Shown here: positions 1 through 64,000 of the stretch, piece by piece
Layout of the letters: each line of letters starts with the position of its first letter
Position numbering within the stretch: the stretch's first letter is position 1
From: Flavobacterium ranwuense
GTDB taxonomy: Bacteria; Bacteroidota; Bacteroidia; Flavobacteriales; Flavobacteriaceae
Assembly (NCBI RefSeq): GCF_004349315.1
Contig: NZ_SMLH01000001.1
Span: forward strand, 1 to 64,000
Reading direction: 5' to 3'
Length of the DNA: 64,000 nucleotides
Position numbers and translations under genes: made by a program
Notes under the pieces: generated by a model
What the model was told of the DNA's origin: nothing
The model's input: the letters and a program-made list of their open reading frames with translations, nothing else
Database searches by the model: none

Positions 1-382
1 CTTAACTTAATCTTTAACTCGCTGAAAACATGATTCTTGAATAACAAAGTTTTTTCCCCTATACTGCCATCTATATCCCCATAAAGCAATTTGCACTTCA
101 AAAACGCCAATCCACATGCGGATAGGGAACTTTCAACTGCATTTCTTTAATTATAATAATCTTGATGAATTCTCGCTTTGTCGTCTTTTTTCCAGCTGAT
201 CACTACAGCTCTCGCGCTAAAAAACATCTTCCGTTGACAGTATACAATCAAAAGAGCACAACAAGTTAAAAGATTTTATACCATACCTTATATAGTCATA
301 AACACACTTTTTCTATTCACTCCTATATATAAGGTAACAAAATATACGTCGAAATAACAAAAAGCTCTGGTTTACCATAACC
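1..382. other. Intergenic region, no gene seen
   Basis: No convincing coding frame is present. The only structure I see is an imperfect inverted repeat, taccttatatag at 284-295 against ctatatataaggta at 323-336. The same ccttatata word reappears in the terminator at 466-521. The function is unknown. Confidence 0.5.
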
Positions 383-465
383 CGCGTTAGGGATAATAGA
401 GAAAAGCCCACAGCGAAACGTAATGAAATGAAGTTTTGCGAGGACTTGTAGCGTATATCCCGACT
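383..465 (+). repeat. Flavobacterial structured intergenic repeat, copy A (degenerate)
   Basis: The segment opens with gcgttagggata and closes with gtagcgtatatcccgac. That resembles the gcgtgagggatg to acagcgtatagcccgac frame of the copy at 20453-20540. The central part differs, so this is a diverged member. Related words occur in a third copy at 40621-40752. Confidence 0.45.
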
Positions 466-521
466 CCTTATATAAAAAGAGGCAACTAACCGCTAAGATA
501 ATTGCCTCTCTTTATATAAGG
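466..521 (-). terminator. Long hairpin terminator after the LolC/E-like gene
   Basis: Arms 466-485 and 502-521 pair over 20 bp with one mismatch. Read on the minus strand, the GC-rich gaggcaa/ttgcctc core is followed by a T-rich run. It starts 22 bp after the stop codon of the minus-strand permease gene. Confidence 0.65.
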
Positions 522-542
522 TGGAACGCACAAAGTAAATTT

Positions 543-1769
543 CTAATCGAAACGAATGGCTTTGACTGGAGAAATTTTAGTTATTATATAGGACGGAATA
601 AGTAATACCAAGAAACAAACGGTCACAGTGAGCAGATTCAATAAAAGTATGTATCCCCAATTTAAGTATACTGGCGCCTGATTGACGTAATAGTTCTCAG
701 GAGGAAGTTGAATTATACCGAACTGTTGTTGGATTAACAATAATGAGATGCCTATTAGATTTCCCCAGAACAATCCTCTTACTATAAGGTAGAAGGCATT
801 GTAAAGAAATACTTTTCGGACTGACCAATTATTAGCCCCTAAAGCCTTCAGAATTCCTATCATTTGTGTTCGCTCAAGAATCAGCACTAATAGCGCCACT
901 ACCATATTGATTGTAGCGACAAGAATCATGACTACTAATATAACGATGATGTTGAAATCAAATAGTTGAAGCCATTCGAATATATAGCTGTATTTCTCGA
1001 TTATAGTATTGGTGTCTAATGTTGATACCGTTTGCGCATAGACCAGCTCTCCGGTAGATTCTATAGTATTAAAATCGTCTACAAAAACTTCGAAAGCTCC
1101 GATTTGATCTGGAGCCCATTTATTGATACGCTGCATGTGGCGAATATCTCCTAATATATAGGTAGCGTCGAATTCTTGAAAACCAGAATTAAAAATTCCA
1201 ACAACATCAAAATTCCTTAGATTATACCCTTTTTCTTTCATGAAGAAAGTATTGAAAGCGTCACCCACTTTCAAATTTAATCTATTTGCAATAAACTGAG
1301 AAATCACAACTTCTTCATTTAAATCCCCGTTGACATTTGGAATTCTCCCTTGAACTATGTACTCCTTTATATTATCCCACTTATAATCACTCCCCACTCC
1401 TTTGAAGATAATTCCTTCGAAAGCGGTTTCGGTTCTAATAATTCCCGCTTTACTGGCAATAGCTTGAATATGGCTAACTCCAGAAACAGATGTGAACTTT
1501 GGATAAAAATCCTGTTTTTTAGAAATAGGCACCAGCGTAACTTCCGATTGATTGTTGTCGTAATTCGAAATAATGATATGTCCGTTGAAAGCCGAAACTT
1601 TTTCTCGAATTTTTTGCTGCAATCCAATTCCGGTTGCGACTGAAACAATCATCATAATCATACCGATGGCAATTGCCGAGATTGCAATTTTTATAATTGG
1701 AGCAGAAATGCTACTTTTATAATCTTTAGCAGTTATGAGTCGTTTGGCTATGAAATATTCTAAATTCAA
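543..1769 (-). CDS. LolC/LolE-type ABC transporter permease (FtsX family)
   Basis: This 408-residue inner-membrane protein has the lipoprotein-releasing-system layout. An N-terminal membrane helix (about residues 25-50) is followed by a large periplasmic MacB-like domain (about 55-265). Three C-terminal helices of the FtsX domain (about 270-400) complete it, with the loop ILERTQMIGILKALGA that is typical of LolC/E. By family it would work with a LolD ATPase to move lipoproteins out of the inner membrane. No ATPase gene lies next to it, so the partner must be elsewhere. Bacteroidetes often have one LolC/E-like permease acting as a homodimer. The gene stands alone, facing away from the neighbouring muramidase gene, with a strong terminator behind it. 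Confidence 0.85.
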   Translation of the reverse strand: MNLEYFIAKRLITAKDYKSSISAPIIKIAISAIAIGMIMMIVSVATGIGLQQKIREKVSAFNGHIIISNYDNNQSEVTLVPISKKQDFYPKFTSVSGVSHIQAIASKAGIIRTETAFEGIIFKGVGSDYKWDNIKEYIVQGRIPNVNGDLNEEVVISQFIANRLNLKVGDAFNTFFMKEKGYNLRNFDVVGIFNSGFQEFDATYILGDIRHMQRINKWAPDQIGAFEVFVDDFNTIESTGELVYAQTVSTLDTNTIIEKYSYIFEWLQLFDFNIIVILVVMILVATINMVVALLVLILERTQMIGILKALGANNWSVRKVFLYNAFYLIVRGLFWGNLIGISLLLIQQQFGIIQLPPENYYVNQAPVYLNWGYILLLNLLTVTVCFLVLLIPSYIITKISPVKAIRFD

Positions 1770-1882
1770 TTTGATTGTATTTCTAATTGGGATTTGCTTC
1801 GCCAGTTTGCGTTGCTAAAGCCAAAAATACAGCTAAAACACGAATTACACTAATTGCCATTAATTTTATTTGAACCTCTATT

Positions 1883-3100
1883 ATGATTCCATTTCTCAAA
1901 ATATCGTTTAGTTTTATATTTTTCACCATTATTTCGACTTCCTGTTCTGCGAAAAAAACGGATGTAAGGGAAAATGTAAAATCTGATTTAGAAAAAGCAG
2001 AAGACAATCCGAAAACAGAAATAAAAACTGGAGCAGATAATCATACTGCTTATCTATCATTATTAAAGGATCAGAAAATTGGAATTGTGACCAATCAAAC
2101 CGGTATTCTATCTAATAAAACACATTTAGTAGATTTTCTATTAGAAAAAAACATTGCTGTCCAAAAAATATTTGCGCCTGAGCACGGTTTTCGGGGAACT
2201 GCAGATGCAGGCGAACATGTGGTTGACGGGAAAGATTCTAAAACCGGGCTTTCAATTATTTCACTATACGGCGACAATAAAAAACCGAAACCCGAGCAAT
2301 TAGCTGGAATTGACATTATGGTTTTTGATTTGCAAGATGTGGGCGCTCGATTTTACACTTATATTTCTTCGTTACATTATATAATGGAAGCATGCGCCGA
2401 AAATAACATTCCGCTTATACTTCTTGACCGACCGAATCCTAACATAAACATTATTGACGGACCTGTTCTAGAAAAAGAGTTCACCAGTTTTGTGGGCATG
2501 CATCCAATTCCTTTGCTTCATGGAATGACAATTGGCGAATATGCACAAATGATAAATGGTGAAAAATGGTTAAAGAATAAAGTTCAATGTAAACTGACCG
2601 TTATTCCTTGTATCAATTACAACCGGAAAATGAAATATAGCTTACCCGTAAAACCTTCACCGAATCTTCCGAATGATCAAGCCGTAAATTTATATGCAAG
2701 TTTATGTCTTTTTGAAGGTACGAATGCAAGCGTAGGACGAGGAACTGAAAAACAATTTCAAATTTATGGCTCTCCATATTTACCGAAAAACAGTTTCAGT
2801 TTTACTCCGAAACCAAATTTCGGCGCTCAAAATCCAGTTTACAATGGCATCAAATGTTATGGAGAAGATTTATCTACACAGACAAGAGTAAATAAGCTAG
2901 AATTAAAATGGTTACTTAAAGCCTATCAAACCACAACTGATAAATCAAAATTCTTCAATCCCTTTTTTACAAAACTTGCAGGAACTAAAAAATTGCAACA
3001 GCAAATCGAAGCCGGGACTTCGGAAACAGAAATAAGAGAAAGTTGGAAGAAAGGGTTAATAGAGTTTAAACAAATGAGATCGAAATATTTAATATATTAG
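1883..3100 (+). CDS. DUF1343 lipoprotein, NamZ-like exo-beta-N-acetylmuramidase
   Basis: The 405-residue protein starts with a lipoprotein signal ending at Cys21 (TIISTSC), so it is probably membrane-anchored outside the cytoplasm. The DUF1343 core is clear: GIVTNQTGI near residue 70, FAPEHGFRGTADAG near 97-110, and DLQDVGARFYTYISSLHY near 149-166. Members such as NamZ release terminal MurNAc from peptidoglycan fragments in cell-wall recycling. The residues just after the signal (about 22-50) are Lys/Glu-rich and probably a linker. It is read divergently from the permease gene, with 113 bp between the two starts. The family is certain; the exact substrate is inferred. Confidence 0.85.
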   Translation: MIPFLKISFSFIFFTIISTSCSAKKTDVRENVKSDLEKAEDNPKTEIKTGADNHTAYLSLLKDQKIGIVTNQTGILSNKTHLVDFLLEKNIAVQKIFAPEHGFRGTADAGEHVVDGKDSKTGLSIISLYGDNKKPKPEQLAGIDIMVFDLQDVGARFYTYISSLHYIMEACAENNIPLILLDRPNPNINIIDGPVLEKEFTSFVGMHPIPLLHGMTIGEYAQMINGEKWLKNKVQCKLTVIPCINYNRKMKYSLPVKPSPNLPNDQAVNLYASLCLFEGTNASVGRGTEKQFQIYGSPYLPKNSFSFTPKPNFGAQNPVYNGIKCYGEDLSTQTRVNKLELKWLLKAYQTTTDKSKFFNPFFTKLAGTKKLQQQIEAGTSETEIRESWKKGLIEFKQMRSKYLIY

Positions 3101-3190
3101 TCGAAAGGTTTAAAGTCAAAAGTCCTAAAGTCACTTGAAAATCGGATTCAACTTTCAAGCTATTCTCTTTACGACTTTAAAACTTTCTGA

Positions 3191-3688
3191 CTAAAAAAGA
3201 GGTAATTTCTTCTTCATTTCCTCCACAATATTAAAAGCTGCCGGGCAAATAACAACATTTTTCAGGGTTAAGTCCGTGATTTGTTGAAACTTTTTTCTAT
3301 CCGTATGCGGGAATTCTCTGCATGCTTTTGGGCGGACATCATAAATCATACACGCATTTTCATTATCCAGAAAAGTACATGGCACACTTTGCAACACATA
3401 ATCCCTGTCTTCGTCAATGCGAAGATATTGCTCGATAAATTGTTGCGGTTTTTGACGTAAATATTTTGAAACACGCTCAATATCCGCATCCGTAAATAAT
3501 GGACCTGTCGTTTTGCAACAGTTCGCACACTTCAAACAATCCGTTTTCTTGAATTCGGCGTCATGCAAATCCTGCATTACGTAATCCAAATTCTTTGGCG
3601 TCTTCTTTTTCAGCTTATCAAAATACTTTTTATTTTCGATATGCTTATCTTTGGCTTCTTTAGGAAGATTGTTTAAAATAGTGTTCAT
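3191..3688 (-). CDS. YkgJ-family cysteine-cluster protein
   Basis: This 165-residue soluble protein carries the YkgJ cysteine pattern: CLKCANCC near residues 55-62, then CTFLDNENACMIYDVRPKAC near 104-123, and a last Cys near 148 (ICPAAF). The cluster probably binds zinc or an iron-sulfur centre. The biochemical role of the family is not settled. The gene stands alone; its start lies 92 bp from the divergent methyltransferase gene. The N-terminus is Lys-rich and uncleaved. Confidence 0.85.
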   Translation of the reverse strand: MNTILNNLPKEAKDKHIENKKYFDKLKKKTPKNLDYVMQDLHDAEFKKTDCLKCANCCKTTGPLFTDADIERVSKYLRQKPQQFIEQYLRIDEDRDYVLQSVPCTFLDNENACMIYDVRPKACREFPHTDRKKFQQITDLTLKNVVICPAAFNIVEEMKKKLPLF

Positions 3689-3780
3689 TCGTTAGATTTG
3701 TTTTTTCGGTTATTCGATAAAACATTCTGCGAAATTACTTAAAACAAATCAACAAATAACTAAATTAACACATCACTATA

Positions 3781-4497
3781 ATGAAAGACCTTTTTGGCAA
3801 AGCCATACTCGATTTTCAAACAAATAATTCCCCGGAAGATTTAATCACGGAAACCTCTATTTCTGAAGAGGATGAAATGAGTGTTGAATATCTATTTCGT
3901 TCTTATAATGAAATGCCAAAACTGGAACAACACGCCTTACAATTTGCGAAGGGAAAAATTCTGGATGTAGGTTGTGGCGCAGGAAGTCATAGTTTGTATT
4001 TACAAAACGAAAGGAATCTTGATGTTTATTCGATTGATATTTCTCAGAATGCAATTGAAGCCTGTAAATTACGAGGTTTAAAAAATGCTCAAGTTCAAAA
4101 CATTCTTGAGATGGATTCTGATAATCCTGAAAATAAATTTGACACCATTTTATTATTAATGAATGGTACGGGTATTTTTGGAACACTAAAAGAAACAACA
4201 AAATTTTTACAGAAACTAAGAAGCTTGCTAAACCTAAACGGACAAATTCTTATTGATTCTTCGGATATCATTTATATGTTTGATAATGACGAAGATGGTG
4301 GGAAATGGATTCCAAGTAACGGATATTATGGTGAATTGACTTTCACTATACGTTATAAAAATGAAAAAGAAGACCAATTTCCTTGGCTCTACTTGGATTA
4401 TAACACTTTGCAAAATGCGGCTTTCGCCAATGGATTACAAAGCGAGTTAATTCTAGAAGGGGAACATTATGACTATTTAGCGAAGCTTTCGATTTAA
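3781..4497 (+). CDS. Class I SAM-dependent methyltransferase
   Basis: The 238-residue protein has the Rossmann-fold methyltransferase motif I, ILDVGCGAGSHSLYLQ, near residues 60-75, and the acidic end of strand 2, VYSIDIS, near 81-87. The substrate cannot be told from sequence. It is followed after 16 bp by the DinB/BstA-like gene on the same strand, so the two are probably co-transcribed. An Asp/Glu-rich N-terminal 40 residues precede the fold. Confidence 0.8.
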   Translation: MKDLFGKAILDFQTNNSPEDLITETSISEEDEMSVEYLFRSYNEMPKLEQHALQFAKGKILDVGCGAGSHSLYLQNERNLDVYSIDISQNAIEACKLRGLKNAQVQNILEMDSDNPENKFDTILLLMNGTGIFGTLKETTKFLQKLRSLLNLNGQILIDSSDIIYMFDNDEDGGKWIPSNGYYGELTFTIRYKNEKEDQFPWLYLDYNTLQNAAFANGLQSELILEGEHYDYLAKLSI

Positions 4498-4513
4498 AAG
4501 AACACATAATAGT

Positions 4514-5056
4514 ATGGAAAACTCAGCATTAGAAAAATTACGTTATCCTATCGGGAAATTTATCCCCCCAGAAATCTATTCTAGCGAATATCTAACTAAT
4601 AAAATAGCAGAAATTGCCAGTTTCCCAGAACGCTTGAAAAAAGAAGTGCTTCATTTAAGCGAGGAACAACTCGAAGCACCATATCGACAAGATGGCTGGA
4701 CTATTCGCCAAGTAATTCATCATTGTGCCGACAGTCACATGAATTGTTTCATCAGAATCAAATGGGCGCTGACCGAAGATAATCCAACAATAAAATTCTA
4801 TCATGAAGATCGTTGGGCTGAATTACACGATAATTTAACAATGCCTATCGAGCCTACTCTTTCTATTCTGGAAGGTTTGCACTTTCGCTTGGGGTATTTA
4901 ATGAATAGTCTATCGGAAGCTGATTTAGAAAAATCCTTTATTCACCCTGAAAACAACAAGGAATTTAAAATTAAGGAAATAATAGGAACTTATGCTTGGC
5001 ATGGAAACCATCACTTAGCACATATCACAGCATTAAAAAAACAAAAGGGTTGGTAA
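4514..5056 (+). CDS. YfiT/BstA-type DinB-superfamily metal-dependent hydrolase or thiol transferase
   Basis: This 180-residue four-helix-bundle protein matches YfiT/BstA. It has LRYPIGKF near the N-terminus, DGWTIRQVIHHCADSHMN near residues 61-78 and YAWHGNHHLAHI near 161-172. The histidines of those segments form the expected metal site. BstA in Bacillus is linked to bacillithiol conjugation; related thiol chemistry here is inferred. It shares an operon with the upstream methyltransferase. Confidence 0.8.
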   Translation: MENSALEKLRYPIGKFIPPEIYSSEYLTNKIAEIASFPERLKKEVLHLSEEQLEAPYRQDGWTIRQVIHHCADSHMNCFIRIKWALTEDNPTIKFYHEDRWAELHDNLTMPIEPTLSILEGLHFRLGYLMNSLSEADLEKSFIHPENNKEFKIKEIIGTYAWHGNHHLAHITALKKQKGW

Positions 5057-5090
5057 TTGAACGTTTAAACTATTTTTCAATTAATAAAAA

Positions 5091-5122
5091 ATCCCAAATA
5101 CAGCTTAGTTTGCATTTGGGAT
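5091..5122. terminator. Bidirectional terminator between convergent genes
   Basis: Arms atcccaaat (5091-5099) and atttgggat (5114-5122) form a 9-bp stem. A-rich sequence precedes it and T-rich sequence follows it. It sits between the plus-strand DinB gene and minus-strand queE and can serve both. Confidence 0.7.
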
Positions 5123-5132
5123 CTTTTAAGTT

Positions 5133-5765
5133 TTAAGGAATATTCAAATATTTATGGGTTTGCAAAGAAACGCGCCATTTTGGATTGTTCATCACATAAT
5201 CTACAATCAGCGGAGTCATTTCTTCTTTTTTACTCCATTCAGGTTGCAGGAATAAAATAGCATTGTCATTCACTTTTTCAGCTTGCTCTTCGGCAAAAAT
5301 AAAATCATGTTTGTTATAAATGATAACTTTCAACTCATGTGCATTATCATAAACAGTTTGTGTAGGCAATTTATTTTTTTTTGGAGACAAACAAATCCAA
5401 TCCCAATTTCCTGTAAGCGGATACGCTCCTGAAGTCTCAATATGAACTTTTCTATTATTTTCTTTTAACTTTTGCGTCAGCAAATTCATATCCCACATTA
5501 AAGGCTCACCACCCGTAACAACAACAGTTTCTGAGTACTTGCTTGCATTTGTAACTATTAAATCGATTCCTGTTGGAGGATGTAATTCAGCATTCCAGCT
5601 TTCCTTAACATCACACCAATGGCAACCCACATCACATCCTCCAATTCTAATAAAGTATGCAGCAGTTCCTGTATGAAATCCTTCCCCTTGAATGGTATAA
5701 AATTCCTCCATCAATGGAAGCATGGCACCTTTATTAACCTCTAACTGTATTTCTTTTGATAACAT
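5133..5765 (-). CDS. queE: 7-carboxy-7-deazaguanine synthase
   Basis: This radical-SAM enzyme converts carboxytetrahydropterin to 7-carboxy-7-deazaguanine in queuosine synthesis. The 210-residue protein shows LPLMEEFYTIQGEGFHTGTAA near residues 16-36, the CX3CX2C cluster motif CDVGCHWC near 44-51, and the glycine-rich VVTGGEPLMW near 82-91. The C-terminus carries SLQTHKYLNIP, as usual for QueE. A TATCTTTG box lies on the minus strand at 5783-5790, about 20 bp before the start, and matches the Bacteroidetes -7 element. QueA, a later step of the same pathway, is encoded at 20.6 kb. Confidence 0.92.
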   Translation of the reverse strand: MLSKEIQLEVNKGAMLPLMEEFYTIQGEGFHTGTAAYFIRIGGCDVGCHWCDVKESWNAELHPPTGIDLIVTNASKYSETVVVTGGEPLMWDMNLLTQKLKENNRKVHIETSGAYPLTGNWDWICLSPKKNKLPTQTVYDNAHELKVIIYNKHDFIFAEEQAEKVNDNAILFLQPEWSKKEEMTPLIVDYVMNNPKWRVSLQTHKYLNIP

Positions 5766-5935
5766 TATTTAATTTTAAAGTGCAAAGATAGTTAATTTGA
5801 AAAGGAGTTAATTTGAAAATAGGAACTAAAACAATAAACTTTAAAAAACAGAAATTTACGAATTATAATAATTCTAAAAAAAAAACCAACTTCATTATTT
5901 TTAAAATTAAAATTTAGAATACCTCTAAAAACAAA

Positions 5936-5963
5936 AAACCGATAGTTAAAAAACTATCGGTTT
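5936..5963 (-). terminator. Terminator of the TonB operon
   Basis: A perfect 12-bp stem (5936-5947 with 5952-5963, aaaccgatagtt arms) with a 4-base loop is followed on the minus strand by a T run. It lies 22 bp beyond the stop of the TPR gene. Confidence 0.8.
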
Positions 5964-5984
5964 AATATGTAAGAAACAATTATC

Positions 5985-7652
5985 TTATTTCAATGTTTTC
6001 AATGATTCAGTTGCATAAGCATTAGCTGCGTCAAGCGCTAATGTTTTTCTGAAATACTCCATCGCTTTTGCTTTATCAGTATTAGCATAACTTGCAGCAA
6101 TATTATTGTATGACTCAATGATTTTAGCTTTAACCGCAGGTTTTGCAGTTTCTTCTGCACCTAAAGCAGTAACTTTAGCTACATACTCTTCATAATTTTT
6201 AGTCATAACATCATCTTTTTCAAGCAATCTATTTGTTCTTGCTCTGTAAAGATATGCTTCATGATATGTTGGCGATGCCACTAATACTTTTTCGAAAGCA
6301 GCATCTGCTTTTTGTAAAGCAACAACGTCTGGTTTTACATCTTTACTATTATTAGCATAATAATTTGATAAACCATAATAAACATTATCATCAAGATATG
6401 TTTTTGAATCCATAACATTAGATCCAAATTCAAAAATTGAAGCAGCTTCTTTGTAAAGTTTTTGTGTAAATAATTTTTTACCAACTTCACTTAAATCTTG
6501 AACTGCCAACGGCTCCATTTCAACTGCCTTTTTAATATCTACTAAACCAGCGTTAAAAGCAACAGGATCAATTGATAATCCATCAGCACTAGTCCCTTTT
6601 TTCACTTTAGTTAAACCTAAATATAAATAATCTAAAGCGATGGCTTTATTTCCAGGAGAAGTGATAAAACTTTCCAATGATTTAATAGCCACATCAACAT
6701 TACCATTTTTATAAGCAGCATATCCTAAATAACGATAGATTCTTGGATTAACTTTATCTAATTCTATCATCTTGTTAGCCTCGGCTTCAAGAGCTACATA
6801 ATCTTCAATTAAGATAAGAAAATCGGCACGACGCATTCTTGAGTGAATAGAATAATCTGTTAAAGACATGTATTTATCATAATATCCTATCGCCGTTTTA
6901 TAGTTTGCAGCAGCTTGAGAAGGTTTGTTACGTGCAATTTTATAATACGTTTCAGCTAATTCTCTATAAACTGGTCCATAATTAGGATTTATTGCAATAA
7001 CTTCATTATATGCTTTTAAAGCTTCGTCATAAGATTTAGCACCTTTCAACAAAACACCCAATTGCATTTTAGCTCTTAGCAAAGTATTATCTGCTTGAAA
7101 AGCCCTTCCGTAAGCTACATAAGCTTCATTTTGTTTACCATCACCATAATAAGCGTCTCCTAATGCAAGTTGCAATTGAGCATCTTGAGGATTGTTTATC
7201 ACAGCACGGCTCAAAATTGCAATAGCACTTTTATAATCCGGCTTTGCAACATTCATATAGGCTCTAGCTATATAAACATGCTCTTGTACGTCTTTCTTTT
7301 TGATGTCTTTAGTAACCAAATCAAATTTAGCTTTTGCACCCGTCACATCATTTTTATCTAAATCCATTTGACCTAAACCGATATAATTCAATTTAGCCCC
7401 TTCAGATGCATTTAATCCATTTTGAAAATAAATTTTTGCAGAATCTTCTACACTTTGTGTAAGATACACATTCCCTAAAGTAAAGAAAGCTGCACCATTA
7501 CTTGGTTTTGTTTTGATAATCGATTTCAATATCGATTTAGCACTTTCAAATTGCTCTGCATCGATAGCCTTTTTTGCATGATTAATATCTTGTGCATGAC
7601 TCGCAAAAGCGGAAGCCACCAATGCAACACTAAAAATTTTTAATTTATTCAT
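5985..7652 (-). CDS. Tetratricopeptide-repeat periplasmic protein
   Basis: About 555 residues. I place the start at 7652, where MNKLKIFSVALVASAFASHA is a clean signal peptide; a longer frame from 7697 would add 15 basic residues and overlap the upstream gene. The rest is tandem TPR helices, such as AFFTLGNVYLTQSVEDSAKIYF and the GPVYRELAETYYKIA segment. TPR solenoids mediate protein contacts. As the last gene of the ExbB/ExbD/TonB operon, with 16 bp to the PstS-like gene, it probably supports the TonB machine or the outer-membrane uptake it powers. That role is inference. Confidence 0.85.
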   Translation of the reverse strand: MNKLKIFSVALVASAFASHAQDINHAKKAIDAEQFESAKSILKSIIKTKPSNGAAFFTLGNVYLTQSVEDSAKIYFQNGLNASEGAKLNYIGLGQMDLDKNDVTGAKAKFDLVTKDIKKKDVQEHVYIARAYMNVAKPDYKSAIAILSRAVINNPQDAQLQLALGDAYYGDGKQNEAYVAYGRAFQADNTLLRAKMQLGVLLKGAKSYDEALKAYNEVIAINPNYGPVYRELAETYYKIARNKPSQAAANYKTAIGYYDKYMSLTDYSIHSRMRRADFLILIEDYVALEAEANKMIELDKVNPRIYRYLGYAAYKNGNVDVAIKSLESFITSPGNKAIALDYLYLGLTKVKKGTSADGLSIDPVAFNAGLVDIKKAVEMEPLAVQDLSEVGKKLFTQKLYKEAASIFEFGSNVMDSKTYLDDNVYYGLSNYYANNSKDVKPDVVALQKADAAFEKVLVASPTYHEAYLYRARTNRLLEKDDVMTKNYEEYVAKVTALGAEETAKPAVKAKIIESYNNIAASYANTDKAKAMEYFRKTLALDAANAYATESLKTLK

Positions 7653-7668
7653 TTTGATTGTAATTAAT

Positions 7669-8592
7669 TTATTTTTTATCATTTTCGTTTTTACCAATTA
7701 TCGTAAACTTCCTTGTGGGAATACGAACTGGTAATAATCCAGATTTTAAAATTATTCTTTGTCCGACATCTCCAGCAACAAATGAAGCGAAGCCCATTCC
7801 TAATCCAGAAAAACCTTGACAATTGATTATATACAAATCACGTGCCAAAGGATATTTTTTTTCTGCTATATTATTTTGTGAGGGAATATAATAGCCATCA
7901 CTATTAAGTCCTTTTACACCTAAAGTATTAACATTATCAACATATTTCTGCATTGCTGGAAGCGGTTGTGAAAGCCAATTAACACCCACTACTCCAATCA
8001 TACCATCATTTTCTGAAACATATTTTATAACTTCATCATTAGATTTAAAGGAGAAAACACCCTTTTCAGGGATAGCGTTTATTCCTGCCAAAGAATTCAT
8101 ATAACGTACTGTACTAGAATTTAGATTATCGAAAACCAATCCTTTAATTGATGCTACTGGTCTACCTTGCATAAAACTAATAACATCTTTTAACGCTACA
8201 AGCGTATCTTTATTGTTTTTATTAGAGATCAAAGCTACAGCATCTGTAGCAAAAACAGTTATTTTTGGATTAATTTTTCTTTGCTTGAAAATTTTCAATT
8301 CTTCAGTTGTCAAATTTCTAGATAAAATGGCAATAGCAGCTTTTTCATTAAATAAAGAATTAACCGTCTCAGATTCAGATTTAGCAATAAGTTTTACTTT
8401 AGCCTCATATTCATTTTCAAACACGGCAACTTGATCTTCAATAATAGGAGCTAAAGTCTCATCTACATAAATTGTAGTTGACCCTTTCAGTATGGTTTCA
8501 TTGCCTTTTTTATTATTCGTTTGATTACAAGCAAACACCAATATTATTACTGAAAACAAAATAAAATACGGAAGTTTAGAATAATTTTTCAT
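7669..8592 (-). CDS. PstS-like phosphate-type substrate-binding lipoprotein
   Basis: The 307-residue protein begins with a lipoprotein signal ending at Cys22 (ILVFACNQ). It then follows the PstS fold: LKGSTTIYVDETLAPII near residues 35-51, AAIAILSRNLTTEE near 90-103, and GFSGLGMGFASFVAGDVGQRII near 260-281. The usual partners (pstC, pstA, pstB) are absent here. In its place in the TonB operon it may bind phosphate or another anion, or act as a structural partner. The family is clear; the ligand is not. Confidence 0.8.
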   Translation of the reverse strand: MKNYSKLPYFILFSVIILVFACNQTNNKKGNETILKGSTTIYVDETLAPIIEDQVAVFENEYEAKVKLIAKSESETVNSLFNEKAAIAILSRNLTTEELKIFKQRKINPKITVFATDAVALISNKNNKDTLVALKDVISFMQGRPVASIKGLVFDNLNSSTVRYMNSLAGINAIPEKGVFSFKSNDEVIKYVSENDGMIGVVGVNWLSQPLPAMQKYVDNVNTLGVKGLNSDGYYIPSQNNIAEKKYPLARDLYIINCQGFSGLGMGFASFVAGDVGQRIILKSGLLPVRIPTRKFTIIGKNENDKK

Positions 8593-8595
8593 GAT

Positions 8596-8826
8596 CTAGT
8601 TATTATTATCATTAATAATTCGAAAGAATCTAAAGGAAGCATATACAATAAGTAAAGCCCCGAAAGCAATCCTATAAGTAGGTTCCATTACTAGTGGAAA
8701 ATTCTTCATAAAGATAATAAATAAACCTAAAACAAGGTAAATCAGAAAAAACAAAATTCCTAAAACAAGAAGAAATCGCTCTTTAAGCGATTTCTTCTTA
8801 ATATTACTAAGTATGTTATTTAACAT
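8596..8826 (-). CDS. Small two-helix membrane protein of the TonB operon
   Basis: This 76-residue protein has a basic N-terminus and two hydrophobic segments, about residues 18-39 and 46-66. It matches no family I can name. Its ATG overlaps the tonB stop codon (TAATG on the minus strand), so it is translationally coupled to tonB. Three bases separate it from the PstS-like gene. The tight coupling argues that it is real. Confidence 0.7.
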   Translation of the reverse strand: MLNNILSNIKKKSLKERFLLVLGILFFLIYLVLGLFIIFMKNFPLVMEPTYRIAFGALLIVYASFRFFRIINDNNN

Positions 8827-9620
8827 TATTCTGCAGATTGAATAGTAATTGGAAGAGAATAAAGAACCCTTACTGGTTTACCATTTTGAATTCCTGGAGA
8901 CCATCTAGGAGATTTTTTCAAAACACGGATCGCTTCTTTTCCTGTTCCGTAACCGATATCCCTGATTACTTTAATATCAGTCAAAGTACCGTCCTTTTCA
9001 ACTACAAAAGTAACATAAACTTTACCTTTCAATCCTTCTTCTTCTGGAGTTTGATAGTTATTACCAACAAATTTGTAAAACTTCTCAATTCCTCCCGGAA
9101 AATCAGGTTTAACCTCAATACCAGCAGTATTATAAATTTGGTCATCAACTTCTTCTACTACAGCTGCAGTTCCAGTACCAACCGGTTCAACAGTTAAAAC
9201 AGCATCTGGATCTCCTTTTATAGTTTCTGCACCTAATTTTTTATCCTTAATTTCGATAGTTTTAGGCGGCTCTTCAGTAACTTCTTCCGCTTTTGCAACT
9301 ACTGGCTTAACAAATTTTACCTGATCCACTTTTGGCGGCGGCGGCGGCGGCGGCGGAACATCTTTTTTTATTTCTTCCTTAGGTGGTAATTTAATACTAA
9401 CAATTTTAGTATCTAAAGTCTCATCAGCATCCGAAGAATCCGGTAGCAAATTTAAAATAAGCGGGGCACCAACTGCAAAAGCAAAAACAAATGCACCAAT
9501 GATAAGAGCTTTAATGTTAGTCTTGGTATTTGATTTTCTTAGCTCGTAAGCTCCATAAGCTTTATTACGACCTTCGAATACAATATCAAGCCATTGGTTT
9601 GTGAATATATCTAATTTCAT
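8826..9620 (-). CDS. tonB: Energy transducer TonB
   Basis: The 264-residue protein has a cytoplasmic N-terminus with GRNKAYGAYELR, common in Bacteroidetes TonB. One membrane helix follows near residues 35-60, then a proline-rich periplasmic spacer with eight consecutive prolines near 88-95. The C-terminal TonB fold spans about 175-262 (DFPGGIEKFYKFV, GKVYVTFVVEKDGTL, SPGIQNGKPVRVLYSLPI). It passes inner-membrane proton-motive energy to outer-membrane receptors. The proline run is encoded by an uninterrupted ggc/ccg triplet repeat at about 9334-9356. Confidence 0.93.
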   Translation of the reverse strand: MKLDIFTNQWLDIVFEGRNKAYGAYELRKSNTKTNIKALIIGAFVFAFAVGAPLILNLLPDSSDADETLDTKIVSIKLPPKEEIKKDVPPPPPPPPKVDQVKFVKPVVAKAEEVTEEPPKTIEIKDKKLGAETIKGDPDAVLTVEPVGTGTAAVVEEVDDQIYNTAGIEVKPDFPGGIEKFYKFVGNNYQTPEEEGLKGKVYVTFVVEKDGTLTDIKVIRDIGYGTGKEAIRVLKKSPRWSPGIQNGKPVRVLYSLPITIQSAE

Positions 9621-9659
9621 TTTTCTTAATTATTAGGTTATAGAGTAAATATGAAAATC

Positions 9660-10205
9660 TTATTTACCTTCTAACAATTTTAGTTCCTCTGGAGAAAAAT
9701 CATTTACAATTGCATTTGAAGGTACTCCTACAATAGCCATCTCGTCTAGTATATCTACTAAATTACGGTAATTTGATTTCTTACTTGGTTTGATAATTAC
9801 AATTAAACCTTTGTCTTTGTTCCCAGTGTATTCAACTACTGATTTTTTTCTTTTCAATAATTCTTTACGAATACCTTCTTTACCATAAGAAATATCTTTT
9901 GGACCAGCAATTGGAGTTGCTAATAAACCCATATAATATACTATCTTATCATTGTCTCCCAGTAAAACCGTTAATGTACGATTTTCATCAACCTTGATTG
10001 GTTTATCAGTAGGATCATCTTCTTTATCAGGCAAACCCAAAGGCATCGATTGTGGTTTAGACAACGTAGTCGTAAGCATAAAGAATGTAATCAATAAGAA
10101 TGCCAAATCCACCATAGCAGTTAAATCTACTTTTGAGTTTGCCTTTTTACTTCTTACTTTTCCACCTTTTTTGCCTCCACCGTCGCCGGTATTTAATTCA
10201 GCCAT
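9660..10205 (-). CDS. exbD: ExbD/TolR-family biopolymer transport protein (second ExbD)
   Basis: 181 residues. Lys/Gly-rich cytoplasmic tail, then SKVDLTAMVDLAFLLITFFMLTTTL near residues 24-48. This carries the conserved Asp of the ExbD membrane helix (AMVDLAFLL) that takes part in proton flow. The periplasmic domain contains the VIIKPSKKSNYRNLVDILDEM segment. It is the second of two tandem ExbD paralogues; 18 bp separate it from the first. Confidence 0.92.
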   Translation of the reverse strand: MAELNTGDGGGKKGGKVRSKKANSKVDLTAMVDLAFLLITFFMLTTTLSKPQSMPLGLPDKEDDPTDKPIKVDENRTLTVLLGDNDKIVYYMGLLATPIAGPKDISYGKEGIRKELLKRKKSVVEYTGNKDKGLIVIIKPSKKSNYRNLVDILDEMAIVGVPSNAIVNDFSPEELKLLEGK

Positions 10206-10223
10206 TTTAGTGTATTTTTTTAA

Positions 10224-10835
10224 TTATTTTTCTGTTGCTCTCAAACCTGTAACTAGAAAGAAGTTATTGATTTTCTGGTCTTGTAAAATATCCATAACCT
10301 TTTTAATTGCAGGATATTCTTCTTTTGCATCACCTTTAATAGAAAGTTGCAATTCTTTGTCATTAACATCAATATTTGCAATACGAGAATTGTATATCCA
10401 CTCATGCAATTGATTATCCAATGAATCTTTAGGCACACCTGGCTGTAAACCTGGCTTGCTTCTTTCTGCAGTCTTCATTGCAATTAGTTGCTTAAGATTA
10501 GCAATTGGAACTCCAATACCTTCCATTAAAGCAAATTTTGCAGATTCTTCTTCAGTAAATGCAATTCCGTACTTTTGACCCATTAACTCAAGTGCCTTTT
10601 TTCTAACTTCTCTACCCTTTAAGTCAAAGAAAACTTTTCCTTTTCCAATAGTTATAGTAGCTAAATTATCATCTGGCAACTTTGATTGAACTGTTGACGC
10701 AGGCGTATCTACTGGAAGTGCTTCCGGTATCTTAGCTGTTGCTGTCATTACAAAGAACGACAACAAAAGAAAAGCCACATCACACATAGCAGTCATATCA
10801 GTAGACCCTGCTTTTTTTTGCATTTTTATAGCCAT
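10224..10835 (-). CDS. exbD: ExbD/TolR-family biopolymer transport protein (first ExbD)
   Basis: 203 residues. A short basic N-terminus is followed by the membrane helix STDMTAMCDVAFLLLSFFVM near residues 11-30, with the conserved Asp. The periplasmic domain is longer than in its neighbour. Two different ExbD subunits in one operon suggest a heteromeric complex with ExbB. It lies between ExbB and the second ExbD on one transcript. Confidence 0.92.
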   Translation of the reverse strand: MAIKMQKKAGSTDMTAMCDVAFLLLSFFVMTATAKIPEALPVDTPASTVQSKLPDDNLATITIGKGKVFFDLKGREVRKKALELMGQKYGIAFTEEESAKFALMEGIGVPIANLKQLIAMKTAERSKPGLQPGVPKDSLDNQLHEWIYNSRIANIDVNDKELQLSIKGDAKEEYPAIKKVMDILQDQKINNFFLVTGLRATEK

Positions 10836-10912
10836 TAATATATTTTTTTATACTTACAAGAAAATAGAATCTGTTTTCCAGACCTCTATTTCCCTGCAAA
10901 TTAAATTATTAA

Positions 10913-11731
10913 TTATTTTTTTGTACTTCTGTAGTGTCTGTAAGTATTTACAATTGTATTACCAGCCTCGTCAATAGAGTAAGTCAAAGTATCAATTTTA
11001 GAAGTAAAAAAGTTGTAAGCAATAATTGCTAAAGCTGAAGTAGCAATACCTGTAGCTGTATTAATCAATGCTTCAGAAATACCATTTGCAAGTGCAGCTT
11101 GATCCGGAGTACCAGCAGCAGACAATGCACTAAATGCTTTAATCATACCAGTTACCGTTCCTAACAAACCTGCAAGTGTACCTAATGATACCATTGTAGA
11201 AAGAATAGTCATGTGCTTCTCTAACATTGGCATTTCTAATGAAGTAACCTCTTCTATTTCTTTGTGAATAGTTTCAGCAGCAGCTTCGCTATCTAAACCT
11301 TCTTTTTTAACTTCTTGGTATTTCAATAAAGCAGATTTTATTGGATTTGCAACAGATCCTTTTTGTTTGTCACATGCAGCAATCGCTCCTTCAATATCAC
11401 CTTCTTTAATATCTTTTTGCACACTTGTCATGAATTTATCAAGATTTCCTGTACCAGCTGCTTTTGAGATCACAGCATAACGTTCAAATGAGAACACAAC
11501 CACCATCAAAAGACATCCTAACAAAATTGGTACAATCGGTCCTCCTTTATATACCATTGCTAACATATTTCCTGGTAATGGGTGACCTGTATTAACACCG
11601 CCTTCAAAATTTGCGCCATTACCCATTATAAATTGCCATATTAACCATCCAACAAAAACACATGCTACAATAATGATTCCTGAAATCATTCCTCCTCCTT
11701 TTGAATCGTTTTGTTTTTTAACGTTTGCCAT
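10913..11731 (-). CDS. exbB: ExbB/TolQ/MotA-family proton channel protein
   Basis: 272 residues and first gene of the operon. An extra N-terminal helix (about residues 15-36) is followed by the ExbB core: a helix near 62-84, a cytoplasmic domain, then two helices near 170-195 and 215-245. The core includes STMVSLGTLAGLLGTVTGMIKAF and INTATGIATSALAIIAYNFF. ExbB and ExbD use the proton gradient to drive TonB. A TAAATTTG box at 11793-11800 on the minus strand is a plausible -7 promoter element for the whole operon. Confidence 0.93.
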   Translation of the reverse strand: MANVKKQNDSKGGGMISGIIIVACVFVGWLIWQFIMGNGANFEGGVNTGHPLPGNMLAMVYKGGPIVPILLGCLLMVVVFSFERYAVISKAAGTGNLDKFMTSVQKDIKEGDIEGAIAACDKQKGSVANPIKSALLKYQEVKKEGLDSEAAAETIHKEIEEVTSLEMPMLEKHMTILSTMVSLGTLAGLLGTVTGMIKAFSALSAAGTPDQAALANGISEALINTATGIATSALAIIAYNFFTSKIDTLTYSIDEAGNTIVNTYRHYRSTKK

Positions 11732-12105
11732 TTTTTTTAATTTTAATAGTTTTAAATAATTTATCTTTAGTTATAATAAACTTGTAGTGGAGCAAATTTA
11801 TATTTTTAGTTTAAATAAAAAAACTTTTTTTAATTTTATTATAATTAAATTTATTTCAAAAATACATTTACAATTCACAACGTTGCATTTATATCAAAAA
11901 ATTCAAGTAAATTTACTTTTTCACAATAAATAACGTATTTTTTTAAGAATTATTAACGTAATATTTCAACAACAACCTCTTTTTAATCAAAATTAATATT
12001 TTATATTATTAACAGTAAAAAAGCAGGAAAACTGCAGTATACACTAAAATTTCAGGTTTTATAAAAAAAACAATACCTTGCAAATGATTTAAATCTAAAC
12101 CTATT
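11732..12105. promoter_or_regulatory. Divergent AT-rich intergenic region between exbB and the HerA-like gene
   Basis: No ORF is credible in these 374 bases. On the minus strand a TAAATTTG -7 box (11793-11800) faces exbB, but a clear -33 TTG is missing. On the plus strand I see only a weak TACCTTGC near 12075 for the ATPase gene. Long A/T runs dominate. Confidence 0.45.
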
Positions 12106-13626
12106 ATGAGCCGAAAAGAAGATTTCATACAGCAAATTACAGACGGATATAGCTCTAAAGGAGAAAGCATCACTCTTGGCGGAGCAATATTAGACGGTGA
12201 AGCTTTGCCCAATGTGCCTGTAAAAATACCGCTAAAAACCTTAAATCGTCATGGATTAATTGCTGGAGCCACCGGAACCGGAAAAACCAAAACGATCCAA
12301 GTACTTTCTGAACAATTATCATCCTTTGGAATCCCTGTATTAATGATGGACATAAAAGGTGATTTTAGTGGAATAGCCAAAGAAGGCGAAGAGAAACAAT
12401 TTATAACTGAACGACACGCTAAAATAAACATCCCTTATACAACATCCCGTTTTCCGGTTGAATTATTGACTTTATCTGAACAAAATGGAGTTCGTCTTCG
12501 CGCTACTATCTCTGAGTTTGGACCGGTTTTGTTTTCTCGAATCCTTAACTTAAATGATACTCAAGCTGGTGTCGTTTCTGTTATCTTTAAATATTGCGAT
12601 GACAATAAAATGCCTTTATTAGATTTAAAAGACATCAAAAAAATAATAAATTACATCACCGAAGAAGGAAAAGACGAAATTGAGGAACACTATGGCAAAA
12701 TTTCTACTTCAACAACAGGCACAATTCTTAGAAAAATTATAGAATTAGAACAACAAGGAGCTGATTTGTTTTTTGGAGAAATGTCTTTTGACGTAGAAGA
12801 TTTAATGCGCATTGACGAAAATGGAAAAGGATACATCAATATCTTACGATTGACTGACATTCAAGACAAACCAAAATTATTTTCGACATTTATGCTGAGT
12901 TTACTGGCCGAAATTTACCAACAAATGCCTGAAAAAGGAGATTCGGATCAACCAGAATTAATTATTTTTATCGATGAAGCTCATTTGATTTTCAATGAAG
13001 CAAGCAACACATTATTAGAACAAATAGAAACGATTGTAAAACTGATTCGTTCTAAGGGAATAGGAATTTACTTCATCACACAAAACCCAATGGATATTCC
13101 AAGTGGCGTTTTGGCGCAATTAGGCTTAAAAATCCAACATGCTTTGAGGGCTTTTACAGCAAATGACCGGAAAGCCATAAAACAAACTGCTGACAACTAC
13201 CCTACTTCTGACTATTACAAAACTGATGAAGTTTTGACAAGTCTTGGAATTGGAGAAGCGCTCGTTTCAGCTCTGAACGAAAAAGGAATTCCAACACCAC
13301 TTGCAGCAACGATGATGCGTGCGCCTATGAGTAGAATGGATATTTTGACCGAAAGTGAAATTCAGGAAATCAATAACAAATCAAAACTGGTAAAAAAATA
13401 TAGCGAACTTATTGACCGTGAAAGTGCTTATGAAATGCTTAATAAAAAAATTGCCATAGTCGAACAGGAAGCAGCAGAACAAGAACAGGAAAAAACATCT
13501 GAAAAAGAAGAAAGTAAAGGCCCAAGTACAGCTAGTGTAGTAGGGAAATCAGTTTTGAAAGTACTCACAAGTGCTACTTTTATAAGAGGTGCTTTTGGCG
13601 TTTTAACAAAAATGTTTAAGAAGTGA
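12106..13626 (+). CDS. HerA-like helicase/ATPase (DUF853 family)
   Basis: 506 residues. The Walker A motif is GATGTGKTKTIQ near residues 53-64. Walker B is LIIFIDEAHL near 284-293, and ITQNPMDIPSGVLAQLGLKIQHALRAFT follows near 325-352, as in the HerA/FtsK-like DUF853 family. The C-terminus has a Glu-rich coiled segment (about 443-475) and a final hydrophobic stretch. The family is widespread and its cellular role is poorly defined. No NurA-like nuclease or other defence partner is next to it, so I do not call it a defence gene. Confidence 0.85.
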   Translation: MSRKEDFIQQITDGYSSKGESITLGGAILDGEALPNVPVKIPLKTLNRHGLIAGATGTGKTKTIQVLSEQLSSFGIPVLMMDIKGDFSGIAKEGEEKQFITERHAKINIPYTTSRFPVELLTLSEQNGVRLRATISEFGPVLFSRILNLNDTQAGVVSVIFKYCDDNKMPLLDLKDIKKIINYITEEGKDEIEEHYGKISTSTTGTILRKIIELEQQGADLFFGEMSFDVEDLMRIDENGKGYINILRLTDIQDKPKLFSTFMLSLLAEIYQQMPEKGDSDQPELIIFIDEAHLIFNEASNTLLEQIETIVKLIRSKGIGIYFITQNPMDIPSGVLAQLGLKIQHALRAFTANDRKAIKQTADNYPTSDYYKTDEVLTSLGIGEALVSALNEKGIPTPLAATMMRAPMSRMDILTESEIQEINNKSKLVKKYSELIDRESAYEMLNKKIAIVEQEAAEQEQEKTSEKEESKGPSTASVVGKSVLKVLTSATFIRGAFGVLTKMFKK

Positions 13627-13634
13627 AGAGTGTA

Positions 13635-13765
13635 AAAAGTGAGTAGTGAAAAGTTATACCATTTATCTTTGAAAATACTGAAACAAATCAATGTCTTTTT
13701 GTAATTCCTGTAAATATTGAAAAATTATTGCCGTAAATTCTATTCACTTTTCACTACTCACTTTT
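13635..13765. repeat. 20-bp perfect inverted repeat flanking a 91-bp spacer
   Basis: Arm 13635-13654 is the exact reverse complement of 13746-13765. The right arm ends on the stop codon of the kynurenine monooxygenase gene. The word agtgagtagtgaaaagt is low-complexity, and such paired words recur in intergenic DNA of this window. It may act as a bidirectional terminator or be a mobile repeat remnant. Confidence 0.6.
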
Positions 13766-15111
13766 CACCCCTTCTCACCCAACAACTCTAAAATTTTCTT
13801 TTCTACCACTTCGCTATCCCAAATATTCTCGATGTTTTCCATTTTCAAAACTTCTTCCATAATAGCATTTTGATAATCCCCAATAGCCAAAGCTTCGGCG
13901 TAAGGACGATCACTAAAGGTTACTCTGCTATAAAGCGGAATCCATTTTTCCGGGTATTTATCTGAGAATGATTTTTCGATTTTCTTTTGCAGCAGGAATT
14001 TTTCATCAGCCGTTTTAGAACTCATTTCCATAAAATTGCGATAGGAAAGTTCTGCAATGGCATCTGCATTTGGTTTACGGGATTTTTGATATTCAGAGAA
14101 AATCGTTTTCCAATCATCTCCATACTTTTCAATCATTTCATAAAGAATCGAAATGTCTTCAAAGCCCGCATTCATTCCTTGTCCGTAAAATGGAACAATT
14201 GCATGACAAGCGTCACCAATTAAAGCAATTTTATCTTCGTAAGTCCAAGGAAAACATTTCATCGTCACTAAAGTACTTGTTGGATTTTTAAAAAAATCTT
14301 CCGTCAATTTTGGAATAACATCAATGGTATCCGGTAAGTTTTTCTCAAAAAAAGCTTCCACCTCTTTTTGATCTTTCAAAGAAGCAAAAGAATTTTCTCC
14401 TTCAAAAGGCATGAATAAAGTACATGTAAAACTACCGTCTAAATTGGGTAATGCAATCAACATATATTCCCCTCGTGGCCAAATATGAAACGAATTTTTG
14501 TCTAATTTATGGGTTGCATCCGAGTTTGCAGGAATGTTTAATTCCTTATATCCAATAGGTAAAAATTCTTGCGAATAATCAAACATGCTTTGACGCTGCA
14601 TGCGATGGCGGATTCTGGAAAAAGCACCATCGGCACCAAAAACCATATCATATTTTTTGTCCTCCCAAGCACCTCTTTCGGTTTCACCGATGTGCAAAGT
14701 AGCATCATCTAAAGTTACATCCCATATTTTATGTTCGAAAAAGAATTCAGCTCCTGCAGCTTCCGCCAAATCGATCATTTTTCTATTCAAAGTTCCTCTT
14801 GAAATCGAGTAAATAGATTCGCCTTCTTGTCCGTAATTTTGAAAATTAAGTTTGTCAACAAGATGAATGGCACGTTTGTCCATTGGAATTGCAATGGCTC
14901 GCACGGCGTCACCCACTCCCACACCATCAAGTGCTTTCCAGCCTCGGTTAGACATGGCTAAATTAATAGAACGGCCGGAAAACTGAATTTGTCTAATATC
15001 TGGGCTTCTATCGAAAACATGAACAGTATGACCTGCTTTACGAAGGTAAATAGCTAATAGAGATCCAACTAATCCTGAACCTACAACCGCTATTTTTTTG
15101 GAAATTTGCAT
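13765..15111 (-). CDS. kmo: FAD-dependent kynurenine 3-monooxygenase
   Basis: 448 residues. The N-terminal dinucleotide motif is VVGSGLVGSLLAIYLRKAG near 9-27. The second FAD motif is ALIGDACHAIVPFYGQGMNAGFEDI near 292-316. RSINLAMSNRGWKAL near 47-61 is characteristic of KMO. The enzyme hydroxylates L-kynurenine on the route from tryptophan to quinolinate and NAD. Kynureninase lies 3 kb away on the same strand, which supports the call. A TAATTTTG box at 15134-15141 (minus) fits its promoter. The C-terminal part is probably membrane-associated, as in other KMOs. Confidence 0.9.
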   Translation of the reverse strand: MQISKKIAVVGSGLVGSLLAIYLRKAGHTVHVFDRSPDIRQIQFSGRSINLAMSNRGWKALDGVGVGDAVRAIAIPMDKRAIHLVDKLNFQNYGQEGESIYSISRGTLNRKMIDLAEAAGAEFFFEHKIWDVTLDDATLHIGETERGAWEDKKYDMVFGADGAFSRIRHRMQRQSMFDYSQEFLPIGYKELNIPANSDATHKLDKNSFHIWPRGEYMLIALPNLDGSFTCTLFMPFEGENSFASLKDQKEVEAFFEKNLPDTIDVIPKLTEDFFKNPTSTLVTMKCFPWTYEDKIALIGDACHAIVPFYGQGMNAGFEDISILYEMIEKYGDDWKTIFSEYQKSRKPNADAIAELSYRNFMEMSSKTADEKFLLQKKIEKSFSDKYPEKWIPLYSRVTFSDRPYAEALAIGDYQNAIMEEVLKMENIENIWDSEVVEKKILELLGEKG

Positions 15112-15174
15112 TAATTTTTTATAAAAAGTTAGGCAAAATTACTGATTTTATTAGACTAAGAACTTTAAAAACTA

Positions 15175-17565
15175 TTAATTTTTACGTGGAATAAAAACCA
15201 ATTTTGTTGAAGTTCTAACAATCTCATCCCTGTTCAGCTTCATTCTTCTAAATTTTCCAGAATTATACAACTCCGCTTGATCACTGTAATGCGCACTTAA
15301 CGGATTCCCTGATTGTCCAGTTGGAAGAATGCTCCAACTGTTTTCTATATCCGAAAAATCAATAATCCTTCTCGTTGACGGGCCTCCTTTTACAATATAA
15401 TTTCCATCATCCGTAAAATCAAAAAACAAATTATTAATGACTTCGGTGGAACCTGAAACTTCAAAAGGCCCTACATTGAAAATTCTTCTTAATGCTGCCA
15501 CTTTCCCTAATGGATGCTGGTGTTCTACCGTGTGAACCTTATTCCAAGTCCAATCAGAAACCGAAGTTCCCAATTGTTTTTCTAAAGCTACAATTGACTC
15601 TTTAAACGATTTTGATATAATATTACTTCTGGTTTCTTTTACATTTTTAGTACTTATATTATCCCACCAAAGTGATTCTTGATTCTTAATTTGTTTTGCA
15701 ATAATTTGCTTCATAATATGCGTGTCTAAAAATTGCTTGAAATTAACTGCACCCAGTTCATCCTCGAAGGTATTTTTCAAATAATTAAAAATCCATTTGT
15801 TGTAAATTGTTGGTGCAACATCAGCAAGATTATTGGAACCTTTCCATTCTTTCAAAACAGTTAAGGCTTCTTTTTCATTTTCAGAAAGTGATTTTTGATT
15901 CACTTCCGATATTAATTGTTTAACCACTTCCGGAGCTACTGATGACGTATTATCAAAAATCATTTCTCCTACTGCAGTTTTGTCCCAATTTGATTTTGGA
16001 TTTAATAACTGCATGATTCTTTTTGCTCTGTCTTCAGGAAGGTAATAGCCAGGATATAAAAATCCATCTATAGGTTCCGGTTGGTTATTCGCAGAATACA
16101 CATAATCCCATTTTGGATTTACCGCCGATGGGTTTTTGGAGAAATCCAGATATTCTTTAATATCATCTTTACCACTGGAGCCATCCAAAATAAAATTAGG
16201 ATTCACTCCCGCATTATGCTTGTATAATTTTCCAGTTGCCCACCAAGCCACATTTCCTTTGGCATCGCCATACATTATATTTAAACCGGGCGCCGCTATC
16301 AAACTGACTCCTTTTTGGAAATCGGCTTTACTTTTAGCATGCGAAAGTTCATAAACAGCCTCAAGAATTTGTATGGGTTGTTGCGTATAAATCCAAGACA
16401 TCGCAACAGGTTTGTCTTGCTGCAAACCATCAATCAAGTCATTCACTATTGGTCCGTGACGCGTGATTTTTACATTTAAAACCACATCAGTAGAATCTTT
16501 TACTTTTATAATTTTTTTTCGAACCTCATAAGCACTAAAACCGCTTGGTATCTTGTAAGCATTGGCATCATTTGGATTATTCTCCTCTTGGTACAAATCA
16601 ATATCATCATTCTCAAACATAGTTAAACCATACGCATACTCGCGATTGTGCCCCAATAAAGGATATGGAGTTCCCGCCAAATAACAACCGTACAATTCAA
16701 AATCCGGCGTCACTAGATGTGCTTCATACCAAGTTCCCGGTTGCGAAAACCCAATGTGTGGATCATTAGCAAAAATGACTTTTCCATTTTTCGTTTTCTT
16801 TGGAGCAATAACCCAACTGTTACTTCCTATAAAAGGAGAAACTGGAGACTGATCTAAAAGCAAGGCTACCGACTTTGAAATAGCGCTATATTCTTGAGGT
16901 GTTTCTTTGGCATTTTTAATTCGGGTGGTATTAAACGAACCATCAATCCCAAAATCCTTGAGATATTCCATTCCATATTTGTTTCGAATATCAGTTAATA
17001 ACGGATCTGATTTTTGAGCCATCGCAAAATTAAAAGACATATAACCAAAAATATTATAAACGTCTTCAATCGTAAATTTCTCTTTCTTAACTCCGATTAA
17101 ACTAAACTCTATCGGCGTTGTTCCTTCTTCCAGGTATTGATTAATGCCATCCAAATACGCTATGGTCAATTGATAACTTGGACTGTTTTTATCCAATACT
17201 GCAATCGCTTTTGCAGATGCTTCTTGGATTCCAAGTCCTGCAAAGAATTTATCGTTTTTCAGTGCTACAGAACCAAAAATCTCCGATAATCGTCCCGGAG
17301 CAATACGGCGCATCAGTTCCATTTGCCACAATCGGTCTTGCGCATGAACATAACCCAAAGCCATCATTGCATCCTTTGAATTAGTCGCATAAATATGCGG
17401 AACGCCAAACTCATCAAAATAAACTGTCGTCTCTTTTTGAATGTTTTTCAGTTGCAGTTCGCCCTCATATTTTGGTTTTAGATAAAACCCATAAATAATT
17501 AAAGCTACTGCTAAAACTGCTACTAACGAAAGTAAAACCAGAAGGACTGTTTTAAATTTTTTCAT
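15175..17565 (-). CDS. Penicillin acylase (Ntn-hydrolase) family protein
   Basis: 796 residues with one N-terminal membrane helix or signal anchor (about 6-28). The predicted autocatalytic site is the Ser of PFIGSNSWVIAP near residue 248; cleavage there would free the catalytic N-terminal Ser of the beta chain. Other family segments are FDEFGVPHIYATNSKDAMMALGYVHAQDRLWQMELMRR (in the alpha chain) and HIGFSQPGTWYEAHL. The family cleaves amides such as penicillins, acyl-homoserine lactones or aculeacin; the substrate is unknown here. It lies between the two kynurenine genes, possibly by chance. Confidence 0.87.
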   Translation of the reverse strand: MKKFKTVLLVLLSLVAVLAVALIIYGFYLKPKYEGELQLKNIQKETTVYFDEFGVPHIYATNSKDAMMALGYVHAQDRLWQMELMRRIAPGRLSEIFGSVALKNDKFFAGLGIQEASAKAIAVLDKNSPSYQLTIAYLDGINQYLEEGTTPIEFSLIGVKKEKFTIEDVYNIFGYMSFNFAMAQKSDPLLTDIRNKYGMEYLKDFGIDGSFNTTRIKNAKETPQEYSAISKSVALLLDQSPVSPFIGSNSWVIAPKKTKNGKVIFANDPHIGFSQPGTWYEAHLVTPDFELYGCYLAGTPYPLLGHNREYAYGLTMFENDDIDLYQEENNPNDANAYKIPSGFSAYEVRKKIIKVKDSTDVVLNVKITRHGPIVNDLIDGLQQDKPVAMSWIYTQQPIQILEAVYELSHAKSKADFQKGVSLIAAPGLNIMYGDAKGNVAWWATGKLYKHNAGVNPNFILDGSSGKDDIKEYLDFSKNPSAVNPKWDYVYSANNQPEPIDGFLYPGYYLPEDRAKRIMQLLNPKSNWDKTAVGEMIFDNTSSVAPEVVKQLISEVNQKSLSENEKEALTVLKEWKGSNNLADVAPTIYNKWIFNYLKNTFEDELGAVNFKQFLDTHIMKQIIAKQIKNQESLWWDNISTKNVKETRSNIISKSFKESIVALEKQLGTSVSDWTWNKVHTVEHQHPLGKVAALRRIFNVGPFEVSGSTEVINNLFFDFTDDGNYIVKGGPSTRRIIDFSDIENSWSILPTGQSGNPLSAHYSDQAELYNSGKFRRMKLNRDEIVRTSTKLVFIPRKN

Positions 17566-17652
17566 ATTTGAATAAATTGATAAACAAATATATAGGATTT
17601 GAAAGTTATTTAAAACAATTTATTTTCATTGGCTTTTGGTACTAAACAAAAA

Positions 17653-17685
17653 GAGTGTTTAAATTCTTTACGAACTTAAACACTC
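17653..17685 (-). terminator. Terminator after the glycine-zipper gene
   Basis: Arms gagtgtttaa (17653-17662) and ttaaacactc (17676-17685) make a 10-bp stem, with a short A-rich flank giving T residues on the minus strand. It starts 22 bp past the stop codon at 17707. Confidence 0.65.
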
Positions 17686-17706
17686 TCAATTATGATATGA
17701 ATAAAT

Positions 17707-18126
17707 TTATTCCTTTTTTCTTCCGTCTATAATAGCCCCAGTTCCCGCACCTACACCTGCGCCTGCGATACCGCCAATTATAGCTCCTTGAACTTTTTTC
17801 TTACTAATGATTGCTCCTGTTGCAGCACCAACTCCTGCACCAATTACAGCACCTTTAGCGGTTCCGCTCCAACCTTTCTTTTTTGTTGTAGTGGTAGTTG
17901 TTGCAGCCGCTTGTTGATTGACAACAATAACCTCTTTTTGAGTTTCTATTTTGGCTTCTTCCATTTTAGCCATTTCAACTTGCATGGAATCAATAACTCT
18001 TTGTTTCTCCATTTCAACTTTCATGGAATCAACAGTAACCTGTTTTGCCTTTTGAATTTCCATTTTCCCTTGATTTTGACAAGAAACAACAACTGCGGCT
18101 ATAAGTAAAAAATATAATGCTTTCAT
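17707..18126 (-). CDS. Glycine-zipper lipoprotein
   Basis: 139 residues. The lipoprotein signal ends at Cys16 (AVVVSCQN). A repeated QVTVDSMKVEMEKQRVIDSMQVEM segment near 29-52 is probably a coiled coil. The C-terminal half is glycine-zipper sequence: AVIGAGVGAATGAIISKKKVQGAIIGGIAGAGVGAGTGAII near 90-130. Such domains usually insert in or span membranes. The cellular role is unknown. The polythreonine linker near 76-83 is encoded by simple repeats. Confidence 0.75.
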   Translation of the reverse strand: MKALYFLLIAAVVVSCQNQGKMEIQKAKQVTVDSMKVEMEKQRVIDSMQVEMAKMEEAKIETQKEVIVVNQQAAATTTTTTKKKGWSGTAKGAVIGAGVGAATGAIISKKKVQGAIIGGIAGAGVGAGTGAIIDGRKKE

Positions 18127-18227
18127 AATTTTAAATTTTATAATTTGTAATTATACAAAGGAACACCTAAACTGCGCAATAAACTTTATACAATTTAAAC
18201 TATTCTTTATATAATTCTGCGTCTGAC

Positions 18228-19502
18228 TTATTTTAGAATCCCAGATTTCAATATTTGTCCAAAGTGATACATATCTTCAAAAGAACAATACAATGGAACT
18301 GGTGCTAATCGAATAACATTGGGTTCACGCCAATCGGTAATCACACCATTTTTCATAAGATAATCAAATAAACTACGTCCTTCCCCATGAAGCAACACTG
18401 ATAATTGTGACGCTCTTTCTGATGGATTTGACGGTGTTATAATTTCGAAAGTACTATCGACTTCTTTGTCTATTTCGTGCAGAATGAACTCTAAATACGA
18501 AGTAATTTTATCTCTTTTTTGAATTAAAGCGTCCATTCCTATTTCATCAAACATTTCTACTGAAGCCAAATAAGGTGCCAGAGAAAGTACCGGTAAATTA
18601 CTGATTTGCCAACCATCAGCACCATGAACAGGATCAAAAGTTGGTTCCATCTTGAAACGACGTTCTTTATTATGTCCCCACCATCCTGCAAATCTTGGTA
18701 AATCGTTATTGTTATGATGTTTTTCGTGAACGAAACATCCTGAAGCATTTCCAGGTCCAGAATTCATGTATTTATAACTGCACCAAGCTGCAAAATCCAC
18801 ATTCCAATCGTGCAATTCCAATTTTACATTTCCTGCAGCGTGGGCTAAATCCCAACCTACTTTTGCACCAGCTTTATGACCAGCTTCAGTTATCGTTTTA
18901 ATATCAAAAACTTGTCCTGTGTAATAGTTCACACCACCAATTAAAACCAAAGCCAACTCATCACCTACTTCTTCAATTTTAGCCAAAACATCTTCTAGGC
19001 GAATGTTATGTTCGCCTTCACGACGTTTGATTTCTACAATCGCATCTTCTGGCTTGTAACCATGAAAATGAACCTGACTTTGAAACATATATTGGTCCGA
19101 AGGAAATGCTTTTTCCTCACAAATAATTTTATATCTGGTTTTTGTAGGTCGGTAAAAGGAAACCATCAACAAATGAAGATTGACCGTTAACGTATTCATC
19201 ACGGTAACTTCACTCGGCAAAGCACCCACAATTTTACTCAACGGATTTGCAAATCGTTCATGGTAATCCCACCATGGTTTTTTACTGTAAAAATGACCTT
19301 CGACAGCCAAATTCGCCCAGTCATTCATCACCTCATCTACATACGATTTAGTTCGTTTAGGCTGTAATCCTAGTGAGTTTCCTGTGAAATAAATTACCTT
19401 TTTTCCATTTACCTGCGGAAAAATAAATTCATCTTGGTATTTATGTAATTGATCTTGCGAATCAAGTTGTTTTGCAAATTCAAGGGTATTTTCGAATGTC
19501 AT
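18228..19502 (-). CDS. kynU: Kynureninase
   Basis: 424-residue PLP enzyme that splits kynurenine or 3-hydroxykynurenine into alanine and (hydroxy)anthranilate. Visible motifs are FTGNSLGLQP near 38-47, the cofactor-binding WDLAHAAGN near 217-225 and the PLP lysine in WCSYKYMNSGPG near 240-251. It pairs with kmo at 13.8 kb. The two are separated by two unrelated genes, so they are probably transcribed separately. Confidence 0.92.
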   Translation of the reverse strand: MTFENTLEFAKQLDSQDQLHKYQDEFIFPQVNGKKVIYFTGNSLGLQPKRTKSYVDEVMNDWANLAVEGHFYSKKPWWDYHERFANPLSKIVGALPSEVTVMNTLTVNLHLLMVSFYRPTKTRYKIICEEKAFPSDQYMFQSQVHFHGYKPEDAIVEIKRREGEHNIRLEDVLAKIEEVGDELALVLIGGVNYYTGQVFDIKTITEAGHKAGAKVGWDLAHAAGNVKLELHDWNVDFAAWCSYKYMNSGPGNASGCFVHEKHHNNNDLPRFAGWWGHNKERRFKMEPTFDPVHGADGWQISNLPVLSLAPYLASVEMFDEIGMDALIQKRDKITSYLEFILHEIDKEVDSTFEIITPSNPSERASQLSVLLHGEGRSLFDYLMKNGVITDWREPNVIRLAPVPLYCSFEDMYHFGQILKSGILK

Positions 19503-19684
19503 GATTTGTATTTTGTTTTGTAAAAGTAGTAAAAAAAGACAGATAGATAAAAGACTTTTAGTCGATTGACGACAGATAAAAAAGTTAAAATTCCGGGTGA
19601 GAAAAAATAATTCTTGAATACTATACGGAATTAAAAAACAACTCGTTATTTAACTATATTTGATTGAATTTAAATTTCTTAGCT

Positions 19685-20419
19685 ATGCTTAAAAACAGTT
19701 TGAACGTTATTATTATTGCTGTCGCCGTGATAATTTCTTCGTATTTATTTTCGAATGCTTTTCAGAATCGAAATAAAAGTAATGACACCATAAGCGTGAC
19801 CGGTTCCGGAAAAAAGGATTTCGTGTCGGATTTGATTGTTTGGAGCGGTTCTTTTTCTAAAAAAAGCATGACTTTGAAAGATGCCTACGCAGCATTGGAT
19901 TCTGACAGAGAGAAAATAAAAAGCTATTTATCCGGCAAAGGAATTGCTCCGAATGAAATGGTATTTTCAGCAGTGAATTTCAATAAAGATTTTGAAACTA
20001 CCTATAACGAAAACGGAACTACAAGACAGCAAATTTTCAGTGGATTCACCTTAACCCAAAGCGTGAGCATTCAATCTAAGGAAGTAAATAAAATTGAAGA
20101 ATTATCACGACAATCAAGTGAGTTAATCAACTCGGGAGTGGAATTCTATTCTACTCCACCTGAATATTATTACACAAAACTTGCCGAGTTAAAAATAAAA
20201 ATGATTGCCGAAGCTACAAAAGATGCGAGTATCAGAGCAAAAAGTATTGCTGAAAATGCAGATGCGAGTTTAGGAAATCTAAAAAAATCAGATATGGGTG
20301 TTTTTCAAATTACGGGTCAAAACTCATCTGAAGATTTTTCTTATGGAGGATCATTCAATACACAATCCAAAAACAAAACGGCTAACATTACGGTACGATT
20401 GGTGTATCAAGTGAATTAG
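19685..20419 (+). CDS. SIMPL-domain (DUF541) protein
   Basis: About 244 residues. I start at the ATG at 19685 rather than the TTG at 19664, because a TATATTTG -7 box at 19655-19662 would put transcription start at or after the TTG. The N-terminal hydrophobic segment (residues 6-22) is a signal or anchor. The SIMPL domain shows ISVTGSGKKDFVSD near 38-51 and ATKDASIRAKSIAENADASLG near 178-198. Function is not defined; SIMPL proteins are often extracytoplasmic oligomers. Confidence 0.8.
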   Translation: MLKNSLNVIIIAVAVIISSYLFSNAFQNRNKSNDTISVTGSGKKDFVSDLIVWSGSFSKKSMTLKDAYAALDSDREKIKSYLSGKGIAPNEMVFSAVNFNKDFETTYNENGTTRQQIFSGFTLTQSVSIQSKEVNKIEELSRQSSELINSGVEFYSTPPEYYYTKLAELKIKMIAEATKDASIRAKSIAENADASLGNLKKSDMGVFQITGQNSSEDFSYGGSFNTQSKNKTANITVRLVYQVN

Positions 20420-20452
20420 GAATACAAATCATAAGTCATCCCGAAATTGTTT

Positions 20453-20540
20453 TGCGTGAGGGATGGAAGCGGCATCCTTTATTTTCTTTCTTTAAGAAAA
20501 TAAAGATACAGCGTATAGCCCGACCCTTGGGGCACGCCCA
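20453..20540 (+). repeat. Flavobacterial structured intergenic repeat, copy B
   Basis: Begins gcgtgagggatggaagcgg. The centre can fold as a long A/T hairpin around tttctttctttaagaaa. It ends acagcgtatagcccgacc followed by cttggggcacgccc. The arrangement resembles the copies at 383 and 40621. It lies between convergent genes, just before the queA terminator. Confidence 0.65.
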
Positions 20541-20544
20541 AAAA

Positions 20545-20572
20545 AAAATCTCGCCATAACTGACGAGATTTT
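20545..20572 (-). terminator. Terminator of queA
   Basis: Stem aaaatctcg (20545-20553) with cgagatttt (20564-20572), followed on the minus strand by further T residues. It lies 28 bp after the queA stop. Confidence 0.75.
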
Positions 20573-20599
20573 GCTATTTAGAATCTGATGTAATTCAGA

Positions 20600-21649
20600 T
20601 TAGATGATTAACATCGCGTCACCGTAAGAATAGAATTTGTATTCTTTTTCGATTGCTTCTGCATACGCTTTTTTCATTAAATCATGGCCGCAAAATGCTG
20701 AAACCATCATTAATAAAGTAGATTTTGGTGTGTGGAAATTGGTAATCATACACGTTGGAATCGTAAATTCGTGAGGTGGAAATACAAATTTATTTGTCCA
20801 GCCATCAAAAGGATTTAATGTATTATGTGAAGATACAGAACTTTCTACAGCACGCATCGATGTTGTTCCTACAGTACAAATACGTTTCTTTTTAGCTTTG
20901 GCTTCATTCACAATATCACACGCTTCTTGAGTAATTTTTAATTCCTCAGAATCCATTTTATGTTTTGATAAATCCTCAACCTCAACTGGATTGAAAGTTC
21001 CCAAACCTACGTGAAGTGTTACTTCGGCAAATTTAATTCCTTTTATCTCTAGTTTTTTTAATAAATTTTTAGAGAAATGCAGACCGGCAGTTGGTGCTGC
21101 AACAGCTCCTTCTTCTTTAGCATAAATGGTTTGGTAACGTTCCGCATCTTCCGGAGTTACGTCTCTAGAAATGTATTTTGGAATTGGAGTTTCTCCAAGT
21201 TCCGTTAATTTATTTCTGAATTCTTCATAAGAACCGTCGTAAAGGAAACGCAATGTTCTTCCACGAGAAGTCGTATTGTCGATAACCTCAGCAACTAATG
21301 AGTCGTCATCTCCAAAATATAATTTGTTGCCAATTCTGATTTTACGTGCCGGATCAACCAAAACATCCCAAAGTCTTTGCTCAGAATTTAATTCTCTAAG
21401 TAAAAAAACTTCGATTCTTGCTCCTGTTTTTTCCTTGTTTCCATACAAACGTGCTGGAAAAACCTTGGTATTATTCAGAATTAAAACATCTCCGTCATCA
21501 AAATAATCGATAACATCTTTGAACATTTTATGTTCTATAGTTCCCTTTTTACGATCAATAACCATTAGACGAGCTTCGTCTCTGTTTTCAGCTGGATATT
21601 CGGCAAGAAGTTCTTTTGGTAAATCGAATTGAAAATGTGATAATTTCAT
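20600..21649 (-). CDS. queA: S-adenosylmethionine:tRNA ribosyltransferase-isomerase
   Basis: 349 residues. Transfers the ribosyl part of SAM to 7-aminomethyl-7-deazaguanine in tRNA to form epoxyqueuosine. Motifs: [22 protein letters not shown] near 8-29, [15 protein letters not shown] near 57-71, [10 protein letters not shown] near 182-191 and [24 protein letters not shown] near 209-232. This is the expected length. It is probably the last gene of the aroA-side transcript. It is linked functionally to queE at 5.1 kb and to metK, which makes its SAM substrate. Confidence 0.95.
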
Positions 21650-21659
21650 TTGATAAAGT

Positions 21660-21690
21660 TATGAGTTATGGATTATGAGTTATGAGTTAA
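21660..21690. repeat. Tandem atgagttatg low-complexity intergenic repeat
   Basis: Copies of gttatgagttatg(g/a)attatgagtt sit directly before queA. Near-identical words occur at about 23050-23085, 36690-36715, 47225-47255 and 48210-48238, on either strand and always between genes. Function unknown. Confidence 0.5.
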
Positions 21691-21816
21691 GCCTCAATAA
21701 ATTATAATCGTTTGCAAATATACGATTGTGAGATAGGCGTTGTCAAGTGTTTTGCTGTTTATTTTCAAAAGTCCGTTGCCACAAAGGCGCAAGGGCACTA
21801 TCTAAAATTTTATTTA

Positions 21817-23046
21817 CTAAATCTCAGACACATTATATCCTAATTTTTTCATGTCTTCCCAAAAATCAGGATATGATTTAGAAACTACTTCGGCATTTTC
21901 GATGATTATTGGCACTTTTAAAGCTAATGGTGCAAATGCCATCGCCATTCTGTGATCGTTATAGGTAGCAATTTTGATATTATGATTGATTTCGTTTGAA
22001 GCCATAAGCGTCAAACTATCATTGGTAACTGAGATATTCGCACCTAATTTAGTTAACTCTATTCTAAGCGCTTCTAATCTATCGGTTTCTTTAATCTTCA
22101 AGGTATGCAGCCCTGTAAGATGACAACCAATTCCTAATCCTAGACAAGTAACTACAATAGTTTGGGCAATATCTGGTGTGTTGTTTAATTCGAAATTTAC
22201 AGTTTGAGGTACGAAGTTGACATTTTTTGTAAGGGTCATTTTGTTTCCTTCAAATTGAGTTTCAACACCCATTTTTTTATAGATCTCAACCAAAGCAGAA
22301 TCACCTTGCAAACTGGTTTCTTTATAACTGGTCAATGAAATAGTCGCATTTTCAGCTAAAGCAGCCAAACTAAAAAAGTAAGAAGCAGAACTCCAATCGG
22401 ATTCTACGGTCATTACTTTTGATGCTACTTCTTGTTTTGGATAAACGGTAATTACATTTCCTATAAAACTGGTTTTGATATCCAAATCATTCAACAGAGC
22501 CAATGTCATTTTAATGTAAGGAACCGAAGTAATTTCACCTACCAAAGTTATTTCAATACCGTTTTCCAGTTTTGGCGCCACTAATAACAATGCCGATATG
22601 TATTGACTGCTCACATTTGCAGGAATAGTAACTTTAGAAGCTGTGATTTTTTGTCCTTTGATTCGAATAGGTGGATACCCTGCTTCTTTTTCGTAGGAGA
22701 TTTTCGCACCCAATTGTTCCAAGGCTTCCACCAAAACTTTGATGGGGCGTTCCGTCATTCGCTGAGAGCCAGTCAACACTACTTCGCGACCTTCGTTTAC
22801 TGCAAAATAAGCCGTTAGAAATCGCATGGCCGTTCCCGCATGATGAATATCTACTATTTCCTCGCTTCCTTTCAAGGCTTTTTGCATTACTTCACTATCA
22901 TCAGAGTTGGATGTATTGGCTAAAGTAATATTTGGAAACAAGGCTTGTAACAATAATAGTCGGTTGGTTTCGCTTTTTGAACCGGTAATATTTAATTGTG
23001 AATTGTCAATTGTGAATTGTGAATTCGTACTTAATTTTAAATTCAT
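21817..23046 (-). CDS. aroA: 3-phosphoshikimate 1-carboxyvinyltransferase (EPSP synthase)
   Basis: 409 residues. Shikimate-pathway enzyme joining PEP to shikimate 3-phosphate. Motifs: ITGSKSETNRLLLLQALF near 20-37, the HHAGTAMRFLTAYFA-like segment near 68-82 (usually GNAGTAMR; here DIHHAGTAMR), LKIKETDRLEALRIELTKLGA near 319-339 and YNDHRMAMAFA near 366-376. The HHAG variant is notable against the common N/L-G-N-A-G form. It supports the nearby tyrA, pheA and DAHP synthase genes in aromatic amino acid synthesis. Confidence 0.95.
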   Translation of the reverse strand: MNLKLSTNSQFTIDNSQLNITGSKSETNRLLLLQALFPNITLANTSNSDDSEVMQKALKGSEEIVDIHHAGTAMRFLTAYFAVNEGREVVLTGSQRMTERPIKVLVEALEQLGAKISYEKEAGYPPIRIKGQKITASKVTIPANVSSQYISALLLVAPKLENGIEITLVGEITSVPYIKMTLALLNDLDIKTSFIGNVITVYPKQEVASKVMTVESDWSSASYFFSLAALAENATISLTSYKETSLQGDSALVEIYKKMGVETQFEGNKMTLTKNVNFVPQTVNFELNNTPDIAQTIVVTCLGLGIGCHLTGLHTLKIKETDRLEALRIELTKLGANISVTNDSLTLMASNEINHNIKIATYNDHRMAMAFAPLALKVPIIIENAEVVSKSYPDFWEDMKKLGYNVSEI

Positions 23047-23159
23047 TTTTGTAATTATGAGTTATGAATGATGAGTTATAGCTTTAGCTTTCTACTCAAA
23101 TACTTTAGGTGCGCAATTTACCACTCCTCATTTATAATTCATAATTTATGATTCACAAA

Positions 23160-23486
23160 TTATTTGAGTTTTTCGTTGTTTTTGTGACGGTCCTTATCTC
23201 GAATAGATTTTAAATCCATCTTTTTGTCGAACGCAGCCTGCAAATCGATTCCAGTTTGGTTTGCTAAACACAATACCACAAAAACCACATCGGCTAATTC
23301 TTCGCCTAAATCTTTGTTTTTATCGCTTTCTTTTTCGGATTGTTCTCCATAACGGCGGGCAATGATTCGGGCGACTTCGCCTACTTCCTCAGTAAGTTGT
23401 GCCATATTAGTCAATTCATTGAAATAACGAACACCGTGTTCTTTGATCCAAGTGTCAACGTCTAGTTGGGAATTTTTTAGGTTCAT
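23160..23486 (-). CDS. MazG-like nucleotide pyrophosphohydrolase
   Basis: 108 residues, a single MazG domain. The metal-binding helices are EEVGEVARIIARRYGEQ near 33-49 and DLGEELADVVFVVLCLANQTGID near 60-82, which give the ExxE and ExxD pattern. Members hydrolyse non-canonical or excess NTPs. It lies between aroA (113 bp away) and the restriction-modification gene; I suspect it was originally next to dtd before the insertion of the defence genes. Confidence 0.87.
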   Translation of the reverse strand: MNLKNSQLDVDTWIKEHGVRYFNELTNMAQLTEEVGEVARIIARRYGEQSEKESDKNKDLGEELADVVFVVLCLANQTGIDLQAAFDKKMDLKSIRDKDRHKNNEKLK

Positions 23487-23511
23487 GATTTTTTTAATTG
23501 GGAGTTTAATT

Positions 23512-25902
23512 TTAAATTTTCAAAAAACCTAATTCATACACCATAGGTTGCAATTTCTCGCCCAATGCTTTATAGGCTTCTTCGAAAGGTTTGAAACTTA
23601 CAGGAGCAAAATCGCCGCTTTCGTTTCGTTTCTTTAAAGCATTTCTTATTTGATACCAACCTACATCAGGACGATTTAATTTTAGTTCCTCTCTTACTGC
23701 TCGCACATCGGTATGTTCAAAATAGGATTTCCATAATCTTTTCCCTTCTGCTAAAACTTGTTTGGCTTCTTTGGACAGTTTTTTATCTTTTAGGTATTGT
23801 ACCATAAAATCACTTTCAAATCTATCGGTTGCACCTACTTCTTCTTCTGTAAAAGGTATAAAATGATTTACTATTAACCATTTTTTATCGTTCCATTCTA
23901 AATCATTGGCACTAGCAGTAAGGTTGCTTCCGTTGAATAACATCCATATTAAACAATCGTTTTTAAACTCATCGGTTAACGGTTCGGTTGGAATTAAAAA
24001 TTGGTCGCGGTCATTGAGCCAAGTTTGTTTTATTAATCTTCTTACTGAATAAACAATTGCAACTTGCCAAAGATTTTTAGGTATAATATACAAACCACCA
24101 CCATTTCCTCCTGTAAAAATTGAAGACGAGATTAGTGTTTCTTGTCCAGCATGTTGCAAATCATTATTGCTTGCATAGAAAAAACCAACCATTCCATCAC
24201 AAGACTTTTTTAATCTAGGATTGTTTGATATTGTTGTTGCGTTTGATAAAGGCAAAGCTAATTCATCGTTAGTATTTGGTTTTTCAATCCAAATATTAAG
24301 AAATATATTATTTGATAAATTGTAAAATTTTTTTGCTCCTATTGGTTTTGCCTTCTTATCAATTACATCAACACTAATTTCAGTAATTGATATTTTCTTT
24401 TTTTGATTTGTTTGCCAAACTAAAAATCCAATAGGAAAATCTCCTTTTAATCCATCAAAAGCTTTGCTATGTACCACAAATCCTCCTAAATATTTTGAAT
24501 TCCATTCAATTCTGAATTTTTCGAAATTTGGAGCATTAACATATTTCATTTTACTAAACATTGCTATAGTCGCTGTTGGAATTTCTTTAGCAATCCTAAC
24601 TAAGAACTGTACAAATAATTCTTTACTAGCATAACCCAATTCTTGGGTTTTCATCAAAGCATTTATTTTAGTTTGTTCAACTTCTTTTTTATTTTTATCT
24701 CCTTTTCCTATACCTGATCCTGTTTCTCCATAAGGTGGATTTATCAAAATCAAAATTTTTTTCCCTTCGGCTATGGCTTGTTTCAACCCTTTAGGAACTT
24801 TGTTGGTTAGGCTGTAATCTATTTTTCCGTCATCAGTAATATCATCATTTAGGTAATCGTATTGAAAACGTTGTGCTGCTACACAGGTTTTGGTGGCTTT
24901 CATTACATCTACATCAGCACTATCGAGCGTACTCATATAAATATTTCTTGGGTTAGAATGTTTTACTTCTAGATTTCCAACACCGCAACACATATCCCAA
25001 ACTATATAGTTTTTTTGCCAATTGTTGCCTAATGTTTCGGCTAGTTTATCATAAGCTTTGTCCACAACATTCAATGGCGTGTAATAAGCACCTTTAAAAC
25101 TGCGTTCGTCCAAAGGAATTAAACTGTCGCGTCGTTCTAAAAGGTAATTTCTATATTCAGCTTTTGGTGGTTTGTGGTAAATTGCCCAAAACTGTCGGTA
25201 ACCTTCTTTATTGCCTAATTTATAAAATTTTCCGTCTAAAATAAAAACAGGCGAACCGTCTTTGTGCATTAATTCGGCTGGCAAATTATCGTGTGTAGAA
25301 ACCGTGCCATCGTGCATAATATCTGCAAAAAATAATAAAGCAAAATCTTCGTCTTTTACGCCTTCAATTTCGCTTCCAATCATAGCAACCCATTTGTCAA
25401 AAACTTGTTTTAAGTTGTCAGGTGTAATGGCTGTGCGGATGATATCCCCTTTTTTGATGGCGTTTTTTACGGTATTGATAAACTCTTCTTCGTGGGTTTC
25501 TATCTTAAAAGAAACGAAGTGAGTGCCGATATGTGCCGAAATAGCGTCGAGCGCTTCTTGTGATGCAGAACTTGCAGATTTGCCCCAATTCTTAATTGTT
25601 TTTTTTGCAAGAAAAGGAATAACGTCTTCACTTTTCATAATCGCTGCTTTTTGTGTGTCGATTACACAAAGAAACGGCGGCATATACTCTCCTTTATTTA
25701 GTGCCTGTTGCACATAATAAATGAGTTGCGTAAACATGGCATAACTAGATAGTTTTGCGTTTTGCTTTGCTTCAAACCAAATTTCTTTCGTTTGAATGTC
25801 AACAAGGTTTTTTTGATATTCTTTTAATCCGAGTGCTTTTATATAAGCGTCTTTTACGTCTTCTTCACTAGTTGCTTTTTTCAATTTTTCGTAAAGGCTC
25901 AT
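23512..25902 (-). CDS. Type IIG-like DNA methyltransferase with possible N-terminal nuclease domain
   Basis: 796 residues. The N6-adenine methyltransferase core has a SAM-binding motif near 301-310 (VWDMCCGVGN), preceded by GAYYTPLNVVDKAYD near 271-285. The catalytic NPPYG is at 388-392. The first 50 residues contain D35 and E44-A-K46, a plausible PD-(D/E)xK nuclease signature. The rest (about 500-796) probably includes the target-recognition domain. There is no separate endonuclease gene, so a fused IIG enzyme fits. A TACATTTG box at 25939-25946 (minus) gives it its own promoter. Nuclease activity is inference; methyltransferase is firm. Confidence 0.75.
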   Translation of the reverse strand: MSLYEKLKKATSEEDVKDAYIKALGLKEYQKNLVDIQTKEIWFEAKQNAKLSSYAMFTQLIYYVQQALNKGEYMPPFLCVIDTQKAAIMKSEDVIPFLAKKTIKNWGKSASSASQEALDAISAHIGTHFVSFKIETHEEEFINTVKNAIKKGDIIRTAITPDNLKQVFDKWVAMIGSEIEGVKDEDFALLFFADIMHDGTVSTHDNLPAELMHKDGSPVFILDGKFYKLGNKEGYRQFWAIYHKPPKAEYRNYLLERRDSLIPLDERSFKGAYYTPLNVVDKAYDKLAETLGNNWQKNYIVWDMCCGVGNLEVKHSNPRNIYMSTLDSADVDVMKATKTCVAAQRFQYDYLNDDITDDGKIDYSLTNKVPKGLKQAIAEGKKILILINPPYGETGSGIGKGDKNKKEVEQTKINALMKTQELGYASKELFVQFLVRIAKEIPTATIAMFSKMKYVNAPNFEKFRIEWNSKYLGGFVVHSKAFDGLKGDFPIGFLVWQTNQKKKISITEISVDVIDKKAKPIGAKKFYNLSNNIFLNIWIEKPNTNDELALPLSNATTISNNPRLKKSCDGMVGFFYASNNDLQHAGQETLISSSIFTGGNGGGLYIIPKNLWQVAIVYSVRRLIKQTWLNDRDQFLIPTEPLTDEFKNDCLIWMLFNGSNLTASANDLEWNDKKWLIVNHFIPFTEEEVGATDRFESDFMVQYLKDKKLSKEAKQVLAEGKRLWKSYFEHTDVRAVREELKLNRPDVGWYQIRNALKKRNESGDFAPVSFKPFEEAYKALGEKLQPMVYELGFLKI

Positions 25903-25964
25903 AAGTTTTTTATTTTTCTAGTCGATTAGTTCTTAAAACAAATGTAAAGAATTGGAACATAAAA

Positions 25965-25986
25965 AAACACCTTCAGTGAGGTGTTT
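25965..25986 (-). terminator. Terminator behind the toxin-antitoxin pair
   Basis: Stem aaacacc (25965-25971) with ggtgttt (25980-25986), loop 8, followed on the minus strand by seven T residues. It directly follows the toxin stop codon and separates the pair from the methyltransferase gene. Confidence 0.75.
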
Positions 25987-25987
25987 C

Positions 25988-26431
25988 TTATAATTTAAAT
26001 TGGTCTTTTCTAAATTTTCTAGGGAGTAATATGGAATTTGAAAAACATTGAATGATTTTCTCAAACTCACCTTCAATTAATTTTCCTTTAAATTCAATAT
26101 CTTCAATTTGATAGGTTGAAAACAAATTCGTTTCTGTTTCATCAAAAACATGTTGGGCATATAAAAAGGTATCTAATTGAAATGAAAAACCATTATCCGT
26201 TACAGGAATATCTTTTGGAATATAATAACAACAAATACATTTTTCAGGAAAAGAAATACAACCGTGATTTTTTTCTATTGTGCTTGGTAACGATTCTACT
26301 TTTGTAGGTAAAATTGCAGCAATAAAACCATTTTCAATAGTTTTTAAAACCAAAAAGAATTTGTTTTTTGGAGGATTTCCGTTTTTAAAAATGTAATCTT
26401 TAAAGTAAAATAAATTTCCTTTTTCGAACAT
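25988..26431 (-). CDS. Probable toxin of a Panacea toxin-antitoxin system (PanT-like)
   Basis: 147 residues. I do not recognise the family with certainty. The opening MFEKGNLFYFKDY followed by PPKNKFFLVLK near 20-30 and FIAAILPTKV near 36-45 recalls the beta-barrel start of PemK/MazF-type RNase toxins. The middle has three close cysteines (CICC near 66-69 plus a preceding C). The gene follows the Panacea antitoxin after 2 bp and has its own terminator, the standard antitoxin-toxin order. Assignment as toxin rests mainly on this context. Confidence 0.6.
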   Translation of the reverse strand: MFEKGNLFYFKDYIFKNGNPPKNKFFLVLKTIENGFIAAILPTKVESLPSTIEKNHGCISFPEKCICCYYIPKDIPVTDNGFSFQLDTFLYAQHVFDETETNLFSTYQIEDIEFKGKLIEGEFEKIIQCFSNSILLPRKFRKDQFKL

Positions 26432-26433
26432 TT

Positions 26434-27030
26434 TTATCTTTGATTTAAAGAGGCTGTAAAATTAAGAAATTCTATATGCTCGTTATAGAAATCTAATTTA
26501 TTTTGATCATGAGCAACCAATTCAGAAAAATCAATTTTATAATCGGTAGCATTTATTTCTTCATTCAACAAAGCTTCAAGAACTCCATTTCTTGTAGCTG
26601 TTGTGTACCAAAGTGAATTTTTTTGATGTGTAAAATCTACAAGATAATTGGTGTTTTTTCCTGAAAAAGTCGCGACGATTGAGTCTAAAATTGCAATATC
26701 AGAATCTGAAAACTCATCATCATTGAAACTATTTATAGGAGAAATATGAATTGAATTCTCAATAACTTCAGATTTAATGTAATCTTTTAAAAGTGAAGCC
26801 CCATCGTTAAACTCTATATATAAATCTTGACAAACAGGACCATATTTCCAAATTTCATATTGTAAATTAAACATCGGAAAACCTCTCTTTTTAACCGAGT
26901 GTTCATCCAAAATATAAACCAGTTTTAACAAACTTGTCTTTGGAAGAGAGCCCATATTTTCAATCAAATAAATTAAAGCATTGCCTAATTTATCAATTTG
27001 ATTTCGAGAATATTTATTATTAGTTGTCAT
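26434..27030 (-). CDS. Panacea-domain (DUF4065) antitoxin
   Basis: 198 residues. The Panacea/SocA-like domain is seen as LGNALIYLIENMGSLPKTSLLKLVYILDEHSVKKRG near 16-51 and FNLQYEIWKYGPVCQDLYIEF near 55-75. These domains neutralise very diverse toxins in PanAT pairs. A TATCTTTG -7 box lies at 27088-27095 (minus), about 58 bp upstream, so the pair is likely transcribed as its own unit. The toxin gene follows after 2 bp. Confidence 0.8.
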   Translation of the reverse strand: MTTNNKYSRNQIDKLGNALIYLIENMGSLPKTSLLKLVYILDEHSVKKRGFPMFNLQYEIWKYGPVCQDLYIEFNDGASLLKDYIKSEVIENSIHISPINSFNDDEFSDSDIAILDSIVATFSGKNTNYLVDFTHQKNSLWYTTATRNGVLEALLNEEINATDYKIDFSELVAHDQNKLDFYNEHIEFLNFTASLNQR

Positions 27031-27155
27031 AATTAAAATGATTAATTAATGCATTCATTTTCAGAAACATAAATTTTAATCGGGGTGCAAAGATAATGCG
27101 ATTTATTTTAGCATTAGAGTAAATATACAAATAATTGATTCAATTCCAGCAAAAC

Positions 27156-27608
27156 TTAATCTCTATTTTTACTATCGATGATTATGGTAACAGGTCCATC
27201 ATTTAATAAAAGTACTTTCATATCCCCACCAAAAACTCCGGTTTGTACTTTTTTACCAATTTCTTTCTCCATCTGAATTACAAAATTCTCGTACAATGGA
27301 ATAGCAACTTCTGGTTTTGAGGCTTTTATATAAGAGGGACGATTTCCTTTTTTGGTAGAAGCATGCAATGTAAATTGACTTACAACAATTATATCGCCAT
27401 CAATAGCTTTAATCGAAAGATTCATAACATCATTTTCATCCTCGAAAATGCGGATATTAGTAATCTTATTAACCAGCCAACTGCTGTCTTCTTGCGTATC
27501 GCTATCTTCAATTCCAACTAAAACCAACAACCCTTTTTGGATATCAGCTACAATTTTATTGTCAATGGTTACGGAAGCTGAGGAAACTCTTTGAATTACA
27601 ACTTTCAT
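27156..27608 (-). CDS. dtd: D-aminoacyl-tRNA deacylase
   Basis: 150 residues. Removes D-amino acids wrongly attached to tRNA. Signature segments are MKVVIQRVSSASVTID at the N-terminus, VSQFTLHASTKKGNRPSY near 77-94 and LLLNDGPVTIIIDS near 133-146. The start is 45 bp past the rsgA stop, so both are probably on one transcript. Confidence 0.95.
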   Translation of the reverse strand: MKVVIQRVSSASVTIDNKIVADIQKGLLVLVGIEDSDTQEDSSWLVNKITNIRIFEDENDVMNLSIKAIDGDIIVVSQFTLHASTKKGNRPSYIKASKPEVAIPLYENFVIQMEKEIGKKVQTGVFGGDMKVLLLNDGPVTIIIDSKNRD

Positions 27609-27653
27609 TATTTTATATTCTATAAAAAACAGACACGATAAATCGCGCCTTTA

Positions 27654-28631
27654 TTATTCCCTCGTTTTATCACTGATTATTCTATCTTCATTATGAATGT
27701 CGGTACGATAATTTTCATCATCCCCTTCCAGAATTTTAAGGTAACTTCTATAACGGGACCAGGCGATTTCGTCTTTTTCCAAAGCTGCTTTGATAGCACA
27801 ATGCGGCTCGTCTTTATGCAAGCAATTATTGAACTTACATTGCTCCTTCAATTTGAAAAACTCAGGGAAATAACCACTGATTTCTTCTTTTTCCATATCC
27901 ACAATTCCAAAACCTTTGATACCTGGCGTATCGATGATTCTGGCATTAAAAGACAAATCATACATTTCGGCAAAAGTCGTAGTATGCTGTCCTTGTTTAC
28001 TAGCTTCAGAAATTGTTTTTGTTTTTAGATGTAAAGAAGGTTCCATTGCATTTACCAAAGTTGATTTCCCAACACCAGAATGTCCGGAGAACATACTCAC
28101 TTTGCCAATCATCATTTCTTTCAACTCCTCAATTCCTTTCATTTCAGTCGAAGATACGCGCAAACATTTGTATCCAATTTCCTGATATACGTGCTGCATG
28201 TACAATTGTTCGTCTAAAGTGGCGTCATCAAAAGTATCGATTTTATTAAAAACCAATATCGTTTCAATTCCGTATGCTTCGGCAGTAACCAGAAAACGAT
28301 CAATAAAATTAAAAGTAGTTGGCGGATTATTTATGGTAACCAACAAGAAAACGCGATCAATATTAGACGCAATAATATGCATCTGATGCGATAAATTCAC
28401 AGATTTTCGAACAATATAATTCTTCCTGTCGTGAATTTTATGAATGGTTCCCGTAACGGTATCGGATGATTCTTCGAGTTCATAATCCACAACATCGCCC
28501 ACAGCAATAGGATTGGTACTTTTGATTCCTTTAATTCGGAATTTCCCTTTCATACGGCATTCGATAAAATCACCTTGTTCGGATTTTACGGTGTACCAAC
28601 TTCCTGTAGATTTGTATACGAGTCCTGTCAT
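27654..28631 (-). CDS. rsgA: Ribosome small-subunit-dependent GTPase A
   Basis: 325 residues. Assembly GTPase of the 30S subunit. It shows an N-terminal OB domain, then the circularly permuted GTPase with NKIDTFDD near 127-134, the P-loop SGHSGVGKSTLVN near 182-194 and DTPGIKGFG near 238-246. The C-terminal zinc knuckle has CKFNNCLHKDEPHC near 266-279. A TATCTTTG box at 28692-28699 (minus) is a plausible promoter for rsgA-dtd. Confidence 0.95.
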   Translation of the reverse strand: MTGLVYKSTGSWYTVKSEQGDFIECRMKGKFRIKGIKSTNPIAVGDVVDYELEESSDTVTGTIHKIHDRKNYIVRKSVNLSHQMHIIASNIDRVFLLVTINNPPTTFNFIDRFLVTAEAYGIETILVFNKIDTFDDATLDEQLYMQHVYQEIGYKCLRVSSTEMKGIEELKEMMIGKVSMFSGHSGVGKSTLVNAMEPSLHLKTKTISEASKQGQHTTTFAEMYDLSFNARIIDTPGIKGFGIVDMEKEEISGYFPEFFKLKEQCKFNNCLHKDEPHCAIKAALEKDEIAWSRYRSYLKILEGDDENYRTDIHNEDRIISDKTRE

Positions 28632-28632
28632 T

Positions 28633-28866
28633 GAGGATTTTTGATTGAAGATTAACGATTTCTGATTTCTAATTTAAAATCTAAGACTTTGCAAAGATAA
28701 AGGATTTATGGAGGATTTTTGATTGAAGATTAACGATTTCTGATTTCTGATTTTAGAAGACTCTAAAATAAACAGAAAATCCCAAAACTATAAGCCTTGG
28801 GATTTCTATAAAAATCTAAATTTTACGACTCCCGAAATCAGAAATCGTTAATCTACAATCTTAAAT
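28633..28866. repeat. Direct and inverted copies of an attaacgattt(t/c)tgattt repeat
   Basis: A segment of almost 40 bases at 28634-28672 is repeated nearly exactly at 28711-28750 (gaggatttttgattgaagat start). The reverse complement of its core returns at about 28834-28856. The terminator of the aro operon sits between the inverted copies. This word recurs at 31000-31028, 41043-41177 and 50408-50530. Confidence 0.65.
28777..28805 (-). terminator. Terminator of the pheA-aro operon
   Basis: Arms aaatcccaa (28777-28785) and ttgggattt (28797-28805) form a 9-bp stem about 66 bp after the DAHP synthase stop. It separates the pheA-to-DAHPS transcript from rsgA. Confidence 0.7.
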
Positions 28867-28870
28867 TATT

Positions 28871-29953
28871 TTATGCATTCAATACTTTTTCTTGGTGACC
28901 AATACTTTCTTGGTGAATCGCTTTGAACATTTTCAGTACAAACTCTTCAGTCAATCCTTTTTTCTCACCCTCTAAAATCATTTTTCCTAGAATTTCGTTC
29001 CAACGATTGTTTTGCAAAACAGCAACGTTAGCGTCTTTTTTCACCTGACCTATTTCGTCAGCCACTTTCATACGTTTTCCTAGTAAATCCAATAAGTTTT
29101 CATCCAAGATATCGATATTTGTTCTCAATTTTTTCATTTTTTGAGTAAACTCATCTGACATATCATCTACTTTTCTTACTTTCAAATCAATAAAAATTTG
29201 TTTCAAAGCGGTTGGAGTTACTTGTTGTGCAGCGTCACTCCAAGCATTGTCCGGGTCGTAATGTGTTTCTATAATCATACCGTCATAATTCAAATCTAAT
29301 GCTTCTTGCGTTACTTCAAGAATCATGTTACGGTCACCTGTAATGTGTGAAGGGTCAATGATCAAAGGCAAATCAGGGAATTTGTTTTGCAATTCGATCG
29401 CAATTTGCCATTCTGGAATATTTCTGTATTTTGTTTTTTCGTAAGTAGAAAAACCTCTGTGAATTACCCCTAATTTTTCGATACCAGCATTGTACAAACG
29501 CTCAACGCCACCCAACCACAAAGACAAATCTGGATTTACCGGATTCTTAACCAATACGATTTTTTTAGTTCCTGCTAAAGCATCTGCGATTTCTTGCATT
29601 GCAAATGGGTTTACTGTCGTTCTGGCACCAATCCACAATACATCGATATCATATTCCAAAGCCAATTTTACGTGAGCAGCATTTGCCACTTCCGTTCCCA
29701 TTAGCAATCCTGTTTGTTCTTTGGCCTTTTTCAACCACTTCAACCCTATTTCTCCTACTCCTTCAAATCCTCCCGGACGCGTTCTAGGTTTCCAAATTCC
29801 TGCTCTAAAAACACTTACATCTGAATCTTTCAATTCATGTGCAATTTTCAATACTTGTTCTTCTGTTTCAGCACTACAAGGTCCTGCAATCACAAATGGA
29901 TGAGTCAAATTGAATTCATTCAACCAATTTCTCATTTCTTTCTTGTTTTCCAT
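28871..29953 (-). CDS. Bifunctional DAHP synthase / chorismate mutase
   Basis: About 360 residues from the ATG at 29953; a longer frame from 29974 adds seven residues without support. The N-terminal DAHP synthase of the KDO8P-synthase-like type shows FVIAGPCSAETEEQ near 15-28, GIWKPRTRPGGFEG near 52-65 and IIDPSHITGDR near 198-208. The C-terminal AroQ chorismate mutase spans about 275-355 (LRTNIDILDENLLDLLGKRMKVADEIG, VLQNNRWNEI). It makes the first and the branch-point steps of Phe/Tyr synthesis in one polypeptide. Last gene of the pheA operon. Confidence 0.93.
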   Translation of the reverse strand: MENKKEMRNWLNEFNLTHPFVIAGPCSAETEEQVLKIAHELKDSDVSVFRAGIWKPRTRPGGFEGVGEIGLKWLKKAKEQTGLLMGTEVANAAHVKLALEYDIDVLWIGARTTVNPFAMQEIADALAGTKKIVLVKNPVNPDLSLWLGGVERLYNAGIEKLGVIHRGFSTYEKTKYRNIPEWQIAIELQNKFPDLPLIIDPSHITGDRNMILEVTQEALDLNYDGMIIETHYDPDNAWSDAAQQVTPTALKQIFIDLKVRKVDDMSDEFTQKMKKLRTNIDILDENLLDLLGKRMKVADEIGQVKKDANVAVLQNNRWNEILGKMILEGEKKGLTEEFVLKMFKAIHQESIGHQEKVLNA

Positions 29954-30098
29954 CTTTTCTAAATTTTTCCCCACCCCAGCTCCTCACCGAAGGGGAAGGA
30001 GCCATAAATGGATAATTGTTAATGTTTAATTATTTTATTATGTGTTGTTCTTTTTTTGAAACTGTTTTCTGAGACTGTGCCTGTCTACTGAAAACGGC

Positions 30099-30956
30099 TT
30101 ACTTTTTTATATTAATTCCGTTTAATATTTCTTTTATTTTATTCACGCTTTGCATTTCATTATAAATTGCTTCGTAATCCTCCTTTTCTAATAATTCTTT
30201 AAATTTTGATAAATTCGAAATGTATTCATCCAATGTTTTTACAACCTGTTTCCTGTTTTGTTTAAAAATGGGCGTCCACATTGCTGGGGAACTTTTGGCC
30301 AAACGAACCGTACTTTCAAAACCGGAACCTGCCATATCAAAAATATCCTGTTCATCTTTCTCTTTATTGATTACCGTTTTTCCAAGCATAAAGGCACTGA
30401 TATGCGATAAATGCGACACATAAGCAATGTGTTTGTCATGTGATTTTGGATCCATGTAACGGATTCTCATTCCCATTTCTTTAAACAAATCCAACGCTTT
30501 TTCCTGCAATTTGAATGTTGTTTTCTCGACTTCGCAAATAATATTCGTCTTCCCTTGAAACAATCCTTTTATCGCCGCCGAAGGTCCTGAAAATTCCGTT
30601 CCTGCAATAGGATGCGTGGCAATAAAATGCCGCCTTTTAGGATGGTTGGCAACCGCTTCGCAAATAGGTATTTTTGTTGAACCCACTTCAAAAACAATCG
30701 TAGTATCCCCAACAACATCCAATACTTTTGGCAAAACAATCAGCGCTACATCAACGGGAACTGAAACAATCACAAAATCCGCATCAACTAAATCATCAAA
30801 TGTCGCAGCTTTATCAACAACTCCTAATGCTAAGGCTTCCGCCAAATGGCTTTCGTTGTTATCAATTCCATAAATTGTGGCTTCCGGATGCAACGTTTTA
30901 ATGTCCAATACCATCGAACCGCCTATCAATCCTATTCCTATTACAAATACTTTCAT
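30099..30956 (-). CDS. tyrA: Prephenate dehydrogenase
   Basis: 285 residues. Rossmann motif VFVIGIGLIGGSMVLDI near 3-19, then VSVPVDV near 68-74, THPIAGTEFSGPSAA near 114-128 and SHDKHIAYVSHLSHISAFMLG near 180-200, as in TyrA. It makes 4-hydroxyphenylpyruvate from prephenate; the aminotransferase upstream can finish tyrosine. No fused mutase or ACT domain. The intergenic space to the aminotransferase is about 68 bp. Confidence 0.93.
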   Translation of the reverse strand: MKVFVIGIGLIGGSMVLDIKTLHPEATIYGIDNNESHLAEALALGVVDKAATFDDLVDADFVIVSVPVDVALIVLPKVLDVVGDTTIVFEVGSTKIPICEAVANHPKRRHFIATHPIAGTEFSGPSAAIKGLFQGKTNIICEVEKTTFKLQEKALDLFKEMGMRIRYMDPKSHDKHIAYVSHLSHISAFMLGKTVINKEKDEQDIFDMAGSGFESTVRLAKSSPAMWTPIFKQNRKQVVKTLDEYISNLSKFKELLEKEDYEAIYNEMQSVNKIKEILNGINIKK

Positions 30957-31024
30957 CTCTTTATTTTTATACCTACAATGTTTTAAAAACCTTGCAGGAA
31001 AATCTGAAATCTAGAATCGTTAAT

Positions 31025-32170
31025 CTAAAATCTATTTATAGCCTCTTGTACTTTTTCTTCTTTTACACAAAGTGCAAATCGTATGTATCCTTCTCCATTA
31101 GAACCAAAAATGGTCCCCGGCGTGATAAAAATTGATTTCTCATATAAAATTTCATCAATAAATTTCTCTGCTGATGTAATTCCGTCCGGCAATTTTGCCC
31201 AAACAAATAATCCAACTCCTTCTTTGTATACTGTACATCCTAATTTCTCCGCCAGTTGTTCGGTAAGAATTCTACGTTTTCTATAAATCGCATTCATCGA
31301 TTCAAACCAAGTCTTGTCACTTTTCAAAGCTTCAATTGCTCCTTTTTGAATCCCGTAAAACATTCCGCTGTCCATGTTACTTTTTACTTTTAGTACGGCA
31401 TCAATACAAGCTGCATTTCCTAAAACCATTCCAACTCTCCAACCTGCCATATTAAAAGTCTTACTCAAAGAATTTAATTCTAATGCCACCTCTTTTGCAC
31501 CTTCCACTTGCAATAAACTCATCGGATTGTCATTCAACACAAAACTATACGGATTGTCGTTGACTAATAATATCTGATGTTTCTTGGCAAAAGCCACCAA
31601 CTTTTCAAATAACTCTAAACTTCCTCTTGCTCCTGTTGGCATGTGCGGATAACCAATCCACATGATTTTCACTTTCGACAAATCAAGTTCTTCCAAAGCT
31701 TCAAAATCCGGTTCCCAGTTATTTACTGCTTTAAGATTGTAATAAACGGGTACTGCCCCAACAAGATTTGTCACTGAAGTGTAGGTAGGATAACCCGGAT
31801 TTGGAATCAAAACCTGGTCGCCTTCATTCAAGAAAGCCAGTGAAATATGCATAATCCCTTCTTTGGAACCCATCAAAGGCAAAATCTCAGTATTCGGATT
31901 CAATGCTACCTGAAAGTTGTTCTGATAAAAATCAGCCATTCCATTTCTCAGTTCCGGTAACCCTTGGTAACTTTGGTACTGATGTGCATTTTCTTCTTGC
32001 ATGGCCAGCACTACTGCATCAACAACCGTTTTTGAAGGCTGTAAATCAGGGCTTCCTATTCCCATATTGATAATGGGTTTCCCTTCAGATGCCAGTTGCC
32101 TTACTTCTCTTAACTTGGATGAAAAATAGTATTCTTCAATTATATCCAGACGTTTCGCTGTATTAATCAT
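31025..32170 (-). CDS. PLP-dependent class I aminotransferase of the aromatic operon
   Basis: 381 residues. PLP-binding lysine in LNSLSKTFNMAGWRVGM near 231-247; NPGYPTY near 123-129 and substrate-contacting R in GYIRFALC near 363-370. It starts within the pheA stop region with a 4-base overlap, so translation is coupled. By context it transaminates phenylpyruvate and hydroxyphenylpyruvate; an LL-DAP or alanine aminotransferase role cannot be excluded from sequence. Confidence 0.88.
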   Translation of the reverse strand: MINTAKRLDIIEEYYFSSKLREVRQLASEGKPIINMGIGSPDLQPSKTVVDAVVLAMQEENAHQYQSYQGLPELRNGMADFYQNNFQVALNPNTEILPLMGSKEGIMHISLAFLNEGDQVLIPNPGYPTYTSVTNLVGAVPVYYNLKAVNNWEPDFEALEELDLSKVKIMWIGYPHMPTGARGSLELFEKLVAFAKKHQILLVNDNPYSFVLNDNPMSLLQVEGAKEVALELNSLSKTFNMAGWRVGMVLGNAACIDAVLKVKSNMDSGMFYGIQKGAIEALKSDKTWFESMNAIYRKRRILTEQLAEKLGCTVYKEGVGLFVWAKLPDGITSAEKFIDEILYEKSIFITPGTIFGSNGEGYIRFALCVKEEKVQEAINRF

Positions 32171-32994
32171 GGTTTTGTATTTTTATATTCGCCTAAAACT
32201 TTAAAATATTCTGCCATAATCGCTAATAATGCTTTGGCTTTGGCATAATCTTCATATTCTTCAAAAGTGACATCTACAAAAAAAGAATATTTCCACGGCG
32301 TTTCTATTTTTGGCAAGGATTGTATCTTGGTCAAATTCAATTTGCAATCACTCATAACATTCAGAACTGCTGCCAAACTGCCTCGTTTATGATCCAGTTC
32401 GAATTTAATAGAAGCCCTGTTAATTTCTTTTTCTGCCACAAATGAATTCTCTTTTTTCAGAATTACAAATCGAGTCATATTATTATTAATCGTTTGTATT
32501 TCGGGGAACAAAATTTCTAAATCATACAATTCCGAAGCTGTTTTACTCGCAATTGCCGCAATCCCTTTCAATTGTTTTTGGTGTATTCTTCGTGCTGTTT
32601 CGGCAGTATCTTTGTCCTCAACTAATTTTATGTTTGGGTATTTTTTTAGGAATTCCATACATTGTAATAAAGCCATAGGATGAGAATGTACTTCCTGAAT
32701 ATCTTCCATTTTTTGACCTCTTAGCGCCATTAAATTCTGATGAATATTCAAATAATGCTCTCCTATAATGTGCAAATTATTTTTATCGATCAAAGCGTAA
32801 TTCGGTATTATCGGCCCTGCAATAGAGTTTTCTATCGCCATAACCGCCTGATCTGACTTCCCCGATAACAAGCTGTCAACCAACTCTTCAAACGACAAAC
32901 ATTCATCAACAGCTACATTCTGATTGAAATATTCTTGTGCCACCTGATGATGAAAAGAACCCGTTATGCCTTGTATTCCAATTATTTCATTCAT
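32167..32994 (-). CDS. pheA: Prephenate dehydratase
   Basis: About 275 residues from the ATG at 32994. The longer frame from 33033 would begin inside the terminator hairpin, so I reject it. Catalytic domain: GSFHHQVAQEYF near 11-22, AIENSIAGPI near 69-78 and NNMTRFVIL near 172-180 (the TRF motif). A C-terminal ACT domain follows (RGSLAAVLNVMSDCKLNLTKIQSLP near 203-227). The ACT motifs read GSL and QSLP instead of the usual GAL and ESRP, so Phe feedback may differ. First gene of the operon and under a leader-peptide attenuator. Confidence 0.94.
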   Translation of the reverse strand: MNEIIGIQGITGSFHHQVAQEYFNQNVAVDECLSFEELVDSLLSGKSDQAVMAIENSIAGPIIPNYALIDKNNLHIIGEHYLNIHQNLMALRGQKMEDIQEVHSHPMALLQCMEFLKKYPNIKLVEDKDTAETARRIHQKQLKGIAAIASKTASELYDLEILFPEIQTINNNMTRFVILKKENSFVAEKEINRASIKFELDHKRGSLAAVLNVMSDCKLNLTKIQSLPKIETPWKYSFFVDVTFEEYEDYAKAKALLAIMAEYFKVLGEYKNTKP

Positions 32995-33011
32995 TTTACA
33001 AACTTTTAAGC

Positions 33012-33040
33012 AAAAAAAAATCCCGATTTGCATCGGGATT
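33012..33040 (-). terminator. Attenuator terminator in the pheA leader
   Basis: On the minus strand aatcccgat, loop gcaa, atcgggatt (33019-33040) is followed by a run of T. It ends about 18 bases before the pheA ATG. The 5' arm also belongs to an alternative 8-bp pairing, acaatccc with gggattgt (33035-33042 with 33087-33094), which would prevent the terminator. Confidence 0.85.
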
Positions 33041-33071
33041 GTATATTTATATTATCAATTTAATTTTATAA

Positions 33072-33152
33072 TTAAATAACCATACAACAATCCCTTTCAA
33101 CTTTCCAGAAGAAATAATAAGAGTTGCTAAAATAAAATCGGTTATTCAACAT
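33072..33152 (-). CDS. pheA leader peptide (aromatic attenuator)
   Basis: A 26-codon ORF starting MLNNR and then FYFSNSYYFFW, so eight of residues 6-16 are Phe, Tyr or Trp. It ends VERDCCMVI. A promoter sits 28 bp before it and the terminator 31 bp after its stop. Ribosome stalling at the Tyr-Tyr-Phe-Phe-Trp codons (33105-33119) would leave 33087-33094 free to form the antiterminator. Full translation would cover that segment and let the terminator form. This is classic trp/phe-type attenuation; the peptide itself need have no function. Confidence 0.85.
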   Translation of the reverse strand: MLNNRFYFSNSYYFFWKVERDCCMVI

Positions 33153-33180
33153 GATGTTGTTTTTTGTATTAATTTCTATG

Positions 33181-33210
33181 CAAATGTAGAACATATTTTA
33201 ACCCAACCAA
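33181..33210 (-). promoter_or_regulatory. Promoter of the pheA operon
   Basis: TACATTTG at 33181-33188 matches the TAnnTTTG -7 element. A TTG at 33208-33210 lies 19 bp upstream. Transcription would start near 33175 and run into the leader ORF. Confidence 0.75.
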
Positions 33211-33357
33211 AAAAAACATTTGATTATATGTAACAAAAAAAGAATTCTTTGTTAAAACTACTTTTTATTACAAAATACCTAAAAAAGAGACTTCTAACTT
33301 GCCACTTATTACCGATTTCTAAATGCTTTTTTCAACTAATTCTAACTCAAAAAGCAT

Positions 33358-34611
33358 TTAAGTGGTTAAATTTGCCGAAAGCCATTTTTTTCCCTCCGCA
33401 ATTCGGGTCACTACCATTGCCGAAACCAAATCTCCATTCGCATTCAATAATGTTGCCATAGGATCCACTAAGGTTCCCACAATCATCGCTGCTGGCAACG
33501 CTTGTTCCATAGGAAATCCATAAACGGTTATCGCCAGAATTTCTCCTATATAACCTCCGTTTGGAATTCCACCCTCGACTACCGAAACAATTACAGTAAT
33601 TCCTAAAGCCATCAGTAAGGTCTCAGGATCCGTAAAATCTTTACCAAACATGGCAAAAATAACCGCAATTTTTATAATGGACGACATACTCGAACCATCT
33701 TTATGCAAAGGTGCACCGAGTGGAATAACTACATTCCTGATATGACTCGGGATATTCATTTTTTCTGCTCCTTCCAAATTGGCAGGAATTGTCGCAATGC
33801 TGCTGCAGGTTCCCAATGCCGTTAATGAAGGCGTAATATTATTTTTCCAAAATACTTTAAATCCTAATTTTCCTCCAGCTATAAAAGCGTACAAACTAAA
33901 AAATACGACAAAGTAAAAAGCGCAAACTGCATAATAAAGTCCCAACGGTTTTGCATAAGCGCCAAATAATTGCGGTCCAAAAATTCCAACTTGATACGCA
34001 AAATAAGCACCCAAACCTATTGGAGCTGTTTTCATGATTATGTGTAGCAATTGCTTCATCACTTCATTTCCTGAATTTAGGAACCTACTGAAATCTTTCC
34101 CTTTTTCACCCGAATGCAAACTGGAGAATCCTATTAAAAAAGAAAATATAATGAGCGCCAACATATTTTTACGAGACAAAAGTTCAAAGAAGTCACTTGC
34201 GGTAAGCAACTGGGTAATTTGTGAACCCGCAGAACTTTCCTGAATGCTTTCTAATGGAATTTTAGAAATGATAATATCTTGCTGAATGGGAAATAACAAT
34301 ACCCCAACAATCATCAAAATGGCTGAAATCAATACTGTACTTAAAAATACGCCAATGACAATTACAAACAATTTACCGAGTTTCTCTGATTTTTCTAAAT
34401 TGGCAATCGAAGATGCAATCGTAAAAAAGATCAATGGAATGATTGCTGTGAACAATAAATTCAGAAATATATCGCCCAAAGGCTTAATTACTTCTACTTC
34501 TTTTCCAAAAACTAAACCCAATATACTTCCTGCCAGAATACCGCCAAGTAGCAATAAAATGCTTTTGTAGTTTTTCAAGAAACTGCTCGATTGTGTATTT
34601 TTCAAATTCAT
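33358..34611 (-). CDS. Dicarboxylate/amino acid:cation symporter
   Basis: 417 residues with about eight hydrophobic segments, of the GltP/DctA type. The conserved C-terminal core shows CSSIATIPANLEGAEKMNIP near 275-294, VIPLGAPLHKDGSSM near 301-315 and ALPAAMIVGTLVDPMATLLNANGD near 374-397, the substrate and sodium-binding region. It would import glutamate, aspartate or C4-dicarboxylates with Na+ or H+. It is transcribed alone; an imperfect A/T hairpin with aaatgcttttt arms at about 33337-33362 may be its terminator. Confidence 0.9.
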   Translation of the reverse strand: MNLKNTQSSSFLKNYKSILLLLGGILAGSILGLVFGKEVEVIKPLGDIFLNLLFTAIIPLIFFTIASSIANLEKSEKLGKLFVIVIGVFLSTVLISAILMIVGVLLFPIQQDIIISKIPLESIQESSAGSQITQLLTASDFFELLSRKNMLALIIFSFLIGFSSLHSGEKGKDFSRFLNSGNEVMKQLLHIIMKTAPIGLGAYFAYQVGIFGPQLFGAYAKPLGLYYAVCAFYFVVFFSLYAFIAGGKLGFKVFWKNNITPSLTALGTCSSIATIPANLEGAEKMNIPSHIRNVVIPLGAPLHKDGSSMSSIIKIAVIFAMFGKDFTDPETLLMALGITVIVSVVEGGIPNGGYIGEILAITVYGFPMEQALPAAMIVGTLVDPMATLLNANGDLVSAMVVTRIAEGKKWLSANLTT

Positions 34612-34735
34612 TTCTATATAGTTTATGGTAAATATATAAATCTAATGCAGAATATCATCTCGTTTTGTAAAACTTTGATAAAGGACTTTTTAGTTATTGG
34701 GCTACAAAAAACAATAAATCAAGAACAATTCTGTT

Positions 34736-34743
34736 TACTTTTG
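34736..34743 (+). promoter_or_regulatory. Candidate -7 element of gldA
   Basis: TACTTTTG fits TAnnTTTG and lies 16 bp before the gldA ATG, which implies a very short leader. No clear -33 TTG at the normal spacing. Confidence 0.5.
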
Positions 34744-34759
34744 CAACAAAATATATTCC

Positions 34760-35656
34760 ATGTCAATAGAAGTAAATAATATATCCAAAAGCTACGGTGC
34801 CCAAAAAGCACTGGATAACATTTCATTTTCCATTAATAAAGGAGAAATCGTTGGCTTTTTAGGTCCAAATGGAGCCGGGAAATCGACTTTAATGAAAATA
34901 TTGACAACTTATATCAATGCCGATGAAGGATCAGCATTGGTAAACGGACACGATGTAAACACTCAACAAAAAGCCGTGCAACTTTCCATTGGCTATTTGC
35001 CGGAACACAATCCGTTGTATTTGGATTTGTATGTGAGAGAATATTTGGCTTTTAATGCCGATGTCTATAAAGTATCCAAATCCCGTATCGAAGAAGTAAT
35101 TCAACTGACCGGCTTAAGTTCCGAAAGTCATAAAAAAATTGGGCAATTATCCAAAGGATACCGTCAACGCGTAGGTCTGGCCAATGCTTTATTACACAAC
35201 CCAGACGTTTTAATTCTTGACGAACCAACAACTGGTTTAGACCCAAACCAATTAATGGAAATTCGCAATGTTATTAAAAACGTAGGAAAAGACAAAACCG
35301 TTTTTCTATCTACGCACATTATGCAGGAAGTCGAAGCCATTTGTGACCGCGTTATCATCATCAATAATGGTAAAATTGTGGCCGACAAAAAACTAGACAA
35401 TTTGATTTCTGAAAATAAGGAGCAAGTTATCGAAGTAGAATTTGATTATAAAATCGAAGAACAAGCCATTGCTAAAATCGAAAATCTTACTTCTTATAAA
35501 AATACGCACGACATGATTTGGGAATTGACTTTCAAAGCGGATAAAGACATGCGTCCAGCCGTTTTTGATTTTGCAACAGCAAATGGTTTGAAAACATTGC
35601 AACTGAATCAGAAGAATAAAAATTTGGAAGCGGTTTTTAGAGAGATTACGAAGTAG
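34760..35656 (+). CDS. gldA: Gliding-motility ABC transporter ATPase GldA
   Basis: 298 residues. Walker A GFLGPNGAGKST near 32-43, signature LSKGYRQRVGLANALL near 137-152, Walker B VLILDEPTTGLDPNQLMEIRN near 157-177, and switch His in STHIMQE near 192-198. The sequence closely follows Flavobacterium GldA, including the YLPEHNPLYLDLYVREYLAFNADVY segment. GldA works with GldF and GldG, which are not in this window, and is needed for gliding in F. johnsoniae. Confidence 0.9.
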   Translation: MSIEVNNISKSYGAQKALDNISFSINKGEIVGFLGPNGAGKSTLMKILTTYINADEGSALVNGHDVNTQQKAVQLSIGYLPEHNPLYLDLYVREYLAFNADVYKVSKSRIEEVIQLTGLSSESHKKIGQLSKGYRQRVGLANALLHNPDVLILDEPTTGLDPNQLMEIRNVIKNVGKDKTVFLSTHIMQEVEAICDRVIIINNGKIVADKKLDNLISENKEQVIEVEFDYKIEEQAIAKIENLTSYKNTHDMIWELTFKADKDMRPAVFDFATANGLKTLQLNQKNKNLEAVFREITK

Positions 35657-35666
35657 TTTCCAACTA

Positions 35667-35706
35667 AAAAAAGCTCGTTTAAAATGAATTTAAACGAGCT
35701 TTTTTT
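35667..35706. terminator. Bidirectional terminator between gldA and metF
   Basis: Arms aagctcgtttaaa (35671-35683) and tttaaacgagctt (35689-35701) pair fully, with A residues before and T residues after. It serves the converging gldA and metF transcripts. Confidence 0.85.
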
Positions 35707-35724
35707 ATGAAATACGATTGGAAA

Positions 35725-36681
35725 TTAAAAAACCTTACTTGCGATTTGTCTAATATTCTCTGATTTTCCCATTGAATAATAATGCAAAACGGGAACACCA
35801 GCAGCTTTAAGCTCCAGCGATTGTTGAATTGCCCATTCAATTCCAACTTGTCTGATATCTGCATTGGTTTTGCATTGATCTACGGCGTGAATCAAATCTT
35901 CTGGCAAATCGATACGGAAAATTTGTGGTAATATTTGCAAATGCCTTTGTACGGCAATAGGTTTAATCCCTGGAATAATAGGAACCGTGATTCCCATTTC
36001 TCTAGCTTTGGCAACAAATTCAAAGTATTTTGCATTGTCAAAAAACATTTGAGTTACCACATAATCAGCACCAGCATCTACTTTTTCTTTCAATCTTTTT
36101 AAATCGGATTGCAATGAAGGAGATTCCAAATGTTTCTCAGGATAACCTGCAACTCCAATACAAAAATCGGCTTTGTTATCTACATCCATTACTTCATGCA
36201 GGTATTTTCCATTATTCAATTGATAGATTTGTTTCACCAAATCGACTGCAAAATCGTTCCCTCCTTGTTTCGGAATAAAATATTGTTCATCCTTCATGGC
36301 ATCACCACGCAAGGCCATCACATTATCAATTCCCAGATAATGACAATCGACTAATAGATACTCGGTTTCTTCTTTGGTAAACCCTCCGCAAAGTACGTGC
36401 GGAATGGTGTCTACATTGTATTTGTGTTTTATGGACGCACAGATACCAAGTGTTCCCGGACGCATTCTGGTTAGTTTTTTATCCAATAAACCATTGCCTT
36501 TATCTACGTAAATATACTCTTCGCGAGAAGTGGTTACATCTATAAAAGGAGGTTTGAACTCCATCAACGGATCAATATTGTCGTATAATTCCTGAATACT
36601 TTTTCCTTTTTGTGGTGGAATAATTTCAAATGAGAATAATGTTTTCTCTTTTGCGTCTTCTATATGTTGTGTTACCTTCAT
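35725..36681 (-). CDS. metF: Methylenetetrahydrofolate reductase
   Basis: 318 residues. FAD-dependent enzyme making 5-methyl-THF for methionine synthase. Motifs: FSFEIIPPQKGKSIQELYDNI near 16-36, VTTSREEYIY near 49-58, VMALRGDAMKDEQYFI near 119-134, GVAGYPEKH near 174-182 and GADYVVTQMFFDNAKYFEF near 198-216. It follows metH on the same strand (82 bp), so it lies downstream of the metH SAM-I riboswitch and is likely controlled by it. Confidence 0.95.
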   Translation of the reverse strand: MKVTQHIEDAKEKTLFSFEIIPPQKGKSIQELYDNIDPLMEFKPPFIDVTTSREEYIYVDKGNGLLDKKLTRMRPGTLGICASIKHKYNVDTIPHVLCGGFTKEETEYLLVDCHYLGIDNVMALRGDAMKDEQYFIPKQGGNDFAVDLVKQIYQLNNGKYLHEVMDVDNKADFCIGVAGYPEKHLESPSLQSDLKRLKEKVDAGADYVVTQMFFDNAKYFEFVAKAREMGITVPIIPGIKPIAVQRHLQILPQIFRIDLPEDLIHAVDQCKTNADIRQVGIEWAIQQSLELKAAGVPVLHYYSMGKSENIRQIASKVF

Positions 36682-36763
36682 TGTAAAATTATGAATTATA
36701 AATTATGAGTCATGAGTTGAGAAATCTGAAATCAACATTCGTTAATCAACAATCATAAATCAA

Positions 36764-39445
36764 TTAATCTGCTATATTTGGGTTCAACCATTTCATGGCT
36801 ACTTCTGTCGAAACACTTCTTCGTTTGGCGTAATCGATGACTTGGTCTTCTTTTATTTTCCCAAGACCAAAATACTTACTTTCTGGATTTCCAAAATAAT
36901 AACCCGAAACCGAAGAAGCGGGCCACATCGCCATACTTTCCGTTAAGGTCACTCCAATTTCTTGTTCTACATTCAGTAATTTCCAAATGGTAGGTTTTTC
37001 TAAATGGTCTGGACAAGCTGGATAACCCGGTGCCGGACGAATTCCTTTGTACTCTTCGGCAATCATTGCCTCGGTACTCATATTTTCATCTGACGAATAT
37101 CCCCAAATTTCTTTACGGATTTTCTCGTGTAAATATTCGGCGAAAGCTTCTGCAAAACGATCCGCCAATGCTTTGACCATAATCGAATTGTAATCGTCTA
37201 AATCTCTTTCGAATTCAGCCGCCCATTCATCAACACCAAAACCGGTAGTTACACAAAACGCACCCATATAATCGGTTTTACCGCTGTCTTTCGGAGCAAT
37301 AAAATCAGACAAGGCAATATTTGGAGCTCCTTTCGTTTTTTGTGATTGCTGACGCAACGTCAAGAATTTCTCTAATACTTTTCCGCTTTCGTCACTTAAT
37401 TCGATATCATCATCATTGACTTGATTCGCTGGAAAAATCCCGTAAATCCCTTTGGCAGTTAACTTCTTTTCTCTCAAAATCACTTCTAACATTTCTTGCG
37501 CATCTGCAAAAACTGACGTTGCTTGTTCTCCTACTACCTCATCCGTTAAAATAGCCGGGTATTTTCCGAACAATTCCCATGTTCTAAAAAATGGGGTCCA
37601 GTCAATATACGGAACCAAAACATCCAAATCGACTTCGATGGTTTGTTCTCCAATTATATTTGGTTTTACAGGAGTAAAATTCTCCCAATCCAATTGCAAT
37701 TTATTTTTACGAGCTTGCTCAATGGTCAAGAAATTTTTGTCGCGCGAACGGTTCAAAAACGTCTCTCTAAACGCATCGTATTCTGCTCGAATGTCGCTTG
37801 CGTATATTTTTTTATCCTTGTTCAATAAACTTCCAGCAACCGTTACGGCTCTCGAAGCATCATTAACGTGAATAACCGTTTCTCTATATTGTGGCGCAAT
37901 TTTAACGGCTGTATGTGCACGCGAAGTCGTTGCTCCTCCAATCATGATTGGGATTTTAAGTCCTCTTTTATCCAATTCCTTGGCGAGATAAACCATTTCG
38001 TCTAGTGACGGCGTGATCAATCCGCTCAACCCAATAATATCTACGTTGTGTTCTATGGCCGCTGCAATAATTTTTTCGGGAGGCACCATTACGCCCAAAT
38101 CTACAATCTCATAATTATTACACGCCAATACTACCGAAACAATATTTTTACCAATATCGTGTACATCGCCTTTTACGGTTGCCATCAGGATTTTTCCATT
38201 TCCTTGCTTGTCACCTGCTTGTTTGCTAGCTTCTATGTAAGGCAACAAATAGGCTACGGCTTTTTTCATAACTCGTGCTGATTTTACTACTTGTGGCAAA
38301 AACATTTTACCGGAACCAAATAAATCACCCACAACATTCATTCCTGTCATTAAGTTGATTTCGATAACTTCGATGGGTTTTGTGGCTGCCAATCGAGCTT
38401 CTTCAACATCTAGTTCTATAAAGGCATCAACACCTTTTACAAGGGAATGCGTAATTCGTTCTTGAACGGTACCCGAACGCCATTCTTGAACCGCTTTTTC
38501 ATTGCTCTTTACATCTCCTTTTACATTTTCTGCAAAGTCCAATAATCTTTCCGTGGCATCATCACGACGGTTTAGAATTACATCTTCAACATGTTCTAAT
38601 AGATCTTTTGGAATTTCGTCATAAATAGAAAGCATTTCCGGATTCACGATACCCATAGTCATACCATGTTGAATCGCATGATATAAAAACACCGAGTGCA
38701 TCGCTTCCCGTACCGTGTCATTTCCTCTAAACGAAAACGAAACATTACTTACACCTCCACTAATATGTGCATGCGGAAGATTTTCCCTAACCCATTTAGT
38801 CCCTCTAAAGAAATCTAATGCATTCAGGCGGTGTTCTTCCATTCCTGTCGCAACTGGAAATATATTCAAATCGAAAATAATATCCTGCGGTGGAAAACCA
38901 ACTTTATTCACCAAAATATCATACGACCGTTGGCAAATTTCTACCCGGCGTTCGTAATTATCAGCTTGTCCCGTTTCATCAAAAGCCATAATAATTGCCG
39001 CAGCACCATAGCGCTTAATCAATTTGGCGTGATGAATAAATTGTTCTTCGCCTTCCTTCAAAGAAATTGAGTTTACGACACTCTTTCCTTGCACTACTTT
39101 TAGACCCGCTTCGATAATATCCCATTTCGAGCTATCAATCATGATGGGAACTCTGGAAATATCTGGTTCTGCGGCAATTAAATTTAGGAATTTTGTCATG
39201 GCATATTCGCCATCCAGCATTCCTTCATCCATATTAATATCGATAATTTGTGCGCCACCTTCCACTTGCTCTTTAGCTATGCTGAGTGCTTCTTCGTATT
39301 TTTCTTCCTTGATTAATCGAAGGAATTTTCTAGAACCTGTTACATTCGTTCGTTCGCCAATGTTAACGAAAACGCTGTTAGGCGTAATTATTAAAGGTTC
39401 TAATCCCGATAATACAAGGTTTCTTCTTTTCTCTGCGTGTGCCAT
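36764..39445 (-). CDS. metH: Cobalamin-dependent methionine synthase, folate, cobalamin and activation modules
   Basis: 893 residues without the homocysteine module. Pterin domain: [20 protein letters not shown] near 25-44 and MDEGMLDGE near 72-80. The cobalamin-binding domain has [17 protein letters not shown] near 425-441, whose His ligates cobalt. The SAM-binding reactivation domain has [15 protein letters not shown] near 806-820 and [18 protein letters not shown] near 850-867. The separate gene just upstream (103 bp) supplies the homocysteine-binding part. The split form is usual in Bacteroidetes. Confidence 0.94.
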
Positions 39446-39548
39446 TTTTGTTTTATTTTTACCGCTAATTCACTAATTTTTTTTCAAAAACAAACGTTCC
39501 ATTCGTGAATTATTGGTTATAATTTAGACGCGATACATCTCGTCTTTA

Positions 39549-40550
39549 CTACATTGTTGCTGTTGATACTCTAGGTTTATACTCCTTTGCTATATCAGCA
39601 ATCAACTTGATATGTTCTGGTGTTGTTCCGCAACAACCGCCTATGATATTTACTAAATTATCGTCTAAATATTCTTTGATAAAGGCCTGCATTTGCTCCG
39701 GCGTTTCATCATACTCTCCAAATGCGTTGGGCAATCCTGCATTAGGATGTGCCGATACATTGAATGACGTATTATGCGCCAAGGTTTGTAGGTACGGTTT
39801 CAACAAATCGGCTCCCAAAGCACAATTAAACCCTACGCTCAACAACGGAATGTGCGAAACCGAAACCAAAAAAGCTTCTACAGTTTGACCCGAAAGTGTT
39901 CTCCCTGACGCATCCGTAATCGTTCCAGAAACCATGATTGGAATATCGATATTGCGTTCGTCTTTGACTTCTTCTATCGCGAAAAGGGCAGCTTTGGCGT
40001 TTAAAGTGTCGAAAATAGTTTCGACCAATAATAAATCACAGCCACCATCCATTAAAGCTTCCACTTGTTGTTTGTAAGCAATTCGTAAATCATCGAAAGT
40101 TACGGCTCGGTAACCTGGATCGTTTACGTCTGGTGACATGCTCGCCGTTCTGTTTGTTGGGCCTATTGAACCTGCCACAAAACGAGGCTTGTCTGGATTT
40201 TTTGCTGTAAATTCATCGGCTACTTCACGGGCAATTCTTGCCGATTCGTAGTTGAGTTCGTAAACATATTCTTCCAGATAATAATCGGCCATACCGATGG
40301 TGGTTCCAGAAAAAGTATTGGTTTCAACGATATCTGCTCCCGCTTCAAAATAGGCGGCGTGAACCGCTTTGATGGCTTGCGGTTGCGTGAGTGACAATAA
40401 ATCGTTATTCCCTTTTAAGGAATGCGGAAAATCTTTGAAACGCTCTCCTCGAAAATCTTCTTCGGAGAAATTGTAACGCTGTAACATGGTTCCCATTGCT
40501 CCATCGAGAATGAGTATGTTTTTTTTGATGGCTTCTTGAATACTTGACAT
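39549..40550 (-). CDS. metH: Homocysteine S-methyltransferase module of split MetH
   Basis: 333 residues equal to the N-terminal module of E. coli MetH. It shows [24 protein letters not shown] near 15-38, [15 protein letters not shown] near 75-89, [16 protein letters not shown] near 127-142 and the zinc cysteines in GFNCALG near 239-245 and [11 protein letters not shown] near 305-315. It binds zinc and homocysteine. First gene after the SAM-I riboswitch; about 285 bases of leader lie between riboswitch and start codon. Confidence 0.94.
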
Positions 40551-40620
40551 TTTTATTTTTTTAATTGTTGTGTTCTAATGGTTAAAATAAAACCAAAAAA
40601 TCACAAATTTTTCCTCTTTA

Positions 40621-40752
40621 GTCCCGATTACTTCACATTGCTTCCATTTTTCATAGGAGTTCAGTGAACTACGTTTGAAGTGGAAATCCTTTTTGTTTTT
40701 TTTCTTTAAAAAACAAAAAGATTGCAACGTAAAGCGGGAACTCTATTGGCAA
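40621..40752 (+). repeat. Flavobacterial structured intergenic repeat, copy C
   Basis: It opens gtcccgattactt and closes aaagcgggaac. In the middle, gaagtggaaatcc is followed by a long stem, ctttttgttttt with aaaaaacaaaaag around 40689-40721. The word pattern resembles copy B. It lies inside the metH 5' leader, between the SAM-I riboswitch and the start codon. Confidence 0.55.
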
Positions 40753-40835
40753 AAATGCGCCAATTGTTCGCTCTAAAAAAAATATCGATATGTTGTCAAG
40801 AAAAGGTTTGAGAAATACTAAGTGAGTATTCGTGT

Positions 40836-40951
40836 GTTATCTATCTTAGATACTGAAACTGGTTCTGTATAAAGTAGAATGTAGCACCTTCTTTAAAGAT
40901 AAAGGGTTGCTAAGGTTTCATTGGGTCTTTCCCTCCGCCTTTCGTGATAAC
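40836..40951 (-). ncRNA. SAM-I (S-box) riboswitch upstream of metH-metF
   Basis: Read on the minus strand it starts gttatcacgaaaggcggaggg, has gacccaatgaaacc and ttagcaaccc, then aaggtgctacattct, and closes with gataac. That is the S-box order of P1, the GA-rich internal loop, kink-turn region and the GGTGCTA junction. P1 pairs gttatc with gataac. No classic terminator follows directly, so the switching mechanism is unclear. It should reduce metH and metF when SAM is plentiful. Confidence 0.92.
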
Positions 40952-40974
40952 TTTCAATAAATATATGAACAGTG

Positions 40975-41005
40975 CAAAGTAAAGACATAGCGCTAATACT
41001 TGCAA
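40975..41005 (-). promoter_or_regulatory. Promoter of the metH riboswitch transcript
   Basis: TTACTTTG (40975-40982, minus) resembles the -7 element with one change, and a TTG at 41003-41005 lies 20 bp upstream. The -33 part is inside the palindromic terminator. Confidence 0.55.
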
Positions 41006-41025
41006 GTATTAGCGCTATTTTTTTT
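40987..41025 (+). terminator. Perfect 16-bp-arm palindromic terminator, plus-strand oriented
   Basis: atagcgctaatacttg (40987-41002) is followed at once by its exact reverse complement (41003-41018) and then eight T residues on the plus strand. All flanking genes are on the minus strand, so what it terminates is unclear. On the minus strand there is no T run behind it. Confidence 0.75.
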
Positions 41026-41042
41026 GAAAAAGGATTTTCGAA

Positions 41043-41177
41043 TGATGATTAACGATTTTTGATTTCAGATTTATGTGACATCCTAAATTCTAAAAATCAA
41101 TTTTATCGACAAATAAAATAGTTCGTCTTTTTTTAAAATTCTGCAATCAAAAATCGTTAATCTACAATCCTAAATTA
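41043..41177. repeat. Inverted copies of the attaacgatttttgattt repeat
   Basis: gatgattaacgatttttgat at 41043-41062 faces its inverse gcaatcaaaaatcgttaatc at 41143-41162. The right copy reaches almost to the stop codon of the reductase gene. It may fold as a transcript end. Confidence 0.6.
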
Positions 41178-42230
41178 TTAAACTATGGCTTTGACCACGG
41201 CTTTAGGAGCTTCTTTACGAGTTCCGTCAAATCCGTCAACACCAGAAACTGTAGTGTATTTCAATACATATTTCTTACCCGGGTTGATGATTTGGTACGC
41301 CGCTTGACACATTAAAGTCGCTTCGTGGAATCCACAAAGAATCAATTTTAATTTTCCTGGATATGTATTTACATCACCAATGGCGAAAATTCCCGGAATA
41401 TTCGTTTGATAATCCAAAGCATTATTTACTTTGATGGCATTTTTTTCAATGTCCAATCCCCAGTCTCCGATAGGCCCTAATTTTGGTGTTAATCCAAAAA
41501 GCGGTATAAAATAGTCTGTAGGGATGGTTCTGTGCGCTCCATTTTCCTCAATGTCTATTGATTCTAAATGCTCCGCTCCATTCAGACCAACTACTTCTGC
41601 CGGTGTGATCATTCTTATTTTTCCTGAATTTTTCAATTCCTGTACTTTTTCTACAGAATCTAAAGCGCCTCTAAATTCATTTCTTCTGTGAATCAAAGTC
41701 ACTTCGGAAGCAATATTCGACAAGAAAATACTCCAGTCTAAAGCAGAATCACCACCTCCGGCAATTACCACTCTTTTGTCTCTGAATTTCTCCGGATTTT
41801 TGATAAAGTATTTGATTCCTTTGTCTTCGTAAAATTCAATGTCTTCGATCAATGGTTTTCTTGGTTCAAAACTTCCCAAACCACCAGCAATCGCAACAAC
41901 CGAAGCATGAAATCTTTTCCCTTTATTTGAGGTTACAATAAAACTTCCGTCTTCTTGTTTTTCAATGGTTTCGGCACGTTCTCCCAGCGTGAATCCCGGT
42001 TCAAACTGCTTGATTTGTTCCATTAAATTATCAACCAAATCTCCGGCTAATACTTCCGGAAATCCCGGAATATCATAGATTGGTTTTTTTGGATATAATT
42101 CAGATAATTGCCCGCCAGCTTGAGGCAAGGCATCTAAAATATGACATTTCAGTTTTAATAATCCAGCTTCAAAAACTGCAAATAAACCTGTTGGTCCGGC
42201 TCCTATAATTAATATGTCTGTTTTAACCAT
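41178..42230 (-). CDS. Thioredoxin-reductase-like ferredoxin/flavodoxin NADP+ oxidoreductase
   Basis: 350 residues with two dinucleotide-binding folds: IIGAGPTGLFAVFEAGLL near 7-24 (FAD) and VIAGGGDSALDWSIFL near 155-170 (NADPH). The C-terminal FAD motif FAIGDVNTYPGKLKLILCGFHEA is near 291-313. It lacks the CxxC redox pair of thioredoxin reductase, as in ferredoxin-NADP+ reductases of this type. Lying after the siroheme genes on the sulfite-reduction strand, it is a likely electron donor route for sulfite reductase. Confidence 0.87.
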   Translation of the reverse strand: MVKTDILIIGAGPTGLFAVFEAGLLKLKCHILDALPQAGGQLSELYPKKPIYDIPGFPEVLAGDLVDNLMEQIKQFEPGFTLGERAETIEKQEDGSFIVTSNKGKRFHASVVAIAGGLGSFEPRKPLIEDIEFYEDKGIKYFIKNPEKFRDKRVVIAGGGDSALDWSIFLSNIASEVTLIHRRNEFRGALDSVEKVQELKNSGKIRMITPAEVVGLNGAEHLESIDIEENGAHRTIPTDYFIPLFGLTPKLGPIGDWGLDIEKNAIKVNNALDYQTNIPGIFAIGDVNTYPGKLKLILCGFHEATLMCQAAYQIINPGKKYVLKYTTVSGVDGFDGTRKEAPKAVVKAIV

Positions 42231-42337
42231 TTTTTTATTCTTTATATGTGTAATTATGCTAAACTATTTTACTGCAAATTAACGATAGATTTTTACTGCT
42301 TTAAATGATAAATATCATTCGTTATTTTGCGATGCTT

Positions 42338-42919
42338 TTATTCTCTATTTTTTAATGCTTCGGTAATTTCATTCATTTTCTGTACTTTTTCTTCGAAATT
42401 TCCTTTCAGCGTTTTTCGATATTCGTTTAGGTTTTCGACCATTTTATTAATATCATCCGGGATTATTTCTTCGAAAAATTCTCGCAATCTTTTGGCTGTT
42501 GTCGGTGATTTTCCGTTTGTTGAAATCGCAATTTTCACATTTCCTTTGGTTACAATTCCACCCAAATAATAATCACATAAATCTGGTGTATCGGCAATAT
42601 TACAAATCAAGTGTCTTTTTCGAGACAAATCAAATACTCGTTTATTCACTTTCAAATCATCGGTACAAGCAATAACCATATGCCGTTTCTTCAACATTTT
42701 TTTCTTGAACTTGGCTTTAGTCAATTTCACCGAAGGATGTTTTTCGACCAACTCTTCCAGTTCTGGCAAAAACTTTGGCGCCACCACCTCAACATTTGCA
42801 TTTGGACTGGATTTTAACATAAATGATAGCTTTTCCAAACCCACATTTCCTCCTCCTACAATAAGTACATTGAGGTTGTGCAGTTTTAAAAAAATAGGAT
42901 ATAATTCATTTCTTTCCAT
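42338..42919 (-). CDS. Precorrin-2 dehydrogenase / sirohydrochlorin ferrochelatase (Met8/CysG-B type)
   Basis: 193 residues. The NAD-binding segment NVLIVGGGNVGLEKLSFML is near 14-32 and ISTNGKSPTTAKRLREFFEEI near 132-152. It oxidises precorrin-2 and inserts iron to give siroheme, the cofactor of the sulfite reductase in this cluster. The methyltransferase step is made by the separate gene upstream. Confidence 0.9.
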   Translation of the reverse strand: MERNELYPIFLKLHNLNVLIVGGGNVGLEKLSFMLKSSPNANVEVVAPKFLPELEELVEKHPSVKLTKAKFKKKMLKKRHMVIACTDDLKVNKRVFDLSRKRHLICNIADTPDLCDYYLGGIVTKGNVKIAISTNGKSPTTAKRLREFFEEIIPDDINKMVENLNEYRKTLKGNFEEKVQKMNEITEALKNRE

Positions 42920-42970
42920 AATCCTCTACTCAGCCTCACCAAAGGAAAGGAATCCGAGTTTTGTTAATTG

Positions 42971-43744
42971 TTATATTAATTCTTTTGAAATAAATTCTTC
43001 GTAAAACCCTTTCAATTTATTACTTTCTCTTACTACTTCCCCAATAACAATTATCGCTGGCGAACTTAATTTATTCTCAGTAACAACTTGTTGAATTGTA
43101 TCTATAGTCCCAACACCTATTTTTTCATCTGGCATAGTTCCGTTTTGAATGACCGCTACGGGAATTTCCCCTTTGGATTCCTTTTGAAATAATGCTATAA
43201 TTTGTTCCAATTTACTCATCCCCATCAAGATCACCACTGTTGCCGAAGACTGTGCTGCCAAGGCAACATCGTTCGATAATTTTCTGGCGGAAGTCGTTCC
43301 GGTAATTACCCAAAAACTTTCGGACACTCCTCTTTTGGTCAAAGAAATCCCTTGATAAGCGGGAACTGCAATCGATGATGAGATTCCAGGAATAACAAAG
43401 GTAGGAATTCCAAAGCTTTCTACATACTCTATTTCTTCGCTTCCTCTTCCAAATATAAATGGATCACCGCCTTTTAATCGAACCACATTACCATACGTAA
43501 GCGCATTATCCACAATCAACCGATTGATTTGATCTTGCGAATATTCATGACAGCCTTTTCTTTTTCCAACAAATATTTTAATGGATTTCTTTGGCGCATA
43601 AGTCAATATTTCCTCATTGGCCAAAGCATCATACAAAACCACTTGAGCTTCGGCAAGTGCTTTTGCGCCTTTGATGGTAAGCAAATCAGGATCTCCCGGA
43701 CCTGCTCCAACTAAGGTTACGAATGGTTCTACTTTATTTCTCAT
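42971..43744 (-). CDS. cobA: Uroporphyrinogen-III C-methyltransferase
   Basis: 257 residues. FVTLVGAGPGDPDLLTIKGAKAL near 8-30, VRLKGGDPFIFGRGSEEIEYVE near 88-109 and GVSESFWVITGT near 138-149 are the SUMT motifs. It makes precorrin-2 for siroheme. Its start overlaps the sulfite reductase stop by 11 bases, so translation is coupled. Confidence 0.94.
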   Translation of the reverse strand: MRNKVEPFVTLVGAGPGDPDLLTIKGAKALAEAQVVLYDALANEEILTYAPKKSIKIFVGKRKGCHEYSQDQINRLIVDNALTYGNVVRLKGGDPFIFGRGSEEIEYVESFGIPTFVIPGISSSIAVPAYQGISLTKRGVSESFWVITGTTSARKLSNDVALAAQSSATVVILMGMSKLEQIIALFQKESKGEIPVAVIQNGTMPDEKIGVGTIDTIQQVVTENKLSSPAIIVIGEVVRESNKLKGFYEEFISKELI

Positions 43745-45827
43745 CTGCTAAATCTTTTGCTCTATACGATTCTATACTTTCAAAAAAGGCTGCTGCTTCT
43801 TGAATGTATTTTTGTGCAAATTCCCCCGAAGGTTCATTTTGGTTGATTTGATATACCAAATCTCTTAACGAAGACTCCAATACAATTTTATTGGTTTCAA
43901 TAAAAACAGTATCAAACAAATCGATAATTCCTGCGTGATTATTGGTCTTTTGATTTTCGGCAAGCAATAATGCTTTGGCACCATTTACAAAACCGGCATA
44001 TGCTAAATAAATAGCATCAGCCCATTTTTTATCATCAAAAGCTTCTTGTGCAAACGTTAATTTATCTTTGGCTTCCAATAATAAAGTCGCTACCAAATCA
44101 ATTACAACTCCGGCACATTCTCCTACTCCAACTGCTTTTACGTAGTTATCGGCATTTCCCCAATCTACGAAATCAGCTTCGGTCAAATTAGTTACATCTG
44201 CTAATGGTTTCAAAAATTCGTAAAAATATTTCTCACCTTTAGCGTCGTAATAATTCAAGAATGATTGTCCATTTGCATTCGCTTCAAAATCATTTAAGAT
44301 GAAACGCAAGGCATCAGGTCCTCTTCTGCTTGGAATTTTGATTACTTTATCTGAAAACCTTCCTGATCCGTTTCCTAAATTTCCTCCGCCTAATAATACT
44401 TGAAGTGCCGGCGCCACCAATTTCCCAGAATTAATTGACATTCCCTGGAAACCAATTTCGGCCATATTGTGTTGTCCACAAGCATTCATACAACCACTAA
44501 TTTTAATCGTGATCTCCTGATTGTTGCTGTATTGTGGATATTCCGTTTCCAAAACTCTTTCCAACTCTACCGCAATTCCTGTGCTACTTGCAATCCCTAG
44601 ATTACACGTATCCGTTCCCGGACAAGCGGTGATGTCTGCTGTGGAATTATATCCTAAATCAACAAAATTAAGCCTAGCTAATTCTTGGTAGAAAAATTCC
44701 AAATTTTCTTCTTTTACATGACGTATCAGAATATCCTGTCTCAACGTAAAACGCAATTCATTAGCGGCATAATTTTTAATCAATTCTGCCAATGCTCTCG
44801 CTGTATCAGTATAAAAATCTCCTAATAAAACTTTGATTCCAATCGCTACATATCCGGCTTGTTTCTGAGGAAAAACATTTGATTTTTTCCAAGCTTCGAA
44901 AGCAGCAGTGTCTTCAATTACTACTTTTGGCGCTACCAATAAAGGAGCAGGAATTTCTCCTTCAAAAGCAGCCGTATCGATTTCAACCGTTTGGTAAGAC
45001 AAAGCTTTTTTCTCTTCTTCCACCAATCGTAAAAACTCGTCTCTCCCAATATCTTTGATCAAGAATTTCATACGTGCTTTCAAACGTTTGGCTCTTTCAC
45101 CGAAACGATCAAATATTCTCAAAACACCTTCAGTTGTTGGGATAATTTGGTTTACCGGAATAAACTCCGATAACAATTCCGCATGACTGGGCTGAGAACC
45201 TAATCCCCCACCTAACATTACTTTAAATCCTTTTTCGCCATTTACAATTTTTGGAATAAAACCTAAATCGTGTAAATAACTTAATCCTGTATCTTTATCC
45301 GAAGAAGAAAACGACATTTTGAATTTACGTCCCATTTCCTGACAAACTGGGTTTCTCAAGAAAAACTGAAACAACGCGTGTGCATACGGCGAAACATCAA
45401 AAGGTTCTTCCGTATCGATTCCTGCAGTTTCACTAGCAGTAATATTTCTCACGGTATTTCCACAAGCTTCACGAAGTGTAACATCATCTTTCTCTAATTC
45501 AGCCCAAAGCTGTGGCGTTCTGTCCAAACTAACATAGTGAATCTGAATATCCTGACGCGTTGTAATGTGTAAACGTCCTGTTGAATATTCATCAGAAACT
45601 TTGGTAATACGCAATAATTGTTCGCTTGTCACTTTTCCAAAAGGCAATTTGATACGAATCATTTGAACGCCTTCCTGACGCTGACCGTAAACTCCTCTAG
45701 CCAAACGAAGGCTGCGGAAACGCTCATCATCAATTTTCCCGTCACGGAATAAAGCAATTTTTCTTTCTAAATCGATAATGTCTTTTTGGACAATCGGGTC
45801 TTCTATTTCGGTTCTAAAACTTTGCAT
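43734..45827 (-). CDS. Siroheme sulfite (or nitrite) reductase with C-terminal HEPN domain
   Basis: 697 residues. Two ferrodoxin-like/siroheme repeats fill about residues 1-560. The 4Fe-4S and siroheme ligands are in CPGTDTCNLG near 406-415 and SGCMNACGQHNMAEIG near 449-464. The last ~110 residues (KLTFAQEAFDDKKWADAIYLAYAGFVNGAKALLL onward) resemble a HEPN helical domain, so automatic pipelines may name the gene only by that domain. Neighbouring cysD, cysN and APS reductase favour sulfite over nitrite as substrate. Confidence 0.88.
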   Translation of the reverse strand: MQSFRTEIEDPIVQKDIIDLERKIALFRDGKIDDERFRSLRLARGVYGQRQEGVQMIRIKLPFGKVTSEQLLRITKVSDEYSTGRLHITTRQDIQIHYVSLDRTPQLWAELEKDDVTLREACGNTVRNITASETAGIDTEEPFDVSPYAHALFQFFLRNPVCQEMGRKFKMSFSSSDKDTGLSYLHDLGFIPKIVNGEKGFKVMLGGGLGSQPSHAELLSEFIPVNQIIPTTEGVLRIFDRFGERAKRLKARMKFLIKDIGRDEFLRLVEEEKKALSYQTVEIDTAAFEGEIPAPLLVAPKVVIEDTAAFEAWKKSNVFPQKQAGYVAIGIKVLLGDFYTDTARALAELIKNYAANELRFTLRQDILIRHVKEENLEFFYQELARLNFVDLGYNSTADITACPGTDTCNLGIASSTGIAVELERVLETEYPQYSNNQEITIKISGCMNACGQHNMAEIGFQGMSINSGKLVAPALQVLLGGGNLGNGSGRFSDKVIKIPSRRGPDALRFILNDFEANANGQSFLNYYDAKGEKYFYEFLKPLADVTNLTEADFVDWGNADNYVKAVGVGECAGVVIDLVATLLLEAKDKLTFAQEAFDDKKWADAIYLAYAGFVNGAKALLLAENQKTNNHAGIIDLFDTVFIETNKIVLESSLRDLVYQINQNEPSGEFAQKYIQEAAAFFESIESYRAKDLADEK

Positions 45828-45856
45828 AATTATATTGTTTTTGGCAAAAGTTAGAT

Positions 45857-47101
45857 TTAGTTTATAAATCCAACTCCAGCAGTTGTGTTGGTTGCAGCAT
45901 CAATTAAAATAAAAGCGCCGTTTGATTTGTTGTCGTTATAGGCATCAAAATACAAAGCTTTGCTCAATTTAATATTTACTTCGCCTATCTCATTAATGCT
46001 CAATTGAGTCGCTGGTGTTACCCCTGAATAATCTGTTGCGATTATGTTTTTCACACTTTCAATTTTTGCTAAAACTCTGTTGGTATTGTGTTGTACCAAA
46101 TATTTAGTGCCAGCAACTAATTTTTTGCTGTCCATCCAACAGATAGTTGTTTTGATATCTTTTTCGATTCTTGGAAGTTCATTCGATTTTACAATCATAT
46201 CACCTCTGGTCACATTGATCTCATTTTCCAGTTCCAAAGTAATAGAAGAACCCGCAGTCGCTTCATCAAATTGCTGATCGAAAAAGTGGATGTTTGTCAC
46301 TTTAGATTCTGTCAAAGAAGGAAGCACCGTTACCGCATCACCTACTTTTATATTGTCTCCGTACAACTTTCCGGCATATCCTCTAAAGTCATGGTATTCC
46401 TCCGTTTTTGGTCTGATAACTGTTTGAACCGGGAAACGTGCTTGTCCTTTTTCGTACACATCTTTTGGTTCTAAAGCTTCCAAATGTTCCAATACCGTTT
46501 GTCCGGTATACCAAGGCATGTTTTCTGATTTATCAACTACATTTCCACCATTGATAGCACTTAACGGAATGTAACTTACAACTTGTTCTTTAAATGTACT
46601 TTTTGCATTTAAAGCTTGGAAATCAGCTTTGATTTTATTGTACACTTCTTCCGAATAATCAACTAAATCCATTTTATTCACAGCAACAATCACTTCTTTT
46701 ACTCTCAATAAATTATTGATAAAAAAGTGTCTGTACGTTTGCTCAATAACCCCTTTTCGAGCATCGATCAAAATGATAGATACTTGTGAAGTCGAAGCTC
46801 CGGTAACCATGTTTCTTGTATATTCTACGTGACCTGGAGTATCGGCAATGATGTAACTTTTCTTGGCTGTCGAGAAATAAATATGAGCCACATCGATTGT
46901 GATTCCTTGTTCTCTTTCGGCAACTAAACCATCGGTAGCCAATGAAAAATCTAAGTAATCGTATCCTTTTTGTTTGCTGCTTTTTTCTATTGCCTCAATC
47001 TTATCTGTAGTCAACGATTTTGTATCGTATAATAATCTTCCGATTAAGGTACTTTTTCCGTCATCTACACTTCCTGCTGTTGCTATTTTTAAAACTTCCA
47101 T
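45857..47101 (-). CDS. cysN: Sulfate adenylyltransferase subunit 1 (GTPase)
   Basis: 414 residues. GTPase motifs: GSVDDGKSTLIGRLLYDTK near 10-28, DTPGHVEYTRNMVTGAS near 88-104 and AVNKMDLVDY near 143-152. It drives ATP sulfurylase with CysD. No fused APS kinase domain is present and no cysC is in the window. Confidence 0.94.
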   Translation of the reverse strand: MEVLKIATAGSVDDGKSTLIGRLLYDTKSLTTDKIEAIEKSSKQKGYDYLDFSLATDGLVAEREQGITIDVAHIYFSTAKKSYIIADTPGHVEYTRNMVTGASTSQVSIILIDARKGVIEQTYRHFFINNLLRVKEVIVAVNKMDLVDYSEEVYNKIKADFQALNAKSTFKEQVVSYIPLSAINGGNVVDKSENMPWYTGQTVLEHLEALEPKDVYEKGQARFPVQTVIRPKTEEYHDFRGYAGKLYGDNIKVGDAVTVLPSLTESKVTNIHFFDQQFDEATAGSSITLELENEINVTRGDMIVKSNELPRIEKDIKTTICWMDSKKLVAGTKYLVQHNTNRVLAKIESVKNIIATDYSGVTPATQLSINEIGEVNIKLSKALYFDAYNDNKSNGAFILIDAATNTTAGVGFIN

Positions 47102-47262
47102 TCTTTTTTTGTTTAAAGTTTAAAAGTTTAAGGTTTCAAGTTTTCCCAAACACCTCTATATAAACTTCTAAATTTGTTTTTTTTTATTTTAAATGTTGAA
47201 TTTTAAATTTTAAATGTCTCAGAACAATTCATAACTTATAATTCATAACTTATAATTATTTT

Positions 47263-48162
47263 CTAAAAGTATCCTTGTTGTTTTCTTTTTTCCATCGCAG
47301 CCTCAGAACGTTTGTCATCAATTCTGGCTCCTCTTTCTGAAATAGTTGAAGATCTGATTTCGCCAACTACTTCTTGAATCGTTGCTGCGTAAGAATCAAC
47401 AGCTGCTGTACAACTCATATCTCCAACCGTTCTAAAACGAACAATTCTTTCTTCGATTTCTTCATCTTCTTCTTGATAAACAAATGGAGAATGTGACCAA
47501 ATCATACCATCTCTCAAGAATACTTTACGTTTGTGTGAAAAGTAAATAGATGGAATTTCGATTTGCTCTTGTTCGATATAACTCCACACATCAAGCTCTG
47601 TCCAGTTCGAAATTGGGAAAACACGAACGTTTTGGCCATTTTCAATTTTTCCATTCAAAATATCAAACAATTCCGGGCGTTGATTTTTCTCATCCCATTG
47701 ACCAAAATCATCACGAACAGAAAAAATACGTTCTTTCGCTCTTGCTTTTTCTTCATCACGACGCGCACCTCCAATACAAGCATCAAATTTGAATTCTTCA
47801 ATTGCATCCAAAAGTGTAGTTGTTTGCAAACTGTTCCTGCTGGAGTATTTTCCTGACTCTTCTACTACTTTGCCTTCGTCAATAGCATCCTGAACATTTC
47901 TTACGATTAATTCCAATCCTAATTCAGCAACTAATCTATCTCTAAATTCAATTGTTTCCGGAAAATTGTGTCCGGTATCTACGTGTAACAATGGAAAAGG
48001 AATTTTAGCCGGGAAAAATGCTTTTTGTGCTAAACGCACCAATGTAATTGAATCTTTTCCACCGGAGAAAAGCAAAACTGGCTTGTCAAATTGAGAAATA
48101 ACTTCTCTAAATATGTATATCGCTTCGCTTTCTAAAGCGTTTGTTTTTAATATCGTACTCAT
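47263..48162 (-). CDS. cysD: Sulfate adenylyltransferase subunit 2
   Basis: 299 residues, PP-loop ATPase. VLLFSGGKDSITLVRLAQKAFFP near 29-51, LLHVDTGHNFPETIEFRD near 58-75 and GGARRDEEKARAKER near 131-145. Makes adenylyl sulfate from ATP and sulfate with CysN. 161 bp separate it from cysN, filled by low-complexity repeats, yet both are probably on one transcript. Confidence 0.95.
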   Translation of the reverse strand: MSTILKTNALESEAIYIFREVISQFDKPVLLFSGGKDSITLVRLAQKAFFPAKIPFPLLHVDTGHNFPETIEFRDRLVAELGLELIVRNVQDAIDEGKVVEESGKYSSRNSLQTTTLLDAIEEFKFDACIGGARRDEEKARAKERIFSVRDDFGQWDEKNQRPELFDILNGKIENGQNVRVFPISNWTELDVWSYIEQEQIEIPSIYFSHKRKVFLRDGMIWSHSPFVYQEEDEEIEERIVRFRTVGDMSCTAAVDSYAATIQEVVGEIRSSTISERGARIDDKRSEAAMEKRKQQGYF

Positions 48163-48243
48163 TTTTTTAATTTAAAGATTTAAATGGTTGAAAAATTTAA
48201 AAATTCCAACAATCATTTATAATTTATAATTCATAATTTAAAA

Positions 48244-48945
48244 TTACTTCTGGTGCAAACCGCATTCTTTATGACTGGATTCCCACCACCATCTGCCCGC
48301 TCGTATATCTTCATCAGGAGTAATTGCTCTAGTACATGGAGCACATCCTATACTTACAAATCCTTGTTTGTGCAATGCATTTTGTGGCACATTATTTTTT
48401 TCTAAATAATCTTCTACTTCTTTCAAAGTCCATTTTAACAATGGATTGAATTTTATAATATCGAACTTCCCATCGTATTCAAAAACTTCTAAATCATTTC
48501 TGTTTTCGGATTGCTCTGCTCTCAAACCGGTAATCCAGATCGCATTTCCTTTTAAAGCTTTAGTCAAAGGCACTACTTTTCGAATGAAACAACATTCCTT
48601 TCTATTCTCCACCGATTCGTAAAAGCTGTTTGGCCCTTTTTTGTTTAATAATTCCTCTACTGCAGCTGCTTCGGGGAAATAAACTTCGATGTGTTTTTTA
48701 TATTTCTTTAATGTCTTATGAAAAACATCATATGTCTCTTGAAATAATCTTCCTGTATCTAAAGTAAAAATGGTAATTGGTAAATCATTTTGACCAATTA
48801 AAGCCGTAATCACTTGATCTTCCTGTCCAAAAGAAGTCGAAAAAACTACTTTGTCTTTGTATTCATTAGCCAAAAAAGCAAGCGTTTCCTCAATGGATAG
48901 GCTTCTTGTTTTTTCTAATAAAGTATTGGTTATTGCTATACTCAT
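48244..48945 (-). CDS. cysH: Assimilatory adenylyl-sulfate (APS) reductase, CysH family
   Basis: 233 residues. PP-loop VVFSTSFGQEDQVI near 33-46. Two Cys pairs, ECCFIRKV near 117-124 and GCAPCTRA near 205-212, are the 4Fe-4S ligands of APS-type enzymes that plant-like PAPS enzymes lack. The catalytic Cys is in the final ECGLHQK. This and the lack of APS kinase suggest direct reduction of APS. It precedes cysD on the same strand and follows the TSUP gene by 15 bp. Confidence 0.92.
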   Translation of the reverse strand: MSIAITNTLLEKTRSLSIEETLAFLANEYKDKVVFSTSFGQEDQVITALIGQNDLPITIFTLDTGRLFQETYDVFHKTLKKYKKHIEVYFPEAAAVEELLNKKGPNSFYESVENRKECCFIRKVVPLTKALKGNAIWITGLRAEQSENRNDLEVFEYDGKFDIIKFNPLLKWTLKEVEDYLEKNNVPQNALHKQGFVSIGCAPCTRAITPDEDIRAGRWWWESSHKECGLHQK

Positions 48946-48960
48946 AATTTCGTTTCTCTT

Positions 48961-49878
48961 TTATAATAATTTAGACAGTGTTTTTAAACTCAAAACGATA
49001 ATTAAAATCCCTACCAAAATCATCATAGGTTTTCTCTTTATTTTATTGACTAAAATAGCGGCAATTGGAGCGGCAATCACACCACCTAAAATCAATCCTA
49101 TAATCACTTGCCATCCTTGAATTCCCCCAAAAAGCATAAATGTTACACCACTGGCAAAAGCTACAGCAAACTCGGCTGCATTTACAGAACCGATAGTATA
49201 GCGAGGATTTCTGCCGTTTCCAAGCAAAGTTGAAGTCACAATTGGTCCCCATCCGCCACCGCCAACAGCATCCATAAAACCTCCGAAAGAAGCCAAAATA
49301 CCTAATTTTTTAGTTTTCTTTTTAATGATATTCTTTTTTAATGCTTTTCTAATAATTATAATTGCCAGCGCAATCATATAAACTGCTATAAATGGCTTAA
49401 TCATATCTCCGTCAATCACATCAGATAACAAATAAGCACCCGCAATAGAGCCCAAAACACCGGGAATTAATAAATGTCTCACTAATTTTTTATTGATATT
49501 CCCAAATCGATGATGAGAAATGGCAGAAACTCCGGTAGTAAACATTTCAGCAACATGAACACCTGTACTACTAATTGCCGGCGGAATTCCATACGCCAAT
49601 AAAAAAGAAGTAGAAGTTGCTCCATAACCCATTCCTAAAGTTCCATCTACTAATTGAGCAAAAATCCCAATACAGAAAAAAATTAAAAACTCCTGATTGA
49701 AGCCTGCCAAAAAGCCATTCCAGGAAAACTCAGCATAATGATTGTACACTAATGTCGAAAACAATCCTACCAACAAAACAACAGGAATTATAACCCATAA
49801 ACGCTCTGCGAAAGTAGTTTCCGATTTTGCACTGATATTAATCTCTTTCAATTCTTTGCTCATGCTTTTGAAATTCAA
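48961..49878 (-). CDS. TauE/SafE-family (TSUP) sulfite or sulfur-compound permease
   Basis: 305 residues with about eight membrane helices. The family repeat shows ...LVDGTLGMGYGATSTSFLL near 77-95 and GFMDAVGGGGWGPIVTSTLL near 200-219. First gene of the sulfate-assimilation operon, so sulfate uptake or sulfite export is likely; direction is not decided by sequence. A matching promoter (TACTTTTG with TTTTG upstream) precedes it. Confidence 0.88.
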   Translation of the reverse strand: MNFKSMSKELKEINISAKSETTFAERLWVIIPVVLLVGLFSTLVYNHYAEFSWNGFLAGFNQEFLIFFCIGIFAQLVDGTLGMGYGATSTSFLLAYGIPPAISSTGVHVAEMFTTGVSAISHHRFGNINKKLVRHLLIPGVLGSIAGAYLLSDVIDGDMIKPFIAVYMIALAIIIIRKALKKNIIKKKTKKLGILASFGGFMDAVGGGGWGPIVTSTLLGNGRNPRYTIGSVNAAEFAVAFASGVTFMLFGGIQGWQVIIGLILGGVIAAPIAAILVNKIKRKPMMILVGILIIVLSLKTLSKLL

Positions 49879-49899
49879 CTGTTTTAATTATTTAAATCC

Positions 49900-49960
49900 A
49901 TTACCCCATCGGAATAGTAGATTACTGTGCAAAAGTAAAACTTTTAACTTAACTACAAAA
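49900..49960 (-). promoter_or_regulatory. Promoter and possible operator of the sulfate-assimilation operon
   Basis: TACTTTTG at 49930-49937 (minus) is preceded after 18 bp by TTTTG at 49956-49960. Just past the expected start site is attccgatggggtaat (49900-49915), a partly dyad sequence. It is a candidate site for the neighbouring Rrf2 regulator. The operator call is inference. Confidence 0.6.
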
Positions 49961-49980
49961 TTTATTTTGTGATTTATTAT

Positions 49981-50391
49981 CTAAAATGCAATATCAGCCA
50001 GTGTATTATTTTCCAATATCATAAGCGTATTGTCACGGACTTCAGTCATTAGTTTATGAACCGAACAATTGGCCTCGTCAACACAATCGTCACATTTTTC
50101 ATAAAAATTATGGCTTACGCAAGGCAAAAGTGCGATTGGCCCTTCAAGAATTCGATAGACATGAGCCATATTAATGTCTTTTGGCTCTTTTATCAGGTAG
50201 TATCCTCCGCCTTTTCCTTTTTTGGCTCCTAAAAAACCAGAATAACGCAAGAGTAATAAAATACTCTCCAAAAACTTAATCGAAATGTTTTCACTTTTTG
50301 CAATATCCGCAATTGGAACCGGGATTTGATTCTCTTGACGAGCCAAAAATGACAACGCTTTTATTCCGTATTTTGTTTTTTTTGAAAGCAT
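49981..50391 (-). CDS. Rrf2-family transcriptional regulator, probable sulfur regulator
   Basis: About 136 residues from the ATG at 50391 (MLSKKTKYGIKALSFLAR); a longer frame from 50505 adds 38 residues of repeat DNA and is rejected. Winged helix: KYGIKALSFLARQENQIPVPIADIAKSENISIKFLESILLLLR. The C-terminal half has cysteines spaced C-X8-C-X2-C-X5-C (CVSHNFYEKCDDCVDEANC), a possible Fe-S or redox sensor. It sits just upstream of the TSUP-cys operon on the same strand, so CymR-like control is inferred. Confidence 0.85.
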   Translation of the reverse strand: MLSKKTKYGIKALSFLARQENQIPVPIADIAKSENISIKFLESILLLLRYSGFLGAKKGKGGGYYLIKEPKDINMAHVYRILEGPIALLPCVSHNFYEKCDDCVDEANCSVHKLMTEVRDNTLMILENNTLADIAF

Positions 50392-50407
50392 TTTAAAAAA
50401 TATAAGA

Positions 50408-50530
50408 TTGGAGATTAACGATTTTTGATTGCAACAAAAATATACTTTTTGATTTAAGAATACTGAATGGAGATTAACGATTTTTGATTTGTAGTAAATC
50501 TGCAATCAAAAATCGTTAATCTACATACTA
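50408..50530. repeat. Three copies of the attaacgatttttgatt repeat
   Basis: ggagattaacgatttttgat occurs at 50410-50429 and again at 50469-50488, and its inverse gcaatcaaaaatcgttaatc at 50502-50521. The second and third form a hairpin with an A/T-rich loop. It fills the space between the Rrf2 gene and the sulfhydrylase gene. Confidence 0.65.
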
Positions 50531-50537
50531 AAAATCC

Positions 50538-51710
50538 TTACGAAAGTGCCTGCTCCAAATCAGCAATCACATCTCCCACGGTTTCTAAACCTACTGAAAC
50601 ACGAACTAAACCATCGGTAATACTTACTGCTAAACGTTCTTCAACTGATAACTTACTATGCGTTGTAGAAGCCGGATGCGTTACAATCGTTCTGGTATCT
50701 CCCAAATTTGGTGATAAAGAGCATAGTTTTAATTTATCCAAAAAGTTTCTTCCAGCTTCAAGACCGCCTTTTATTTCAAAAGCGACAATGTTTCCTCCCA
50801 ATTTCATTTGCTTTTGAGCAATTTCGTATTGCGGATGCGATTTCAAGAAAGGATACTTCACTTTATTAACCTGAGGATGACTTTCCAGAAACTCAGCCAC
50901 TTTCAAGGCATTTTCACAATGTCTATCTAAACGAATCGCCAAAGTTTCTAAACTTTTTGATAATACCCAAGCATTAAATGGGGATAAGGAAGGGCCGGTA
51001 AGTCGAGAAAATAAATAGATTTTTTGAATCAACTCGGCATCTCCAACTGTAATTCCACCTAAAACTCTACCTTGACCATCTATTAATTTTGTAGCTGAAT
51101 GCACCACCAAATGTGCTCCCCATTTTATCGGTTGCTGCAAATAAGGTGTAGCAAAACAGTTGTCAATAATCAAAATCAAATTATGCTTTTTGGCAATAGT
51201 ACCTAACAGTTCCAAATCGATAATATCTACCGCTGGATTGGTTGGAGATTCTGCAAAAAGAATCTTTGTATTAGGTTTTATCAAACTTTCAATGGTTTCT
51301 GGCTTGTCGATATTAAAATAAGATGTTTCAATTCCCCATTTTGGAAAATAATTGATAAACAATGAATGTGTCGCTCCAAAAACACTACTTGCCGAAACAA
51401 TATGGTCTCCTGAGTTCAACAAAGCCGCCAAAGTTGAATACACAGCCGCCATTCCAGAGGCAAAGGCAAAACCCGATTCAGCACCTTCCATTTTACAAAT
51501 TTTATCTATAAACTCGTTGGTATTTGGATTGCTGTATCGGCTATAAATATTTCGATCTTTCTCCTCAGCAAAAGACGCTCTCATATCTTCAGCATCTTCA
51601 AATACAAAACTAGAGGTTAAGTATAAAGGCACAGAGTGTTCCTGAAATTGGGTTCTTTCCAATTGGGTACGTATGGCTTGTGTTTCAAAACCAAATTCTT
51701 GTTCGTTCAT
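50538..51710 (-). CDS. O-acyl-homoserine sulfhydrylase (Cys/Met metabolism PLP enzyme)
   Basis: 390 residues. FGFETQAIRTQ at the start, YSRYSNPN near 54-61, and the PLP lysine in VVHSATKLIDGQGRVLGG near 203-220. C-terminal THPASTTHSKL and GLVRVSVGLETVGDVIADLEQAL. It probably joins sulfide to O-acetylhomoserine (metX product) to form homocysteine (MetZ-type). Cystathionine gamma-synthase activity cannot be excluded. In the SAM-I-led metX transcript. Confidence 0.88.
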   Translation of the reverse strand: MNEQEFGFETQAIRTQLERTQFQEHSVPLYLTSSFVFEDAEDMRASFAEEKDRNIYSRYSNPNTNEFIDKICKMEGAESGFAFASGMAAVYSTLAALLNSGDHIVSASSVFGATHSLFINYFPKWGIETSYFNIDKPETIESLIKPNTKILFAESPTNPAVDIIDLELLGTIAKKHNLILIIDNCFATPYLQQPIKWGAHLVVHSATKLIDGQGRVLGGITVGDAELIQKIYLFSRLTGPSLSPFNAWVLSKSLETLAIRLDRHCENALKVAEFLESHPQVNKVKYPFLKSHPQYEIAQKQMKLGGNIVAFEIKGGLEAGRNFLDKLKLCSLSPNLGDTRTIVTHPASTTHSKLSVEERLAVSITDGLVRVSVGLETVGDVIADLEQALS

Positions 51711-51820
51711 TGTTATTGTTTTTCAAAGAGTTATTTCACAGAGATTCCCCTTGTAATCTTTCTATAAAAAAGACTCTTTATTGTTTTAAATTAAAGTTTT
51801 AAAAGTTCGTGAATTTAACT

Positions 51821-52249
51821 TTACGCCAATTCAACTCCGTTCAAAACTACTTTATAATGTATGGTTGCGGTTGGTTCCAATGTTTTTGAAACAGAACAAT
51901 ATTTCTCAAAAGAAAGTTGTGCGGCTCTAGCTGCTTTTTCTTCATTGATTGGGCCTTCCAAATAAAACACTATGTAAATATCCTTGAATGGTTTTGCCTC
52001 TCCTACTTGTACGCGTTCGCCTTCAACCTCAGCTTTGAAAGCCGTGATTTCCTGACGTTGTTTCTTTAGAATCGAAATCATATCAATCGCGCTACAACCT
52101 GCAACACCCATTAATACCAATTCCATTGGGCTTGCTCCCATATCATTTCCGCCAAATTCCGGACGACTATCTACATTTACAATATGACCACGTTCATTTT
52201 TTAATTCAAAGTGGAAATTGTCGTTTACTCTGTTAAGTGTTATTTTCAT
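51821..52249 (-). CDS. OsmC/Ohr-family protein
   Basis: 142 residues. The two redox cysteines are in GVAGCSAIDMI near 48-58 and SFEKYCSVSKTL near 109-120. The family handles peroxides or thiol chemistry. In a methionine/sulfur operon it may protect thiols or use sulfur compounds; this is inference. 88 bp after thrA and before the sulfhydrylase. Confidence 0.87.
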   Translation of the reverse strand: MKITLNRVNDNFHFELKNERGHIVNVDSRPEFGGNDMGASPMELVLMGVAGCSAIDMISILKKQRQEITAFKAEVEGERVQVGEAKPFKDIYIVFYLEGPINEEKAARAAQLSFEKYCSVSKTLEPTATIHYKVVLNGVELA

Positions 52250-52336
52250 TGTTATCTTTTTTGAACGCTGATGACGCGGATTTCCAAACGCGGATTCAAC
52301 AATTATTTTTATTCTAAAATCTAAATTCTAAAATCC

Positions 52337-54751
52337 CTAACCTTTATCCGACAGCCTCAAAATATCTCCAAAAACTCCTCTCGCCGTCACTGCTGATCCT
52401 GCGCCCGCACCTTGAATGACAATTGGTCTGTCACCATACGATTCCGTGTAAATTTCGAAGAAAGAATCTGAACCTTTTAATCCGCCTAAAGCTGTATCTG
52501 ATGGCACAGAAACTAATTTCACTTCCAGATTCCCTTTGTCATTTTGCAAATCGCCCGACAATTCACCTATGTATCGCAATACGTGATTGGGTTTTTGCTC
52601 CGCTTTTATTTTAGCATAGATTGAATCAAACTCCGTCAGTTTATTTAGAAAATCAGAAACATCACCTTCCCGTAAATGTTCAGGAATTAAATTTTGAATA
52701 TTGATTTCTTCAAACTCATTTTGCAAGTCTAATTCCCTAGCCAAAATCAATAATTTTCGACCTACATCATTCCCACACAAATCTTCTCTTGGATCAGGCT
52801 CGGTATATCCATTATCAATTGCTTCCTTCAATATTTCGCTGAACGGAGCGTCTTTGGAAGAAAAATTATTGAATAAATAACTCAATGTTCCAGAGAAAAC
52901 ACCTTTAATTTTCGTAATATTTTCTCCTGAAAGGTGTAATAATTTAATCGTATCAATCAACGGCAATCCTGCTCCAACATTGGTTTCATAAAGATAGCTC
53001 TTTTGATTGTCCGCAAGTACTTTTCGCAATTTTTTATAAAAACTATAACTTAATGTATTGGCTACTTTATTAGAAGAAATCAAATCGAAACTGCTTTCTG
53101 CCAGCGGAATATAATTTTCAACAAATGTGACACTTGCAGTGTTATCAATCGCAATCAAATTCTCCAAATGATGCTCATTTGCGTAAGCAATTACATCATC
53201 GATAGTATAAGAAAAGCCATTATTTTGAATTTCATTTTTCCAATTTGGAGTAACGCCGTTTTTATTTAAAAGTACATTACTTGAATTCGCAATAGCAAAA
53301 ACATTCAGTTTGATGTCTTTTCTTTTCTCAATAGTTGCAGCTGATTCCAATATTTGGTTAATCAAAGTTCCACCCACTAATCCATGTCCGAAAATAGCGA
53401 TATTAATTTTCTTAGAAACTCCAAAAATCTCCCCGTGAATCACATTTAAGGCTTTGTTCAGTTGTGATTTTTTAACCACTAAACTCACGTTTTTACCCGT
53501 AACTGTGTTATTGAAAAGTATAGGGACAATTTTATTTTTTATCAATGCTGTATAAGGCTTATGGAACGTACTTAAATCCTGCCCAATGATAGAAATCACC
53601 GAAACATTATCAGTAACCGTGATTTTATTCACATCTTTTGAATAAAAATCATTTTCGAATTCTTTCTCTAATTCGATCATTGCTTTAGTCGCTTTATCTG
53701 CGGCAACTACCAAACCAATTCCTCTTTCTGAAGAACCTTGAGAAATGATGCTTACGCTGATATCATTATCGCCCATCACTCTAAAAATACGGGCATCTAC
53801 GCCAGTTTTCCCCAGCAATCCTCTTCCTTCCAGGTTAACTAATGATACATTTTCAAGTACCGAAAGTGTTTTAATTCCTTCTTTGCTAGAATTGGATGTG
53901 ATTAATGTTCCTTTATTTTCGTGATTGAATGTGTTCAAAATACGAAGCGGAATGTTTTTTTCCAACAAAGGAATAATGGTTTTTGCATGAAGAATTGTCG
54001 CTCCAAAATTAGCCAACTCATTCGCCTCGTTAAAAGTCAAATGGTCAATTTTTTTAGCATCAAGCACTAAATCCGGATTCGCCGTATAAATTCCGTCTAC
54101 GTGTGTATAATTCTGTAATTCGTCCGCATTTAAGTAATTCGCAATCAAAGAAGCGGTGTAATTACTGCCATTTCTTCCTAAAGTGGTTGTGTCATTATTG
54201 TTATTAGAACCAATAAAACCAGTAACAATGTTCACTGTTGTTCCGTTATTTTGCTTGAAATAATTGATTACATTTTTCTTTGAAATTTGTTCCAAAGGTT
54301 GTGCATCACCAAATTTAGAATCGGTTTTTATCAATTCTCGAGTATCGGCAAAACGGGCATTTATTCCATTTTCAACCAAAATAGCCGTCAGTAATTTTGC
54401 AGAAAGCAATTCTCCTTTTGATAAAATTTGGTCTTTAATTTTATTACTGTAATCGCCAATTAAACTAACGCCTTCGAATAATTTTTCTAAAACATTGAAT
54501 TCCTCAGACAAATCTACCTCTTGGTAATTGTCTTGTTGGTACTTTTTGAAATCCTCAAATAAAGGTTTGTAATTTCCATTTTTAGAAGCAATACTTAAAA
54601 TTTCTTCCAATTCATCAGTAGCATTTCCACGTGCCGATACTACAATAGCAATTTGCTCTCCTTGATTTACTTTATCTGTAATAATTGCAACTACCTTATT
54701 TATTCCGTCGCCATTCGATAAAGATTTACCTCCAAATTTTAATATTTTCAT
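52337..54751 (-). CDS. thrA: Bifunctional aspartate kinase / homoserine dehydrogenase
   Basis: 804 residues. N-terminal kinase: MKILKFGGKSLSNGDGI at the start and VTGFIGSNNNNDTTTLGRNGSNYTA near 176-200. A regulatory ACT pair follows (about 300-450). The dehydrogenase domain has NIAIFGHGLVGGTLINQILE near 450-469 and YLYETNVGAGLPLIDTI near 590-606. It supplies homoserine for metX just upstream (24 bp). Being under a SAM riboswitch, the whole branch would respond to SAM. Confidence 0.94.
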   Translation of the reverse strand: MKILKFGGKSLSNGDGINKVVAIITDKVNQGEQIAIVVSARGNATDELEEILSIASKNGNYKPLFEDFKKYQQDNYQEVDLSEEFNVLEKLFEGVSLIGDYSNKIKDQILSKGELLSAKLLTAILVENGINARFADTRELIKTDSKFGDAQPLEQISKKNVINYFKQNNGTTVNIVTGFIGSNNNNDTTTLGRNGSNYTASLIANYLNADELQNYTHVDGIYTANPDLVLDAKKIDHLTFNEANELANFGATILHAKTIIPLLEKNIPLRILNTFNHENKGTLITSNSSKEGIKTLSVLENVSLVNLEGRGLLGKTGVDARIFRVMGDNDISVSIISQGSSERGIGLVVAADKATKAMIELEKEFENDFYSKDVNKITVTDNVSVISIIGQDLSTFHKPYTALIKNKIVPILFNNTVTGKNVSLVVKKSQLNKALNVIHGEIFGVSKKINIAIFGHGLVGGTLINQILESAATIEKRKDIKLNVFAIANSSNVLLNKNGVTPNWKNEIQNNGFSYTIDDVIAYANEHHLENLIAIDNTASVTFVENYIPLAESSFDLISSNKVANTLSYSFYKKLRKVLADNQKSYLYETNVGAGLPLIDTIKLLHLSGENITKIKGVFSGTLSYLFNNFSSKDAPFSEILKEAIDNGYTEPDPREDLCGNDVGRKLLILARELDLQNEFEEINIQNLIPEHLREGDVSDFLNKLTEFDSIYAKIKAEQKPNHVLRYIGELSGDLQNDKGNLEVKLVSVPSDTALGGLKGSDSFFEIYTESYGDRPIVIQGAGAGSAVTARGVFGDILRLSDKG

Positions 54752-54775
54752 TTTGTGTGTTGTGTTGTGTTGCTT

Positions 54776-55744
54776 CTAAAAAATAGCAGCAAGCAAATTG
54801 TCTAATTGTTTGTATTCTATCAAAAAAGCATCGTGTCCGTGAATAGAAACAATTTCTTGATAGGTGACATTATTTTTATATTTTTTTAATCCCTCGTAAG
54901 TTGCTTTATTTTCATTTGCCGTAAAAAACAAGTCTGAGTTGATGCCGATAATATGAATATCAGCTTCAATTTTTGACGTTATTTCTTCGAATGAATCGTT
55001 GTTTCTGGTAATATCTATCGTCTTCAAGAGTTGATTCATCATTTTGTAAGACGAAATTTGAAAACGTTTTTGAAGCTTTTTGCCATGATGACCCAACCAA
55101 CTTTCTACATTAAAAATGGCTAGTTCCTCATTTGTGGTTCTCTGAAATTTTGCAGTGAAAGATTCCGGAGTTCGGTAGCAAAGCATGGCATGAATTCGAG
55201 CATCTTCAATAGGTTTTGACGAATTTTTCAGGATTTGTTCCTGCAAAAAACAATTGGCAATTAACCAATCCGTCGACTTCCAATCGGTTGCAATAGGAAT
55301 TAAATGTTGCGTTATTTTTGGTTCTAAAGCCACCAGTTCCCAAGCAATTCCTCCGCCAACAGAACCGCCAATAATAGCATAGAGTCGTTCTATTTTAAGG
55401 AAATGAACGCCTTCAATAAAAATTCTGGCAATATCTCTGGTATTAAAATCCGAATAATTTTCAATGATAGCATCATCAAAACCATTTCCGGGAACATTAA
55501 AAGCCAGAATCGTATATTTATTGGTATCGATGGTTTTATGCGCTCCAATTAAATCATTCCACCAACCGTTATCTCCCACAACTTGGGAATTTCCAGTCAA
55601 GGCATGATTTACCAAAACGATTGGAGCTGTATGTAAAACTGGTCCAAAAACTTGAAAACTTAAATTTAAGGTAGCATAAAAAGCCCCACTTTCGGTGGTG
55701 AAATTTTGTAATGTAATAGATGTTGGTTTATTTTCCAATTTCAA
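54776..55744 (-). CDS. metX: Homoserine O-acetyltransferase (MetX-like alpha/beta hydrolase)
   Basis: 322 residues, shorter than typical MetX (about 370). NHALTGNSQV near 46-55; nucleophile elbow IIGGSVGGGIAWELVALEP near 126-144, where the usual GGSMGGMQ reads GGSVGGG; C-terminal catalytic IHGHDAFLIEYKQL near 301-314. It activates homoserine for sulfhydrylation. First gene behind a SAM-I riboswitch. Confidence 0.87.
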   Translation of the reverse strand: MKLENKPTSITLQNFTTESGAFYATLNLSFQVFGPVLHTAPIVLVNHALTGNSQVVGDNGWWNDLIGAHKTIDTNKYTILAFNVPGNGFDDAIIENYSDFNTRDIARIFIEGVHFLKIERLYAIIGGSVGGGIAWELVALEPKITQHLIPIATDWKSTDWLIANCFLQEQILKNSSKPIEDARIHAMLCYRTPESFTAKFQRTTNEELAIFNVESWLGHHGKKLQKRFQISSYKMMNQLLKTIDITRNNDSFEEITSKIEADIHIIGINSDLFFTANENKATYEGLKKYKNNVTYQEIVSIHGHDAFLIEYKQLDNLLAAIF

Positions 55745-55818
55745 ATCTTTTATGATTTTTGATTTGTGTCTGGAAATATTAGAAAGAAAGCTAGAAGTGA
55801 ACTAGAAGAATTCTTTGT

Positions 55819-55939
55819 GTTATCTTTCCTTTAGATTCTGAAATAATTCAGAATAAAGGTAGAATGCAGCACCTTCTTCGATAAATCGAAGGGTTGCTAA
55901 GGCTTCATCGGGTCTAATCCCTCTGCCTTTCTTTATAAC
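55819..55939 (-). ncRNA. SAM-I (S-box) riboswitch upstream of metX-thrA operon
   Basis: On the minus strand: gttataaagaaaggcagaggg, gacccgatgaagcc, ttagcaaccc, aaggtgctgcattctacc, an extended P4 (cctttattctgaa with ttcagaatctaaagg), then gataac closing P1. All core S-box blocks are in order. No obvious terminator follows before metX, so the platform may act on translation or on a terminator I cannot see. Confidence 0.93.
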
Positions 55940-55968
55940 ATTTCAATACGTTTTTGAACTTAAAGGCA

Positions 55969-56000
55969 CAAATTAACTATTTTTTTTTTTAACAACCAAA
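55969..56000 (-). promoter_or_regulatory. Promoter of the metX riboswitch transcript
   Basis: TTAATTTG at 55969-55976 (minus), one base off TAnnTTTG, with TTTGG at 55996-56000, 19 bp upstream. Transcription would begin about 20 bases before the riboswitch. Confidence 0.6.
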
Positions 56001-56173
56001 TTTTTATCAAATTGGTTCTAATTGATTTTTTGCAAATTGACTGGAAAAAATCGCACGCATAATCATTATCCCGACGAAAGAGAAAACACAATACTATGGT
56101 TTTATCTTTCGTCTAAATCGTAATTTGAGATTTACTATCGAAGATTCAAAAGCTAAAATGACTATCACTTTTT

Positions 56174-56383
56174 TTAAATAAAAAGTTCTTCATTTTCCTT
56201 TGAATACATTTGGAACAGTAATGAATTAGGTACTTTTTTTTGCGCCAAAGGGTCATTTTTTGATATTTTAAATCTTGGATTGGTCAATTCATTTTTTGAA
56301 TCGTTTTCCTTTTCTGTTTTGGTTCTGAAACTAAAGCCTTTTAGTAACTGAAATGTCTTTAAGAAATGTTTTGCTGCAGTCAT
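56174..56383 (-). CDS. Small basic hypothetical protein
   Basis: 69 codons, strongly Lys/Asn/Glu-rich, no membrane segment and no family I recognise. It follows the second micro-ORF and its terminator, and precedes the SAM-I riboswitch. No good promoter or ribosome site is visible. It could be a real small gene controlled by the upstream attenuator-like elements, or chance. Confidence 0.35.
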   Translation of the reverse strand: MTAAKHFLKTFQLLKGFSFRTKTEKENDSKNELTNPRFKISKNDPLAQKKVPNSLLFQMYSKENEELFI

Positions 56384-56421
56384 AATTGTAAGATATTAGA
56401 TATTATTTTTTTTGTGAATTA

Positions 56422-56446
56422 GATTCTGAAACAAATTCAGAATAAA
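56422..56446 (-). repeat. Possible remnant of a SAM-I riboswitch P4 arm
   Basis: agattctgaaacaaattcagaataaatg closely resembles the P4 arm agattctgaaataattcagaataaagg of the metX riboswitch, about 590 bp away. No other S-box blocks are found next to it. Confidence 0.4.
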
Positions 56447-56448
56447 TG

Positions 56449-56485
56449 AAAAAAACCCTTTTAGATACGTATCCAAAAGGGTTTT
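56449..56485 (-). terminator. Strong terminator after micro-ORF 2
   Basis: Arms aaaaccctttt (56452-56462) and aaaagggtttt (56475-56485), with an inner gatacgtatc palindrome, are followed on the minus strand by seven T residues. The alternative pairing cttttgg (56507-56513) with ccaaaag (56473-56479) would break it. Confidence 0.85.
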
Positions 56486-56515
56486 AAGTTGTGTTATAAA
56501 CTTATACTTTTGGAA

Positions 56516-56605
56516 TCAACAGACACGAATGCACATAATGGCATTGGCACAAATCATATTTTTGACTTTAAAATTATTTGTATTCTGGATTTTTAGGTTA
56601 TTCAT
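56516..56605 (-). CDS. Micro-ORF 2, candidate Cys/Met leader peptide
   Basis: 29 codons. It begins MNNLKIQ and ends NMICANAIMCIRVC, so the last 14 residues have three Cys and two Met. A terminator begins 31 bases after the stop. A 7-base segment right after the stop can pair with the terminator's 5' arm, so a ribosome at the stop codon would favour termination and a stalled one would relieve it. It lies in the sulfur region, between metK and metX. No promoter of its own was found. Confidence 0.5.
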   Translation of the reverse strand: MNNLKIQNTNNFKVKNMICANAIMCIRVC

Positions 56606-56646
56606 TCTATAATTAATATTGTTTTGTTTTCAGCTAGATAGATTTC

Positions 56647-56681
56647 AAAAAAAAAGCCTCCCATTTTCTTGGGAGGCTTTT
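56647..56681 (-). terminator. Strong terminator after micro-ORF 1
   Basis: Arms 56652-56663 and 56670-56681 (core gcctccca/tgggaggc) with a 6-base loop are followed on the minus strand by nine T residues. Confidence 0.87.
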
Positions 56682-56704
56682 GCTATATAAATTTTAATTT
56701 AAAT

Positions 56705-56773
56705 TTAAGCAATAGACGACCCACAGGATTTTTCCTGAATGGCTTTATACATATTACACACATTAAATTTCAT
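56705..56773 (-). CDS. Micro-ORF 1, candidate leader peptide or small-RNA ORF
   Basis: 22 codons: it starts MKFNVCNMYKAI and ends KSCGSSIA. It contains two Cys and two Met. It begins about 14 bases after the predicted start of transcription and is followed after 23 bases by a strong terminator. The promoter, ORF and terminator give a transcript of about 140 bases, as for an attenuated leader or a small RNA. I see no convincing antiterminator for this one. Confidence 0.5.
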   Translation of the reverse strand: MKFNVCNMYKAIQEKSCGSSIA

Positions 56774-56792
56774 CTTTCGTTTTTTGTTGTAA

Positions 56793-56824
56793 CAAATATG
56801 CTAACTATTTCTGAATTTTCCAAA
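56793..56824 (-). promoter_or_regulatory. Promoter of the micro-ORF transcript
   Basis: CATATTTG at 56793-56800 (minus; one base off TAnnTTTG) with TTTGG at 56820-56824, spacing 19 bp. It is divergent from the metK promoter. Confidence 0.65.
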
Positions 56825-56927
56825 TAAATTTTGAAAAAAAACACAAAGAAAAACGAACCCCACACTCTCTTTATATATTTATATAAGCAGATGAAAAGAT
56901 TTATCAGCAAAAAAAAGTTAAGATTAA

Positions 56928-56957
56928 TTTGCAATTCAAAATGGTTTCATACATTTG
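56928..56957 (+). promoter_or_regulatory. Promoter of metK
   Basis: TTTG at 56928-56931, 18 bp, then TACATTTG at 56950-56957. Transcription would start near 56964, right before the riboswitch-like structure. Confidence 0.8.
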
Positions 56958-56968
56958 CACCCGAATAC

Positions 56969-57063
56969 AAGAGGAAAAATTTGAACTGATTGCAACCTCT
57001 TCATAATGAAATCAATTCATTATGAATACTGAAAATTTTTCAGTAGAAAAAATGCTAAAGCAG
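56969..57063 (+). ncRNA. SAM-II-like riboswitch candidate upstream of metK
   Basis: A P1 stem aagagg (56969-56974) with cctctt (56996-57001) encloses aaaaatttgaactgattgca, which keeps the ATTTG and TTGCA blocks of the SAM-II loop. Downstream comes gctaaagcag (57054-57063), with the conserved GCTAAA; cag can pair back with ctg of the loop to make the pseudoknot. Between them sit two extra hairpins, tcataatgaa/ttcattatga and actgaaaa/ttttcagt, a large insertion. A competing pair ctaaag (57055-57060) / ctttag (57072-57077) could be the switch. Not scored by a covariance model. Confidence 0.65.
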
Positions 57064-57127
57064 AAACTCTTCTTTAGTCCTTTTCAGCAATTATTTTTTC
57101 TCGCTTAATTTTAAAATAATAATTATT

Positions 57128-58378
57128 ATGGCCTATTTATTTACGTCAGAATCTGTAAGCGAAGGACATCCAGACAAAATTGCAGATCAAATTTCGGATG
57201 CATTAATTGATAATTTTTTGGCATTTGATGCTGACTCAAAAGTAGCTTGCGAAACTTTAGTGACTACTGGCCAGGTAATTTTGGCTGGTGAAGTAAAATC
57301 AAATACCTATTTAGACGTACAACAAATCGCTCGTGACGTAATCAGAAAAATTGGTTACACAAAAAGCGAATACATGTTTGAAGCCAATTCTTGTGGAATT
57401 CTTTCTGCTATTCACGAACAATCTGCTGATATCAATCAAGGAGTTGACAGAGCAAATCCTGAAGAACAAGGTGCTGGTGACCAAGGAATGATGTTTGGTT
57501 ATGCTACAAATGAAACAGAAAATTATATGCCTTTGGCACTTGATTTATCTCATAAATTATTACAGGAATTAGCTGTTTTAAGACGTGAAAATAACGAAAT
57601 TACGTATTTGCGTCCTGATGCTAAATCTCAAGTAACTTTAGAATATAGTGATGACAATAAGCCAACTCGTATTGATGCTATTGTAATCTCAACACAACAT
57701 GATGATTTTGACGAAGAAGCAACAATGCTTGCAAAAATCAAAAAAGACATCGTTGAAATTTTGATTCCAAGGATTATTGCTAAAAACCCTGCGCATGCTC
57801 ATTTATTCAACGATGCAATCCAATACCATATCAATCCAACAGGGAAATTCGTAATTGGAGGACCACACGGAGATACTGGATTGACAGGAAGAAAAATCAT
57901 TGTAGATACCTACGGTGGAAAAGGTGCTCACGGTGGTGGTGCATTCTCTGGAAAAGATCCAAGTAAAGTAGACCGAAGTGCTGCTTATGCTACACGTCAC
58001 ATTGCTAAAAATTTAGTTGCAGCGGGTGTTGCTGACGAGATTTTAGTACAGGTTTCGTATGCAATTGGTGTTGCTAAACCAATGGGTATTTTTATCGATA
58101 CATACGGAACTTCAAAAGTGAATTTGACCAATGGTGAAATTGCCAAAAAAGTAGAAGCTATTTTTGATATGCGTCCTTACTTTATCGAACAACGTTTAAA
58201 ATTAAGGAACCCAATCTATAGCGAAACTGCTGCTTACGGCCACATGGGTCGTACACCAGAAACAGTTACTAAAACTTTTTCTGCTCCAGGTGGAAACGAA
58301 AAAACAGTTACTGTTGAATTGTTTACTTGGGAAAAATTAGATTTTGTAGAGCAAGTTAAAACAGCATTTGGATTGTAA
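57128..58378 (+). CDS. metK: Methionine adenosyltransferase (SAM synthetase)
   Basis: 416 residues. [18 protein letters not shown] near 11-28, [12 protein letters not shown] near 115-126, [21 protein letters not shown] near 243-263 and [19 protein letters not shown] near 267-285 are the MetK signatures. It makes SAM from methionine and ATP, the ligand of the riboswitches in this window. About 160 bases of leader with a SAM-II-like element precede it. Confidence 0.97.
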
Positions 58379-58421
58379 TTTTGGTTTTAGAACTATAGAA
58401 ATTTAAATCTGATTATATATC

Positions 58422-58462
58422 AAACCCCGAATTCTGCTACTGCAGACTTCGGGGTTTTTGTT
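58422..58462 (+). terminator. Terminator of metK
   Basis: Arms aaaccccgaa (58422-58431) and ttcggggttt (58448-58457) followed by T residues, about 44 bp after the metK stop. Confidence 0.85.
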
Positions 58463-58514
58463 TGGCTATGTGCGGTATTTTTCCTTACTTAGTACAAAAT
58501 AACTTACCAAAATC

Positions 58515-60286
58515 ATGGCTAGATTCCCTTCTTTCCAGAGCGTACTACAAGCTTCACAAAAAACCATTTTCAGATTCCCTCTGGAAACCATACTGATAAT
58601 TTTAGGGACTGTATTCGCAATTTCACTCTCAGAGGAAAGAAATGATACAATGGAGACTTTTTATACTAAAAGCATCATGTCTTGCTCGCTGTGTTTGGTT
58701 TTATTTCTTTCCGTTAGTTTATATTTCTCCGCGACTCAGAAGAACAGTTGGATTCGATTTTTGACAAGTTTACTACTTGGCGGATTAGTAACTGCTTTTA
58801 TATTTAGCTTTTCGAAAAAAATAACGGAGGCAGAAGCATTGCAGTTTTTAGTACTCAATATTGCTTTGCATCTATTGGTTTCGTTTGCGGGTTTTATATC
58901 AAAAGTCTACAACCAAGAAGAATTTTGGGAATTCAACAAACAACTTTTCCTTCGTATTCTAACCGCTGCCTTGTATAGCGTTGTGCTATATTCCGGATTA
59001 TCCTTGGCTATTTTTGCGGTACACCATTTATTCAATGTAGATTTTTATGAAAATATTTATATACACTTATTCTTTATCATCGCAGGAATATTTAATACCA
59101 TTTTCTTTTTATCTGGCGTTCCTGAAACCAACAATGAATCGACTCCACTTATTTTAAAGTATCCAAAAGGGCTTAAAATTTCACTCAATATGTATTGCTT
59201 CCATTAATCAGCATTTATCTGGTGATTTTGATTTGTTATGAAACTAAAATCTTAGTCACACTTTCTTTGCCTGTGGGCTGGGTTTCTAATCTCGTTTTAG
59301 TTTTTGCCATCTTTGGAATACTCTCTTTTTTACTCGTACATCCTATTGCCGAAGAAACTGGAAATCTTTGGATGCGAACCTTTAACCGTTGGTTTTATTA
59401 TTTATTAGTCCCGTTATTGGGATTGTTGTTTTGGGCTATTTTATATAGAATCCATCTCTATGGATTTACGCATGAACGCTATTATGTATTGGCATTATCA
59501 ATTTGGTTAACGATTGTAGTAGCCTATTTTATAATCAAAAAAGAACCTAAAATAAAGTTCATTCCTATCACAATGTGCATAACAGCTTTGCTTACCATTC
59601 TTGGACCGCAAAGTGCAGATTCAATATCCAAAAACAGTCAGCTTTCCAGATTTGAGTCCTATTTGCAAAAAATAGAAAAGGAAAAACTCACTTTCGAACA
59701 TGAGCAAGATTTAAGCAGTATCGTAGATTTCTTAAAAGAAAATTATGGTTCAGAAGTACTTCTTCCTTTTACAAAAGACAAACTAACTGCTCTGATTAAA
59801 AAGGACAAAAATCCAAATTCTTCCCAAATCATGGAAGCATTGGGGCTCGATTATCGCTCTCCATACGACCAAAAAGGAAAAAACAACAAAGAATATTTTT
59901 ATAATTTTTACGAAAACAACAATCAAAATATTGAAAACATTCAAGGGTATGATGTGTCTTTTTCCATTTTGAATACTGAAGATTTAGAATGTAACGAATG
60001 TGTAAAAATCGACAATAAGTCTTACTCCATTATTTCTACTAAAAAAGAATACGGAGTAGACTTACAAATCAACCAGGACATTGTTCCGTTGAAGATTGTG
60101 GATTTTGTGAACCAAACCCCAGATTTTGATTATAATGAAAATTGGAAACAAAAGATTACACAAAAAATTGAAACTCCTAAATACACGATTTTAATATACT
60201 ACATAAACGTAAGTGGAGATAGAAAAGGAAATAAAAAAACGGTAAATCAGTTCCAAATCAAAGTGTTATTGGGAATTAAAAACTAA
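58515..60286 (+). pseudogene. DUF4153 membrane protein broken by a frameshift
   Basis: Two frames, 58515-59207 (230 codons) and 59195-60286 (363 codons), are halves of one DUF4153 protein of about 590 residues. The first ends ...YPKGLKISLNMYCFH. Adding one T to the ttt at 59179-59181 restores KIFTQYVLLPLISIYLVIL and joins the second frame. The N-terminal two-thirds is about ten membrane helices, the rest a soluble C-terminal tail. The family has no set function. Either a recent mutation or a homopolymer sequencing error; the second half shows no further decay. Confidence 0.85.
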
Positions 60287-60292
60287 AAAAAA

Positions 60293-60318
60293 GCCTTTGA
60301 AGAATGACCTTCAAAGGC
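60293..60318. terminator. Bidirectional terminator between converging genes
   Basis: Arms gcctttgaag (60293-60302) and cttcaaaggc (60309-60318) with A residues before and T residues after. Confidence 0.8.
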
Positions 60319-60340
60319 CTTTTATCTTCTGGCAAATCTA

Positions 60341-63046
60341 CTACAAATTATACTTTAAAGAAAAAATCACATAGCGCGGTTGTACTGTATATTGCGAAGT
60401 TCTGGTTGCAAACTGGCTAAAATTATCATCATTTAACGAGGTTGTGTTCAACAAATTCGTTCCGCTTACTTTATATTCTAACTTGCTGCCTTTCTTTTGA
60501 TAAATCAAACTGGCACTTAAAAAATCATATTCATTATTGACCGTTTTAGTGTTGTTATAATAATGATAAAACTCATACTCCGTTACGAATGAAAAACTGT
60601 TCAAGAAGAAATAATCCAGTCTTGCAAAAGGCTTTTCCGTGTAAAAAGTAGCATTATTATAATCGTTGGTTACAATATTATACCCCAACTCCAGATTGGG
60701 CATATTCTTGTAATTCGTAGACGCTTTCAATGTATAGTTTTGGGTAAAACTCTCGTTTGTTGACAACACATTGTTCTGAATGTTATTGAACTTAGACCAA
60801 TTTAGAGAAGCTCCCAAAGAGGCTTTGTAATTCTTCAAAAAAGAACGTCCGTAAGAACCATTTCCTGACAGCGTTTCATCTGCAAAATCAGAGTTGAAAG
60901 GAGATGATGTTTGATTTACTCCGTTGAATATAGCTCTGGTTTTTATCGCATCGACTCTTTTGGAATAATTGACAAAAGCGGTTATGTTTTCAAAATTAAA
61001 CATGTTGTATTTAAAGTAACGTAACGAATGTACTTGTGCCGTAGCGTTTTCTAAAAGCCGGTTTCCTTTTGTCAAACTGTTGTAATTTGAGAAAATAAAT
61101 CCTTCGGCAAGTTGGTTTATATCGCTGAAATTATTGGTGTATGAAAAATTATAGGTTAATGTTTCCGACTTTTTGATTTGATAAATCGCCAAGAAATCCG
61201 GTAATGCTCTGAAGAAATTTTGACTATTATTGGTTCCTAATTGCTCATTTGTCATGTTGTAACTGTGCAGACTCACTCCTGGTGTAAAAGTGAATTTTCC
61301 GCTCAAAATCTTATAATGCAATCCTAAAAATGTATCGTTGAAATTGTAATTCACATCATTTGTATTCGCAACATCATCTAAATTGTTGACCGTTTCGTTA
61401 TCCAAAATCTGAAAAATACTGGAGTTGAAATTTTGATGGGAATACGTATTTCCTAGCGTAACATTGATGTTGCTTTTTGGTGTAACCATGTAATAATAAT
61501 CCAATTTAGCGTCAATCTTATTGGTTTTTACAAAACGACTTTGATTGATGTTATTTCTATTTTGCCCAGAAATATAATCGGCTAAATTAAAAGGTTGCGA
61601 TTGTAAATTAGCATTATAAAAAGGATCTTCCTCTTGGTACAAATGTTGCATTTCGAAAGCAAAAATATTTTTATCGCTTTGTGTGTAATACAAACTCAGG
61701 TTTTGATTTACTGAAATTGGATCTTGCTTTTTTAATGTATTGATGTTTTCAGTTGTAGCATTATTATTATTGACAATAGACTCTCTCAATAACGAATTAT
61801 TCTCATCCTGTTTGGACAATTTAGCCAATACATCATAGTCAAATTGAAACTTCGTAGTCGGTTTATAGCTGGAACTCAATTTGAACAATCCCAAATTACT
61901 TTTTTGATTCGCAGTTTCCTGACGATTCTCTGTAGAAAGAATTTCAGAAGAATTAGGCTGTAAAATATTTGTTTGTGACTTCGTTTCTAAATCAGTTTCA
62001 GAAGAAGAAAGAATCCCAAAACCACTTAAAGTCCACGCTTTATTTACATTGTATGAAAAATTTGTAGCTCCAAATTTAGTCTCAATTTCTTTAGCTCTAT
62101 TATTTCTTAAAAGTGAAATTCCTAAATCATTTGAAGAGACATTAAAACTGGAACCGCCTTTTTGCATCATACCTCTAAAACCGCCCGTGAATTTAAAATA
62201 ATCCTGTACCGTCAACGGCAATTCGCCAATATTATTGAAATTTGTGATTAAATTGATACTGTATTTTGGATTGTAATAAAATAATTTCGGGTTTATTAAA
62301 TAGCGACTTTCCTCGTGTGCCACTCCAATTCCTGCCGTCATATCTCCAAACCAGAAATTTTTCTTTCCTGATTTAAGTTTGATGTTCATCGCAATATTGT
62401 CCTGATTATTCTCCACTCCTTTTAGCGCACCTATTTCGCTGTAGTTTCGCAACACTTGAATTTTATCAATGGCATCCGCAGGAATGTTTTTTACGCCCAA
62501 CTTAGTGTCGCCATCAAAAAAATCTTTGCCTTCTACCATCAATTTAGTTACTCTTTTACCTTCGACTTCAACTTCTCCATCTGCGTTTACTTCCACTCCG
62601 GGTAATTTTTTCAGCAAGTCTTCCAGTTTTCGTTCTGTTCCGGATTTGAAAGAATCAGCATTATAAACAATGGTATCTCCTTTTATCGAAACCGGCATTT
62701 CACGAACAATTTCGACTCCGTCCAATTCAATTCCGCCTTCTTCAAGCACAATGCTCTTAATGCTATTTTCTGAAGTCGTGGTAATGTCCAGTTCTTTATT
62801 CTGCATTCCCAAATAACTGATTTTTAAACTATACGCTGTATTTGGTTTTAGATTAAGTACAAACTTCCCTTTGTCATTTGTTATGGCGTAGGAATCCATT
62901 CCTTTTGTGGCTTTATTTACCGCCATCACATTGGCCATTTCAAGCCCAACAGTTTTTGAATCGGTAATTAGCCCTTCTAATTTAACGGATTGTGCGAAGG
63001 AAATTGAGGTAATAAGAAACAAGGCAATTAGTATTGTGTTTTTCAT
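60341..63046 (-). CDS. Outer-membrane beta-barrel receptor with carboxypeptidase-like N-terminal domain
   Basis: 901 residues. Signal peptide MKNTILIALFLITSISFAQ. A carboxypeptidase-regulatory-like domain spans about 22-105 (VKLEGLITDSKTVGLEMANVMA), a plug-like domain with VEVEGKRVTKLMVEGKDFFDGD near 160-180, then a long barrel rich in Tyr/Asn/Phe strands. It resembles the TonB-receptor-like outer-membrane family common in Bacteroidetes, but I see no clear TonB box. It follows the GLPGLI gene by 58 bp, a pairing seen widely in Flavobacteria. Substrate unknown. Confidence 0.85.
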   Translation of the reverse strand: MKNTILIALFLITSISFAQSVKLEGLITDSKTVGLEMANVMAVNKATKGMDSYAITNDKGKFVLNLKPNTAYSLKISYLGMQNKELDITTTSENSIKSIVLEEGGIELDGVEIVREMPVSIKGDTIVYNADSFKSGTERKLEDLLKKLPGVEVNADGEVEVEGKRVTKLMVEGKDFFDGDTKLGVKNIPADAIDKIQVLRNYSEIGALKGVENNQDNIAMNIKLKSGKKNFWFGDMTAGIGVAHEESRYLINPKLFYYNPKYSINLITNFNNIGELPLTVQDYFKFTGGFRGMMQKGGSSFNVSSNDLGISLLRNNRAKEIETKFGATNFSYNVNKAWTLSGFGILSSSETDLETKSQTNILQPNSSEILSTENRQETANQKSNLGLFKLSSSYKPTTKFQFDYDVLAKLSKQDENNSLLRESIVNNNNATTENINTLKKQDPISVNQNLSLYYTQSDKNIFAFEMQHLYQEEDPFYNANLQSQPFNLADYISGQNRNNINQSRFVKTNKIDAKLDYYYMVTPKSNINVTLGNTYSHQNFNSSIFQILDNETVNNLDDVANTNDVNYNFNDTFLGLHYKILSGKFTFTPGVSLHSYNMTNEQLGTNNSQNFFRALPDFLAIYQIKKSETLTYNFSYTNNFSDINQLAEGFIFSNYNSLTKGNRLLENATAQVHSLRYFKYNMFNFENITAFVNYSKRVDAIKTRAIFNGVNQTSSPFNSDFADETLSGNGSYGRSFLKNYKASLGASLNWSKFNNIQNNVLSTNESFTQNYTLKASTNYKNMPNLELGYNIVTNDYNNATFYTEKPFARLDYFFLNSFSFVTEYEFYHYYNNTKTVNNEYDFLSASLIYQKKGSKLEYKVSGTNLLNTTSLNDDNFSQFATRTSQYTVQPRYVIFSLKYNL

Positions 63047-63104
63047 TTAGGAATTATGGATGAAATCTTATAGTATTGATTTTAAACTCTGATTTGGCTT
63101 ATTA

Positions 63105-63995
63105 TTAACCTCCAATTCTCATTCTCATTCCGCCATTCCCACCGCGTCCTTGGTTCATCTCTCTAAACTCTTCCATTTTTTTCAATACGATTTCGTCAAA
63201 TTCTTTTTGAGTCGTTACTTTTCCTTTAGTTGCCGCTTTTATTTCGGTTTTAACTTTAGGATTCAAAACTACTTTCGAACATAAAGTAACCGTTTTGCCG
63301 TCATTTACTTCCAATATTAAACCAGGTAATCCCCAGTAGTTTTCCGGCCCTTGATTCACTGGAATTTCCGGTGTATACCAAGCCGTAATTATAACTTCTT
63401 TAGGCATGTCCAACTCATCCATAAGATTCGTTTTCTTTGCGGCATCAGCTGGTTTTGTTGTTGCGGTATCTTCTTTTTTTGGTCTGAAATTTCTAAAATC
63501 TGTTTTGCTCGCAGGACGCACAGCAGTTGCTTTGAAACAATTATAGCCCCCAATAACTCGGGTTTCACTTTCCATTTTCCATTGTAAATTGGGCAACGAA
63601 TCTTTTACTAGAAATTCTTTTCCCATAAACTCTTTATCAACGGTGTAGGACTTGTCTTTTACATTTTTATAATACGTTCCTCCTCCGCCCGCCATAGACA
63701 TCATCATTCGCATTCCGCCACCACCTTGACCTGGCGTATCTAATTTTTCTTCTTCTTTATATATAGATGCCGATTTATCAAAATTAAGAATGAATGTTTT
63801 TTCAAACATTTTTTTCATACTTTCCTCAATCCTTTTTTGCATATCCGGAGTCATCTCCTTATTGCCTTCCATTCTGGTTTTGAAATCGGAGGTACTCGTC
63901 TTCGATTCGTAAACTGCCATTCCTTGAAATTCCTGAGCGTGAAGCCCCATAAATGATGCGACAGCTAATACTAATGTGAAAATTACTTTATACAT
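63105..63995 (-). CDS. GLPGLI-family secreted protein
   Basis: 296 residues. Signal peptide MYKVIFTLVLAVASFMGLHAQ; the family signature WYTPEIPVNQGPENYWGLPGLILEV is near 206-230. A Met/Gly-rich segment (GQGGGGMRMMMSMAGGGG near 90-107) and a Gly/Arg/Met-rich C-terminus are unusual and recall metal- or protein-binding tails. Function of the family is unknown; it is often co-encoded with the receptor type found just downstream. The start lies five bases from the window end, so upstream context is missing. Confidence 0.87.
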   Translation of the reverse strand: MYKVIFTLVLAVASFMGLHAQEFQGMAVYESKTSTSDFKTRMEGNKEMTPDMQKRIEESMKKMFEKTFILNFDKSASIYKEEEKLDTPGQGGGGMRMMMSMAGGGGTYYKNVKDKSYTVDKEFMGKEFLVKDSLPNLQWKMESETRVIGGYNCFKATAVRPASKTDFRNFRPKKEDTATTKPADAAKKTNLMDELDMPKEVIITAWYTPEIPVNQGPENYWGLPGLILEVNDGKTVTLCSKVVLNPKVKTEIKAATKGKVTTQKEFDEIVLKKMEEFREMNQGRGGNGGMRMRIGG

Positions 63996-64000
63996 ACTAT

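Follow-up and report, generated by a model that had tools for sequence, protein, structure and literature searches.

A SAM-II aptamer with inserted hairpins before metK of Flavobacterium ranwuense and a predicted anti-aptamer strand common to SAM-II and SAM-I leaders of Bacteroidota

Introduction

Which riboswitch precedes metK, the SAM synthetase gene of Flavobacterium ranwuense, and how could it switch a gene whose leader shows neither a Shine–Dalgarno (SD) sequence nor a terminator? We addressed this question in a window of 64,000 nt (positions 1 to 64,000, forward strand, of contig NZ_SMLH01000001.1, assembly GCF_004349315.1); all coordinates refer to this window. The initial annotation had placed a SAM-II-like element before metK and SAM-I elements before metH and a metX-like gene, and had regarded this combination as unusual, noting that SAM-II was described mainly in alphaproteobacteria.

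Corbino 2005 reported SAM-II in the Bacteroides group (PMC1273637), and RF01726 appears in Weinberg 2010 under ‘SAM-II long loops, Bacteroidetes, marine’ (PMC2864571); SAM-II in Bacteroidetes is thus already published. Bacteroidetes are reported to be without SD sequences (PMC6847099), and we found no settled account of riboswitch action in a phylum with SD-less mRNAs.

Materials and Methods

Rfam covariance models were run with cmscan; the E-value given for RF01726 (Rfam name ‘SAM-II long loop’) was computed for the whole window. From 295 loci, 241 leaders were extracted by pattern, while 54 loci gave none (some without SAM-II, others missed by the pattern). After removal of 11 leaders (no plausible metK start or a short leader) and three duplicates, 227 were kept, with RF01726 upstream of metK. 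From these, 77 representatives were chosen whose leaders are under 62% alike; they include L141 and L154, with a wrongly placed aptamer start, and L251, with a shifted one. For SAM-I, 60 regions were fetched and 5 dropped because the aptamer core was not found. In the set of 40 SAM-I leaders the first 90 nt past the aptamer were used, even into the gene; in the larger set the region ended at the start codon. The metK tree (196 rows) is weak, with 96 of 193 inner branches open.

Results

The metK leader carries an RF01726 aptamer

The SAM-II model RF01726 matches 56965–57068 (+) with 46.2 bits, above its gathering cut-off of 44 (E 1.2e-5), in agreement with the SAM-II-like element that the initial annotation had seen before metK. 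The match spans the full model (1–60), with 44 bases inserted after P1 and ahead of the A-rich strand that precedes GCTAAA, and it ends 59 nt before the metK ATG. Same-genus relatives without the insertion mostly score 57–75 bits, so the low score in the window goes with the insertion. SAM-V, a class also suggested for scoring, gave no match in the window at gathering thresholds. By covariance model, the metK leader therefore holds a SAM-II aptamer with predicted SAM binding, a member of a known family in a known host group. The features of the locus are as follows.

56950–56957 (+): predicted metK promoter −7 box, TACATTTG (sequence; TAnnTTTG in 70/77 representative leaders)
56965–57068 (+): SAM-II aptamer with insertion, RF01726 (cmscan, 46.2 bits)
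56970–56974 (+): P1 5′ strand AGAGG, partner 56996–57000 (cmscan; P1 variants in 77 representatives)
56986–56988 (+): pseudoknot 5′ strand CTG, partner 57061–57063 (invariant in 56 relatives, variable elsewhere)
56996–57000 (+): P1 3′ strand CCTCT, partner 56970–56974 (cmscan; P1 variants in 77 representatives)
57001–57025 (+): inserted hairpin A (555/560 cells paired in 56 leaders)
57027–57045 (+): inserted hairpin B (430/443 cells paired in 56 leaders)
57054–57063 (+): GCTAAAG block and pseudoknot 3′ strand CAG (cmscan)
57055–57077 (+): hairpin CTAAAG...CTTTAG, predicted rival of the GCTAAA block in the SAM-free state (fold; relatives)
57087–57102 (+): predicted anti-aptamer strand GCAATTATTTTTTCTC, complement of 56971–56980 and 56989–56993 (complementarity, swap and fold tests)
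57128–58378 (+): metK, SAM synthetase, 416 aa (NCBIfam TIGR01034, 514.6 bits)

P1, the predicted CTG/CAG pseudoknot and GCTAAA lie where they had been read from the sequence. The good promoter noted just before the aptamer also finds a match, as the TACATTTG box fits TAnnTTTG, the sigma-A consensus of F. psychrophilum (PMC9723704). Of the 77 dissimilar leaders, 70 have a box of this kind, a median of 22 nt ahead of the conserved TTTG; from its position the aptamer is predicted to lie at the mRNA 5′ end.

Compensatory change is seen in P1, which occurs as GAGG/CCTC (48 of the 77 representatives) and as GTGG/CCAC (24 of the 77). Both P1 and the pseudoknot are invariant among the 56 closest leaders with two hairpins. 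The predicted pseudoknot strands read CTG/CAG in 47 of the 77; the other forms vary, as compared without in-register alignment. The covariation proposed among metK leaders was found for P1 and for the inserted hairpins (below).

Two hairpins inserted in L3

Loop L3 is 12–16 nt long in 115 of the 241 extracted leaders and 55–63 nt, with two hairpins, in the group of the window. These hairpins, placed between P1 and GCTAAA as first described, are conserved in 56 relatives of the same type, with covariation strong for B and weaker for A. Two-sided changes affect four of eight pairs in hairpin B, and none of 300 shuffles pairs as well; for hairpin A the counts are one of 10 pairs and 5 of 300 shuffles. 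Judged by these alignments, both hairpins are real, B being well supported by compensatory changes and A less so.

The two-hairpin insert marks one Flavobacterium group. Its distribution takes four changes on the metK tree (47.6 with shuffled labels) and is compatible with one origin. Other lineages have different, mostly hairpin-shaped inserts of ∼10–60 nt at the same point of L3; insertion versus none takes 30 changes on the tree (65 when shuffled), and well-supported branches alone force five. The varied inserts and the tree changes indicate that L3 has accepted insertions repeatedly at a single site. The idea that the inserted hairpins are a repeated palindromic element is not supported in the genome of the window, which has 8 hairpin-B-like sites against 6 for the reversed pattern. 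An excess of such sites is larger in some other genomes (16 versus 2 in G007).

SAM-II and SAM-I occur together in most relatives

RF01726 was detected in 241 of 249 genomes drawn from the genus (209 of 210 among complete, clean ones), in 96 of 100 family genomes taken one per genus and in 21 of 148 genomes drawn from the phylum. A set of 80 named metK loci, taken from Bacteroidota and other groups, includes 51 with the match in the leader region of metK, among them loci of Flavobacterium, Polaribacter, Winogradskyella, Mesonia, Sphingobacterium, Bacteroides, Parabacteroides, Tannerella and Porphyromonas. With the genus and family counts and the Bacteroidetes listing of 2010 (PMC2864571), SAM-II can no longer be called odd for this lineage.

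The SAM-I elements of the window were also recovered, with RF00162 matching before both genes.

55817–55941 (−): SAM-I aptamer, RF00162, before a MetX-family gene (cmscan)
40834–40953 (−): SAM-I aptamer, RF00162, before metH (cmscan)

The MetX-like protein scores 180 bits, under the equivalog cut-off of 500, and is therefore assigned by family membership only. Both classes are present in 42 of 60 relatives searched for both and in 46 of 60 family genomes; co-occurrence is thus the rule among relatives, and the view that two SAM riboswitch classes in one genome are unusual does not survive these counts. A survey of 2007 reports no species with both SAM-I and SAM-II (PMC2258182).

Other arrangements of SAM riboswitches also occur. 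Three small genomes (G275, G323 and G352) have two SAM-II copies each, and in five genomes (G046, G056, G058, G049 and G002) SAM-II and SAM-I form a divergent pair on opposite strands, 66–190 nt apart. In two MAGs metK stands behind SAM-I/IV (RF01725) instead of SAM-II: L106 (Bacteroidetes, 2827–2932) and L126 (Emticicia, 2822–2926).

The metH gene of the window is split in two. The part at 36764–39445 (−), 893 aa, passes methionine-synthase cut-offs; the N-terminal part at 39549–40550 (−), 333 aa, matches the model in its first quarter only. Two Flavo-1 RNAs (RF01705) were found, at 20449–20529 (+) and 40663–40745 (+), the latter antisense, in the stretch of the long metH leader that separates SAM-I from the gene. 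The exact 13-mer GAGGAAAAATTTG, identical to the start of the SAM-II aptamer, occurs in the metH leader at 40604–40616 (−); 0.8 sites with at most one mismatch are expected in the window. A second SAM-II in this leader was rejected, as no SAM-II match appeared even at E up to 10.

The leader before metK is complementary to the aptamer 5′ half

In the MFE fold of 56962–57170, the aptamer 5′ half (GAGGAAAAAT plus ATTGC) pairs with the strand GCAATTATTTTTTCTC at 57087–57102, and the helix encloses hairpins A and B and the CTAAAG/CTTTAG hairpin. The whole fold has a z of −3.2, the inserted hairpins contributing. The outer stem of the CTAAAG/CTTTAG hairpin is invariant in 56 relatives, and 104 of 112 inner pairs are kept.

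Across the 77 representatives, complementarity between the aptamer 5′ half and the leader is in excess, with a mean z of −2.09 and p < 0.05 in 41. Controls gave z −0.15 for the reversed aptamer (2/77), −0.19 for the upstream region (5/77), 0.0 for codons 2–11 (2/77) and −0.28 for codons 11–20 (4/77). Over all 227 leaders the mean z is −2.06, with p < 0.05 in 125, so that only about half of the leaders are significant singly; named Bacteroidales-type loci alone have a mean z of −1.7 (8 of 19 pass). The window's own duplex, taken alone, falls short of significance (z −1.3, p 0.12).

When aptamers and leaders were swapped between loci, the energy rose from −16.1 kcal/mol for cognate pairs to −13.4, and none of 20,000 permutations was as low, in a test that ignores shared ancestry. 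The corresponding counts per 20,000 permutations were 3260 (upstream region), 334 (P1 3′ strand together with L3) and 215 (codons 2–13); for codons 2–20, 1097 of 10,000 permutations were as low (z −1.2). The signals for the P1 3′ strand plus L3 and for codons 2–13 are weak, at the 1–2% level, and the coding signal is gone over codons 2–20.

In L010, L012, L025, L270 and L287 both sides are unlike those of the window yet complementary to each other, as AGATTTGGC/GCCAAATCT in L010, GGATTTGGC/GCCAAGTCC in L025 and CTTGC/GCAAG in L270. The strand lies a median of 25 nt from the start codon (5th percentile 13 nt, 95th percentile 60 nt). Fold ensembles pair it mainly with the aptamer in 59 of the 77 leaders (193 of 227). 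Among the 56 two-hairpin leaders, where the aptamer side is nearly invariant, no compensatory change was found in the anti-aptamer helix; 24 C-to-T changes opposite G keep pairing, and breaks affect 22 of 543 outer and 7 of 280 inner cells. RNAalifold on these near relatives prefers the aptamer stem over the anti-aptamer helix. From the folding models, we predict that the strand competes with aptamer folding.

Many SAM-I leaders carry a similar strand

In 40 SAM-I leaders, the aptamer 5′ strand compared with 90 nt downstream gave a mean z of −3.3 (26/40), with controls between −0.32 and 0.11 (2, 1 and 3 of 40). The figures for 95 leaders are z −2.84 with 53 significant; for 47 dissimilar representatives, mean z −2.63 with p < 0.05 in 25 and, for the reversed strand, z −0.42 (4/47). 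None of 20,000 permutations in the swap test was as low. By gene, complementarity is found in 18 of 25 metH and 9 of 13 metX leaders, while the metZ leaders among the representatives show no anti-aptamer signal (0/5). The two SAM-I leaders of the window have z −4.7 (MetX-family gene) and z −0.9 (metH, not significant). In L308 a near-unbroken helix of 28 pairs could form.

In some SAM-I leaders the strand also fits the start-codon region (e.g. TGACATTTT/AAAATGTCA), namely L305, L332 and L333 (metH) and L319 and L326 (metZ); the fit is not significant overall.

How the strand could act on metK

One way to read the locus is as an ordinary SAM-II riboswitch, whose aptamer alone regulates through a hidden SD sequence or an intrinsic terminator as in alphaproteobacteria. 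The aptamer family and the gene context, with RF01726 upstream of a SAM/methionine gene (metK, TIGR01034, 514.6 bits), are the usual ones, and Sinorhizobium meliloti is described as using the SD sequence GAGG at metA and a predicted terminator at metZ (PMC9373788). The aptamer match at metK, however, ends 59 nt before the ATG; GAGG or GGAGG occurs in none of the last 20 nt of the 77 dissimilar leaders (AGGA in three, GGAG in one), and 56900–57400 holds no terminator-like site, which makes such an arrangement very unlikely here. We give as little credit to the idea that a purine-rich aptamer beside a pyrimidine-rich, unstructured leader yields duplexes as a by-product, without any switch. The leaders are indeed T-rich, C exceeds G in 73 of the 77, and the duplex of the window is weak alone; but the reversed aptamer, equal in composition, is without signal, and cognate pairs beat swapped ones by the energies given above.

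A translational clamp, in which the strand freed by SAM would pair with the early codons of metK or with its start region, so that the start codon is closed in a loop, deserves more attention, although we consider it unlikely. In F. johnsoniae, structure around the start is reported to tune initiation (PMC6847099), some SAM-I metH leaders carry TGACATTTT complementary to AAAATGTCA at the start codon, and the aptamer-less fold of the window pairs TCGCTTA (57101–57107) with coding TAAGCGA and GCAATT (57087–57092) with coding AATTGC. Shuffled sequences, though, fold as well as this one (z 0.34, 118/200). Over the 77 leaders, pairing with the start region has z −0.28 (7/77), and the signal for codons 2–13 did not hold over codons 2–20. 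Freed-strand pairing with metK codons or start, striking by eye and in the window fold, was thus set aside as unsupported across species. The same was done for anti-start pairing in SAM-I metH and metZ leaders, suggestive in single cases: metH with an ATGTC start has z −1.17 (2/12), other genes z −0.65 (2/21), and the anti-start swap z −0.68 (4857/20,000). In the window, moreover, the metH start lies 283 nt from its SAM-I aptamer.

The leader itself has little structure past the aptamer, its consensus folds being nearly empty in three groups of relatives. Start-region accessibility is 0.56 versus 0.54 in the two modelled states. In C over G the metK leader ties for third to sixth among 33 leaders of the window, which is only mildly unusual. 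Since masking of coding or start regions is unsupported, the leader is near-empty in consensus folds and C exceeds G, we favour early Rho-type termination of transcription over the clamp as the last step, tentatively and on weak evidence; that it is the actual step seems rather doubtful.

Discussion

We lean towards a reading in which a SAM-II aptamer at the predicted mRNA 5′ end is joined to a competing anti-aptamer strand, and SAM releases this strand and lowers metK expression. At low SAM, 56971–56980 and 56989–56993 would pair with 57087–57102, and the CTAAAG hairpin would hide the pseudoknot strand; hairpins A and B, inside the junction, are compatible with both states. With SAM bound, P1 and the pseudoknot should form, as expected for the class, leaving the strand at 57087–57102 free. 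The freed strand would lower metK expression, an OFF direction suggested by feedback logic and by the class, and the free, nearly unstructured leader with C over G may then undergo early Rho-type termination.

The predicted anti-aptamer platform, common to SAM-I, would be a new variant; among the titles, abstract openings and article passages covered by the literature search, we found no description of such a strand for Bacteroidota SAM-II or SAM-I. It is quite possible, though we would not count on it, that SAM-II and SAM-I of Bacteroidota converged on one platform, in which a pyrimidine-rich strand replaces the aptamer 3′ half and captures the 5′ half at low SAM until SAM frees it, with L3 of SAM-II as a free docking site where lineages repeatedly inserted hairpins without loss of the switch. 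With such a strand, bacteria without the usual ribosome-binding signal in their metK leaders would have another route to switch the gene. Being common to two unrelated SAM classes, it is a concrete, mutable element testable in F. johnsoniae, and it could guide the search for expression platforms, or for riboswitches not yet known, in this phylum.

Among the closest known systems, the published SAM-II long loops (RF01726; PMC2864571) share with the locus a full-length model match in a Bacteroidetes leader, at metK in the window; the group of the window differs by its long L3 with two hairpins, against 12–16 nt in 115 of 241 leaders. Alphaproteobacterial SAM-II (RF00521), as described in Corbino 2005 (PMC1273637), has a P1 stem like that of the window, a pseudoknot such as is predicted there and a reported promoter just before P1; many of its members have putative intrinsic terminators, whereas none was found at metK of the window. 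SAM-II at metA and metZ of S. meliloti (Scheuer 2022, PMC9373788) likewise serves methionine metabolism genes, according to that account by means of an SD sequence (metA) or, by prediction, a terminator (metZ); the metK leader of the window shows neither.

The remaining comparison is with SAM-I (RF00162) of this genome and of its family, where many leaders also hold a strand complementary to the aptamer 5′ half (25 of 47). In classical SAM-I switches, the antiterminator employs the 3′ side of P1. The likeness to the metK leader is in the strand, while the SAM-I aptamer fold is unrelated to that of SAM-II.
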